Source: Cinnamomum chago (taxonomy: Eukaryota; Streptophyta; Magnoliopsida; Laurales; Lauraceae). From it: a stretch of 64,000 nt of DNA. The stretch is from the NCBI GenBank assembly GCA_038049695.1, contig CP142452.1, positions 80,650,501 through 80,714,500 on the forward strand, in the 5' to 3' direction. Both the position numbers and the translations under genes were made by a program. The first letter of the stretch is position 1. Each line of letters begins with the position of its first letter. Below the pieces are notes generated by a model, which saw only the letters and a list, made by a program, of their open reading frames with translations, was not told where the DNA came from and did no database searches. Below are positions 1 through 64,000 of this stretch, one piece after another.

Positions 1-1169
1 TTACACACCTCTTTCACACCTCATTTACACATTTGATGAGAAAATGAGCACAAATAGTCATGTGTATCTGTAAACGCTACACATGTGTAACGTTTGCATA
101 TGTAAATAGGTGCAAACAAACATCCTCTTAAAGAATACTTGCATTTTTTTTTCACAAAATTTAGAAGTGTTGGCTTTGACTCAAACACACATCAGTTGGA
201 CCGAAATGCTAAAAAGCACTATCTGTCACCTTTTTGGAGCCATTATAAAAGCACATTACTTACATCTAGAAATCATTTTTATATGGATAGATCTGTGGAA
301 ACCTTTAGATGAAAATGGGTCCACACCATTTTTTTTACATGTGATTCTTTTATTAAAGAAGAATACGTATGTAATTTTATCACGTTAGTAACAACTACAT
401 AGGTAAAAATGTTTTCAAACAAACAACCCCAACGAAACTAAAGCACCCACTAGATTAGGACTCTTAATCTAAAGCAAGTGAAAAACAGGCTAGGAGTGTA
501 ACTTAAAATGGGAAATTGTCGTTTCCATTGGACATGAAATCATGTACTTTGTTAGTACCTCTTGGAGTTTGTCCTTTGTGAGAACTGGGCTCCAGGTGGT
601 TGACATTGGGCCTTCCATATATCCTTGTGCAGTTGTGCTTCTCCCAGAAATGCATATTCTTGGTTTACTGTTGCACCAAACGTTGAAAAGCTGATCTCCT
701 TGGTTGGTGCTGCATCAATCTGTGCTAATGCTGCCAAACAGCCTCCAATTCTTCAAGTCTTCTTGAAGGCTTATACACTTATGATGGTGCGAAATATCAT
801 TAGTAGAACTTATGGTACTTATGGTGCCTCTTGTTTCTGAATCTTCATGACCTGATGATATATGGTACTGGACTTGTGCTATTGTCCTGAGCCCTTGACA
901 AATACATTATTCATCATAATTGCATATACGTTCTAGTTGCAGATTCCAAACTAGAATTATTTATTGTGCTTTTTAGTTGTAAGAAAATTGTGAACTTGAT
1001 TTTGATTTATATTTACTTTTGACACGTTGCATTTAACTCGTGCCATGTTTTCAGCCATTTTTAAAATGTTAATTCGATGATGGTACTTGTTTATTGAGTT
1101 TTCATCACATTACTTATGGTGGTTGAAAATAGAATCCTATAGTAAAATTAATACCGTCAAAATTTGCAG
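1..1169 (+). other. Intron of the G-beta gene, repeat-rich, no exon seen
   Basis: This stretch precedes the first visible G-beta exon and should be its first coding intron. No piece matching the G-beta N-terminal coiled coil or the start of the first WD repeat was found in any frame. The first 420 bases are rich in short motifs such as ACATGTGTAACG and GCATATGTAAAT, which recur near 34.5-35.6 kb, so a decayed TIR-type repeat is likely. Open frames near 550-840 on both strands match nothing I recognise. Confidence 0.6.
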
Positions 1170-4100
1170 GTATATTCCTTGGATTGGACTCCTGAAAAGA
1201 ATCGAATTGTTAGTGCATCTCAAGATGGAAGGTTAATTGTATGGAATGCTTTAACTAGCCAGAAAACTCATGCTATTAGGCTACCTTGCGCATGGGTCAT
1301 GACATGTGCCTTTTCTCCTAGTGGTCAGTCTGTTGCATGTGGTGGCCTTGATAGTGTGTGCTCAATCTTCAGTCTTAATTCTCCGGTTGATAGGGATGGA
1401 TATCAGCCAACCTCAAGAACGCTGAGTGGGCATAAAGGATATGTATCCTGTTGCCAATTTGTTCCAGATGAGGACACTCACCTAATTACTAGCTCTGGTG
1501 ATCAGACATGTGCTTTATGGGATTTCACTACCGGCCAAAGAATATCTGTTTTTGGAGGTGAATTTCCATCAGGGCACACTGCTGATGTACTGAGGTATGT
1601 CTTCAGATACCCAACCATAACATGGTTGGAATTAGTTTTTTTTTTTTCTTTTATTGATGGTGTTGGTCTGTGCGGGCACGGGGTTGGTTTAGCATAGTGT
1701 TTTTGAAGGTTCTCATTATTGAGTGGTCCAGTTGTTACATAATGATATGATTTTCTTTTTCTTTTTTTTTCATGATGGTTTTAGTTAGGCTTAATCACAA
1801 ACAATTTCTAAAGCTGACCTTGTCCATGGACACTTCATGTTATTGGACCTGCATATGAAAAAAATTTGATGCTGCAATTATCCAGGTTGGGCTGTGAAGT
1901 TGCTGTATCAACTTGATAAACATTAATTCAGTGCAGCTCAGCAAGGTTCTCAAAGGCTTTGTTAATATGCTTGCCATTCTTGACCAAACATGTTAAAAAA
2001 TTTACCATGAAAAAAAAAAAAAAGTTTAAAATTGTCTAGTGCATAAAGCTAGATCAGGATATTATCCTGAATAAGTTGAAAATAGATCAATAGGTAAGTT
2101 GCATACTTGCATTCCTTTTTTGTGAAGCCCAGTAGTGTTCTTGGGTATGTACATTTACAGAAACCTCTAAGGGCCAGGTTATAGGTGACCTCCAAGTAAA
2201 GGATGATGCTTGTGTAATTCAGATAAGAAATATGCTCCATTCCTTCTGGTTCATCATTAACCTGAATACTGAAAAGAATAGACTATAGTTTTAAGAAACC
2301 TGAAAATTGGAAAAGGAAGGGTGAACTACATGTCAACTATGACGACCACTTCAAAGATAAGCATTGTCCCCATAGCAGATTGTTTTCATTACTTCATTCA
2401 TTACTTCAAAGATGAGCATTGTCCCCATAGCAGCATTGTCCTCATTTCACCTCGTCTCTTGATTCATCCACCAATACTATATCACCTATAAACAACATAC
2501 ACCAAGGTACCTCCTCTTGAACATGAGTAGTTAACTCATCCATAATTAGTGCAAAGAGATAGGAGCTTAGGTTTGACCCTTGATGCAACTTATGGTCATT
2601 AGGAACTCACACGTCTCTCTACATATAGCTTTCACACTTGTCACTGCTCCTTCATACATGTCTTTAATAATTTTAATATAACCGCTTGAAACATTCCTTT
2701 TATTTAAAGCCCACTAAATCAAATCTCTAGGTTCCTTGTAGTAAGCGTTTTCTAGATCAATGAAGAGCATATGTAGATTTTTCTTCTTTGCTCGATATTT
2801 TCCCATTAATTGCCTAAAGTGAGAAGATAGCTTACACAGTTTACATCCTTGTTATAAACCATATTGATTTTCAGATATCTCGGTCCTCTATCTAAGTCTT
2901 TACTTCGTTATTCTCTCCCATAACTTCATAGTATGACTCATAAGTTTAATCCTACGATAGTTAGTACAGTTTTGTAAATCTCCCTTGTTCTTATATATAG
3001 ATAATACAATCCTTCTTCTCCACGATAGTTGATACAATTTTTTACTCTACAAGGGCCTATTTGTTTCATGTAAGTGAATATACCTAGGATTGTATAAGTT
3101 GTTAAAAATGCAGAATCAAAGGTGAATATCCAAAAGTGACCGTTAAATAACCTCTCGTTTAGTGGAAATTGAATCAAGATAAGATTGGAAATAATACCCT
3201 CCCATCACCCTAGTAATTCAATATCTAGCAAAGTCAAAGTCCTCTCTACATCTCCAGCTTATTTTCTTCACCCTCACCTCATATTTTTTACCACTATCTT
3301 TAATAATCCTTAGGTGGATCTTATTTAACCACGAACTCCTATGTCCTCAATTCCTTTGTATTTTGTGCAAACAAAGTAACAAACAACACCTAAGGGTAAT
3401 GTGTGTGTAGTGAAGGTTCAAACTATATCAAGTCATAAAGCATAAGATTTTTTCAGGTTATTATTACATGCTGAAAAACTACAAAAAGCAAAAAAGAATC
3501 CTAAAACTAAGCACACTCAAAGTAATTTTGATAAATGATCCCTTTTTTTTTTGGAAAATAAACAACCCATTTTTCATCCATATCCATCAATTAAAACAGC
3601 TAGTATGAGCGTTGCAAGATGAAAATAGCAAATTAATAACTGGCAAGTAGACAAAGTTGATATCACTGAGCTAGGGTGGAAATTTGTGGAAAAAGAAAAG
3701 AATCAAAACCCACTTTAGGTTTGACAAATCTAAATTTTTTTTTGAAATATTCTAGTGCCCTAGTTATGAAAGCTTTCGTAAAGAGATGAAAATTAGTTCC
3801 TCTTCTGGCATAGAACAGATCTGCAGTTTTTTTTATTGGTAATGAAAGCTAAGATATCAAAGATTAAGAGAGATACAACATAAACAAAACCCAGGATCTG
3901 CAACTGAAAGATAGAATGAGGACTTAATTCCTGGTTCCAACAATAACATTCACTTTCTTCTCTTATTGTGGTTTTGGTGAAAAAAAGTTAGGACCCTTCC
4001 AAGATCCATGTTTCTATCCACCTCTAGAAAACGAAATTAAATGTGAAAAGAAATGGAGGATTTCTAATTCAAAATGGAAGTAAAAAGGTTTATCCGAAAT

Positions 4101-7100
4101 AGAATGTGTTAAGTTGTAGTTTCCAGTAAAATCTTAACTGGTTTTCTAAATTGAATCATGAAAATAATAAGTTGTGGGTTTTACCCAAATTATGGATTCT
4201 TTTTTTTTTCAGTTGGATTGTGAAAATTGTAAGAATTTTGTTATTAAAGTATTAAATAATGTGTAGCATATAGATGCTGAATGGTACGATTCATCTAGAA
4301 AAAAAATCATATCTCCGATATCAATTGATTATAATATGATTTGATATTCAACTAATAACTGTATTATTTTGACAACAATGTGAAGAGAATGTTAATTGTA
4401 TATGCTAACAGCAGATGCATTCACTGGGTTTTGTTCATGTTTTATGATTTTCTATTTTTCAATCAAATAACGGTTAATTTGTCGTTTAGGCCCCATTTGT
4501 TTCATGTAATAGAATTCCTAGGAACTCTTTGAAATGCATTTATTAAAGTGGTTAAAATTGAATAAACAAGGTGAAGACTAAAAAATGTCCATCAAATAGT
4601 CTCCCCTTTAATGGAAATGAATGAAGGGGATGTGAGAAATGAATACTCAGCCATCACCCTAGTAAATCAAATCCTAGGATAGTAAGGGTCTCATCTACAT
4701 TTCTACCTTCTATCCTTCACCCTTCACGTCTTTCTCATGTACGAACACTTGATCCCACAACCACATGGAAGAACAACCACCTTCTAACCATGTGGAAAGA
4801 AGAGGAGTTAGTGGTTCACCCCTCGCCTCTTTAATGTTCCTTTGTTGGAGTCCATTTGCCCATGAATTTTTAGGAATTCAATTCCATGCAAACAAAAAGG
4901 CCCTTCATGATTCCTTGTATCATATTCTCATTTTCATTGAAATTTGCAATCTTCTGGAGAAGTCATTAACTTCTACTTTCTTTCAGCGTTTCAATCAATG
5001 GTGCCAACTCAAAGACATTTGTATCTGGCTCTTGTGATGCAACTGCTCGACTTTGGGATACACGCGTTGCAAGTCGAGCAGTACGAACATATAATGGCCA
5101 TGAAGGAGATGTTAACACTGTTAAGTTCTTTCCAGATGGTCAGAGGTTTGGTACAGGGTCAGATGATGGCACATGTAGGTTATTTGATGTGGGGACTGGG
5201 CACCAGCTCCAAGTTTACCATCATCAGCAGGGTGATAATGATGTCCCTACTGTGACCTCCATTGCATTCTCAATATCAGGCAGGCTTCTGTTTGCTGGAT
5301 ACACAAATGGCGATTGCTATGTGTGGGACACCTTACTTGCCAGGGTATTTTTTTTTCTCTTCATTTTTTTTCTTGATTAATATCATCATCATCATCATTC
5401 TGAATGAAGGGTCCATCAAGGACATTTAGAACATCAAGGCTTTTTTCTTGATTATTGATGAAAACTATTATGGATAAAACAAAGGGAACATCAAGGACCC
5501 AATGTAAGTAATAAAATGTCTCATTAGTCATTACAACCATTATCTGACACTCCCTTACACAGATTTTTGCTGATACCCAATAAGTTTTATTGTTCTAAAA
5601 TGGAGGTCTTATCATTTCAACATCTTGACACTTGTTATGAGAAGTCTTACACTTCAACACAAATTGTGGAAAAATGTGCATCCTTATATTAAAATGGAGG
5701 TCTTATCATTTCAACATTTTGACACTAAATATGAGCAGTCTCTACACTTAAACACAGATTGTGGAAAAATATGCATCCTTCTGTTACCTTAAAGGGCATT
5801 CAAATTTCAAGGTCATCATTTTGCTGATCCAGAGAAGTCTATAAAAACCCCTTTTGGCCATTTTGTTAATGGTTTTTGATGGAGTTGTCTTGAGACCCCC
5901 ATGCAAGATTGCAGCTGGAAATAACTTATTAGCCTCTTGGTGTATCATAAATAGTAATCAATTTGCTAAGGATCCTTCTGCACATGTTACAATAATATCA
6001 AGAAGCAGTGAATAAGCAACTCAAGCTTTGTCCTGGAATCTTCATTGATGTGTTTCAACAGGGTTGTCCAATACTTTTATGACATGGAGGCCCTTTCTAA
6101 GAGGTATTTGGCTGTTGACTGTTTGCTTGTCTAATCTCAGGTAGTTTTGAACTTGGGATCTCTACAAAACTCGCATGAAGACCGAATAACCTGTTTGGGG
6201 TTGTCAGCAGATGGGAGTGCCTTATGCACAGGAAGTTGGGACAAAAATCTTAAGGTTAGTTTCCAATAAGTTTTGCATGCTATCTCTTTTTATTATGAAA
6301 ATAGTCTTACATTAAAAAATGCAATGGTTGGTTCAATGTCCTCTCCAAAGTCAAGATGTCACGTGATAGAAGAAACTCCCATGTCTTCTGTTACTCAGTT
6401 GTAATCCATCTCAACATCCACTTATCATCGACGGTAATGTGAATGAATTACCAATCTTTCTCGTACTCTATCAGTACACTTGATTGGAAAATTCTTTGGT
6501 TGTATTTAAGTCAATGTTGATGGGCATGAAATGGAGATTTGAAAATGAGCTTGTGAATTTGACTCCTGTAGGTCAATGAGAAGATCGACAACTTAAATCA
6601 AATTGAAGATTACTAACTTAGATCATGATCTGTAAGATCGACAACTTAAATCAAATTTAAGATGACTAACATAGATCATGATCTGTAAGATTGGATATTT
6701 CTCCATGACTTAGTCTGGTTGAACTTGGAAATCCCTGAATTTTTAAGTTACTACAAACTTTGAACGTGGCTGAAAGAATGGCGCCTGGATTCTGGACTTG
6801 TTGCTTGGAAATTGGAACCCACCCAAACTTAATCAACTATGCAGATGTTTTGCAGATTTAGACACTGATGCAGTCATTAGTTTCATGTTGTTTACTTGGG
6901 TGGCACATGTGAGAAGGGAATGTAGTCACGTGGTGGAGGCTTTTCATACTTAGACGAGGCAGAAGCTTGCAATCTTATCAAGTCTTCAATATTTTAAGAA
7001 GATGTAACTAGTTCCAATTAGCACCCTTGAATAATATTTTAGGGCTCATCTGTTTGCATGGAATTGAAGACATAGGATTTATGGTCAAATGGGCTCCAAC

Positions 7101-7864
7101 AAAGGATTATAAAAAATAAAAAAAAAGGCAAAGGATTATTAGAGGCCAAGGGGTGAAGGATACAAGGTAGAGATGTGAATGGGATCTTGGCTTTCCTAGG
7201 GTTTGGATTACTAGGGTAATGCTGAGTATTCATTTCCCATCTCCACTTATCCATTTTCCACTAAGGGGGAGATTATTTGATGATTATTTTTGGATTTCAC
7301 CTTTGTTTCTTCATTTTTATTTACTTTTAGAAATACAGATATTTATGTTTCTAGGAATTCAATTACATGAAACAAATGGGCCCCTAATAATTACAACATG
7401 AACGAGCCAATTGACCCTGAACTTTACCAGATGACATGACTCTTTCATTGCCCAATTTCATTGTAGCTGGTTAGTTCATTGTATGAATTACCTGAACTGG
7501 GAATAGGAAGGTTCCATACTGAGTTGAATTCATACATTTTACCATACGGAATCTGACTAAACTATTAAAAAATGACTATAGTTTGACCGATAGTAATGTC
7601 TTTGCAGTCATCTTTTACCAAAACAGATCTGCTCTTTTCATAATTTTTAGCAACTTCTGCAGTTTCTTTTGTGGGGTGTGTTGTTGGATTTGTTTCTTTT
7701 AGTTCTCCTCTTGCATGAGAATTGACTTTCTTACCAACACATGGCATGGGAACCCCATGATCATCCAACTTCTTTACAGTCACTAACCCGAGGTTATATT
7801 GAAGTCGAAGTTTTACTTTTCTTGGCAGATTTGGGCATTTGGAGGATATAGGCGAGTCATCTGA
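1170..7864 (+). CDS. AGB1: Heterotrimeric G-protein beta subunit (WD40), 5'-partial
   Basis: Coding exons are 1170-1594, 4987-5344, 6141-6254 and 7829-7864, all with AG/GT borders and matching phases (junctions 2, 0, 0). They give 310 residues plus a stop. The plant family is about 377 residues, so the first exon (N-terminal coiled coil that binds G-gamma and the start of blade 1) lies left of the window. Visible hallmarks are [100 protein letters not shown] and the C-terminus [11 protein letters not shown]. These are seven-bladed propeller repeats. The protein pairs with G-gamma and G-alpha at the plasma membrane in hormone, defence and growth signalling. The last exon is only 36 nt and follows a 1.57 kb intron. 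Introns hold a LINE fragment and three MITE-like copies. Family assignment is very secure; splice sites are read by eye. Confidence 0.96.
2320..3030 (-). mobile_element. RTE-type LINE reverse-transcriptase fragment
   Basis: Read on the - strand, broken frames give RTE-clade reverse-transcriptase blocks in the right order: [16 protein letters not shown], then [17 protein letters not shown] and FIDLENAY, then [17 protein letters not shown], then [26 protein letters not shown] and DIVLVDES. The aspartate pair of the active site reads GD instead of DD, and several stops and frameshifts interrupt it. It is an old, 5'- and 3'-incomplete copy in the G-beta intron, opposite to the gene. Limits are approximate. 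Confidence 0.8.
3053..3394. mobile_element. MITE-like element, family M1, copy 1
   Basis: It starts with GGGCCTATTTGTTTCATGTA and carries the internal blocks shared with the copies at 4489, 7042 and 17488: ATCACCCTAGTAA, a CTCTACATCTCC-like block and TTCACCCTCACCTC. The right end (GTGCAAACAAAG) is eroded, so the limit is approximate. No target duplication is evident. It lies in the G-beta intron just beside the RTE fragment. Confidence 0.6.
4489..4903. mobile_element. MITE-like element, family M1, copy 2
   Basis: The left end GGCCCCATTTGTTTCATGTA and the right end CATGCAAACAAAAAGGCCC are imperfect inverted repeats; both inner edges carry AATTCCTAGGAA-like sequence. The interior shares blocks with the copies at 3053, 7042 and 17488. 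It is non-coding and ends about 80 bases before the 4987 exon of the G-beta gene. I could not find a clean target duplication, so the superfamily is open. Confidence 0.7.
4765..4986 (+). other. Intron 3' end before G-beta exon at 4987
   Basis: A chance open frame runs from the M1 MITE copy into the exon. The real acceptor is TTTCAG just before 4987, because only that junction keeps the blade sequence (GTACTG AG joined to C GTTTCA, reading V-L-S-V-S) expected for G-beta. Confidence 0.7.
7042..7384. mobile_element. MITE-like element, family M1, copy 3 (inverted)
   Basis: It is the reverse orientation of the M1 copies. It begins GGGCTCATCTGTTTGCATGG and ends TTACATGAAACAAATGGGCC. Internal TTACTAGGGTAATG and the CATTTCCCATCTCC block match copies 1 and 2 in reverse complement. 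It lies in the last intron of the G-beta gene. Confidence 0.7.
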
Positions 7865-8110
7865 ATCTTCAAATGCATGGATGTTGCACCCATCATATCT
7901 GTTGTAATCATATTCCGTCAATGCAGGGGGCTGGCCAATTATAGATGTTGCACCCATCATGAGTTAAAACACTAGGTGTGAATGATTGAGCAGACCGATT
8001 GTTTCATTCCATCGCAGAGGGCTTATGCTTGTATAATATGACTCTTCCTGTAAGCAAAATGTTTATTCTGAGCTAGTTTTTTGCCCTTCTCTGTTTTTTA
8101 ACTGTTTAAA
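7865..8110 (+). other. Probable 3' UTR of the G-beta gene
   Basis: This is the sequence after the G-beta stop at 7862-7864. It has no further coding signal. An open frame on the opposite strand (7565-7960) is an antisense shadow of the last exon and intron. The polyadenylation point cannot be set by eye. Confidence 0.5.
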
Positions 8111-10029
8111 GGACTTGAAAAGGAGAAAGAGGGATCGGTCTCTCAGATGCTTGAACGGGAGCCCGGAGTTTCCTTTATCATGCATTTATATTTGGAACTC
8201 ATTTGTGCTCTTCCCATCGTCACAAGTAACACTTAGGTTACTATGTATGGGCTATGATACCCAGATACTTGTACACGTCTGGTGTATCTTATTTCCAAAG
8301 TTCACCTTTCCTTTCCTTTCCTTTTTTTTTTTTTTTGTTTTTTTTTTTTTCAGATATTATGCAAGTGCGTATTAACAAAACGCACAAAGGCCCCCAAAAA
8401 GAATACAACCACGAAGAGGTCAGGAGAAAGAATAAAACACAACAGGGCAGGGCCCTGAAATCCCTTTTTAATCTTGATAAAGATACCGTCTTCTGAGATT
8501 TTATGGGGACTGTTCAATAGTGTCGAAAGCGCAACTAGTCCTGGTAATTTATGTGGCATAGGGTGCTATCATGATAACTGACCCTACACCTTTCATGGCA
8601 TACTCATACTGCATCTAGTAAGCGAAGACAATTAGGAGGAAGAGTGGTGGAGCAGGGGACATGGCTCTTCAGAGACCCATTTAAAAAATTTAGTTGGGAA
8701 ACTGTAATGAAAGAATGGATGGTAGTCAGATTTAACACTCACTCAGGCAAAGATAATAGCAAGATTCTAGAGATGCACAAATGCGAACTTGATGTAGGGG
8801 GAGCTTTTCCTAGGCTGCTGATTTCTTCCAGCTTGCAGAAGAAAAGATTTCAAATCTGAGGGAAGGTGCCCTGGGATGTGCCGAGAACTTCCAACTGTCC
8901 GTGCTGAAACTAGGCCCCTAGCTGAGTAAGAATGTTGAGGAAACTGGAACGCAATCTGGCCTTGATCCAACCAAAATATCGTTCCATAATCTAGCACTGC
9001 TGTCATCCCAATAATCCATCTGCTAATTGAAGAAAGAGAGAGAGAAAGATCACTAATTCATATAGTACTTTTAGTTCTCTGGTTTTTTTAACATAAAAGT
9101 TTATAGAAGGAGAATTTCATGAAGTCAATGTTCTAAAGATAAAATTAAGATAGTTCTATTCATATCCATGTCTTAGTGTACCTCCAATCCTCTTTTCTCT
9201 CTGTGTATCTAGGCATCATAGAGTGATTAATTGAAACTTTCCATGAAAAATCAGATAGTTGGTAATAGAAAGGATCAAGGCTCTATTGACTGTTGATTGA
9301 TAGTAAGCCGGTCATTCCCATGTCACAGGGCTGCAGACTACGGTTGTCTTTACAAATCTTTGGATGAATGAGTCCGTCCAAGCGGGAAGATAAAGTGCAT
9401 TTGAGTGCGTGATTGCTGGTGCATATTGGATCAGTAAGATGCCATCCGGGAGTAGGAATAGGAAGATGCCGAAGTCCATAGCTGGTGATTTCACTTGCAT
9501 GGTTGTCTAAACAAATCTTTCAATATTTACATCATTTCTTGCATGTCTCGTCTCAAATTGTGTATGATTTACATGTCCATCAGGACCATGATGCATGGAC
9601 AATCCCTTTGTGGTGGGCAGACTCTTGTTTCAAAAAATTAAGCATGTTTGTTTGTCATGAAATAGAAAAAAAATAGAGGTAAATAAAATTTAATGGTTGT
9701 TTTTTTTTTTTTTTTCTTCACTTCGTGGAGATGTGGGGGACAACATCTATTCCATGACAAAACAAAATGTTGGATGGTGTCGGAAACCTTGCAGGGTTGG
9801 TGCGTTGTTCTAAAAGACGTCATTCAGACTTCAGAGTCTATAATGCCGCTCTCTCAGTTGGCGGCTATAAAAGCAGTCCTACAGGTGCAAAGTAGAATGC
9901 CTGCGCCTCTGCTGTTACCAATTGATTTTGGTTGGAACGGTGGGTCAAGGGGTGTACAAATCACCCATAGTCCACGGTAGGAATCCCCACCATTGGGAAC
10001 CAGGGCCTTTGATGTTTATGAAATATTAA
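8111..10029. other. Intergenic, no gene recognised
   Basis: Short open frames on both strands (for example 8644-8859, 8767-9006, 9312-9500 and 9693-9980) match no family I know. T-rich runs lie at 8322-8351 and 9700-9716. Some of it may be decayed transposon sequence. Confidence 0.5.
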
Positions 10030-13000
10030 GGGCACGTTTGGTAACGGGAGAAGAATCCTCTCTTCGGATGAATCCTTGGTGCCATGGATTTAAACTTTCT
10101 GCGGAGAGGATTTATGAGTAAGAGGATTCATCGCATTCCACGTTTGGCTAGCACAGAGGAATCGGAGATGATTCCTTCAAACCCATGTTTGTTAACGCAA
10201 GTGGAATCCATCAAAAAAAAAAAAAAAAAAAAGGAAAAGAAAAAGGGATTGGTTATCTTCCATTTTACATTCAGTTCATACCACTCATCCTAACTTACAT
10301 CCTAAATCAGCATCTCCAATTAAACCCACCCCCATCACTCAAGTTTAAGCTGGTTAGGATTTAATTAAAAATTGTACACCCGTATCTCCAATTAGACCCA
10401 CTTCCAATATTTCCACCAGCTTTAAGCCTATTGTCCAAGAGAAACTGTACACCTTGAAAATATTTCTTCTACTTGAAAATCAAGATAAAGCTGGACTATG
10501 TAGAAAATCATTTGTTGTAAATAAATGTTTCTATATAAATTGTTCACCTTAAGAAGCATGGTGTTTTCATAAAATCAAAGTTGAGATTCTCTCTAGTTTG
10601 GAATCTATGTCCTGCAGCTCTCTGGATTTTGATTTTAGATCACTTGAAAAATGCAACTTTCTTTTGCACAGGAAATGGAAAGGTATATTGCTGCCTGTAA
10701 TCCAATTATACGGTACATCGACAACCTTTACACATCAAAGCATATCACCTTGGACTGGTGACTCATTCAATCATTTTCCAATTAGAATCAATATACAGCT
10801 TCGTGTTCAGCAGATGCAAACTTCACTAGGTGTGTCTTCTGTTGTTTCCTTGCAGTAGGACTAAAGACAGAGAACAGCTTCCCATGATATTGTTAAAGGC
10901 TGGGTGCTGCTTAATCTCTTTTTTCACTTTTTGTACTTGCTAGTACACATTATATGCTATTTTTTTTGTATTTTGTATTTTGGTTGCCATTGGGGTCTGG
11001 AGAGGCCCAGCTTATGCTGTTTTTCTTCCAACCATCAAGTGATGCAGAACATCATTAGTAATTACTCATAGTCGAAATATTCAACTGGTTTTTTATATGA
11101 ACAAAAATTTGTCTGGTAAAGGTAAAAAGATCAGTGGCACTTTTTTTTTTTTTTTCAGAGGATTTATTGGCAATTGAAGAAAGCAGAGCAAAAAGAAGTC
11201 GCCAATTATTAACTCTGAAAGGCCATTAAAATATGCAGAATTCTGCTGACAGGTCAAGAACCAACTTTGACTGCAATCAAGGTGGTTGATTGAGATTGTA
11301 AAATTACTGGACGAGGTTATTTATAAAAGTTAAAAAGACATTGGAGGGATGAACATGTGTCATACTATTATTATCATTAAAGTTAACTACAGCAATCTTC
11401 TTCATATAGTAATACAGATGTGATGCTGCCTTCCCTTCCATCATTCCATGGTTAGCATTTGTCATATGAGAATTATAAAATTTACATGAAATCATTTCTA
11501 TACAGCTTCTTAAGGTAATTAGAGCTGGTGAGACCATAAGAGTAATCTCATAGAGACTAGGCAACAAGCTGCTTCTGATCAATGTTACTGAGCTCTTGTA
11601 TTTCCAATATTTCAACTTGGCGATTGATCTTCTTCCTAAGCTTTATTGCCAGTTCTGCTGGATCAAATGCTCCACAGACACGAACTCTGCTGTTCTTTTT
11701 CTCTATCAAATGGCTCTCAAGTTCTTAAAAAAAGAAGAAGAAAACCCATCAATAATTCTATATAATTTCTTTCTTTTCACTTTTTGGCTAAAGAGATATA
11801 TAATTTCAATTTATAGACAAAGCCAATACATCTGTTCACTGTAGTCACTAAAGTCCTCACCTTGCATCTTGATAAGGGTTCTCCTTACTTTCCTGTAACA
11901 GCCATTGCAATCGATTCTGATCCTCATTACCATGCAACAAAACTGAAAATGTCTAAAAAGAAACAGTAAATACCAATTTGAGTTTGAGATGTAAAAGCTG
12001 ACTGGATCTAAAACCGATCATCTTGAATGGTTTAGTAGAATGTATGGTTTTTGTTCCACACTACATGTAGGGTGGTTCAAACATTAAGTTGCTTCTTTTT
12101 TTCAATGGTTCTTCTACCTCAAAATCAGTATTGTTTATTGTAATGATCTGGGGCCGAAAACATAGAAGAAAACACAAATCCAGCCAATTTAAATTTGAAT
12201 TCTGCATCGCAAAATATAAAATAAAAAATAAAATCATTTATGTTTGCAACACATTCAAACTGCTTGCTATTTGAAATGCACTCAGTGTGCCTTCCATTGC
12301 TGGTAAATAGGATTTAGCAGGTGGATTTGTTTGCATGAACATGAAAATTGAAAATGGAAAGGCAAATTTGAGTCAGGAACTTGCCTTTCGCGACATGGAC
12401 TGACTGCGCAACATTTGTTGGATTGTGCGGCCCGAAAAGCAAATATAAAAAGGTAGGAATTTTGATTTCAGAATAAGAAAGAATCATTAGATATATTTGG
12501 ATTTCCTTCAGCCATGTTCTTTGTCATGTGGAATCTCATTCTGTTGAAGCTGAGGGAGAAAGGAAACTGCTGTTTGGCATTATTCTTCAACTTATTCTCT
12601 TTTCATTTTGACAGAGAGAGGCATATCTTTCCGTCTCATCCTATCTAATGCAGCCTTCATTAAGATTTCCAGGTCAGGCTGATCACACCTTTGTACAGGG
12701 AAATTGGTCGTCTGTACAAAAAATAGTTTTGTTTCTATTGTACAAAAAAGAAGAAGATTTCCAGCCCTTTGGCATCTTGATATGTAAAATGAGGCAGAGA
12801 ATCAGGATTCAGGGTGTCATAAGACATACCTCCATACTTGCAGTTTTCGTGATCAAACTTATACTACCTTCTCATACATGGACAGCAATAGACGACTTCA
12901 TGGTGAGAATCAGATTATAGACTCCCTTCTCATAGCAACGCACATGGCTGATGCTAGAATTGAAGTAGCAGCAACTTTGGTTATCAACTGTAGATTTATA

Positions 13001-13488
13001 TCAAGAAATGTGTTGTGTCAATAAGTGCAAATGCAATAAGAACAACTGAACAATGGAAAGTTCAGTAGAAAATGCTAATAACTAGAAATATACATGTTTG
13101 CCCAAAGGCCCAATAATTCAATTAAATTATTCCCATAAAACAGGCCCAAACCAAGTTAGAAAGATTTAAAATTTGAACTTGTGTGTTTATCATCTAAAGG
13201 AGACTCTACAAAAAGTAAAATGAAAATAAAAGCAGTCATGATACAAAGTACCATGCCCCCTCATCATCATTATAGCCTGATTCCATGAATGAAATGCTCT
13301 CCAGAGAAGGGCAGATCAGGATACATCTAGCATCTGAAACACATGTTAACATAAAATTAACTTGTCATGTTACATAATTAATGTAATTGAAAGTAATTAC
13401 ATATTTGAACTAGATATAAAGGAGTAATAATAAGAAGGTTCCTCTGTATGAGACTCCTAGCAGGCAGAGTGTCAATGCCTTGTATCCT

Positions 13489-13923
13489 TTAATTGAGATC
13501 TCCAAGCCAAACAGTAATATGGGAAGGTCTTGCATATGGTCTCTTCTTGCATATGAATGAGTGGGAAATGTGCATTCCTTTCTTCTTCACCGCTATGTAA
13601 TCATCCCACACCCCTGCTTCCGCAGTGACTTTTTTCCTTTCTTCATCCCATCCAAACCCACTTAAGTTTAGCATAGCCTTCATCGCGCTATACCATTTTT
13701 TGTAGCTCTTCAACTTATCTTTGCTGAATTCTGGCCCAAACTTTGTTTGCATTTCCTTTGATATCATGCCCCATCCCTCCAAGGTAAACCCCCCAGGGAT
13801 AACTTTCCCTTCTTTGCGCATTTCAAGCATGATGTGGAGGAGCGCTACATCATTTGTGCCCTTCCACTTCATGTTTCTCAAAGTAGATCCTCTTGCGGCT
13901 TGAGAGCTACTTGGTTGAGACAT
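13489..13923 (-). CDS. MYB/SANT-like DNA-binding protein of Harbinger element
   Basis: A 144-residue open frame resembles the Myb/SANT-like domain (Myb_DNA-bind_3) found in ORF1 of plant PIF/Harbinger elements and in related host proteins. Visible blocks are a WKGTNDVALLHIMLEMRKEG helix, GGFTLEGWGMISKEMQTKFG, LKSYKKWYSAMKAMLNLSGF, and GWDEERKKVTAEAGVWDDYI. This order matches the trihelix-like fold. The family role is to bind the element's ends and help the transposase enter the nucleus. The C-terminus KKRPYARPSHITVWLGDLN looks shortened compared with family members, which usually continue after KKHP-ARPF; a spliced 3' exon or truncation could explain this. The start is the first ATG of the frame. 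Confidence 0.75.
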   Translation of the reverse strand: MSQPSSSQAARGSTLRNMKWKGTNDVALLHIMLEMRKEGKVIPGGFTLEGWGMISKEMQTKFGPEFSKDKLKSYKKWYSAMKAMLNLSGFGWDEERKKVTAEAGVWDDYIAVKKKGMHISHSFICKKRPYARPSHITVWLGDLN

Positions 13924-15905
13924 CCTACATTTTTCATTCAGTGTTAAACAAACAAGTTTTACATATATGTTGATTTGGAATACCGCCCATCTTTTGATTA
14001 GAAAAAAACACTCAAAAGTTTCTTGCCGTAATAAAGTTGAACCCTACCTATTTCCCATATAGAACATTTTATGGGTGCCCATAAACTATGAGACCTTCAA
14101 ATTTATCTTTCATCATCTATCATGAAAGTCATATCCCTAACTATTACTACCGACTTGAAGCACATGTTGACCCAGCCTATTTAGGTATAGGGCATAATAT
14201 TCAAGCCTTCTTTAATCTGATTGAAAATTTTCTAAGTTGGGATCGTTGTATTAGTTAGGTTTTGCAAACCAAGTTCTCACATGAGTTCAAGAATGTATAT
14301 TGAACATATTGATATTATACACAAACAACAAAACACCAAAGAGAGGTGGCATAGCATATCATATTTTCTGATGGCTTCTCCACATAGATTTATATGTACA
14401 AGCCAACAAGCAAAGCTGCTAACAGCTGACATTTCTACAGTTGATAGATAAAAAAGTGTAGTTCTTCACTTGCACCAAACGAAATCTGCATAGGCAAGAC
14501 ATGTGAGTTTAAATGATAGGTGGGCTACTCCATAAATAAAACTCATCCAAAACCAAGTCGGTTTGGCTCGTAAAAGAAAAAGAAATGAGTAAAGCATGTG
14601 CACATCTACATGTATATGAAGCAATGGAATATGAATAGTGAAAAAAATTAATATATCTATTTATGAAGTAGCGGATCATGAATATGAATATCTACAAGAA
14701 TGATGGTATAAATGTAGAGGTGAGCATGTATCCACCATTAAGAAACACAAGCAGAGTGGTTGGTAAGCAATTTTTTCAGCCCCAAAGACACCACTATAAA
14801 TAGCATGCTCTGTTAGAAAAGAATAAGTTCTATTTTTTTCCTCTGCATTATATAGCTCGTTACAATTCCCATGAGCAGTTACTATGCATGTTAAACATGA
14901 AATTGAAAAAATTTGTGACAGTGAGACCTGACATGTCCACACTGATATCATCATCAGCTAAGCATTAACCCATTTATCTTTCCTATCATACTATTCACCC
15001 CCCACCCCATATTATCAATCTACTTTGGGCCAGCAATTTCTAACATGATTGCTTTTGGTGTACTATATCAAAAGCAAAGCCCACAAGATCACACCATACT
15101 CACATCTTCACAAGCAAAATAGCAGAACAAAAACTAAACTAAATGGATCATTAAAAAATGGGACAAACAATAAATTGAGAACAAACAAGATGTCTCGTGC
15201 ATTGAATTAAGCCATGGAACCAGGACATATGGACTTTGACTGTGACCATGTAAATATGAATAAGTCTATCAATTGCACATATCAAATTAGGTAATGCATA
15301 ATATGCATTTGTCCCCCCAATAGCCCAAACGGTCCAAAAAAATGGACTGGCCCACTCACAGCTGAATGTGCAACCCACCATCCCACTGAATGAGGCGTTC
15401 ATCAATTCCAGCAAACAACCCATCTGAGAAATTGGCCACTTTTGATTCTTAAAAGCAATAACTATTGAAGATAGATGGTACAGGTGAAGATCCGAAAAAA
15501 TAATAAAAAGAAACAACAACTTAGAAGAATCAAGGGGGGTTCACTTCATCAGAAGCTTCAAGTTCCAGGATTGTCGTGTGTTCAATAAACTCCCAACCAC
15601 AATCAACTTACAAAAATGCTTATTCCATAGTGACACAAATAACTATTTTTTTATTTGTTCCTAACCCATCTTTCGTTAGACATTTGACAATGAGTACTCC
15701 TCCTTGGTCTAAGAAAACCTTAGAGCAAGTCACTGAAATGCCTAATGGTAGAAACAGAACAGAAATCTTCCTACAAAAACAGATCACATTCCCACAAAAG
15801 AAAAGATATAAGAAATCAAGAAAAGAGGTAAGAAATATGCAAAATGGGGAAAAAAATGAAAAAAACAACAAAAACCCTAACCTGATTTGTAGTGAATGAC
15901 TCCAC

Positions 15906-15907
<2 letters not shown>

Positions 15908-15955
<48 letters not shown>
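15908..15955. repeat. (GA)n microsatellite
   Basis: About 24 uninterrupted GA units lie inside the Harbinger element. They would fall in the 5' leader of its MYB/SANT ORF if transcription begins near 16240. Confidence 0.95.
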
Positions 15956-15958
<3 letters not shown>

Positions 15959-15999
15959 ATGGTAGAGCAAGATGGCACAACCAGACGGTGAAGATGGTC

Positions 16000-16275
16000 G
16001 AGGTCTACAGGTACTGTAGAAGGGCTGGAGATAACCTTAGGTCTCTATTCCTTGTTGAGAGAGGAGAATGAGTGAGACTACAGTTGCAGCAATGCAGAGT
16101 CCAGCCACCACTGGGCGTGTCAGAGCAGATCTGATCACCTCCGTTCTGTAGTAGCTCTCATCATCGCGTCGTCGCCACCCTGGTAGCAGCAAGAGAGAAG
16201 ATAGGAGTCGAGAGAGAGCTCGGGAGACGTTGGGGTTTTTGATTCAGCGCAGAAAATGGGGCTTATATACCCCTT
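16000..16275 (-). promoter_or_regulatory. Putative promoter and leader of the Harbinger MYB ORF
   Basis: On the - strand a TATATAAG box (16262-16269) is followed by a CT-rich leader, as in plant promoters. It points toward the MYB/SANT-like ORF about 2.3 kb away, which implies a long or spliced 5' leader. Inferred from position and motif only. Confidence 0.4.
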
Positions 16276-16535
16276 CTTAAAAATCAACGATTTATGGGGT
16301 CCGAGGGGGGGTGGTCAGACCGTAGATATCCCCTCTACCATAGATTTTGAATTTTGAAAATCTTCTCAGCATGTTGCACCCAAACATGGGTTTTCCACAA
16401 TAGCACGGAAAATTGACATGGATTCCTTTGAGAGGATTTTTGCCAAACATGCCCTAAAGAAATCTTTTTATTGAAATATTATAGAAGTGAAAGGTAAAAG
16501 ATAGAAGGTAAAGTTGAGATGAGACCTTGATGGTA

Positions 16536-16641
16536 CCTTTTTATATACCAGGGCCTTACCCGATACATAGGACTTGTGGGTGGTTCTATGTATCAGTGGG
16601 TTTACCAATAATCTCCCAAAGGGGATCAGCGGGTTCCCATG

Positions 16642-16672
<31 letters not shown>
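16536..16672 (+). mobile_element. SINE-like retroposon with poly(A) tail
   Basis: The 137-bp insert is flanked by identical 14-bp direct repeats AGACCTTGATGGTA (16522-16535 and 16673-16686) and ends in about 27 A residues. These are the marks of LINE-driven retroposition. The body has no clear tRNA A box, so it may be 5'-truncated or from a non-tRNA source. It lies about 360 bp before the CAP1 start codon. Confidence 0.8.
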
Positions 16673-16673
<1 letters not shown>

Positions 16674-16689
16674 GACCTTGATGGTATTG

Positions 16690-17033
16690 ATAAGCCATGA
16701 ATCTTCAATTACAAACGGGTCCTTACGAGGAACAAAATGGAAGGGCCCAGGGCCCACCTAGTTTTTGGATTCTCGTCTCCCTTCATTTTCCTTCATGCAA
16801 ACAGGTTTCCGCGCCTTCTGCTTCTTCTTCTTCCCTCTTTTCTCTCTCCCTCTGCGGAAAACCCGCCATGCAACAAAACCCCGCAAATGTCTCCTCCTCA
16901 ACTACATATACTTACACACATGAGAATAACTACTCTTTTCAATCTATCATCCATCATTTGTTTTTTGAACACGCAGAGAAGGAGAAAGAGAAAGAGAGAA
17001 AGATTTCTCCTTTCGTCCTAACCCTAGCTAGAC
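16690..17033 (+). promoter_or_regulatory. CAP1 promoter and 5' leader region
   Basis: This is the space between the SINE-like insert and the CAP1 ATG. It is pyrimidine-rich (16805-16850), then shows an AG-rich leader just before ACATGG at the start codon. No strong TATA box is seen. An open frame over this stretch is non-homologous and is not taken as a gene. Confidence 0.45.
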
Positions 17034-20000
17034 ATGGAAGAGAAGCTTTTGCAGAGGCTGGAGTCGGCCGTTTCCCGCCTCGAAACCCTATCCGCCGGAT
17101 CAAATCCCTCGATCTCGCGGCACTATCCGGCGGATGTGGCCGGGGATCCGGCCATTGCCGCTTTCAATGATCTGATTGAGAATCACATCTGCAGAGTCTC
17201 TGCGGCAGCGGGGAAGATCGGTGGAGAGGTTCTGCAAGTCACTATGATCCTCGAAGTGGCCTTTTCCGTGCAGAAGGATCTCCTTGTCACCGTCAAGCAA
17301 TATCAGGTTGATTTTCCTCTTCTTCGATCTCTGTGTGTGTGTGTGTGTGTGTGTTTTTTTTTTTTTTTTGGTCTTCTTGTGGTGGAAAAGTGTGGATTTG
17401 ATGTGGAATCAACAGATTTAACTTGCTTTTTTTGTTTTGTTGTTGTTGTTGTTGTTTATTGTTGATTGTTGCTTGGAATTCTAAAACTTTTCAAGGGGAG
17501 ATGGAATGAATTCCCATTTCTCAACCACCATCACCGTAGTAATTTAAATCCTAGGAATGTCAAGGTTTTATTTACACCTCCACCTTGTTTCGTTGACCCC
17601 CTCACCTCTTTAATAATCATTTCTTGGAGGCCCAATTGACCTTGAATTCCTATGAATATTCAATTCCATGCATACAAATGGGCCATAGACGTTTTGGTTT
17701 GGAATGTATGGGCTTGATGTGGAATCAGCAGGTTTACTTTTTAATTTTTTTTTCTTTACATGTTTTGGTTTTTGGGTTTTTTTATGTCCTCTTGATCAGT
17801 TATTCTTGATGAATTTTAAGGTTTGATTTCATTCTATTGTATTTTGAGGTGGAATCAACAGATTTTCTGTTTAGATATGTTTTGATTTAGAATGTGTGGA
17901 TTTGATGTGGAATCAGCAGATTTGGTGTCTAGATTGTTGAATTTTGAACTTTTTAGTGTTCTGTTATTGGCAGGAAGTAGTAAATTTTCTGTTTATTTGC
18001 CTGACTGTTTTGGTGCGAAATCAACTTATCTATTGTCTCAATTGTTTGGTTTTAATTAATTATTTATTTTATAAAGAGCTATTGATCCATTGTGAGGAAG
18101 TGGTGAATTCTGTTGATTTGCTTTATTATCTGTCTATTAGTATCAACCTTGTGGTAGCAACAGTAAAACAACATCTTCAAGGTTCGAATGTAAGAACCAT
18201 TGTTTGGAATTCGAACCAGCAATGGTTGATTCTGGTGTTATTTATTTGATTTTTTTATGGATTTAAGAAGAACTGTATATTCTTAAATTTTCTGTAACTT
18301 ATGCCTTTTATGAGATCAAGGGTTCAAACTCAAACTATCCCAACTTCAAATGTCGAAAATATTCAGCTTATTTCCAATCTCCAATGGTTATTCCCTTTTT
18401 TTTTTAATGTTGAGGGTTTCCCCATAGTATATAACCCGATAGGACTATTCTGATGGTTATTCTTATTTTATTTTTGGATGCCCGTTGGTATATAAAAATC
18501 TCTGGTGTACAGATCTTATGAAGTAGGATTTGTAATCTCCCCTTTTGTATTTTTCTTTTCAAATGATATAATGGTTAAGAAAAAAAAAAAGACATTTTCC
18601 ATATGGATCATAAATGAAATCATCTTTGAAAGAGGTCAAGCAATGAGTTAATGAAAGAATGCCCTTTAATAATTTAAAATTCAGCATTCAGATGGACACT
18701 GTAACATTTCTTCTAGAGGTTGGAGCTTATGCTGTGCTTTGAAATTTTTTAATGGATATTATCATCCATATGTAAGATTTGAATTTCTAATATGGTGTTG
18801 TGTTACTGCGGCAGAAACCTGATGTTACAGGGTTGGCTGAATTCCTGAAGCCACTAAATGAGGTGGTAATGAAGGCAAATTCGTTGACAGAAGGAAAGCC
18901 ATCTGAGTTCTTCAATCACTTGAAGGCTGCAGCTGGCAGTCTTGCAGCTTTATTTTGGATTGCATACACAGGCAAGGGTTGTGGTGAGTGGAGCTTCTGT
19001 TTTCTTTTTTCCTTTTATATATTTTGGAGCAGATGGTTTTGTAGTACACATCATCTATTTTCTCTATCTTTTTTGTAATTTTTCTCCTATTTTACCGTAT
19101 TTTCTTATTCAAGGTATGAACCTTCCAATTGCTCATGTAGAAGAAAGTTGGCAAATGGCTGAATTCTATAACAACAAGGTATGTTAAACGCATTTCATGA
19201 TTATCATCATCATCATCATAAACACTACCAAGTGCCACCACCACCACAATAACCCTTCTATTTGGGGCTGGCATTCTGAGTTCTAGTTTTCCACCAATCC
19301 CTTCTTCTGTCTCTCCACAATCTAGCAAGTTGCTTCTTCCCACTTCAAGTATTTATGTTTCACACATTTCTAGTCATCTGAATTGGTTCTAGATGTGCAT
19401 AAGATGAATGCTTCTTTCTCTTTATGTTAAAGAAAAATAAGAGGAAATAACAAAACTGAATCAGAACCCCACCAACAGAATCAGAACCCCATCTTTGTTT
19501 TATATATACGGTTTATGTTTTTGAGGTATTTCCACCTATCTTATCCTGTAAATTTTCAAGAATTTTCTTGTGTTTGAGATCTCCTTGGCTGCCATGTGAC
19601 CATAGCCAATACTTGTTGCCAGTTCCAGCATGGTGGCTTTCATTAGATCAACATTCTATATGATAAACTACTTACATGGTTAGTGATCTAGCTGGACAAT
19701 ATTTTCCATCTTGTGCTTTCTACTTGCCCTTTTTTTTTGTTTTTAAAACTGAGAACAACTTTCCACAAGCTTTAAACTTGGACATGGAACCGTGCCAATA
19801 TTGGAACTAGGACTTAGGGTGTTAAGGATAAGACATGCTCTCATGTACATTAAGCTGTATGAAGATATTAATTAATATTTGTTAAATGAACATTCAGCTA
19901 TGCATAATGAGATACAGCAGTTTATCTTGATAAGTTGGAAGGCACCACAAGTGTAATTAAATAATTGTATTTAATAATGTTAAAGTCCAAAGAAAAAAAG

Positions 20001-23000
20001 AAGATTAGAAGAATTTTGTAAGTAATGGATGACCTTCCACTTATCAAATGCAGGTTCTTGTTGATTATAGAAATAAAGATCCAGATCATGTTGAGTGGGC
20101 AAAAGCTTTGAAGGAACTTTATTTGCCTGGTTTAAGGGATTATGTTAAGAGTTTCTATCCCTTGGGCCCTGTATGGAGTACCACTGGCAGAACATTTGTT
20201 TCAGCATCCAAGTCAGCCCAACCAAAAGGTCCTCCACCACCAACCACTGCACCTCCACTTCCTGCAACTGGCTCTCTTCGTAGTTGCGATGCTGTCTCAT
20301 CACGCCCTAAAGAAGGGATGTCTGCTGTATTTCAAGAAATCAGTTCGGGCAAGTCTGTGACGGCAGGTAGCTATGCAAGAATATAAATTGGATGTGGAAA
20401 TTGACTCTTCATTTGTTTCTAGCATGTAGATGATTGTTACTTGAATTACAGGTTTGAGGAAGGTAACAGATGATATGAAGGCAAAGAACCGTGCTGATAG
20501 AACTGGTGTTGTCAGTGTGAATGAAAAAGACACCCAAACTAGTTTTCCTTCCATTTCTAAAGCAGGCATCCCAAAGTTGGAGCTTCAAATGGGCCGCAAG
20601 TGAGCACAGTTTAGATTACAGTACTCATTTTAAAATTTTGTTGTGTTATGGGCGGAATCTCTTTTCTTTTGGGAGTCTTGTAAAAGGCGAAGGTTCATTA
20701 TTTGTGGTTCATATGTTCTGGGGGTTTTGGTTTGCAGATGGGTGGTAGAGAATCAGATTGGAATGAAGAACTTGGTTATTGCTGAATGCGATTCAAAACA
20801 GTCTGTATATGTCTTTGGATGCAAGGATTCTGTTTTGCAAGTCAAGGGTAATTATTTTTTTCTTCTTCCTTTCATTGTAAATGACATTATTTATTTATTG
20901 TCAACAGGCTTTGTTTTTATTTCATAAGCTTAGGCCATCTGATCTGGGATTTGTAGACTTGTAGTTTACCCTTTTCCTTTGTAATAAATTTAAAGTTCTT
21001 AGATTGCCATCACAATGTGCAGGGAAAGTGAACAACATTACAATTGATAAATGCACGAAGATGGGAATTGTATTCACGGTCAGTAAAGAAGCATGCGCAT
21101 GCTCAATAGGTTTGGTAGTGTGTGAAGTTTGCTGTATAAAAAATGACCTGTTATTTGCATGTTTTTTTTTATTCTCAACAAGCAGGATGTGGTAGCTGCT
21201 TTTGAGATTGTGAATTGCAATGGTGTTGAGGTCCAGTGTCAGGTATCCTTCTTTTTCTTTTTGGTGAAAGGTATCAAGTATCGTTTTTTATTTATAAAAT
21301 CTACGGCTTCTCAATGTCTAGGAAGACTATGCTTATGAAGACCTCTGCATCTAGTATAGGCTGGATCTACTATATTTTGTGCTTGGGAAGAAAGAGTTAC
21401 TTAAATGTCTTCATTGTTGCCCCTTATTTGTGGCATTTTGCAGGGTTCATCACCAACAATTTCAGTGGACAATACAGGAGGATGTCAGCTTTATTTAAGC
21501 AAGGACTCTTTGGAGACCTCTATAACAACAGCTAAATCAAGTGAAATCAATGTACTGGTACCTGGTGCTGGACCTGATGGGGATTGGGTATGGATATTCC
21601 TTTTTTTCTATTTAAATTTGCTCTAATTATAGATATTGTTGAATTGGTTTTGCTTTCGTTCCTTTGATGCCTTCTCAGTCATAGCCTTGAAACATACTTG
21701 ATGATCAAAACCATTTTGTTGTCGCGTGATATTCTTCTATATCATCTTCTAGTTTTGCTTTTACACATGAAAAAAAAAAATTTAGTTTGATGGTTCTGTT
21801 TTTTATACTTTTTAATGCTACAGATATTCTTCACTATATCACTGTTATAAAAGGGGGTCTGTGAGATTGTTTGGTAGAGAGATGCCCACAACTTCTCACT
21901 GTCACCATCAAGTTCCAAGCGCACTTTTTCATACTCACAGAGACACGACCTCACTTTGATGGCTTCAAGTTAGGAATTATGTTAGGTATTATTAACTTAG
22001 CCAATTTACTTAAAATAGTAGGCTTAGGATAGATCAGAATGAAGAAATAGAATTCATATAGCCGACCCAACATAGTTGGGACAAGGCTTTGATGATGATG
22101 ATGATGATTTAGTTAAATAGTAGAACTTATTATGCCTACCAAAAACTTAAGGGATAAGTCTAAGATATGATGATGATCTGGTGCAGATTTTTTTACTTCT
22201 TAACTTCTTTTTATGATATTGCATTGCATAGAGCTCCTACATTGCTTTGAAGACTACATCTTGAACAGTGTCTCAAATAACTGTCAGTTGGCTAGAATCT
22301 TTGGCTGTTTTCATGAAGAGCCTTTGGATTTGAATGAATGGAGTGGAATTCTAGGAATTTGCCTAACCCAATAGTTTGAAAGATGGGACCTCAGTTTTCC
22401 GATGGTTCCGTTTCCTATGAAGTGCGTTGAATTCCCAATAATAGAAGTTTTGGACTACAGGTTATTTTTAGAAGCAAGCCTTATTATAAAAAAAGAAAAA
22501 TAGGGCATCCACGTAAATCAGGTCTTAAACTTTTATAGATATTGTCCGTGAAATGATATTTCAGTCTCAAATACTGTGGCCAACTTTGTTAAATTGTATT
22601 GCACTGATGCTAGCACTTAAAATGTAGGTATGTGTGGCAAGTCTGTTCAATTTTTTTATGAACTCATTCTTAACTAGCAAAAAACCAATGCAATGCACAG
22701 GCCAATGTTGATTAAAAAATGCAGTAAAATAAAATTTTACATGGTAAAAATTTGTTGTTTATCAGTAGGGTTGTAAACGGGTCAGTTCTGGTTCCGGGTC
22801 CACCCGTTAAGAAAAAGGTGGAACCGGACCCGGAACTAGAACCGTTTTGGAACCGGTTTCTTGGCTCCGGAGCCGGAACCAGAACCATATATGGGATGGG
22901 TCCGGATCTAGGTAGAGAATAATATAAAAAAATAAAAAATATGATTTTTAGGAGATATTTTCGAAAATTTAGGTAATATGTCGGGTCTCGGGTCCACGGT

Positions 23001-26000
23001 TCCGAACCAAGGTGGAACCGGACCTGTACCCATTTACTTACTGGGGCCTAAATAATGACCCAAACCCGGTTTTTAATGGGTTGGAACCTCCGAGTAATCA
23101 GAGAATCGGGGACCCATTTACATCCCTATTTATTAGTGGGTGCTGATCTTTCTTCATCAATCCCATTAAAGATAAAGATTCTAGGTGAATACGGCATCAC
23201 GACTCCCTAGCTACTTAGAGAAAAGAAACTAAAATAATAAATCTAAAACTTTAAACTAAAATATTTACACTTCTATACATTTTTTAAAAATAGATAAAAA
23301 CTATTTTTTTTCAAAATTAATTAGTGAAAAATGAAAAAAGATTATATCATCAATGAGAAAGGAGAGATAAATAAAAAAAATATTAAAACTAATGAGGAAG
23401 GTGATATAAACACAAAAAAGAAATTATTAGACAACATGTATATTTTTTGCCAGAAGGCAAGATTTTTATGCATGAACAGCCTCAGGATACAACAAAGAAG
23501 CCACAAGAACTGGTATACTATGCAGGAGGGTATAAGGCTCCAAAGAAACAAAAAGTACATATGCCAAACCAACCATGGAATCACAAAACCCATAAAAACA
23601 AAGAACTCATATTGATAGGAGAGGGGAGAGGTAGTGGGATATGGAAGAAGATCGCTTCTAGCACTGGCCCTTTGAAAATTTATTCATTCTGCTTAAAGAT
23701 AGGAACATGTCCTTAAGAGATCTGCAAGTGCTGATAATGAAGACATGAGTTCCATTGAATGGCTGACTATTTCTAGCTTTCCAAATATTGAATAAGGAGA
23801 CAAGAACGGAGGCTCCAATGCCCTGCCTTGACCACAGGGTTGCTGCTGAGAGGGGAAAAGCCATAGAGGAATTGGCCATGGGGCATGGAGACAAACCAAC
23901 TCCAAACTTTAGAAGAGAAAGACACTAAAAAAAAGAAGGATTGAACTGATTCTAAATGTTTAAAGCAAAGAGCATACCTGGAGGCCAAATGAACTCCTAT
24001 GGATTGTGCCCATTCAGCTGTAGGTAGTTTCTTGTGCAGCAGTCTCCAAGCCAGCAGGCTGTTGAAGTCTGGAGGATGGAGCTTCAAACAAAAGGACTCC
24101 ATTGAATAGGATTGCTAGGAGATCTGATTGCATGCCAGGCTGCTCTTAACGTAAGCTGGCCAGAAGAAGAAAATTTCCAGAAGAGCATGTCGTTTTGAGT
24201 TGGATCTGTGGGCCGAAGAAAACGAACTCTGTTCAAGCAGGCCTGAATCTCCTAGGGAACGTGGACTATGATTTTCCAAGCTACCTTTGCATAAGCTGTC
24301 CACATACTCATCTTTAGGGAAGCAAAGATGAGAGAATAACTGGGCTATTGGAGCATGGGGAAGCCAATGATCGTGCCACAGATTGATGAGATTCTCTTTA
24401 GGAAAATAGAAAATATGAAAACCACAGGAAAGATAAAATTGGAACAAAAAGACAATTAACCGAATAAAATTGAATTCGGAGTCTAAACTTTCATAGATTT
24501 TACAATGTAGATTTTAAACAGGTGTTAGAGCCTCTTTGGTTAGAAGGAGGGCCACATGGGATCCATAGGCCTGAATGTCCAGAAACTTCTGGATGATCTT
24601 GCAACCTGGCTTTCCTGAATTGCTTTGATTGTTTTCCTTCAAGTTTCCTACATTCAAGTAATTGATCTCATATTTTAGTAAGTAGATATTTGATGAGCTA
24701 GGTTAGGATCGAGTTGTATCTAGATATTTCTAGGGGTAATATACATAGTATTATGTATTGTTCAACTGCTGGGGGCATTCTCAGAATTTTCAGATTTCAT
24801 TAAATTTACAATTTCAACAATTAATCATTGCTTATTGCTTCTCTCCTTGGTTGTGTGATATTCCCATGGGACTGAGTCTGTGCATTTAATTGAGTTTAGT
24901 GCAATTTAATTTATGCTACTTGTTATTTCTAATTTTCTATAAATATGGGCTTGGGTTTCACCCATAGTCTGATTTGTGGATCAGGAGTGTGAATTGCGTC
25001 ATTGGGGAACATGGTGGGTGATTATTCTATATACCGTGATCAGATGTACGGGATAGGTTCTTAGTGGAATGTGTTGATCTGCAAGGTTAAAAAGGGTCAG
25101 GATAGGTTGCATGTAAAGCCTGATGGATGGTCCCGGTGACTGGGCCTAATTTAAAGGCTAAATGGGACCTGACTTAGCCCTATGTTTTTATTCTTCTTTT
25201 TAGGTCCGGTACAACACCAAATTCAGACCTGATTGATGGAAGCCAGACAATAGGTCAGCCAACCCATTGGGCCCAGTCCATAGGCCCAAGGGGACATCCA
25301 ATTAGTTAGGAGTATTTTTAAGTAGTTTGGGTTGTTTAGGATTATTATTAGTGAGTTTCTTATTTTATTTTAGGCATTCGAAAGTATTGTTGCTTTGGGA
25401 TTTAGCCAACTCTATATAAGGATGTTAGGCCTCATTGTATTTAGAATGCTTATTTTTATCAAATAAAAGGTTTTCTTTGAGATTTATCCCTTATGGTTAT
25501 GGTGTTTTCTCCTCTTGTGAGGATGCCCTAATGGCTGGAATCCTTCATTGGATTCGATCAATCATTCGTGAGATTGATCTATTATCCGATCGCGGATCCG
25601 GGCTACGCCACTGATTATGGATTCTTTAGGCTAGGATAGGCTTGGTCTTATTTTAGACATGAAATATTAATAATCTCTTTTGGGTTGGATCTGAAATCTG
25701 ATGATATTTGTACTCCCTTCAGTCTGCCTTGTCCTTTTTAGGATTGGGATTGTTTTTAATTTTTATAAGTTTTACACTTTTCTAGTGTTGGATGCAGAAA
25801 TAGGGTTTGATATTGTTTTTTCTCTTTTTCTGTTGTTTAGAATTTTGTAATTTCTTTTGGTCTCATTCCTCTTTCTTTTACCTTTTTTTCCCTCCCTTTG
25901 GGAGGTTGGGTTGGCAGAAGGGGTGGGGGTGGGTTGGCGGGTGTGGTTGTTTTCCTTTGAACTTTTGGTTGGTGGGTATGCATGTGATGGCTTACACTTG

Positions 26001-27282
26001 ATCTCTGAACTTCAGGTAAGTTCATGTGTTGACAAGTTACTTTCTGATGCTGGACCACCTCCCTCTTCTTCCATTTTATTTCGTGCTGAATTGGTTGGGT
26101 GCATTCTTCTGTTCTTTCATTAGCTATGTATGTTCTATGTGAGGGACATTGGATGATGGTTTAAGAGTAGTAGGTGATGATCCACTTTTGGATGATAAGA
26201 AAAAAAAATTGGTCGAACAATAAGAAACTAGGTTATAGAAGAGTTCTGATTCTAGTGCTTTCTAATAGTCAGATACACAAATCGCTGTTATGGAATTAAA
26301 TAGAAAGTCTGATTGGCTATATTTATATCCCCAGTTGACATATAGTCAACTAGGAGTGGACCACAATACTTCTTGTGGTGCTTTTCTTTACAACTTGTTT
26401 GTGATGGGTGCTATGCCCAGCTTCACTGTTTACTTTGACTTTCAAAAGCATCATAAAGTGTGAGAGGAGAAAATGCAAGCTATTTGGATGCAGGCCATGG
26501 AAAGTACCCTTGAGGATTCCCAAAGACAGCCCCAGATGACCAACACAGGCCCAGTCAACTAAAGGGTCCATAACCTTAGTATTTAAGTAAGAGAATATCA
26601 TCATTTTACTTTCCCAATCTATTGCTATCTCCTATTTTAGGATGTTTAATCATTACAGATTTACTTTGATAGTACTATGTTAAGAAGTTTAGCCATGTGT
26701 GTTGGTAAAAAATTTGAAGGAGCCATATATCATAATTAGAAGACATAATCTCTAAATAGGTGCCAAATTTGTTAGCTAGTGGTCTACACAAAACCTTGTA
26801 ATGGTCTCCAATGAATTCAGTGAATGCCTCTCTCTTCCTGTCTTGATGAGGTGAAATAAACCCTCTTTCGTTCTTTCACCTTCCCTTCTCTTTTTGCTTA
26901 ATTTTTACTATTCATTTTACTGGTATGCTAATTCTTTGTGTAATTAAAATGCTGGATTTACCATTAAAAAAATAAATTTAAATGCCGAATTTGGTAAAAC
27001 ATGTGAACATGAGCAGATTAGCTGTTTGATTCGCCAAACTAGTGCTCAAAGCACACGGCTGATTACTGAAACTACAGCTGCACTTTCCATGAGTGGACTG
27101 CCATTATATGTTCCCCTCCTAAAGGATGCTAAGTAGTCATGTTTAATAACATCAAGAGAGTATAAAATAACCGACCAACCACGACAATGCATCAGGAGAC
27201 TACCAAATAGCCAACCACCCACCACAATGCATTCTATCATTGATTGTAACTGAGAAGAATGTGCAATTACTGATTCAACAAA

Positions 27283-27317
<35 letters not shown>

Positions 27318-27517
27318 ACTGAAACAGCAGAGTTTAATCGAGCATTTTCATGTATGAACATATGAAAGATTTGATATATTTCAAGAGTTAATTTTATTGC
27401 TGAAAAAAGGTTCCTTTCCAAACTCTACAGGAGGAGCATGCATTGCCACAGCAGTACTTACACACATATAAGGCCGGCCAGTTTGTAACATCTCCAGTGT
27501 CGCACTCTGGTGGGTAA
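17034..27517 (+). CDS. CAP1: Adenylyl cyclase-associated protein (actin regulator)
   Basis: Ten coding exons join in frame: 17034-17306, 18815-18983, 19114-19178, 20054-20366, 20452-20599, 20738-20847, 21023-21078, 21186-21242, 21444-21587, 27431-27517. They give 473 residues; plant CAP1 is about 476. The N-terminal RLE motif (MEEKLLQRLESAVSRLE) and helical-folded domain (residues about 50-230, with FLKPLNEVVMKANSLTEGK, HVEESWQMAEFYNNK and VEWAKALKELYLPGLRDYVK) come first. Then come a proline-rich linker (KGPPPPTTAPPLP), a WH2-like stretch (GLRKVTDDMKAKNR) and the beta-helical CARP domain (residues about 310-473: KVNNITIDKCTKMGIVFT, AAFEIVNCNGVEVQCQ, GCQLYLSKDSLETSITTAKS). CAP recycles ADP-actin from cofilin and helps reload ATP in the cytosol. 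The last 28 codons follow a 5.8 kb intron holding a LINE, a hAT MITE and a possible LTR fossil. Recognition is very secure. Confidence 0.97.
17488..17684. mobile_element. MITE-like element, family M1, copy 4 (truncated)
   Basis: The right half of the M1 family lies in CAP1 intron 1. It shares the blocks CCATCACCGTAGTAATTTAA, ATCCTAGGAATGTCAAGG and the right end TTCCATGCATACAAATGGGC. The left end is missing or eroded. Confidence 0.55.
18480..18593 (+). mobile_element. Possible LINE 3' tail
   Basis: The stretch ends TTGTATTTTTCTTTTCAAAT then ATGATATAATGGTTAAG plus about 12 A residues. That is the usual look of a plant L1 LINE 3' UTR. There is no coding part and the limit is approximate. Confidence 0.35.
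19196..19275 (-). repeat. SINE-like 3' tail remnant, reverse
   Basis: An ATC/ATCATC run followed by ATTTGGGGCTGGCA resembles the reverse complement of the angiosperm SINE 3' block seen at 22040-22110. It is degenerate. It lies in CAP1 intron 3. Confidence 0.35.
22040..22110 (+). mobile_element. SINE 3' fragment with (GAT)n tail
   Basis: TAGCCGACCCAACATAGTTG followed by GGACAAGGCTTTGATGATG and GAT units matches the conserved 3' block of plant SINEs (TAGCCGACCCCA...GGGA-AAGGCTTTGATGATG). No tRNA-like head is clear, so it is probably 5'-truncated. It lies in the last CAP1 intron. Confidence 0.55.
22766..23129. mobile_element. hAT-type MITE, family H1, copy 1
   Basis: The left end TAGGGTTGTAAACGGGTC and the right end, read inward as TAGGGATGTAAATGGGTC, are inverted repeats. 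Flanks TTTATCAG (22758-22765) and TTTATTAG (23130-23137) match at 7 of 8 bases, the target size of hAT elements. The interior is rich in GGTTCCGG/CCGGAACC motifs and non-coding. It lies in the last CAP1 intron. A related copy is at 36887-37197. Confidence 0.85.
23440..24450 (-). mobile_element. L1-type LINE 3' fragment (zf-RVT region)
   Basis: On the - strand, three frames give the C-terminal part of a plant L1 ORF2. They are LINLWHDHWLPHAPIAQLF, then the zf-RVT block with LLAWRLLHKKLPTAEWAQSI, GVHLASRYALCFKHLESVQ and FFFLVSFSSKVWSWF, then IWKARNSQPFNG. Frameshifts separate them. A 3' UTR-like stretch runs to about 23440. It sits in the last CAP1 intron, opposite to the gene, and is an inactive copy. 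Confidence 0.85.
25190..25640 (+). mobile_element. Possible LTR-retrotransposon LTR fossil
   Basis: The segment has an LTR-like layout: ACTCTATATAAGG as a TATA box, then AAATAAAAGG as a polyadenylation signal, then a GGATGCCCTAATGGCTGG block. I could not see paired LTRs, a target duplication or coding remains, so it may be a solo LTR or a TRIM-like piece. Ends are uncertain. Treated as a fossil. Confidence 0.35.
27279..27314. repeat. (TA)n microsatellite
   Basis: About 17 TA units lie in the last CAP1 intron, 120 bases before the final exon. No inverted-repeat element is attached to it, unlike the TA tracts near 58 kb. Confidence 0.9.
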
Positions 27518-28440
27518 ATAAGAAACTGCTCAAGGATGATTATGTGGAAAAGCCTTGCCTATTTGCATGGAGGAAGAAGATTTGTGCAGAGCTTTATAGT
27601 GAGATCTTTTTTACTCAATTTAGGTCCCGTTAACATGGCCCAAGTTGTCATCTGTTTATTTGCTCCGTCACCAACCCCCACCCCCTACCTCCTCCAAGTC
27701 TGTTCTGGAAGTTAAGTTATTCTTTTGTTTAATTCATTCTTTTTTTACTTTTTTCTCTTTTCTTCTCTCCATTTTCTTTCCTCTCTTCCTGAGAGCTTGC
27801 TTTCTTTTACAGAAGTGGACATTTTTGGTGTTTGCATCAATGGAATCAGTTTGTTGTTATTGTTTTTCATTCTGTATCATTTCAAACCGATATCTAAAAC
27901 TAGCAGACAATCCAAAGTGGTCTGTATTCAAAACATTGGCCCGGACAACTTGGAGTTGACCACATTTTCGCATTTGATGATAGTTGGCGTGTTGGGTTAG
28001 GAATAATCATGCTTGTGAATCTAACTCCATTAAAATTAGTGACACCGACAGTTCCATTCCACCAGCCTTTGCTTAGACCATCAACATGTATAAAAGCATA
28101 ATTTAGACTACTCACTAGAGGACACGTGATTCATTAAACAGGAGAAAATAAATGTCTTGTTAACCTTTTATGGGAAAAGTCAACGATGATGATTAATTTA
28201 GTAAATAGAAAAAATGCATTTCCAGCTGAGTTGAAGCAACATGTAATTTTTAAATGCTCTTCGCCTGCGATTTAACTAGACTTGGATAAACTTTGGTGCA
28301 GCTGGCTCTGACTCAATAAGATTATGCCATTCTTTATGGCAGAGACTATTTGTATATATTATAGTGACACATAAGCAAATGTAGTTTAGCCTAGTCTCAT
28401 CGACTGCTAATGAACTATAATATCATAATCCTTCAAGACT
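27518..28440 (+). other. CAP1 3' UTR and downstream spacer
   Basis: The sequence follows the CAP1 stop at 27515-27517. The first 400 bases are pyrimidine-rich and without homology, consistent with a 3' UTR. The rest shows nothing I recognise. Confidence 0.5.
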
Positions 28441-28499
28441 TCTAAATGATGGGGTGCCGCCTCTAGATCTCACACTTTTTTCCCAGTGGCTTCCTCATT

Positions 28500-29145
28500 G
28501 TATCTGATCGGGTATTCTTTTGTACATGAACTCGCAAGCATCCAAATGTGTTTCTTCTCAGGAAACTGACTGATCGAGTGGCATTGGTCGCCATCAAAGA
28601 TCAGATAAGGTCGGATCCTCTTGGTTCCCCAGCAACATTTGATACTCTTCATTTTGCATGTAGACGGGGTCAGAACTTAGATGCAGTTTCTGTCATCAAG
28701 GGTTGTGATCTTGGACTCATCATCTATGGACTTGGAAGATGATTCCTTGTCTCCCTACAAAAGGAACCTCTCCTTCCTGAGAAGAATCAGCTTCCAGGAG
28801 AACAACATCCGTGGAGAGATCCTTCGCGAAATCAGCCGTTTGTTCTGCCTGCAACATTTCAATCTCATCTTCAATTATTTCCAAGGTGATATCTTGACAA
28901 ACCTTATAGACTGCTTGAACCTTAAGAATTGTTGTTTTGGAAGATAACAACTTCGTAGGAAGCATTTCGATGAACCTTGGCTCTCTTTCGAAGCTCAATC
29001 TATTGTGGCTGAAAAGAAAACTGTCACAGGGAAGTATCCCTCCCTCTCTTGATGTAATTGGGCTGCAAAGTAATTTTCTCAGAGGCACTATTCCTTTTCA
29101 TATTGGAAAAGTGGTTTCCAAATACACCTCCTCCCTTCAATAGAA
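28500..29145 (+). pseudogene. LRR receptor-like kinase pseudogene fragment
   Basis: Three successive frames give the N-terminal end of an Xa21/EFR-type LRR receptor kinase: TDRVALVAIKDQIRSDPLGS (LRRNT cap) and DTLHFA-RRG, then SLSPYKRNLSFLRRISFQEN, NIRGEILREISRLFCLQHFN and FNYFQGDILTNL, then NNFVGSISMNLGSLSKLNLL, QGSIPPSLDVIGLQSNFLRG and TIPFHIGK. At least two frame changes and internal losses are present, and nothing follows for the remaining LRRs, membrane segment or kinase. A weak signal-peptide-like stretch precedes it. It is a host gene relic, possibly from a tandem receptor cluster outside the window. Confidence 0.85.
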
Positions 29146-29417
29146 AATGATTTTGCATGAATTTGACAAGAAAATAATTCTATTTTTCCCCATTCCATGT
29201 AGAAAAGCGTTGTACTAAACTATGGAAAGGGGCTAGTGAAAGAAAATTGGAATTTTTTCTACACTGCTGAGGAACATTAAGCGTTGCACAAATGCGTCTC
29301 AAATGGTTCAAGTGCTTTTCTTAGTAGCTCATAAGACATCTAACTAAAGCATGGTTTTCAAACTCTCAATGGTGATGCATTGGCCAGTGATTGTTCAGAG
29401 AAAAATCAATTTCTCCG

Positions 29418-29418
<1 letters not shown>

Positions 29419-29453
<35 letters not shown>
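29419..29453. repeat. (CT)n(AT)n compound microsatellite
   Basis: A CT run passes directly into a TA run. There is no gene nearby. Confidence 0.85.
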
Positions 29454-30184
29454 CTTCAAAACTATAATTATAAAAGATATTTAAAAGATGAGAAATTGTG
29501 AATATTGATTTTTAATTTCTTTTAGAATGTGTTAGATATAAATAAAATAACAAAATAAAAGTGGTGAGAATACAATTCCACTTCAATTTTAGATTTGGAT
29601 CACATTCACTCAGAGTTGGTCTTTGTGATGGCCACGGGCCAAAACCTTTACTCATCTATTTCTTATTTGAAATGATGACTTCATTTCTCTAAAATTTACA
29701 GTACAAGAGAAGTATATTGAAAACAAGAAAGTCTCTAAAAAAATGAGGGCAAACCAATCATCCTAAAAAAGATAGGGTTCACAACCTTTAAAAAATTAGC
29801 ACACAATTTGACTAGGAAAATACAACAATAATAAAGAAACTCTAAAGAAGTAATACACATTATCATATAAAAATTAGTATCTCATTATTATTTTCTTATT
29901 TTTTTCTTTCAATGTCCCTTTTTGACCTGGGGCGTTGTTTTAGTTGATGTGGGTCGTGGGCTAAGGCCCATCACTATTTCAAGAGGGATTTGAAATTTGA
30001 CCTGGGGCGGTCGCCCCAGGTCATTCTAAGGTGAGTCCGCCTCTGTGTGGGAGTCACATTCTGCAGAGATTGACTCGGATGAGTGGAGGAGGATGCTTTT
30101 GGATCCGTTGTGATGGTGGTAGAGTCTGACGCTTGCGCTGCTTCTCTTCTCCTCTTCCATCTTTTCGTTGAAAGGTGGTTTGTT

Positions 30185-30233
<49 letters not shown>

Positions 30234-30456
30234 TGTTGCCAACCAACAGATAGATTTCTTTCTATGTTTCCTATTCGTTGCATTTCATTTTATTATCACC
30301 TCATTGACTTTCTGTCTCAGTCAGGAATCATGATCTATATAGGCAACTGGTGAGTTGGCCTCTCTCATTCGGGCCGGGTCCAATTGGGTCAGTATAATTC
30401 CATACCCGACCGATTGATATGAACCCATTCCAAACCCACCTTGTGATGGGTTTTAG
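29454..30456. other. Intergenic, AT-rich with GA microsatellite
   Basis: No gene is recognised. A GACCTGGGGCG motif is repeated at about 29925 and 29999, the second as a small palindrome GGGGCGGTCGCCCC. A (GA)n run of about 20 units lies at 30187-30227. The open frames over the GA run are chance frames. Confidence 0.55.
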
Positions 30457-31364
30457 TAGAGGTGTACGGTTTGAATCGGTTTAGAGGGGAAATCATCAAC
30501 AAAACCGAACCCATCGGTTTTCTAATTTCCCAAATCGAACCGAACCGCCCATGTGATAAAATCGAACAACTGCTTCAATTACGAATTTTTTGTTTTTTAT
30601 TTTATTTTATTAGTTTTTTCACAAAAAAATTGCAGTTCAAACTTTGCCCATCAAATGAAATGATAAGAAGCTGTAATGAATACTAAGATATATTTTAAAA
30701 TTTGTTTCAACCAAGGAAGCATACATCAAACGATGGATGAACTCCTTCCATCCCTCATCCGATCGAGTGATTGAATGGCCCACGCCAGGTTCAGCCAACT
30801 TTTTAGGCCAATGAGCTAAAAAAGCTCAAATCTTCTGACAAAATACATCAACGAAATAGTCAAGCATGTACCTATTTCTCTGCATAATACCTGGACTAGA
30901 CTATATTGCTTCATCCAGGGCAATGAATTCAACACAAAAGGAACCTTCGTTTTTTATTTTATTTTTTTGCCAACAACATGGGTTCGAGTGGAATGTAGTC
31001 CCAATATTGGACTAATTGAGATGTGCTTCTTCATAGTTCACTTTCTCTTAGGTCAAACTTAGATAGCGCTACTAAAAACCCAATAATGCATACTTCTTGT
31101 ACATGTAACATGCAAGTAGAATATACAAGCGCTTCCCCTTAGGTTAAAATAGTCAAAACACAATACTCAAGTTAATATATACGGTTGATTCGGTTTAGGC
31201 GGTTAACCATGGGTTCAAACCTATAATCGACCGATGTAAAGCGGTTTCAATGATTTTCAAACTATTGGCCGAACTGATCTACATAAAACCAATCCAAACC
31301 ACCAAGTTCGGTCGGTTCAGTTCGGTTCGATTTTGCGGTGAAAGTTGATTATTTGTGCAGCCTA
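30457..31364. mobile_element. hAT-type non-autonomous element, 908 bp
   Basis: It is flanked by perfect 8-bp direct repeats GGTTTTAG (30449-30456 and 31365-31372). The ends TAGAGGTGTACGG and, read inward, TAGGCTGCACAAA resemble hAT termini. The subterminal parts are full of CGGTTCGGTT/AACCGAACC motifs. No transposase frame is visible. Confidence 0.75.
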
Positions 31365-31689
31365 GGTTTTAGAAGTATAATTCTTCTAAACTCACCCCTC
31401 AAACTTCCATTGAATTCCATATCCACCTAATCTTTTATGTTTTGGGTGCAGTTGGCCTTATTACATCCATGGACAAAATAAGGTGAAAAACACAAGGACT
31501 GGGACACAATTGCTTTTTTTTTTTTTTTTTTGGGATTCGGTGACGGATCTCTGAACATTTCACTTTATTGCCTTAGGTCCACAATCTTTTTTTACAGTGT
31601 GATAGGTCATTTTTCCAAATTTGAAAACCTAAAATGTCGAATTTACCCTTTCTTCAAATCATATCTTATAATTAGTGGGATAAGCAATT

Positions 31690-32110
31690 AATAATGGTCA
31701 ACTACCATTAAATTAGTCACGATTAATAAAATTCTACTAATGAGATTTTCAAATCAATTTAAAAAAAACACAAATAAGTTTAAAAAATAGGAAAAAAATT
31801 TCAAATAAATTTCTAAAAATGAAATAAATTTAAAAAACACAAATAAATTTTAAAAAATGAAATAAATTTCAAAAAACACAATAAATTTAAAAAAAAGCAA
31901 TAAATTTCAAAAGAAAAAAAATAAATTTAAAAAGACACAAATAAATCTAAAAAAATATAAATAAATTTCAAAAGATGAAAATAAATTTCAAAAGATCCAA
32001 ATAAATTTTAAAAAAATATAAATAAATTTCAAAAGACTCAAATAAATTTCAAAAGAAGTAAATAAAATTAAAAAATGTAAATAAATTTAAAAAAACACAA
32101 ATACATTTTC
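31690..32110. repeat. Degenerate A-rich tandem repeat
   Basis: About 20 variants of an AAATAAATTTCAAAAGACAC-like unit (roughly 17-24 bases) lie head to tail. All are extremely AT-rich and on the same strand. Non-coding. Confidence 0.85.
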
Positions 32111-32259
32111 CAAAACTAAGATAACCCCAGTTTCCAAATTAGCGAACAATGTGGCAAAAAACTCAAGTCTTTTTGTCAAAAAACTCAGTTAAATTTATTT
32201 GAAAAAATACAAATGAATTTCAAAAGACACAAATAAAATTCAAAAACACAAATAAATCT

Positions 32260-32535
32260 GTCAAAAACTCATATAAGATTTGTTTATAACTCAAATAGAT
32301 TTGTTCCAGAATTCAGATAAATAGCCTAAAACTCAGATAGATTTGGCCAGAGCTCAGATAACTTTATCCAGAAATCAGATAAATTTGTTCCAGAAGTCAG
32401 ATAAATAGCCAGAAACTCAGACATATTTGTCTAAAACTCAGATAAATTTATCCAGAACTCAGATAAATTTCTCCCAGAAGTCAGATAAATAGCAAAAAAT
32501 CAGTCAGATTTGTCCAGAACTCAGATAAATTTGAC
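32260..32535. repeat. Tandem repeat of ACTCAGATAAATTTGTCCAG-like units
   Basis: About ten units of 18-35 bases are built on AACTCAGATAAATTTGTCC and AGATAAATAGCCAGAAACTC. They directly follow the A-rich array, and the two share the AAATAAATTT core, so the second may have grown from the first. Confidence 0.85.
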
Positions 32536-34043
32536 TGGAACGGGGATGGACTTTTGAAACGAGTCATGTCAAACCTGACTTAGAACCAACTCGGAACTGC
32601 TGCAGATCCTAGGCCTACTTTCTTATTCTTCTTCGTTCTGGAATTAGAAACACAAAAGCAAACTTCCATTCACCTTCTTCCTCAATTCCGGCGATAGCAT
32701 AGCACGGCGTCTAGTGGCGAGCCCCATTCTCCGGCAACACGTAGGAACGACGGTGGCGCAGGAAATCCGGCGATAGAGCAGAAGATCGTCTTCTTCTTCA
32801 TTTCGTGTTCTGCAAGTCTTCTTCTTCTTCGTCTTCTTGGTCTTATTCTTCTTCATCTTTTTCATCTTCTTTGCAAGGGTCTTCTTCTTCTTTGCAGGGG
32901 TCTTTTTTTTTTTTTTTTTTTTTCTTCTTCATTGTAGGGGTCTTTTTCTTCAAAGATCGATCTCAACTGTTGAGATCCAATTTGTCAATATCCATGTCCG
33001 GTTTGAAGTAATGAGGGGGAGAATGGAAGATTTGAAATTTTAATTTCAAAATTAGATGCCTAAACAGTTGGAAGAGGACAAATTAGTCATGTAAATTGTA
33101 TTTAGGGATCTCTCGCTGCAAATAGTCTAGCTGGTTGGATCAGAGCCCTTAAAAAGAATTTGCCTGGACTGAAGGCTGGATAGATTCAATTCTAGGGATC
33201 TTTTGCTAATTATCTCTTCTTTTTTTTTTTTTTTTTTTTCTTGAAAAGGATGCTTGGACACAATTGCTTTTGCTTCCTTTGTTTTACTTTGCGAACAAAG
33301 ATCTACATACTGTGGTTGGTGGTTGTGCTGTATTTTTCATGGCATTGCTAGGTAAAGAGGATTTTCAAATGTTTTACACACTGGGTACATTTCATGGCAT
33401 TTGTAGGATCAACTATTTATAAGATTCTCTCAAAATAACTTGTCTTTATCAGAATGTTGTTTGCTTGCAAAGAAATTCTTAGATCTTCTTACTTTTGATT
33501 AAGAAAAAATTATGATAGGAAAGTGGGATAGAAGTCTCAAGAAATGATGAGAAACAATCACTTCCAACATAAATTAATTTTTCTCATAGGCAGCCTTAAC
33601 AAATCATACACGTGTGTATGTATGTGTGTAAAGTGTCCCCAATCGAGTTTGTACGGTACTAGATGGGCTCCACATTCTTAGCCACTAGTTCTCAAAATTT
33701 GAAATTCATGCTAAAAAAAAAAAAATCCTTCTTACTCTCTTATAGCCCTAATGTGAAATTGTAGTTTCGAACCTACAACCTTCGGTCACATACTGTGGTT
33801 AACAAGATTGAGCAAGTGGATTGTCATCACCAAACTAAAGGCCAAAGTTATCTATATGGAATTGTTTGTGCAATCAGACAATCCTACACTCAATACTTTT
33901 GGTTCTATGGGGGAGAGGAATCCTACCTTAAAATTGAAACTCTTCCCTTGGAAGAGAAAATCAGTTCATCATTGAGTTCTTTTCCTCGCTTATATGTAAT
34001 TTTTCTTGGGACTGATTCATTGAGATCTTTGCAAATAATGACT
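32536..34043. other. Intergenic, low-complexity TTC-rich region
   Basis: TTCTTC-rich tracts (32775-32960), T runs near 32905-32925 and 33218-33239, and no recognisable gene. Open frames such as 32805-33011 (poly-serine) and its antisense lysine-rich partner are products of the low-complexity DNA. Confidence 0.6.
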
Positions 34044-34589
34044 CACATGTGTAATGCTTATGCCTAGGGTAATTTAGGTATTCACATTTAATGACTAAAG
34101 TATCCTCAAATGAGTGGTTGTGAATAAAGGAGCCTAAGGGCAATAAAGGTAGGCTATTTATTATGAAAAAAGTGCCCATGTTTACTTGGTGGAGAATAAA
34201 GGGGCCAAGGTCATTTATGGTATTTGGATATTCAAAAAGGAGGGAAAATGTATAGTAGGAAGGACTAGAGTACCCCATATGATAAATGGGCTAATGGGTT
34301 GGGCCATAAGTAGTTGGGTCATTCTAAGGTCAATTACACAACTCTCTAAGGGAAACCCATCTATAATTAGGATTACAACTAAGGCCTCTAATTGGTTAAT
34401 TAATTCTAAGAAAACAACTATTAATCTCACAAGACTCTCAATCCTATAAACTAGTCTTAATTAATGGAAAATTACTAACTATTCATGCTAATCGCCTATT
34501 AAATAGGATAACATATTGTTGACTTGGTCAAATTGGATCCCACTAGTTATTTCTAGGAATGGGTCCTCGCACATGTGTAATGCTTATGC
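34044..34589. repeat. 506-bp segment between identical 20-bp direct repeats
   Basis: The same 20 bases (CACATGTGTAATGCTTATGC) occur at 34044-34063 and 34570-34589 in direct orientation. The segment between them has no coding signal that I recognise. It could be an insertion with a long target duplication or a repeated element end. Confidence 0.5.
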
Positions 34590-35594
34590 ATTGCCATGTT
34601 CATTTGCTATGTGTGTGTTTCATAAACGAGGTGTGAAAATGGTAAAAATAAGGCCAATTTCACACCAAAATTCTCACATTGCCCACCTACAAAAACCCAC
34701 CAGCACAAGTCTTCATGTGTTGAGTGCATTTGGTTATGCAATTGGCCTTGAGTTCAAATTTCATCGACCGCTTCATAAATTTTTTCAATTCATGTGGGCC
34801 TTACATTTATAATCCAAACCATTCAATTTGTTTGTTGAACCAATAAACCCCGAGGCCATTTGAGTCATTTTCCTTTTACCCATGTGATAGAAAAGATGCA
34901 TTTTACATATGTACATAAATGCCACATATGCAATGTTACAAATGTGAAATACATTGTTCTATTTGTCAAAAACATCATTTTCACATAAGTAAATGAGTAT
35001 ATACAAGATTTTAAATGGATTTGGATTTTTTATATATATTTTTTAAAATTTCTCAAAATTCATGAAGAAATAAGATATGAAACTAAATGTTCTAATATTT
35101 ACTATTAATACAAGAATACTGAATTGTTCATATCATGGATGAGCAAAAAACAAACGTTATGATGCGTGATCATTACGCATAAGAATCATTTACATATGTG
35201 AATGACTGTGTATAAATGACCTCCAAATTGTTTATTATTTGAAATCTTCATATATCTTAAAGAATTTATGAAAAACAATTGTATATATAATTTTTTGCAT
35301 TTTTGTAGACATAAGTCCTCATCTGAACCATTTTCATTCTTGTATTAATAATAGGAAATAAGACATTTAGATCCATATCTTAAATCTTCATGAATGTCGA
35401 GAATTTAACTCGTGAAAAGAATCTGAAAAAAATGCATACACTTCTGAAAAACCGTTGGATTAATTCATTGAAATGGTTATTTCCACAAACATAGTAATGT
35501 GCTTTAACAAACATAACGTCAATATAACAAAAAACAAAACATAACGTCTGCTATCTGCATACAGAACATTTGCATATGTAATCATTACACATGT
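34571..35594. mobile_element. Possible TIR element, about 1.0 kb
   Basis: The left end ACATGTGTAATGCTTATGC is mirrored at the right by GCATATGTAATC then ATTACACATGT. The interior is AT-rich with many ACATATG motifs and no coding frame. Similar motifs occur in the first 120 bases of the window. Target duplication not established. Confidence 0.4.
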
Positions 35595-35754
35595 AGAACC
35601 TATTTTCATGTCACTTACGGCAAGGAGCCGGGCCTGTTTGGTAATTTTATCATAAAATAAAAATAAAGATAAAGTAAAGCATCAAATCAATAGAGAATAA
35701 AATATATGTGGATTATGATAGACTTTTTTTTTTATATTAATGGTTGAAAGTTTT

Positions 35755-36330
35755 TCACAAATTTCTCAAGATTCACAAGGTATCAAGCTTTAGAAATTGA
35801 CCCGATAACCATATTTAAACTTTTAAATATATCTAACGGTTTGGATCTTGTGTCTGGGACCCACATAATCCATAAAATACTATCAAATGGCTCATGTTTT
35901 TTGCTCATTATCTCGAGATTGGTAATGATCCAACGGCTAAAATTTGATCTCATAGTTGGGCTTGATCTTAAGAATAGTTTTAATGGTTTTGGTTGTGGTT
36001 TACTATCCTAGATGAGAAAAAAAAAACCATTATTGCACATAGACAAATCCAAAATTGAGCATGATACATCAATGATTGATATTGTTTTGCAAATATCTCG
36101 AAATCCACAAGGTATCAAGCCTTTAAAGCTGATCACATAGTCGTTTTCAGCTTTTCAAAGAGATGTAATGGTTCGGGGCCCACAAATTAAAAAAAATTGC
36201 ATCTAATGGCTCATATATTTTTGTGTATCTTGAGATTTGTAATAATCCAACGATTGAAATTTAGTGTCATGGACGTGTTTGATTTGTGAACATTTCCAAC
36301 AGTTTAGATCTTGACTTACACCTTTAGATT
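35755..36330. repeat. Diverged tandem dimer, period about 332 bp
   Basis: The phrase CACAAGGTATCAAGC occurs at about 35774 and 36106. It is followed in both copies by matching blocks: an ACCCACA/GCCCACA block, ATGGCTCAT, a TCGAGATTGGTAATGATCCA-like block (second copy TTGAGATTTGTAATAATCCA) and a GGTTTGGATCTTG/AGTTTAGATCTTG block. Non-coding. Confidence 0.75.
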
Positions 36331-36508
36331 TTGAAGAAAGAAAAAAAATAAAAAACCAGACTCAGTGTTTTTAAGCTGATTCACTATTCACCCACCTCTA
36401 TTTTTTTCCTCTACTTTTTACATGCATCCAATGATGGGGTGTGAGAAAAAGAGGAGAGGCATTGCCTTTACTTCTCTACATGATTTAGAGAGTGAAGCAC
36501 GCTATCAA

Positions 36509-36564
36509 ATGCCTCTATTTTCAAAATCTCCATCCGCTTTAGAGATTTATAGAAATAGAGGCAA
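36509..36564. repeat. Short imperfect palindrome
   Basis: TGCCTCTATTT at the left is mirrored by AAATAGAGGCA at the right, with an inner ATCTC/GAGAT pair. It is about 55 bases long and could fold as a hairpin or be a very small foldback element. Confidence 0.6.
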
Positions 36565-36886
36565 AGAGTAGTGATGTGAAATAAGGGCTAAATATGATCA
36601 AGTGAAGAGTCCAATGCATACTCATAAAAAAAAAAAAAAAAAGTCCAATGCTCTTGAGTATAGGTTCTTCATGGGCTCACTTCTAAAAATCAAAAGCATG
36701 CCAATATGTCTCTCTCTAGTGTGGGATTTTTCATAATCTTACTCCCAACAATATAATAACTGAGCCATCAGATTGATCAAGTAAATAAAATGAACCTCTA
36801 TAGAGGATGGAGTTTTTTTCCTGCTCCAAAGACTTAAATTACTGGTGGAAAAATTATATAGAGACCTAAATGCCTCGGATCCTGGA

Positions 36887-37197
36887 TAGGGATGTAAATG
36901 GGTTCCCAATTCTCCGATTATTCGAAAGTTCTGATCTATTAAAAACCGGGTCTGGGTCCTTATTTAGGCATCGATAAGTAAATGAGTCCAAGTCTGATTT
37001 CACCTTGATTCGGACCCGTGGACCCGAGACCCGACATATTACTTCAATTTTTTAGAATCTCTCCTAAAAACCATATTTTTTTTAGTTTCGGTTCCGATTC
37101 CTAAACCAAGAAATCAGTTTCAAAACAATTCCGGGTCCAGATCCAGTTTCACCTTTTCCTTATCAATTTCGGACCGAACCGGCCGTTTCCAACCCTA
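36887..37197. mobile_element. hAT-type MITE, family H1, copy 2 (inverted)
   Basis: The ends are TAGGGATGTAAATGGGTTC and, read inward, TAGGGTTGGAAACGGCCGG. Flanks ATCCTGGA (36879-36886) and ATCCTGGG (37198-37205) match at 7 of 8. The interior matches the copy at 22766 in reverse complement (AAAAACCGGGTCTGGGTC, GTGGACCCGAGACCCGACAT). It lies about 0.3-0.6 kb before the likely Sec14-like transcript start. Confidence 0.85.
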
Positions 37198-37230
37198 ATC
37201 CTGGGTGGTGGCTAACTGAATGGTGCTATG

Positions 37231-37280
37231 TGGACCGAATATGGGGACCGGACCATGGCCCGGTCCCCATATTCGGTCCA
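37231..37280. repeat. Perfect 21-bp inverted repeat with 8-bp loop
   Basis: Arms 37231-37251 and 37260-37280 are exact reverse complements (core GACCGAATATGGGGACC) around the loop ACCATGGC. It would form a strong hairpin on either strand. It lies about 230-250 bp before the probable start of the Sec14-like gene. It could be a remnant foldback element or a regulatory palindrome; it is not followed by a T run, so it is not a terminator. Confidence 0.9.
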
Positions 37281-37499
37281 AGTATACTTTTCCTTGCTAA
37301 AAAGGTAAAACTCTTATGTCAATGTGAATGGAATAGTTTCAACGTGTCTCAGGTAGCCCACTGAATAAGCTTTAAGTTTTTTATTCAACCAGGAAGGAGG
37401 GTGGAACTTAACCATTCTAATAAGACACGTCACAAAGTTTTAATTTTCAGTCATTTTAGACACTTCTGCTAAATAGAGAAAGCTGCCATCTAGAAGATC

Positions 37500-39117
37500 T
37501 GCAGACATCACCCACGGATTATCTCTCTCTCTCTCGATTTTCTTTTCTTTGAAAAAGGAAAGATCGATTCCGTTTGGGTGCGAAGAAGAGAAATGTGGGT
37601 AGAATCTTGAGGTTTTCACCGCGTTCCATTTGCTGCTTCAGAGCTTCTTCTGTAGAAATCCTACTTCCGAATCCGGTATTGTAATCCCATCTCTATGCCA
37701 AAATGAAGCGTCTTTAGTCTTTACACATGCTCACTCACACTCTTGACTTGAAAACTTTAGATCTCTCTCTCTCTCTCTGTAAAATCCTAAATTTCTTAGC
37801 TTTCTTTTGTTTCTCTCTGATACCTTTTTCTCTTTAGTCGGAGTTTGAATTGATATGTAAACAGCTCACTGATGCATTCTACTTTTCCCCCTCTTTGGTG
37901 GTGATTATTTTCACGTGGGAGTTTCTCTCTGTAAGAGAATTTTAGGGTTCTGAAGAAAGTTTGGTACTTTTTGTTTGTTTGTTTGTTTGTTTTCAATCAA
38001 AAGTATTATCAATGTGGTGAGATTGAAATGTTCAAGGTGTTGAATTGTGATATTCGGTTTTGTTGGATTTCATTCACTAGGGTAAAGATTACCGATCAAT
38101 GGGATTTTTATTCAATTGCTCCTTATGGGTGGGTCATTTTACCTTCAATTATTCACATTTATCCCCTTATGTGAGGAAGGCATTCCTCAGTATCAGTTGA
38201 AAGAACGGGCCCTTAAGGAAGGAACTTGTAGTTTACATGGAAATTGACCTGAGAGTGTTATAGAACCATCTGCTACATCTTGGGATTCTGAACTGCGTGT
38301 GGGGATTTATATCTGTTTAGGAATTTTTAGGGTAATGGGTTGCCGAGCCTTATAAGTTATTGGGTGAGTTTATTTATTTCTTTCTTCGCCCCTGATTGTT
38401 AACGTGACTTGAATGGTTGAACCCACAATCTCAGTGTTGCAGTAGTTAGCAACTTTGTAATGTAATGCGGGCTCTTGTCAAGTGAGTGTTACACTGTTAC
38501 TCCTTAGAATATAACTGATGAATTGTGCATTATTTGTAAATTTATAGAAATTAAGATCAAATGGTATTGGTCAAAACTCTGTCAGAAACGAAATGGGAAC
38601 ATAACACAAGATGATCCTATGCTGTATTGCGTCTATAGCATTGTTTTCTTATATTGTCGTGCCATTGTTTGCACGGGTTGTACTATGGATAGGTTTTAGG
38701 GCATTTTCGCCAGTTGGCTTTGAGAAATGAGGTGAAATCTTTTCATGTGGTGCTTGTCTTCTTTCTTGTCGTTCCCATATACATGAATAAAATAACTCTC
38801 ACTGCAAGCTTCTTACAACAAAGTAAAGGTTGCAGCCCATTTCTTAAAATATGTTCCAAATATTCATCGTTGCATCAGACCCTTCTGGCTATATTTTCTT
38901 TAAGCATAGCCGTTCTTTATTTCCAGAATTAAACCTGCACAGGTCTTAGATGGTTTTTACTCTTTCATAAAAAGTTTAACCTTTTCCTTTACTGCTTGAG
39001 TCTCATATGTGAACTCGATTATGAAGTCCGTATTTTGCAATCTTGAAAAGGAATTGTTGGACTATCATACATAGTACTTACTGGTAAAGTTAAAGGCTGA
39101 GGTTTACTTTATTGTAG
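37500..39117 (+). promoter_or_regulatory. 5' non-coding exon and leader intron of Sec14-like gene
   Basis: A CT-rich start region (37519-37536, CTCTCTCTCTCTC) precedes a G-rich leader. The leader likely ends at CCG|GTATTG near 37676. A TTGTAG acceptor at 39115-39117 begins the exon that holds the ATG. The intervening 1.4 kb has no coding homology. This is inferred from splice signals and plant promoter habit. Confidence 0.5.
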
Positions 39118-39148
39118 CTTTGACATCCTTGTGGAAAGTGCAATCACC

Positions 39149-42100
39149 ATGTTCCATAGAAGACACACTCATGATCATGAAGAAAACGATTCTGCAAATA
39201 GAGCTGCAAAGGTAACTAAAAGCTAGCTATGCAAATCAAAGACATGCATCCATTCTCTTTACTTGGTTTATGAGCATTCAAGTTTGCATTTTAGGATTTC
39301 AGTTACTTCTGAAGAAAATAAATTGTTAATTATAATAGATATGTTCTGAATTAAAGCATGATAATACTACACAGTAGATGGAAAAGATAATCTTTTTATG
39401 CTCGTATAGAATATAATTCACATCAGGTATCTAAAGAAAATATTGCTCATGTAACTTGAACATGCACCCTCCCATCTTTGGCCCCCCTATGGGTAATTCA
39501 GACCCCTTAGTCCCCTCTCTTGGTTGGTAGTCACTCCAATTTGACACTCATCTGACCTACACTATAGCATTGAAAGTTGAAACTGTATAAGAAAGCTGCA
39601 TAGTTGAAAACCCAACTCTTGTGGCCCTTAAATCAAGGATGCGAATGATATGATGGCGCTATTATTATTATTATTATATTTTTTGTTCAACCTAATTTAC
39701 AGTGAGGCCTTTCCATCCCCCATCACGTTGATTGTCATGCATCCTAGTTGTCCATGGAGAGGAGTTTGCATATAAGTTCAGCGAAAAAGGTGCATAGTGA
39801 ATTGTGTCTCTACACACACACATATCATGTGTATGCAATATACATCATTTATGTCTCTCTCTCTATTGTCATGGATGCTATATGGTAAATGGATTTATTT
39901 AGCTATGACAAGATCTACCAGAAAAGATACCTCAGTTTTTGACAATTGTGCTCAGCACGATACTTACTGACTGGTACTCAGGAACCAGGACAGAAGTAGG
40001 ATTTTATTTTATTTTATTTATTTATTTATTTATTTTTGAGGACTTGCACTTACTTTCATACTGATATCCGTGTCTCTAACCAGTTGAGCTAGCCAGGGGT
40101 AAATGTAGGATATGATTTAATCAAGTCATACTATATTAGGAGTTAGGATTGTTATATTATCTAATGAATTTTATTATAATGTTTAACTTGCTCTAATAGT
40201 CGTTGGTGGTTAACCCCAATATTATGTTGGTAAAGTGCATGTGTGACTGTGTCAGCATGGAAGACAACCAAATTTCAGGAATGTTTTCTAAGATTTTGCT
40301 TGTTGAATGGAGAAGTGCAGTAACTTTTTACATGCCACGTGTATGCCTCATGCTTCATCGCATATGAAAATATCATGAAACACTGCAAATGGAAAAAGTA
40401 TTTATCACAAAAGTAATGACCAGGATCTCTCTTATGCCTTTGACCTTCCATCATTAGTTTCAACACAAAATATTGTTTACTTCAAACCATCTACTCTTCA
40501 AGTGACAGTATTGCATAACATGTTTCATTTCAATAAAAAATAGTTGATCTGCATAAGACAACATAGATCCTCCGGGTAAGGATTGCATATTCTGGTTCTA
40601 CAAACAGGTTAATGAGCTCAAAGCTGCTATTGGACCACTGTCTGGGCTTAGTTCACAGTTCTGCGATGATGCATGCCTTAGAAGGTATTTGGAAGCACGA
40701 AACTGGAATGTTGATAAGTCAAAGAAAATGTTACAGGAGACTCTGAAGTGGAGGTCGATCTTTAAGCCTGAAGAAATCCGCTGGGTAAGCTCCCATAGAT
40801 TCTTAAAATGTGTGGAAGTCATATTTACGTATGTGCTGGTTTAGTTCTTCAAATCTTCTATATTTTACACTTTATGCCGCCCTGGTAATTAATATGAAAT
40901 GGGGGAATGATTCCTTTTTCATGTGAATATGTTCTCTTCTTGTGAAACATCTATGTGATTGGGCTTTCTGTATGTTTTTGCCTGGAAAGATAGTCTTATG
41001 CTAGCCTTTGTGAGGGTTGCATCATTGCATGCCATTCTCAAGCACACATGTGATTTATAACGACTTTGGCATTAGTTCACATATTGGCCAGTATTTAATG
41101 TTGAAGTATTCAGCAAGTGAAATTTTTTGGAACTGCTAACTCATCTATTAAAAATGAAATAGATGAAAAGAAGGAAAGGGAACATGTTGAGAGGAGTATT
41201 AGTGGAAAGAAATATCCAAAAAAGTTAACCAAAATTGTTACATAAACATTAAAAATTTAACTTTGTTATAATTGTAATATATCTTTTTCACAACCCCATT
41301 AAAATAGAAATTGTGAGATTTATAAGAAAAGAGAGTCAACAAGCCAAAATTTTTGGACCCACTAACTCATCTTTTCAAAGCAGTATATTAAGATTTAAAA
41401 GCATGTCGAAATGATTACAAATTGAACTAAATACACAATAGTTAACAGAAATCAATAAATAAATTTTTTGTATCTAATTTCTCACAATTATTACATATCA
41501 AAATAGAAATTGTTAGAAATTAGAATAATGCTGTACATGATCATAGTTCTTTTTAAAATTCTACTCAGTGCCAGGCTAGTTGCGTATGCCACTATCTTGA
41601 CTTGAATTTAGATGCTGTAGAGTGTAGAGTCAAGCCTGATGAGAGTTTGTTATAGAAAACTGAACCTGACTCAAATATATATTAACCACCAAAAAACTTT
41701 GACTCTTAAATTTGTTAGGTTGTTTTATGTAAATATGCTCTTACCTCATATATATATAGTCCGGATCTTGTGCGTGTGGTCCATGTGCACCTTGCTGTGG
41801 GGCCCACTTCTGGATGGATCTAGGGGGCATTTGAAGATCTGGGTGGTGTCCTCCTGTGTACAAAAAAAGCCCCATTTGATCATCCTAAGCCTTTCATCCA
41901 CGGCCCACAGGTCTAGTCCATTCTGATAAGTGCAAAGCCAGGGCCGTGTGTAATTTGGTGGGCGTGGGGGGTCTGGTCATATGGACCATCAGGTGGGCCC
42001 CACTACGTGTGCACACCTCATGCATAGGATAATATATATGCATGTATGTATATCAATTGGACCTATAAATTATGTAAACCATTATAAACTGCAATGAAAT

Positions 42101-44273
42101 ATATATTCAAATTGGCAGATCAACTTGAACTACAAATTAAGTGAATTGAAATATGAATTAAATGAACCTACCTCTTCAAATTTTTGAATTGGTGTTGGTG
42201 TTGAATTATGACCTGCAACTTAAATGCAAATCAGCCATGCTGCAAATCAGGTAACTATGATCCGCTGAAGCTAGTTTACATTGACCTTTTTCTTGGTGCC
42301 TGCCTAAGAATATTAAAGAAGCTATGGTAAGCTCCCTGTGCATCTGAAGTGGGTTGCCAGAGTAGAAATTGATAGCTGGGTGGTCCATTTGTTGTCATCA
42401 CATACTGCCAAATCAATAGAGGACAATTTTCTGGTTGTCAAGGGTTTTTAAACCTTTTCCATGAAGCTTTTTATTGCAGTAATTTATATGTATTATATAT
42501 TCTTTAGAGATGTGGTTTCCTGCTACATATTTTCATCAGGACAATAGATTTCAATTGTTATAAGGGCTTCTGAAGATATATTTAGTTTTCCTGGTTTGAA
42601 GTTTGGTTGGGATCCAAACACTTGCAAATTGATCTTAGATTCAAACTTCTATGCAAGTCTGAATCTGAGTTTCTGATGGATATCCTGGAGCATTAAATTG
42701 GGTATTTTTACAAAATATTGTCATATATATATATATAGTTTATTTCTTTCTGAAAAATGTTTACAATCGTAGAAATGTTTCAGAAACTCCTTTGAATGTT
42801 TCTGTTATTGTCGTAATTTATGATTCTTAGTGTAGTGAATTCTGTTATTGTTTTTTGGTGGAACGATGACATTTATGCATACAGCTGGCTGTGTTTCTTA
42901 TTATTGGATAACTACAAGTTTTTTATAACAGATACCTCTCATTACTGTTTCCCTATACTCTCTGTTTCATGTCAAATAGAGTTAAAAACTTGCCGACTGC
43001 AACTTATCTCAATTCCTTCATGGTAATTGGTAAAATAACTCTTAGCAGCAGTTCTCTAACTAATAGGGACTTTCAAACCAAAGAAGTAAACAATAAACAT
43101 AAGAGTCATTCCTATTGACTCCCCACAAGCACCAATTAATATAAACTCATGTTTGACTACATTTGCAACCGGATGGATGGATGTGGGCCCCAACCCCCTT
43201 GGATCCTCCCAAGGTTTGATGATACACATCATGTTCTTTGTTACCTTGCAATCTAACTTGTATTTTCTAACTACTGCATTCCAAGTCTTTAATGGACTGC
43301 TCCTTGCTTGGTTCCTTGTAACATTTCAAATCTTCGCGCTGGATGTTTCTGTTCCTCTGTATGTTCATAAACTATCTTGAACAACATTCCTTAAAATATT
43401 CTTCCATTTCAACCACCCATAGATTTTCTTTGAAATGCATCCTCAAATTATGACAATATTATCTCTACCAGCATGATGTTGCAATTGAAGGTGAAACGGG
43501 GAAGGTGTATAGAGCAAACTTTCATGATCTGCATGGAAGGACTGTTCTTATTTTGAGACCAGGAAAGCAGGTTTGTAATTATTTAGTGTCATGTGAGTTA
43601 TCTTGCAGTTTGGTGGTGGGTGGAAAACATAATTTTCTATAATTCCTTTAATGCAGAACACATCGTCACATGACAATCAGCTCCGTCATCTGGTATATCT
43701 CATAGAAAATGCAATCCTTAACCTACCTGAGGGCCATGAGCAGATGGTGTGGTTGATAGACTTCAGCGGATGGTCATTGACCAACTCAGTACCCATCAAG
43801 ACTGCACGAGAAACAATAAATATATTGCAGAATCACTATCCTGAGAGGCTTGCTATTGCGTTTCTCTACAATCCTCCTAGGATCTTTGAAACCTTTTGGA
43901 AGGTTTGATCTCTATATGACTCATATCTGAGTTTGGTTGTAGAAATGGAAGTGAATTCAATGAACTTCTCTCTTTGTTTTCTGACTAATGTTTTTCTCAC
44001 CATATGTTGTGCTTTGTGTGTGTGTGTATATAAGTAATATTATTTGGTAAACCGGTGAGGTAAAAAACTTATGCTTACATATTTCCTTTGATTTATCCTG
44101 TTTTTCAGAGATCTCTGCACAGGAGCAACTGTTTTATCTCTTTTAAAAAAAAAAAATATGTGAAACATTATTTTAACTCTTTACTTATTTTCTGATATGC
44201 AATTTTTTTCCTCTTTTAATTGGTATTGGTAACTTTTATTAGAGGAAAGAGAAGACTCGACACCTTACAACCA

Positions 44274-44309
<36 letters not shown>

Positions 44310-47300
44310 AATAGCATTTTACCCTCCTCAAAACATCCTCCAAACGAAGGCCAACATACCACATAGAAACACAAGAATCCACAAAAATTGCTCCTTGCTC
44401 ATTGGAAACATCCACTACTTGATTTGCTGACTGAAGTACATACTGAAAAACCACCTTTTTAAGTGAAGAAGAAGACCGTTGACCACAACCGAAGCCCAAG
44501 AAATTGCATTGGATGTGTCACTTTGTACTATCAAAAGGCCCTTGGAAACACTGTTGAGAAGCGTTCTAAACAAGGGTCCCTTCCCCAATCAATCATCAAA
44601 CCAAAATCTGACCCTATCCCCCTCCTCCTCCCCCGTCTCTCCTCTTGTCCAACTCTGAAGCCCACTCCTCTACTGAAAAGCGAAAACTTACCTATTAACT
44701 GAAGGCTTAACCACAAAGAAGAAATAATACCCCAATGCTTCGACCTTCCATACCTAGGGGCTTTTCTAGGAACCCCCTACACTCATCCTTACATTATTTA
44801 GAAGCAATAACTCTCCTCCATGAAGCCTCTTTGCTTTTGCCATATCTCCTTACCATTTTGCTAATAGCACTCGGTCCTTGAGAGAGAAGCTTCCCAAACC
44901 CATCCCACAATAATTTTTTGAATTCACCTCTTTACTCCAAACTTTCTGAGAATTTCTCTGGATATGATCAAATCTTCGAATCACCCCCACTGTCATCTTA
45001 AACAAGGACATGTGATGCAAAGGGATATATGTCACCCTAATTAGGGTTATTTGACCCTCAATGGATGAGTATTGTCCCTTTCAGATGGATAACGTATTTT
45101 CAATTTTTTCTAGAAGGTTTCTAATCTTTTACACCTAGGTAGATGTCCTAGATACTTCATTCTAAGCCGATCAACTCTACATTGCAATCTATCCTCCAAC
45201 GTCTGAATGAACTCCTAAGACCATCCTATCCCACCAGCAAACTCTTGGGTAGGTTAATTTTCAACCCTAAAGACAATTTGAATCATCATTCATCACAAAA
45301 ATCTTTGTAAGTTGGAAATTATCTTCTATCTTGTGGGATTGAACAATATCATTTGCAAAGTGGAGATGAGATATAAGTTCTCTATATCGTCCTGCCTTAA
45401 AGCCTCCTATAAGGCCAATCTCCTTGGCGTTAAAGAAGAGAGCCCTATAGCTTCTACAACAATGGTGAATAGAAATGGCAAAAACAAATTGCCTTGTTTA
45501 AGACCCTTGACACCTTGAACAATTGAGTAGAAGATCCGTTGGCACTTGACACTGCAAAGGAAGTGGATTGCATGCTTTCCCAAATCCACCTGCTGCTAAT
45601 TCTAAGGAACCCATTCCCAACTGCATCTCCTAGAAGGCTAGAACTCTCCAAATCTCTAAAATCATGCAACTCATATCTTTGGATATTTTAGTTTCTTGAA
45701 GAAGCAATTGGTCAAATTTTTTTACTTTTTCACCATCTCTTTCACTCTCACATGCTTATCTGCTTTCCACAAGCCCCTCTATTCCAGCTAACTATATCAT
45801 GACAATGATATAAGGGGGAAAACACCCTTGCTATGCAGCCCTTTAGTAAGTCCCAGATTTAACCCTCACTCCCCCTCCTCGACACTGCCACACATAATGT
45901 CCATATTCTGCCTCGCTAGCCTCGATCCTCATAATGCAATTCACAGGCTCAGCTTCATGTTGGCCTCTTCAATTACTTTCTCCGCCTCTTCCTTTTCCTG
46001 CAGAAATCTGACATTTTTTTTTTTGCTATTACATGGGGGGAATTGTAAATTATCCTAGTCCTAAACTAGCCTAATCTATCAGCCCAGGTCATCCCTGCAT
46101 GCTCCATTCCTGCACGTTGTGCTCCGCCTGTGGTACTTCCACCATGGTGCTCCGCTCGGCGCATCGCTGGTGCAAGGGGTTGATCCTTGACACTTAAGGT
46201 GAGCTGGGATGCCCCTTACCACTGGGCCATCACACATTTTTCAGAAGTCTTTCACATTTGTTAATAACAGAATTATGCCTAGTTAGCATTTCAAAAAAAA
46301 AAAAAAAGCAAACCAAAAAGAAAAGAATTATGTGTAACCCCTAGAGGACATTCCAATCATCATAACCTTCTCAATGCCCATATGACTTAGGAGATCCCTA
46401 ACTAACTGAATTAATTTCATCAGTAGTTTGAGCTGTTGAATTTATTAATGCTTTCATCCTCCCTTTCCCAAGCTTCCGCAAAATTCCTCTGACATTCGAT
46501 CCTGAATTCTGAGATTGATAGTTTGGGCGAAGAAGCTAACATTCTTCTCCTGAAGTAAGCAACAGTTCCTCTTTTTTTGTTTGGGAAAATTTCCCCAAAC
46601 CTCTCATCTTGGCTGAAGGGGGGAAAGAGTTTGCCTTCCTGCTCATAGAAGATTTATCTTTATCTCCCAGCTCCACCAAATATTTTAGAGGAGATTTAGA
46701 AGCATCTCTACTATGAAATAGAACTGTTAGATTAACAAAATTATCTTAAGTACCCACACCTTGAGACTATCTAACTGCTGCTTGATCTGCCTGCTGATTC
46801 CCTATTGTCACTGACCTGAAACTGTGATCTGACCCACCTTCCACTCAGTTCTGCCTGCCACAACATTGACACTGCTTGGTCTGCTTTCCCAGTAAAAATG
46901 ACTATTTGAAGCTCCTGCTTACAGAACCAAGTCAGTCTGGGGGCTTAATCATTGTAACAATTACAAGACGGTTGAAACTTTCACAATATAAACCACTGCT
47001 ACTTTTTAAGCCTAAAAACAACAACAACAAAGGCACTTTTTTTTTTAGTAATAATTGAAAGCAGTATTTTTCTTCAGTTTTTTCGAAGTTCAAAATAATG
47101 TTCACAAAGGCACTGTTGACCTTTGAACATGGGTGACCTAACTTTGTTGGGTCATTTCAATTGCCATGTGTAAACTTCTATCTTTTAATGTGAAGGCCAA
47201 ACTGGTCGTGCTGTATGCAAGCTTATTCGTTTGTTGGCCCGTTGGCGTTGGGCTAATATTCTGAGATTGTAAGATGGATTACATAGTCAAATTTGGATTC

Positions 47301-47779
47301 TTTTGCATCTTTTAAAGATCATGTTTTGACAGTTTCACTGCAAGTGCATGTATTTCAGCACTCTTGACATTTGGAAATCACGAGCCTACATTGCTTTCAT
47401 TCATTTTGATGCATTGAAAATGTCTTTTTTGGAATTGTCTTATTATCATCAGTTAACTTGTTTGACTCCTGCTGTGCAGATTGTGAAATACTTCCTGGAT
47501 CCTAAAACCTTCCAGAAAGTGAAATTCGTTTACCCAAAGAACGATGAGAGCCTTGAGCTCTTGAGACAGGAATTCGATGTTGAGATTCTTCCATCTGAGT
47601 TTGGAGGAAGGAGTTTGTCACAATATGACCATGAGGAGTTTTCAAGTTTGATGACCAAGGATGAAATTAAAGCTGCTGGCAAGCTGGGACAGGATGATAA
47701 ACTCAACCACTCTAGCAAAGGGCATTCAACTGCAGAGGTGGCTCCTGAACCAGTGCTTCCATCATTGCAAAGCAGCTAA
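39149..47779 (+). CDS. CRAL-TRIO / Sec14-like phosphatidylinositol transfer protein
   Basis: Five coding exons join in phase 0: 39149-39211, 40608-40784, 43472-43570, 43657-43902, 47480-47779. They give 294 residues, the usual length for small plant Sec14-like proteins. CRAL-TRIO_N is at residues about 20-80 (LRRYLEARNWNVDKSKKMLQ, ETLKWRSIFKPEEIRW). The lipid-binding CRAL-TRIO domain is at about 85-250 (GKVYRANFHDLHGRTVLILR, MVWLIDFSGWSL, TARETINILQNHYPERLAIA, LYNPPRIFETFWK, KYFLDPKTFQKVKFVY, LPSEFGG). The tail is polar and low-complexity, with no membrane segment. Members exchange phosphatidylinositol and other lipids between membranes from the cytosol. The histidine-rich start MFHRRHTHDHEEN is a family-like leader. 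Long introns hold a SINE, a TA-bounded repeat and a LINE. The exact subfamily is not certain. Confidence 0.95.
40003..40104 (-). mobile_element. Short tRNA-related SINE
   Basis: Read on the - strand it starts CCCTGGCTAGCTCAACTGGT, a good tRNA-like A box region (TAGCTCA-YTGGTTAGAG). It then has a weak B box and an (AAATA)n/(A)n tail. GTAGGAT duplicates flank it (39996-40002 and 40105-40111). At about 100 bases it is a minimal copy. It lies in intron 1 of the Sec14-like coding region. Confidence 0.7.
41759..42030. mobile_element. Possible TA-bounded inverted-repeat element
   Basis: TA-rich tracts border both sides (41749-41758 and 42031-42039). The left half has GTGGGGCCCACTTCTGGATG and the right half, read in reverse, GTGGGGCCCACCTGATGG, so the ends are imperfect inverted repeats. 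The interior is non-coding. It resembles the elements at 58.1-62.4 kb in setting but not in sequence. Confidence 0.45.
44277..44307. repeat. (GA)n microsatellite
   Basis: About 15 GA units lie near the 3' end of the LINE. Confidence 0.9.
46014..46235 (-). mobile_element. tRNA-derived SINE
   Basis: On the - strand the head has a Pol III A box (TGGCCCAGTGGTAAGGGG) and, about 35 bases on, a B box (GGATCAACCCC), as in tRNA-derived SINEs. The body is about 220 bases and ends in an A run (T run at 46014-46024 on the + strand). AAAAATGT beside each end may be the target duplication. It appears nested in the LINE. Confidence 0.7.
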
Positions 47780-48588
47780 GCTACCCTAAATTTCTCAAAC
47801 CAAAATGGTAAATGCTCCTAATATTGTAACTGACCTGAAAAGTTATTTTATTCTTGTGCCACCGTCCACAGTCTAAAGTGTTCCTTGGCCCTCCCTATCT
47901 GAACTGATGCAGGCATATCTTGGAGCCATTACTAACAGAAGCTGGAAGTGAGGTTTTATTTTCTAATTTTACTTTAAGAACTAATAGTTAGACAAATGAC
48001 ATTTTCTGCTCTTTTTCCCATGTACCAGTCAATCTTCTGTTTCTGGAAACCATATTCTAGACAGTGCTTTAGAAATCAGAACGAGTCTTATTTTTATCAT
48101 TTGCATTGTTGGATGGAAATCTTACTGTCACTGGCTAGCTCATCTGTGCCTCTGAATTTGGGTTAGGTACCAAGTTTTGAAGTACTTTTCATTATAACTC
48201 AATTGGGGAGTTTAACAAAGTGGAATCTGTTGGTCTCAATCACCATTAGGGATCCTTTTTTTTCAGTAATTGCTATGTAGTTTCTGGTAAGTTTGTAGGT
48301 TTTTAGAACTTCCTTCACTAGGGCATATTTGTGCGTTTTCAATTTGGTTCCATGAAAAAGGAGGGTTGAGAAGATGATGGTGCAACTGCTAGTAATAGTC
48401 TAATAGAGCTATGAAATCTGGCCCACTTATATCTCCACCCCTGACAAAACTTTCCCTTCAATCAAAAGTCTTCAACCCTCTCTTTCCATGGAAACCATGT
48501 TAGCAAAGTGCGAACATACCCTAGGTGATTTGCCAAAGATTCTTTTTTCCTGAATCATAGAGCAATTATAGGCATTTCTTCCATTTGT

Positions 48589-48633
<45 letters not shown>

Positions 48634-51140
48634 TTTTTTCAATGATCACACTCCAATGAGGGAACAGGTTCTCATATATATAGAAGTGAAACCAAAACAG
48701 CAATACATACTAGTAATTCCTACATCCTATGGTATTTTTAAGTAGGAAGTGTAGACTGGTTAAATACTGTTGGATTATATAGCAAACTGACAAATCCTCT
48801 ATTTAATTTCCAGAATTATCTGAACATACTGGATCTAACAGTAAAACCTACATTTGGTGCTCTCTCCATCCATACATGTCTTTGCTCACTTGGCTGGTGA
48901 GATGGCGGCGACTTTTTTGTAGGGTCTTCGTTGCAACAGTACAAATCCATGGGGTAATGCGATGTGCAAGGGACCACATGGATAGGGTTGAGTGAAAAAG
49001 TTCCACTCTACACCAATCGGCTTGTGATCTTCGAGTCATTATGGGAATTCCTAGTTTTGGAATGGCTCAGGCTGTCGCACCGACACCTATAAGCAAATCT
49101 TGTGGGGGCCAATAGGTTTGAAAGGTTCTCCAAAAATCTAAAAGTGAGAGCCGTCCAACCATTTTGTGGGCCTACTTGACTGAATGTCAGATTTCACATC
49201 ATCAATTGGGCCCTTTGACCTTGTGTCCTTGTATATTTGCCAACTATTGCTTACCTTGAGGCCCCATATTTGCCCCGTGTCCATTTGTGTGGATTTAGTG
49301 GGCGCCTCTGAGGATATAGTTTGGGTCAAAGATATTAGGGATACCACGTCCTTAAAATAAATAAATAAATAATTTGTAGGCTCAAGTCACACTACCGAGG
49401 AGGAAAAAAAAATGCTTCTTCCGTCACAAGCCACCGGTTCATATTTATGGTCTTCTGTAGTTTCCCCTCAATTTTGCAGGTCATCCGAATCACCTGAGTG
49501 GGATCTGTGGAACTCCAACATGGGTCCCACCTATTGTTCATCAAAACTTCAAAATGAATGACACTCTCAACTTTTATTTTAATAGGAGTTGGTCCCATTA
49601 TAAAATTGAACACATAATTAGTGATAAATAGAGAAATGTTCTCCTATGAGCAACAAACTGGGCAGTCCAAGTCTATGGGGTCCACTTTTAATCAGTCTAG
49701 GCCCTTTCACACTCATCCCCTCATGATGTTATATTGGACCAATTTTACTCATCAAATCTTTACCCGCAGTTGGATTGATTCTAAAAAAAAAAATCTATGG
49801 TTAAAAAAACACCTTTTTAAGGCTATTAAATCAAGGGCTAGGATGACCTCTTGGGGTTGATTTTTTTTTAAAGACATTTATACATATGGAAAACTTTCCA
49901 TCCATCCCATCTCTACTGCTAAAGAAGACATCCAAATGGACCCCACAAACTGGACTGCGTATGAGCAATTTGCATAATGCTTGTGGAAAATTCCCCGTGA
50001 TTAATATGCATAAGGTTTTGCTAATTACATTATCAATCAAGCTTATTCTTTGCTTCTTCCAAAGTTTGTAAGATAATCCCATCATCGTCCCTTTCCTCAA
50101 AGTTGGAATGATGACATGATACCCTTTTTATGTTTGTGCTTTCATAACCAATTGTGCTTTCATAACCAACTCATCGTGACCAAAGGCAAGGAATCTCCAG
50201 CTCTTACATTCTCTATAAAAGAAAGGGATGGCTTTCTCTACCTTCTTTCTCATGCCTGCATCTATTCAAGTAAACAATAACCCCAAAAAAAAAAGGATTT
50301 TTTTTTAATTGTGTTGTTGCTAAAATCAAGAAGGCCAGTATGTAGCTTGCAGTGGATTAATATAAAAGTAGACTATTATTATTATATTCAGAATATTGCT
50401 GAAAGAGGTGAGAGTTTCTAACCTTCAACCAAGATTGTAACAAAAAAGAGCAGGTGTAGACAAAGCATGTAATGCTTAATGGGACTTGCACCTAAGTTGG
50501 GAAATTGTGCAAAATTAATCATGAGCAGTATATTCATAAAAGCATGAAAATCTTATGACAAGTACATGTTGATAACACCAGGATAACACTTGAAGACTTC
50601 AAGTGTCAATGGTCCACAAATAATGGTAATAAAACCTTGACATAATTTTGACTTTACGGTCAATTGGAAGATACTGGTAATTGTGCATTGGTAGGCCTCT
50701 CATCGTTTGCCCAGAGCCTCCACGGCTCTTTACAGAAGCCATATAGGTAACGCCAAGAAACCAGCATGCATTTATGTATTTTCAGAGAAACTGTTTCACC
50801 GGCATTGAAGGAGAAATCCTGCTGTTAAAACCATTACATACAAAAGACATTACGCAGAAAAATCGAGAAAGGAAAGACTTTCTTGGAACACACACACACA
50901 CCCCAATCTCTTCCCTGTTCATGTCAGACAATCTAATAATGAGAAATTGTTCCCTTGAATGCTGTAGCTGTGTATGATGAAGAAAAACTACTCCAGAACA
51001 GGGGGATTATTGTTGGAGAATACCAGTTCTGAAAGCATTTTTTTTTCACGGGACACTACCATAACGAAGAACTTGAAACCACTAGCCCACTTGTACTTTT
51101 GCATCCCATATCAAGTAGGCTATTTAATAAAAATCATGTT
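47780..51140. other. Convergent intergenic space, repeat-derived
   Basis: The first 300 bases are probably the 3' UTR of the Sec14-like gene. The rest has GGTGGGCCC/GGGCCCAC-like intergenic phrases (49.1-49.9 kb) and a (CT)n run at 48593-48628. No open frame has recognisable homology. Confidence 0.55.
48593..48628. repeat. (CT)n microsatellite
   Basis: About 17 CT units, followed by a T run. Confidence 0.9.
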
Positions 51141-51145
51141 CCTTT

Positions 51146-51450
51146 TGTTAGGAAATAAAGATCACAAGATGCAATTAAACCACACGAAAAAGACACAGAT
51201 TTACGTGGTTCCCTCGATATTGAGGTACGTCCACGGATTACACCGATTCCACTATGCTCAAAGGCAGAAGATGAAAATATAAGATACAATATCTCTGGCG
51301 GCTATGCTCGGGTTACATAAAGGCACAGGGTAATATTATTAAGGAAATACCCTTACACGTTTCAGGACCGCGACAGTGGACCTGAGTTAACAGTCTGACC
51401 CAGGTGTAATCAGGCCAATTGGTAGTTCTCAGGTTTGCATTATAGCCACT
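51146..51450 (+). mobile_element. Possible Copia-type LTR fossil
   Basis: GATTTACGTGGTTCCCTCGA followed by GGTACGTCCACGGATTACAC is a phrase common in LTRs of plant Copia retrotransposons. It opens near a TGTTAGGAAATAA start. No partner LTR, internal domain or clean target duplication was found, so it may be a solo or partial LTR. Ends are approximate. Confidence 0.45.
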
Positions 51451-51836
51451 CCCTCCTTCCTGTATGGATTACTAGTCACACTACATGAGAAGAAAGATAA
51501 AATGAAAGAAGAAAAAAAAAATTAAATGCTCAAACAGCAGCAGGACCACGGATTTTTATGCCACCAATGTGGCTGAGAAATCTGAATTTGTTATACTTTG
51601 ACAAACGCCTTTTAATCCGTAAACTGGTGATTCTACATCTGATGAGTGAACTGGTTGGTTATCACTGTCATTTCTGCAAATAGTAATTAGAAAGTGAGAT
51701 GGGGTGAAATGATTTATCTAGCTGCAAAATATATATTAAAAAAAAGGGGTTTTGATGAAGTACTCCAGATGGCATTGAGAACTGCTTCTACACAAACCTA
51801 CACAGTTCCAAGTTCCAACACAAACAATCCAAAAGA

Positions 51837-52715
51837 TTAAGGAACAGACACCAGTGTTTTTTTGCTGTTGTTTTGGTGCTTTCCAGTGAAATGGTAAACA
51901 GCCACACCAGTTCGAGAACCAGGCAGTGGCTCATCAGTGTGTATCATCTTTACCTCAAATAGCTTCCTCGCCCTCTTAAAGAAGACCCCATCCTTCTTCC
52001 ACCTCCTCAGATGGGCCATCACAAGGGTGACCTGACCTTGTAGAAAGAAGGAGAGAGTGTGCAGAAGTGGGTCAAAGAGGTGGTCATGGTAGACAACATC
52101 GGATGCCAGGATGAGATCAAACTGGTGGCCCAGGGATGCCATGTCTTCAGGTTCACCCCACCTGAGGCAGCGGACTTCGACGGTGCCACCGTTGATGGCA
52201 GTGGCAGCAGCATTAGCATCAGAGTTGAATTGGAGATTGGGAAGAACGTGGGGGAGATCGGTAAGAGTAACATGGGCATGGAGGAGCGAGGCTGCAGCAA
52301 TGCCGACAAGGCCGGTGCCTGAGCCAAGCTCGAGGATGCGGATGGGTTTGGAGTTGGGCTGAGAGACTGGCGGAGATAGGAACGAGAGGATGGGGTTGCT
52401 ACTGTTCTTGTTTCGGTCGATTAGGGAGACAAGGGTAGAGGCAGCAGGCCAAAGCTGAAAAGAGAGGCCTTGAGAGGGGAGCTGATGGACGAACAGAGTT
52501 GTGTTGATCGATTCCAGAAGAAGCTGTAGCTGCTTTGTTTCTTCTCTGTCTTCTACTGCCGCAGCTGCAGATACTAGTGTTTGTTGTTGTTGTTGTTCTT
52601 CATCTTGTTGTAGGAAGTTGGCCAGATGGCTAAAGCCATCACCTTCACCGCCTACTGTTAGAGCGTCATTGGTAATCATATATGAGAGGACTGCTGCACC
52701 CCCAACTGGATTCAT
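51837..52715 (-). CDS. Putative protein methyltransferase (METTL21/PF10294-like)
   Basis: A single-exon 292-residue frame runs from the ATG at 52715. It contains an S-adenosylmethionine-binding Rossmann fold: motif I ILELGSGTGLVGIAAA (residues about 127-142), motif II acidic turn VTLTDLPHVLPNLQFN, RCLRWGEPED, and post-motif FDLILASDVVYHDHLFDPLL. Before it is the W-containing block FQLWPAASTLVSLI typical of lysine methyltransferase family 16. Likely role is N-methylation of a protein lysine in the cytosol; the substrate cannot be read. The exon is open further upstream to a consensus acceptor at 52806-52808, in frame and without a stop, so the true protein may be longer. The nearby glutamine-, alanine- and asparagine-rich stretches are loops. 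The gene is convergent with the Sec14-like gene. Confidence 0.85.
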   Translation of the reverse strand: MNPVGGAAVLSYMITNDALTVGGEGDGFSHLANFLQQDEEQQQQQTLVSAAAAVEDREETKQLQLLLESINTTLFVHQLPSQGLSFQLWPAASTLVSLIDRNKNSSNPILSFLSPPVSQPNSKPIRILELGSGTGLVGIAAASLLHAHVTLTDLPHVLPNLQFNSDANAAATAINGGTVEVRCLRWGEPEDMASLGHQFDLILASDVVYHDHLFDPLLHTLSFFLQGQVTLVMAHLRRWKKDGVFFKRARKLFEVKMIHTDEPLPGSRTGVAVYHFTGKHQNNSKKTLVSVP

Positions 52716-52805
52716 ATAGCTCCGTTTACCTCGAACTTGTGTTATCTGTAACTGCGCGCTCCTGTTTGCATCCTTGTCAGCTGTTGAGATATGAAGTGTA
52801 TAACC
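52716..52805 (-). other. In-frame 5' extension of the methyltransferase exon
   Basis: Thirty codons lie upstream of the first ATG (GYTLHISTADKDANRSAQLQ ... GKRSY), bounded by a TTTTTCAG acceptor. They join phase 0 to an open frame in the 57.03-57.13 kb exon that has no ATG. This is either a 5' UTR that happens to be open or real coding sequence whose start I cannot see. Confidence 0.5.
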
Positions 52806-54550
52806 CTGAAAAATAGAAGGAACAACAAGAAGATATTTTGGTGGTGTTGGATTCCATGAATAAAAATCACAATAAATAGTCGTTCAAAAACATCGTATCA
52901 AGACAATGAAGCAAAAAAGTGGAACTCATACCATCTACAAGCTCTGAGGGGTACTAAGTACTTTACTAAAATCAGAACTTTTTTCATATCCATCTCGTCA
53001 ATGTATTACGACGTAAATATGGAATATATGTGCGCAGATACAATCTCTATGCAAGGAAATTCTTCTATTCTAATACAATCTTTATTGCCATACATCCCTA
53101 TTGACAAATGAGGACTCTCAATTTAATTAGAACGATTTAAAATCTGACATAACTCAATTACAGAGAATATTCTCTTGCACACAGTTTGCATGAGAACCAT
53201 GCACAGGAGACCATATTCCCTCAATTACAACTTCCTTTTACCTTTCCCTCCATCCATTTTGGTATAATATACCTTCTCCTTTCCCTCCATCCATTTCTTT
53301 ATAATCTACCATTCTTAAAAATAAATAAATAAATAAATAAAGAACAATGTTTCTTTTTTCAACAATAATGGTGATTCTATTAAGAGAATCACCTGCAAGT
53401 TTCTTATGTGTACCATATTCTATGACTCACCTGGTAGTTACTCCCACCACAACCAACCCCCCCAAAAAAAAAACACGAGCCCAAGTGTAAACTTCCACTA
53501 GCACTCACAAAAATGATGCCTTCTAAAACCATAAATCCCCTACCTCCCCTGATGATGGTTCTGACTAGAATAAACCTCCCTCCCTCAAGACACTTGTGCG
53601 ACAATCTATGGGGCCTACTTCAGGTTACAAGGTTACAAGTTACAACTACTTAACGGAACATGTAGGATGGAATGGTCTATGGATAGATAACAGAAACACC
53701 AAAAATACCCCAATCGGATTCCACTAGGTGAGGGTTTAAGGCCTCAAAATCAAAAGAACAAAAAGTGAAAGAAAGAGTATGTCTCAATACAACGACGAAT
53801 ATAACTCAAATGAGTGTGGATGGGTTTTTATTTGATAATAGGAGGCTCTTGTGTAGTGGCGTGCATGCGTGTCCGAGAATGATTCAATTATTACCAAGCA
53901 TAGGGTACAATATAAAAATACTACAATTACAAATCATTAAACCTTGTGGCCTTAAAATTGAGGGTTCCGATCATCAGATTGGAATTATATTCGCTCCACA
54001 CCTAATCTTTTTTTTTCCCCCCTTTTTGCTCTTGCAAATACCCACACACACCCGTCACGAGTCCCACACCATCAGTGCTATAACTAGGGATTGATCCCTA
54101 GTTGTCTTTATGGTTCATGCCTTATCCTCATCAAACCTTTCATACCTCCCTACCCCATGGATATATCATATATCCAAGCAGCGATGCAAGTTGGGTAGGC
54201 CAAGCCAGCTCTTGACCAAACCTTACCCAACCCACATTGGATGTGGGTAGGCCAGAGCACAAATGAAACCTGGATTGCCCAAATCCTATATCTGAACCCA
54301 GCCAGGAGCCCATGCCCATCATCATCATCAATCGGGGAAAAAAAACTAAAACCCTAGATCTAAAACTCACAATGTGTTTGTGTGAGAGAGATGTTTTCTT
54401 AAATGCTCATATACCGAGCAAGAAAATGGTGGATAACTTTAAGGAGATGGGCATTAAGTATGTGAAAGGGTATATGAGGGTAAAAACCAGGTGGACCAGC
54501 TGCTCTCCTTTGAACAAAACTTTGAAACCCACTTGAAGTAATGAAATCAA

Positions 54551-54556
<6 letters not shown>

Positions 54557-54591
<35 letters not shown>
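54557..54591. repeat. (GA)n microsatellite
   Basis: About 17 GA units in the methyltransferase gene intron. Confidence 0.9.
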
Positions 54592-54593
<2 letters not shown>

Positions 54594-55805
54594 TAGGAAA
54601 GAAGGGTCTGAGTCTCAATTAAGGTTCTAAAAATTGTATATGCCAATGCTGACAATTTTACATCTCGATCCATGACTGATAATTTGGTTTGTTTCTATCT
54701 ATTTATTTTCAAAGAAATTAAAAAATATTGTCAAATGTAAATCTGTGAACCTTCATTTCTAACTGTTTTTAAAATAACTAAATATAATGAAAAAGCAATG
54801 ACAATACAGATGCAGTACATAGAGTTCCAGATTGAATTCATAGAAAATCATTATAAGCATAGGTCATGCTTCAGACCTTTTAGGATAAGGTGGTACAACT
54901 TGGTTGGTTTCAGCTGAGCTTTAAAACCATAGTTTCAATACAGAGCCCAGTGGAAGAGGAGAGACTTCTGTTAAAACATGACAGGAAAAAAAAAAAAAGA
55001 AAGAAAGAAAGAAAGAAAATAAAAAAAAGGCTAGTATAGCCAGAGAGGAGGGTTCCATAGAGAACATCGAAAAAGGAAAGTTTTGTGAAACCATCATTTC
55101 ATATCTTTTGATATGAATCTATGGATCGTATTAAATCAACAATCAAGTAATGTCATGCATATCTAGGAAAAATACCAACTGCCCAACTCATCACTTTATG
55201 CAATATTTTTCAGGACTCAAAACAAACCATATAAAAGATTCAGAAATCAGGCCTATTTTTGGTACCAGAGGCTTCAGATCAAGCATGACCTCAATTCTGC
55301 AGGGGTTTAAGAATCTCAGCCCAAGCTTGATCCCAAATCTAAACATGAATGGCCTAATTACATTTTCATGCTAACCATCACATGCGGGCTCGGTCTTGGC
55401 CGAAACCAAGTGACACCCGTATATCCAGGTGGGCCCCACAAGGAGGACAATACGAAAGTTATATTAACTCAGGTTGATACTAGTAGAATGTATAGCCATA
55501 TAACTATACAATTCTCTATGTTCGATCATATGGTGAAAATAGGTCAAATGAGTGACGACTTTGTGTGAGTGTTGCATATGAAAAGGTCATAGCATTTTAA
55601 CTGTCCAATTCTCTATGGTTCAATCAGACGTTGATGATGGTGGAACAATATCAGACCGCCTGTTGCTGGTTCCAATTCTTCTCGTAAGAGAAAAATATTC
55701 AAACCCAATTACTTGAGACATGTAAAATTCAAAAATAATTTATTAAGAAACATCACAACCATCATCATCATCCTAATAACATCCTTATCAAATTCATCTA
55801 GGGTA

Positions 55806-55885
55806 CCCTGATGTTGCTCAGCTGGTTTGGCACGCGTAATGTGTGTGGGTGCGTGAGTTCGAGTCCCTTCTCAAGAAGGGGGAAA
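55806..55885 (+). mobile_element. tRNA-like SINE head
   Basis: GTTGCTCAGCTGGTTTGGCA resembles an A box, and GTGAGTTCGAGTCCC is a near-perfect B box about 35 bases later. A cloverleaf with a proper acceptor stem is not evident, so it is a SINE head or tRNA pseudogene rather than a tRNA gene. No poly(A) tail is seen nearby. Confidence 0.5.
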
Positions 55886-57031
55886 AACACTCTAGGGTGG
55901 TCTTAGTTCTAGTTTTCCACTCAACCTTACTTAAAGCCACATCACACTAACTCAACAATCCAATATGTCTTTAATCACCACTTCATTTGGGAACCATTTG
56001 CTACGTGTACTAGATTCATAGCAAAGAGGCTGTCATGGAAAGTGGAGAGATGAAGACCAAAGGATCTAGGATGAGATTGTCTGATAACTAATCCATCACT
56101 TTTAGCCCATTCAATACAAAGACCTTAGAAATCTCAGGAGATGAGATGATAACAATGGGGAGTTAAGATTAGGATTAGATGGTAAATTTGAAACAGGTTT
56201 GAATTAGAGTTATAATTTGATTAAGATGTTGTTTGGCACGTCTACTTTTTGGATCTATTTGACTTAAAACCGATTCGAACACATATTTGAATGTTGTAGA
56301 CTATTTGGAAAATTTGTGAGTCTTTTGATCGAATTAGCTTTTAAGACCTTTTGCTCCTTTTTCAAAAAGTTAAAAGGGGTAACTTTTTCGAGTAGCCGTC
56401 ACTGTCCAAAGCAATTTGACAATTTCTAATTTTTTTTCATCAGCCAGTTTTCACCCAAATATGTCAAAGATTACAAGAGCTACTTTTACTACATGACAAG
56501 TTTGTTTCTTTTCAATTCAATCATACATACCCAACTGTATATTTGTAAAAAGGATATGATTAAAACAGCTCTATTTTGGGTTTCCAAACCAGCCCCAAGT
56601 TTCTTTATCTACTTCATATCCATTTTCTAAATCCAATTCATACCTTTATTAACCTTAACTGACCAGCATTATCATCCTTATCACTATCAAACAAACCCAG
56701 AAGAGGGGTTCGGAAAAAAAAAAAAAAAAAACCCAGACTACCTAGAAAACTCTATAAACTCAATACAAGCTTTGGGTTCTGCATTAGATTGTGTTTCATA
56801 TGGGATTATAGATTCAGAACAAAAAAAGACAGTACTACTTCAAAGCTTTGTGTAATGAAGCCGAGGGAGGAGAAGTATGCAGCAGCAGTATTGCTGCAGC
56901 AGCAGTATTGCTGTGATCTGCATCTTGCTGCATTACCCATCAACCTTGTTCTCTAATGATCTCTCTTTCCATTTTTGAGCCTGCTTTTCCAAGTAGGATT
57001 GAAGAGAAGGAAGGAAGAGAAAGATACATAC

Positions 57032-57140
57032 GCTTTTAGGCCGTCCATAGGTGAAGGTGACGGTGACCGATTGATTCCCGGAAAAATCCCAGATCCGTCT
57101 CTTTGTCTCTACTCTTACGGCGGCTAAAACCCTACACTAT
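57032..57140 (-). promoter_or_regulatory. Probable first exon and promoter of the methyltransferase gene
   Basis: On the - strand the exon ends at AAAAGC|GTATGT (57032/57031). It reads in frame with the 52805 exon as VETKRRIWDFSGNQSVTVTF then TYGRPKS, and back to a stop near 57138 without any ATG. Small upstream frames starting at other ATGs exist. It is placed as a 5' exon because the splice signals and the frame agree; support is moderate. Confidence 0.45.
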
Positions 57141-57362
57141 GCCCAAAACGATGTCATTGTAGTAGCACCTGTTTTAGGTAAAAGTTCTCCATCACAGAAG
57201 CTTCTGTGAGTGGAATGACCTTTGTGGGGCCCACCTAAATTCGGAGAATAAAAACAGTGCTAATTTTATCTTATTTAGGAGTTGGTCCTAATGTAATATT
57301 GAGAATTTGATGAAAAAAGTAATTGATGCATGTATATAATGCAAAAGATTGTGTTTATCTCA

Positions 57363-57640
57363 TTTTTAATCATATAATTTGAATTTTATGGTTGAGGCAA
57401 CTCTTATTTTCGGTAAACTTTGAAGATATTTTGTATGTAAGGAGACATTCATTGCGAGCTACTCGTATTCTTAGTAGGAGGTCCCACAGTGAAGTCTCAA
57501 TCATTTTAATCATATAATTAGAATTTTATGGTTGAGCCAACTCTTATTTTCGGTGAACTTTGAAGATATTTTATATGTAAGGAGGCATTCATTGTGAGCG
57601 GCTCGTATTCTTAGTAGGGGGTCCCACAGTGAAGTCTCAA
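57363..57640. repeat. Tandem duplication, period 140 bp
   Basis: Two copies (about 57363-57503 and 57504-57640) share TTTTAATCATATAATT, GAATTTTATGGTTGAG, AACTCTTATTTTCGGT, AGGAGGCATTCATTG-like and GTCCCACAGTGAAGTCTCAA blocks with few differences. This suggests a fairly recent duplication. Non-coding. Confidence 0.9.
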
Positions 57641-58126
57641 ATTGAATGTCATCTAAGTCCTCTAGTGGATCTTTAAATTTTATTTCGACAAGAACTAGTC
57701 TATGTGTGTGTATATGAATAATAATGTATGAAGTTTACAAAACAACAAGAAGAGTGTGTGTATATAAATGATTAATAATGTATGAAGTTAAAAAAAAAAA
57801 AAAAAAAAAGGAAGATTAGGTAGATATGTTTTCAATGATATTGTGGGTTCAGGATAAAACCATCAAAAAGGCCAAAAAAGGATGATCAAGCAACTTAGGT
57901 GTTATTTTTGTCATTTGCACATGGAAACCTAGTTTAGCAAGCATTAATCCATTAAATTTATAAAAGAGAAAAATGAAGAAGGCAAAAACATCTACATATG
58001 TATCTTTTAAAGTGTTTAATATTAATATTGTGTTTCTCTATCATTTATAAATTCAGGAATTAATTCATTTCCTAATGGGATAATAACTTCTTTAGAAGGT
58101 TTAGTTGATGAATTGGGAGTGGCTTT

Positions 58127-58143
58127 TATATATATATATATAT
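58127..58143. repeat. (TA)n tract left of element A
   Basis: A pure TA tract that abuts the left end of the small element at 58144. Confidence 0.9.
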
Positions 58144-58328
58144 GAGAAAGTTTCAAGTGCATCTATCCCTCACCATAGGGTGAGAGACACTTCCCATTTT
58201 TGCACATGAAGATAAGGATGTGTACATCACCCTATGTCCTTGAAAAGTAACTTTTGTACTTGAAAATGTCCAATTATGGAAGTGTCCTTCACCTTATGGT
58301 GAGGGATGGATGCACTTGAAACCTCCCT
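58144..58328. mobile_element. TA-bounded inverted-repeat element A (MITE)
   Basis: The 185-bp element has about 50-bp inverted ends. The left starts GAGAAAGTTTCAAGTGCATC; the right, read inward, GGGAGGTTTCAAGTGCATCC. Both continue with ATCCCTCACCATA and GACACTTCC. It is non-coding and bounded by TA tracts on both sides. Confidence 0.85.
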
Positions 58329-58344
58329 TATATATATATATATA
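58329..58344. repeat. (TA)n tract between elements A and B
   Basis: A TA tract that separates the right end of A from the left end of B. Confidence 0.9.
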
Positions 58345-58449
58345 GGAGACCTCACACAGGCTGCAGCTAAGCTTATTACAAGCTGGAGCCTGTGAGGCCC
58401 AGGTGAGGCTCAAACAGTGGTTATGAGGCTCCAGCTTGTGTGAGCTCTC

Positions 58450-58452
<3 letters not shown>
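58345..58452. mobile_element. TA-bounded inverted-repeat element B (MITE)
   Basis: The 108-bp element has ends GGAGACCTCACACAGGCTGC and, read inward, GAGGAGAGCTCACACAAGCT. Its arms also share CTGGAGCCT/AGGCTCCAG. Non-coding, TA on both sides, with a sequence unrelated to A apart from the GGAGA-like tip. Confidence 0.8.

Positions 58453-58487
<35 letters not shown>
58453..58487. repeat. (TA)n tract between elements B and C
   Basis: About 17 pure TA units. Confidence 0.9.
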
Positions 58488-58490
<3 letters not shown>

Positions 58491-59736
58491 GGGGCCTCTC
58501 CTCAGCTCAAGTGTAGGGGAAAATCCGCTCAGGCATGTGAACGGCACGTGTGTGCGATGAAAGGACTTAAGTTGGCGCCCTTTTTTCATTCTTCCTTATC
58601 TTAAGCAAAACGAAACAAGGAAAATGCCCAAATCGAGCCAAATCGAAAGAAGGGAAGCAGCTGTTTGCATGCTCGTCCCTCATCTCTCCACATCTTCCTG
58701 GTCCTCGACACTCCGTCGCTCTCGCCCCTGGAATCTGGTCTCCTCCCTGACGTCGCTTGCTGCGACGTGCCCTCTCGTGTGACGGATTTCAAGCAAGTCT
58801 TTCTTCCAAGTTCTAGGGTTTATTTAGGTTATCTTCCTCTTCCTTTTTCTTCCAACTGTCACAAGGATCGAAAAACAAAGCATCAGATTTCAAGCAAGTC
58901 GTTCTTCCAAGCTGTAGGGCTTTTATTTTTTTATTTTTTTAAATCCATCTTTTCGTTGATGAATCTAGGGTTTTGATTGATTTCTGCTGTTACAAGTTAT
59001 GATTTTCATTCAGCGGCAGATCTTTCGCGGCTCTTGCATTAGATGCCAATGGTTTGAATTTTTCTAATTGATTTTTGGTTATTCTTTGCCTTCAGATCTC
59101 TGTTTTTGATGATCTAGCCTTTTGTGTTTAGATATTGTTGTGATGAAACTGATTTTGCATGGATTTGGGATTTATAGAGGGGGAGGTGGGGAGAGAGGAG
59201 ATTTGGTTCAATGACCGATGTCGTGGTTGGATCATGTGTGTTTGGATTTGGATGCTTGAGCAGTAGATGAGAGATTTCATGCGTGGGTTCTTTTGAGCTG
59301 GGAAGTAATATTGGAAGTGTTTTGATATTTGTTTTTTTTATTGGAAGTGTTTTTTTTTTTAATTTGCTAACTTTTGATTTTTGTGGCTTCCTCAGATTGT
59401 GAAAGTAAAATGTCAACAGACTCTGCAAGCTTCAGAGCATTCTAGCATTTGACAGACAAAATTTAGGGTTTTTTTTTTTTGTTCTGCAGACGTTTGGAGT
59501 GGTCACTGTTGAAATATTCAAACTACTGAAACATGTTGATTGGTCCCTGTAAAACTGTTGAACATGTTGATTGGTAACTCTTGATTGCATTTCTCAAATG
59601 TATTTCTGTTGGTTGCCCTGAAAGTTACATTCACAGATAATGGTTGACGGCATTTCTCAGGTTAATCTTTGTTATTATTTCAGGGTGCTTGGTTTCGTGT
59701 TACATGTGTCTTACAGGTATCATAAATATACAAAAA

Positions 59737-59897
59737 GTTTGATTGACCCTGGACGGGATATGTCTAATGGGCTTCCTCCCTGATAGAAGCTCTAGCAATA
59801 CAACCCCATAACTGTAAACTGTAAACATCACTCTTCACAAGCAGGTGCCCTGTCATTGCTGGAGCTACATTCTTGCAAATCCATCAAAGCTATTATA
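59737..59897 (-). pseudogene. Captured receptor-like kinase fragment inside element C
   Basis: On the - strand the kinase-domain phrases read FDGFARNVAPAMTGHLLVKS, then DVYS, then YGVVLLELLSGRKPI. The family reads SDFGLAR ... FGYVAPEYAMTGHLLVKSDV and YSYGVVLLELLTGRKP, as in ALE2/PERK-type kinases. Residues of the activation loop and the EY after AP are missing, and a tandem duplication of TTTACAG shifts the frame. It is a host gene fragment carried by the element, not a working gene. Confidence 0.8.
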
Positions 59898-61339
59898 TGT
59901 GGATAAATCGAACTAAAATGCAAGCTTCTGTTTCTTAAGAAACAAGACCCATGGCTTCAACACATGCTCTCTTTCACTGGAAACATTTAATCTATTCTAT
60001 CAGTTTTACAGTTTATTTTTTAGCCTTTTCTGGCAAAGTAAAACCTACAAACCATGAGATAATCTACATATTTACAATAAGGCTTATTCAGCTTTACTTT
60101 CTTTATAAAAAAATCACCAGGGTTTGAATATTTAGCAAATGTAAAACAATGAGATATAGTTAGAACACAGCAAAGGTATTCAACCATTATCCAGTACCAT
60201 TTATTAAATCTTGTACCCACCATGGAGGTGCACCCCTTCCCAAGGACCAACCGATAGCAGCTAAAGTGATACTAGTTCTATAACTATACCAATGCACAGG
60301 CTTAAATATGATACTAGAGAATACATTCAACATTCAAACACATAAAATGGTCCACACGGAGAAATTGGTACACACAGAAGTTTCAAGTTGGTTCATTTAA
60401 ATAATCTGGTCGAATTAGTTACATCAAAGCATGCCTAATCATTAAGCACAATAACTACACATCAACTCCAATAGACTGTCATGAAGCTAACAATGACACA
60501 AATTGAGGTTCGCTTCTATTTCACATGTTTTGATGCTTTATACTTTCTCTTAGACGTTGACATTCCAGCAGCCTCATTTCTTCTATCGAGCTTTTTATTT
60601 TTTTCATTTTCGCTTCAATTTTGCCACGTCTTGAATTTGAGTTATGAATCCACTCCGATGCAACTTCATCCATCCAAATTAGAAAAACACAACCTCTTTA
60701 TCCCTGCAATAAAATGCATCCTAATATCAATAAAGAATATTTTAGTCAAAAGATAACTTTAAAGGATGATTTTGAAAGTCTAGCGTATATTCAAATGTGG
60801 ACATTTCCAAAAATTTTGTGAAGTCTTTGGAACCATAGACCCATGTCCAAATGGGCACTTTGAAGCCCATTCTAAGTTTCAGAATGAAAGCGGCGATGTG
60901 TGCTTGAATATGACATGAGAAATGATGATCCCTGCTTGGACTTTTTGATAGCACTCAAATTTTTCTACAACAAACCTACCCGCAATTGCAATCAAAACTC
61001 CATATACTTCAAATTTGAAACAACATGTAACAATGAAATTTAAGTAATAGAGATAATCAGGGGAAATAAAGTATTCAATTAGTTGTAATAGAGATAGTTT
61101 ATTCAAACGCATTATTATAACTAAAATAATAAGAATAGGGATACCAAAGCATATCAGGAAAAAAAAATCAATAGCTTAAAAAGTGCAAGCACCTTCCAAA
61201 AATACTAGGTAATGAATAATGGAAGTAGGTTCTTGTAAAAAGAAATGTAAAATGACTTGCTCATCCCACAACTGCATTTTTTTTAAAAGAACGTCTCAAC
61301 GTTTTGACATTCGCACCACAAACGTGTTAATATAAAAAA

Positions 61340-61550
61340 TCAAAACTAGTAAAAATCAAGGTCAGTAGAAATGGATCATGCATCCCAAATAAAAAAAGAG
61401 TTATTAGAAAAAATCAAGGTCAGTAGAAATGGGTCCTGCATCCCAAATAAAAAAACGTATTATTATTATAAAAAATCAAGGCCAATAGAAATGGGTCCTG
61501 CATCCCAAATCCCAAACGTGTTATTATAAAAAATCAAGGCCAGTAAAAAT
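61340..61550. repeat. Tandem repeat, period about 58-62 bp
   Basis: Four units share AAATCAAGGTCAGTAGAAAT and GGGTCCTGCATCCCAAAT with A/T-rich linkers. They start at about 61355, 61413, 61475 and 61533, the last one partial. They lie within element C. Confidence 0.9.
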
Positions 61551-62383
61551 AAGAAAAGTCCTCTATCCAGCTGCAGAGAAAAACAGAACCCAGATCTCAA
61601 AAGGTCAAGCCTCGAGGCGGCTCTTCTTTGGCCTAACCCGCTGGAATCCGTTGCAGTAAAGTGGCGTCGCAGATCTTTGGAGAGGACCTTGTGGGTGCAG
61701 TGGAGGGCGGCCTCGCTGATCTTGGGAGGGGAGCGAGTAGAGAACATCACAAAGAGGGTGACGTGCAGCAAAGTAAAACCAGTCATACTGCTTTTTGACA
61801 GATTCTCAAGAGGATAGAGAGAAGGCTTTGGTTTTTCTCTGCGACGACAAAAAAACCCCAAAAACCCAAAAACAAAATCCAATCTTCTACAAAGAAGAAA
61901 ACCTCAGATCAGATCATAGCCCATCCAAACCAACACCTCCCCAGTAGCATTTTTGTAGCTTGCAAGTGCATGGGCAATCTGGAGGTGATGCTACCGCAGA
62001 ACGGATCGAGAGTTGGCAAAAGAGACCCAGTTGGCATCACCGTCCCAATTGTCATCATCCGGCGTCGATAACCACAGAGAGCTGGCAGAGAGCGGAGGAG
62101 ACAACCCATGAGATAATCTGTCGGATTCAGCTGACAGTGGTTCCTTAGGAGAGACTGAAGGCCGACGTCGAAGACGTTGAGGGAGAAGGGGATCGGAGAG
62201 GAAGTTGAGGCGCTGCAGTGGTTGAAGAGGAATGATGTTAGGCCTCCCGAAATAAGTTTTGATAAATGGGCGGGCCTCCAAACGAAATGGGCGGGATTTA
62301 AAAATTTGGTCCTTTCATCGCACACACGTGCCGTTCACATGCCTGAGCGGACTTCCCCTGCACTTGAGCTGAGGAGAGGCCTC

Positions 62384-62386
<3 letters not shown>

Positions 62387-62436
<50 letters not shown>
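62387..62436. repeat. (TA)n tract right of element C
   Basis: About 25 pure TA units that abut the right end of C. Confidence 0.95.
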
Positions 62437-62439
<3 letters not shown>

Positions 62440-63194
62440 GGGGTTTCTTGATCCATCTTCACTCATAAATTAATTTGCATTTTGAGGGTATCACTCTTAG
62501 CTCTCTGAAATTATTTGAGAAAAAGGAATAGAAGTGACAATCTTAAAGCCGAAAAGCCAAAAGTGAGATATATCAATGCTTCAAAGTACACTATTAGATA
62601 TCTATCCCTGGCACTTTAAATTTGACCCTCAAATCGTGTTCAATTCGGTACTCCTTCAACCATAACTTTTCTTGGGATAGGAATCTGATAGGCCAATGGG
62701 AAGATGGTTTCTTTGTTTTTATGGTTTGTTGGCTGTTTGGGGTTTCTTTGTTGCCCTGTGTTTTTTTGTTTAGTAGTTTTCTTTTACCAAAAAAAAGTGC
62801 AGTATTAGATGAAATTTGTATGCCCTTTCTATTAGGTAGCACGTTGGTATTGATGATTGGACTCTTGATTCACTTATAAAAAAATGACAAACCCAACAAG
62901 GAATGGTAGAAGACAAGACACCCTTTATATTCAAGTAATGGGCTAGGGTGAGAAATATCTAGATTTGATTTTCCTCATTCTTTCAAATCTTCCAAAACCC
63001 TCTTAAAAAAAAAAACCCCTTAAAAAGTGATTTTGGGAAAGAATCCGAAAGCAAAAGGAGAAAGGAGAAATGAGGGATGTCTATAAACTTGACTTGAAGC
63101 ATGCAATCATTAATCATTATTTAGCAAAATATACTTCTACGAGCAGACTGTGCATCTAACAATCGGATCCGGATCCTTGTTTGGTCCAAATAGG
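62437..63194. other. Intergenic, no gene recognised
   Basis: A/T-rich sequence with short chance frames on both strands (62594-62879). Nothing recognisable. Confidence 0.55.
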
Positions 63195-63314
63195 GGATCC
63201 CTGTTTAGACCAAACAAGGGCCTCCACGTGTGGGGGCGGAGGAAAGAGAAAACAACTTTTTCTTTCCTCCGCCCCCGCACGTGGAGGCCCCTGTTTGGAC
63301 CAAATAGGGGATCC
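63195..63314. repeat. Foldback inverted repeat, about 120 bp
   Basis: Left arm GGGCCTCCACGTGTGGGGGC is mirrored by GCCCCCGCACGTGGAGGCCC. The match extends outward through TTTGGTC/GACCAAA-like parts and closes around AAAACAAC-TTTTT. A copy of TTGGTCCAAATAGGGGATCC at 63181-63200 and one with a single change at 63295-63314 flank the arms in direct orientation. Both strands therefore give look-alike frames (GPNRG...), which are artefacts of the palindrome. Confidence 0.85.
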
Positions 63315-64000
63315 TCTTCCCTAACAATCACCAAAGATGGGACCCCTGAAATTCCCGTGTCCTCACTTTACCAACTGCATCCATCCCTAGTGCACAGGAG
63401 AAAATTGTCATATGCAGTCAGGCTCATGGGGCCCTCAATTGCTGGTCCGCATCTTAAGGAAGGGGTGCAACTTGTATTAACAGAATCTATACTAGGAAAA
63501 AAAAAAAAAACCATGGGTACTGCAAGCCGGGAAATGTTCTCCTACGATCAAGAGCCCAACATTAACAAGTTCTCTCTTTGTTGCCATCTCCCTTTCCTTT
63601 AAGTTGGCAACCCAATGAAAGAACTATTCAGACAAAAACAATTAGAACACATCATCAGTTCCCATTTACTCTGATTGACATCCTTGCCTTTGATGCAGTC
63701 AGCTGGCCTGAAAATTAGACCCGGACCCAGTACGTTTGTGTTAAAAATGTAAACCTTCAACATGTCTTACACGGGCTATTGTGGGTCTTGTAAACATGGA
63801 AATGCCATATGAATCATTGATTGATTGATTCTCTCACAGGAACTTTCTTCTCTTTCCTGACTTTTTTATTTTTATCCTTTTAATTTTCTTTTTGGGTTTG
63901 GCCCTTGATTGGCCATTGGACCTCTAGTGGGCTTGGGTGGGTAATAATAACCTAAACTTTTAGAGAGTGCAATGGCCAATTTCCTCGTAACAACCAGCGG
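63315..64000. other. Intergenic, no gene recognised
   Basis: No frame with homology. The 450-base open frame that runs from 63150 starts in the foldback repeat and is not taken as a gene. Confidence 0.5.

Follow-up and report, generated by a model that had tools for sequence, protein, structure and literature searches.

Elements of Mutator-like (MULE) type that target TA microsatellites have already been published from several plants as SaTar, MuTAnT, Ac-mMITE and Micron elements, and non-nested rows are on record for SaTar and for pineapple; the respective reports are drawn on here in part (PMC5907723; PMC4486113; PMC8449440). In guayule, rice, sorghum and citrus, SaTar elements are small MULE-type elements with terminal inverted repeats (TIRs) that are flanked by (TA)n and stand in mixed rows without nesting; some lie outside microsatellites, with target duplications of 10 bp in guayule and 9-10 bp in citrus, and microsatellite-flanked autonomous MULEs accompany them (PMC5907723). 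MuTAnT of Medicago truncatula is likewise a family of MULEs that insert preferentially into (TA)n; the minority of its copies that lie outside perfect TA have 9-bp duplications, and its autonomous member, AutoMuTAnT, has a Jittery-like transposase (PMC4486113). The Ac-mMITEs of pineapple are abundant MITEs in (TA)n, frequently gathered in non-nested clusters and bearing 9/10-bp duplications outside TA (PMC8449440), and the small (TA)n-flanked Micron elements of rice have been reclassified as non-autonomous MULEs under the name rSaTar2 (PMC5907723; PMC4486113). A target duplication of 9 bp is of MULE size (PMC5907723; PMC4486113). The mechanism that produces rows of TA-targeted MULEs is unsettled between plain transposition and circle recombination, as far as the consulted part of PMC5907723 goes.

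The locus described here lies in a window of Cinnamomum chago DNA, by which we mean the whole 64-kb stretch that was analysed, and has the structure (TA)n–A–(TA)n–B–(TA)n–C–(TA)n, in which A, B and C are three TIR elements with mutually unrelated bodies (Table 1). Its likeness to SaTar, MuTAnT and Micron is one of description. With a probability of roughly 0.85, A, B and C are non-autonomous MULE-type elements that were inserted successively into one pre-existing (TA)n, and the row of three in a single TA repeat is most likely the result of a preference of the Mutator-type elements of this plant for TA repeats. Against the published systems, several differences stand out. Whereas the flanks of SaTar elements were reported as inconsistent with cut-and-paste transposition and recombination of circles was proposed (PMC5907723, in the part consulted), most TA-flanked copies of A and B here have phases that fit an odd-length duplication. 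MuTAnT, in contrast to this locus, comprises one family with two subfamilies, and rows of unrelated elements are not described in the portion of its report drawn on here (PMC4486113). An autonomous partner of the Ac-mMITEs was not found in pineapple, according to the portion used of that account (PMC8449440), whereas a MULE with B-like tips is present here.

Table 1. Features of the array, in positions of the window
Feature	Positions	Strand	Remarks
TA tract, left border of A	58127-58143	.	17 bp
Element A, non-autonomous TIR element	58144-58328	+	185 bp; TA flanks T|T (same phase)
TA tract separating A from B	58329-58344	.	16 bp
Element B, shortened copy	58345-58452	+	108 bp; TA flanks A|A (same phase)
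TA tract separating B from C	58453-58487	.	35 bp
Element C, TIR element	58488-62386	+	3,899 bp; TA flanks A|T (mixed phase)
TA tract, right border of C	62387-62436	.	50 bp

The initial annotation had read this stretch (58127-62436) as three inverted-repeat elements in a row with a TA tract at every border and with unrelated bodies, and both statements proved exact. Alternating TA tracts of at least 9 bp number ten in the 64-kb window, and the array holds four of them. The inverted arms of A measure 45 nt and are 91% complementary; those of C comprise 69 nt at 97%, partly TA, and a further 57 nt at 91%. When the ends adjoining consecutive TA tracts were compared, the TIR scores were 31 for A, 17 for B and 36 for C, against a shuffled maximum of 14 in 4,000 comparisons; the cut-off was 17, which the shortened B of the window barely passes, most other copies of its family being about 128-132 bp long as opposed to 108 bp. 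The annotation had also called the tips alike, with ATA ahead of similar bases. This likeness holds for the first few purine-rich bases, whereas the A–C and B–C comparisons of the window tips gave no match at p < 0.01 and at the left tip of A the preceding bases are TAT instead of ATA. No Rfam family matched at gathering scores between positions 57500 and 63000 of the window. Directly left of the array, a 140-bp tandem duplication (57364-57640) is present in two copies at 93%. Elsewhere in the window, TA tracts of 29 bp (27286-27314) and 19 bp (29435-29453) have no element-like tip adjoining them and are unoccupied potential targets.

Copies of the three elements were sought in the genome (1.06 Gb in 14 contigs). 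First-look candidates numbered 1,870 (A), 313 (B) and 97 (TIR of C), of which 40 were scored in each case. Thirty B and 25 A loci were fetched, one per set being the window array itself, and the copies in them are the closest to those of the window and do not form a random sample. Terminal inverted repeats are present in both families. These loci, the window excepted, yielded 65 A and B copies; TA tracts of at least 9 bp adjoin 52 of them on both sides, 12 on one side and one on neither side, so that the flank tabulation suggested in the initial annotation came out on the side of targeting. For control pairs of stretches, two-sided tracts of this kind turned up in 0 of 20,000 cases drawn from the window without the array and in 3 of 1,590 drawn from copy-free parts of the fetched loci. 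Under a looser rule of three TA units, the copies divide into 55 with TA on both sides, 10 on one and none on neither, and the corresponding two-sided controls are 2/20,000 (window) and 6/1,590 (fetched loci); the TA background is in both cases that of the window and the fetched loci, and the control counts are derived from printed fractions.

Rows are common in the same loci. By an automatic rule, runs of at least two TIR elements joined by TA tracts occur in 17 of the 55 A and B loci, the window being counted twice: ten runs hold two elements, four hold three, and runs of four, five and six elements occur once each. The copy stands alone in 27 loci and is itself uncalled in 11, and the fetched loci extend 1.5 kb per side only, so that long elements such as C are missed. 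Two features of SaTar arrays, namely two-sided microsatellite flanks (52/65) and TA-joined rows of different elements (17/55), are thus found here.

A row of this kind might alternatively have formed once and then spread by duplication of a larger block, which would dispense with three separate targeting events. The presence of A within 1.5 kb of B at 8 of the 29 other B loci agrees with such a history, whereas none of the 24 other A loci holds a B; the greater frequency of A near B than of B in A loci is what is expected if A is much commoner than B. Moreover, A is found on either side of B, in rows of differing make-up, the TIR elements related to C have other neighbours than the C of the window, and the array has single-copy flanks, their joined sequence matching only itself in this genome and thus giving no empty site there. 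We regard block duplication as close to negligible.

Evidence on the insertion mechanism comes from copies outside pure TA, in which duplications were read from the printed flanks. An exact 9-bp duplication flanks two A copies, L062 and L060 (the latter at the margin of a short TA tract), and one B copy, L017, which lies in a TACA repeat; the duplication matches at 8 of 9 positions in L067 (A) and L035 (B). By these five copies, families A and B fit the MULE criterion of a target duplication of about 8-11 bp. In five other A and B copies that lack two-sided TA (L010, L022, L026, L027 and L034) an assignable duplication is absent. A further locus, L057, had been considered as a diverged paralogue of the L062 site and was dropped, its alignment being too poor. 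The initial annotation had held that copies in non-TA sequence with ordinary duplications would speak against targeting; a few such copies with 9-bp duplications do exist, as a minority only, and they suggest MULEs of the ordinary kind that strongly prefer TA.

Within (TA)n, the duplication can be read from phase. Because slippage lengthens or shortens a (TA)n tract two bases at a time, it leaves the phase of the tract relative to the element intact, and this phase tells an odd-length original duplication from an even-length one. If the direct duplication is odd in length, the two borders show the same base, A|A or T|T; if it is even, or if the TA is part of inverted ends, they show A|T or T|A. 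Of the 55 loci, 9 were unscorable; among the remaining 46 A and B copies, 39 were in direct phase, A|A in 20 and T|T in 19, and the other 7 were mixed (p = 1.8e-6). In 20,000 trials of right-flank shuffling, the number in direct phase averaged 23 and reached at most 35, and no trial attained 39. A stricter tract rule gave direct phase in 19 of 21 B copies (9/30 unscorable) and in 19 of 23 A copies (2/25 unscorable). In all three mixed-phase B copies among the 46, the TA tract adjoining the tip is broken. Read automatically with tip alignment, 37 of 44 A and B copies are direct, as are 23 of 35 other elements in the fetched loci (p = 0.09); without tip alignment, the figures are 30 of 44 (p = 0.02) and 22 of 35 (p = 0.18). 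The direct-phase excess among elements other than A and B is weak and not established, and tip indels weaken the automatic reading.

These results bear on the choice, posed by the initial annotation, between repeated targeting of TA and TA borne by the elements. Were TA carried on the inverted ends, or seeded by the tips through slippage after insertion, it would mark the element and not the target, in keeping with the TA that adjoins nearly all A and B copies examined and with the mixed phase of the window C, of the C-type element L044 and of seven A and B copies; growth of TA is moreover real elsewhere, since the maize TAFT/TAFTA events are described as a short TA site expanded after insertion (PMC5907723, in the part consulted). 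TA on inverted ends nevertheless predicts A|T or T|A, against the direct phase of the large majority of A and B copies. Both A|A and T|T are seen within each of the two families, so the element does not include the tract as a constant component, and L062 and L017, without a pure TA flank, have the 9-bp duplication all the same. Element-borne or element-seeded TA is therefore disfavoured for A and B, and as an account of the array we consider it very improbable; repeated targeting is favoured, with the C of the window as an exception.

The model put forward for SaTar, in which circular intermediates with microsatellite filler enter TA repeats by homologous recombination, accounts both for the targeting of repeats and for the absence of nesting, according to the part of PMC5907723 drawn on here, and would also preserve direct phase if the filler were a single odd-length duplication. 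Random filler, by contrast, would yield equal numbers of the two phases, unlike the distribution found here, and the exact 9-bp duplications outside pure TA, together with that of L060 at the margin of its short TA tract, are such that ordinary transposition suffices. Recombination of circles is hence an improbable, if slightly less remote, source of the array.

Under the preferred reading of successive insertion, each event would be a cut-and-paste transposition in which a MULE transposase duplicates an odd number of target bases, normally nine; within (TA)n this duplication would be hidden and visible only as the direct-repeat phase of the flanking tracts. Because TA would persist on both sides of each insertion, the site would still be a target, and side-by-side rows would accumulate, probably one element after another. 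B would be moved by a FAR1-type MULE of the family represented by locus L079, or by a relative of it, and A and C by other MULEs, C being a putative MULE derivative on the strength of its TIRs and TA flanks. The facts that run counter to this explanation are the mixed phase of the window C and of L044, the modest 23/35 of the other elements, the mixed phase of an L079-related element on contig C11, and the five copies without a duplication.

Element C differs from A and B in that the duplication evidence comes entirely from TA flanks. Ten translations of C, in frames of at most 145 aa, gave no Pfam match at cut-off and no transposase; gene capture in the manner of a Pack-MULE was tested by the same search and found no match at cut-off. 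The sisters of C are L040, which is near full length (93%), L039, which is longer (96%) through additional internal sequence and whose broken left end lies outside TA, and the partial L046 and L047. Related TIR elements of 3.4-6.5 kb are mostly TA-bordered. By eye, five of seven scorable C-type elements are in direct phase, the window C and L044 being mixed, and two more have a broken end. The core of the C tip has 48 exact matches in the genome, against none for a backward control, and none of the four opposed C-tip pairs, 9.5-17.4 kb apart, holds a transposase match among the matches listed. Opposed C-type tips 9.5-11 kb apart occur at C1:126461102-126472182, C4:55055421-55064928 and C6:64758932-64768896, and these three pairs, of the size of an autonomous MULE, are candidate partners of C. 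Gene-like frames stand at either end of two C-type elements with TIRs, L044 and L045 (5.4 and 6.5 kb); a PPR match below threshold on each side of L045 (E 0.07-0.09) hints at a captured gene fragment. Another C-type TIR family, represented by L078, lies within a short TA tract, and its inverted repeats are about 330 bp long and match at 86%; it was ruled out as an autonomous relative of C by the lack of a transposase-like long frame.

For a source of transposase, the genome was searched with the MULE profile PF10551, the best 150 of 3,015 candidates were scored, and two loci were read, L079 and L080. The latter, another MULE, was set aside, its inverted ends not being TA-associated, so that L079 represents one hit out of the two. 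L079 contains a frame of 754 aa with FAR1, MULE and SWIM domains. Opposed pairs of its first 201 bases delimit eight copies, with all 16 ends at 100% (rounded; one slightly lower); one copy spans 6.1 kb and seven span 10.6-11.1 kb. In all seven of the latter the 754-aa frame is stop-free at 100% (rounded), and the short copy, on contig C12, has its PF10551 match within an open frame of 561 aa. TA repeats adjoin 16 of the 16 ends, those on contig C8 being interrupted and one end on contig C4 being offset by two bases. The phase is direct in seven of the eight copies. In the eighth (L094/L095, G000:C4:81199631-81210221), the flanks are one sequence inverted, identical over 58 of 58 bases including the TA tract, so that inverted phase is forced; the locus is either palindromic or an assembly artefact. 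Two elements related to the L079 MULE are in direct phase in one case and in mixed phase in the other, which is the element on C11.

The tip of B, taken from copy L015, aligns with the L079-family TIR over the first 57 bases with a score of 20, which none of 1,000 shuffles equalled, and these B-like tips make a FAR1-type MULE of the L079 family, or a relative, a plausible driver of B. The tips of A and C gave no match at p < 0.01 against the TIR of this one MULE family, and a transposase-bearing element with A-like or C-like ends was absent from the matches listed (best 150 of 3,015 for PF10551; best 59 of 2,989 in the transposase search). Tentatively, and at somewhat less than even odds, the FAR1-type MULE transposase may itself recognise (TA)n and insert in either orientation with a 9-bp stagger, and the young 10.6-11.1 kb family may still jump, driving small elements into a microsatellite niche that renews itself.

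Relative to the published systems, what is added here is a phase test that, for A and B, favours target duplications of odd length inside TA, together with a FAR1-type MULE whose near-identical copies have TA at every end. The phase argument was not recognised in the literature searched, which was covered in part, and its absence from print is not claimed. With regard to the unsettled origin of TA-targeted MULE rows, the phase record in this genome supports plain transposition for A and B, and speaks against TA on the ends of the elements. The near-identical copies of the FAR1-type MULE offer a concrete candidate for a test of targeting, and the many copies of these elements in this genome help to reveal how insertion works.
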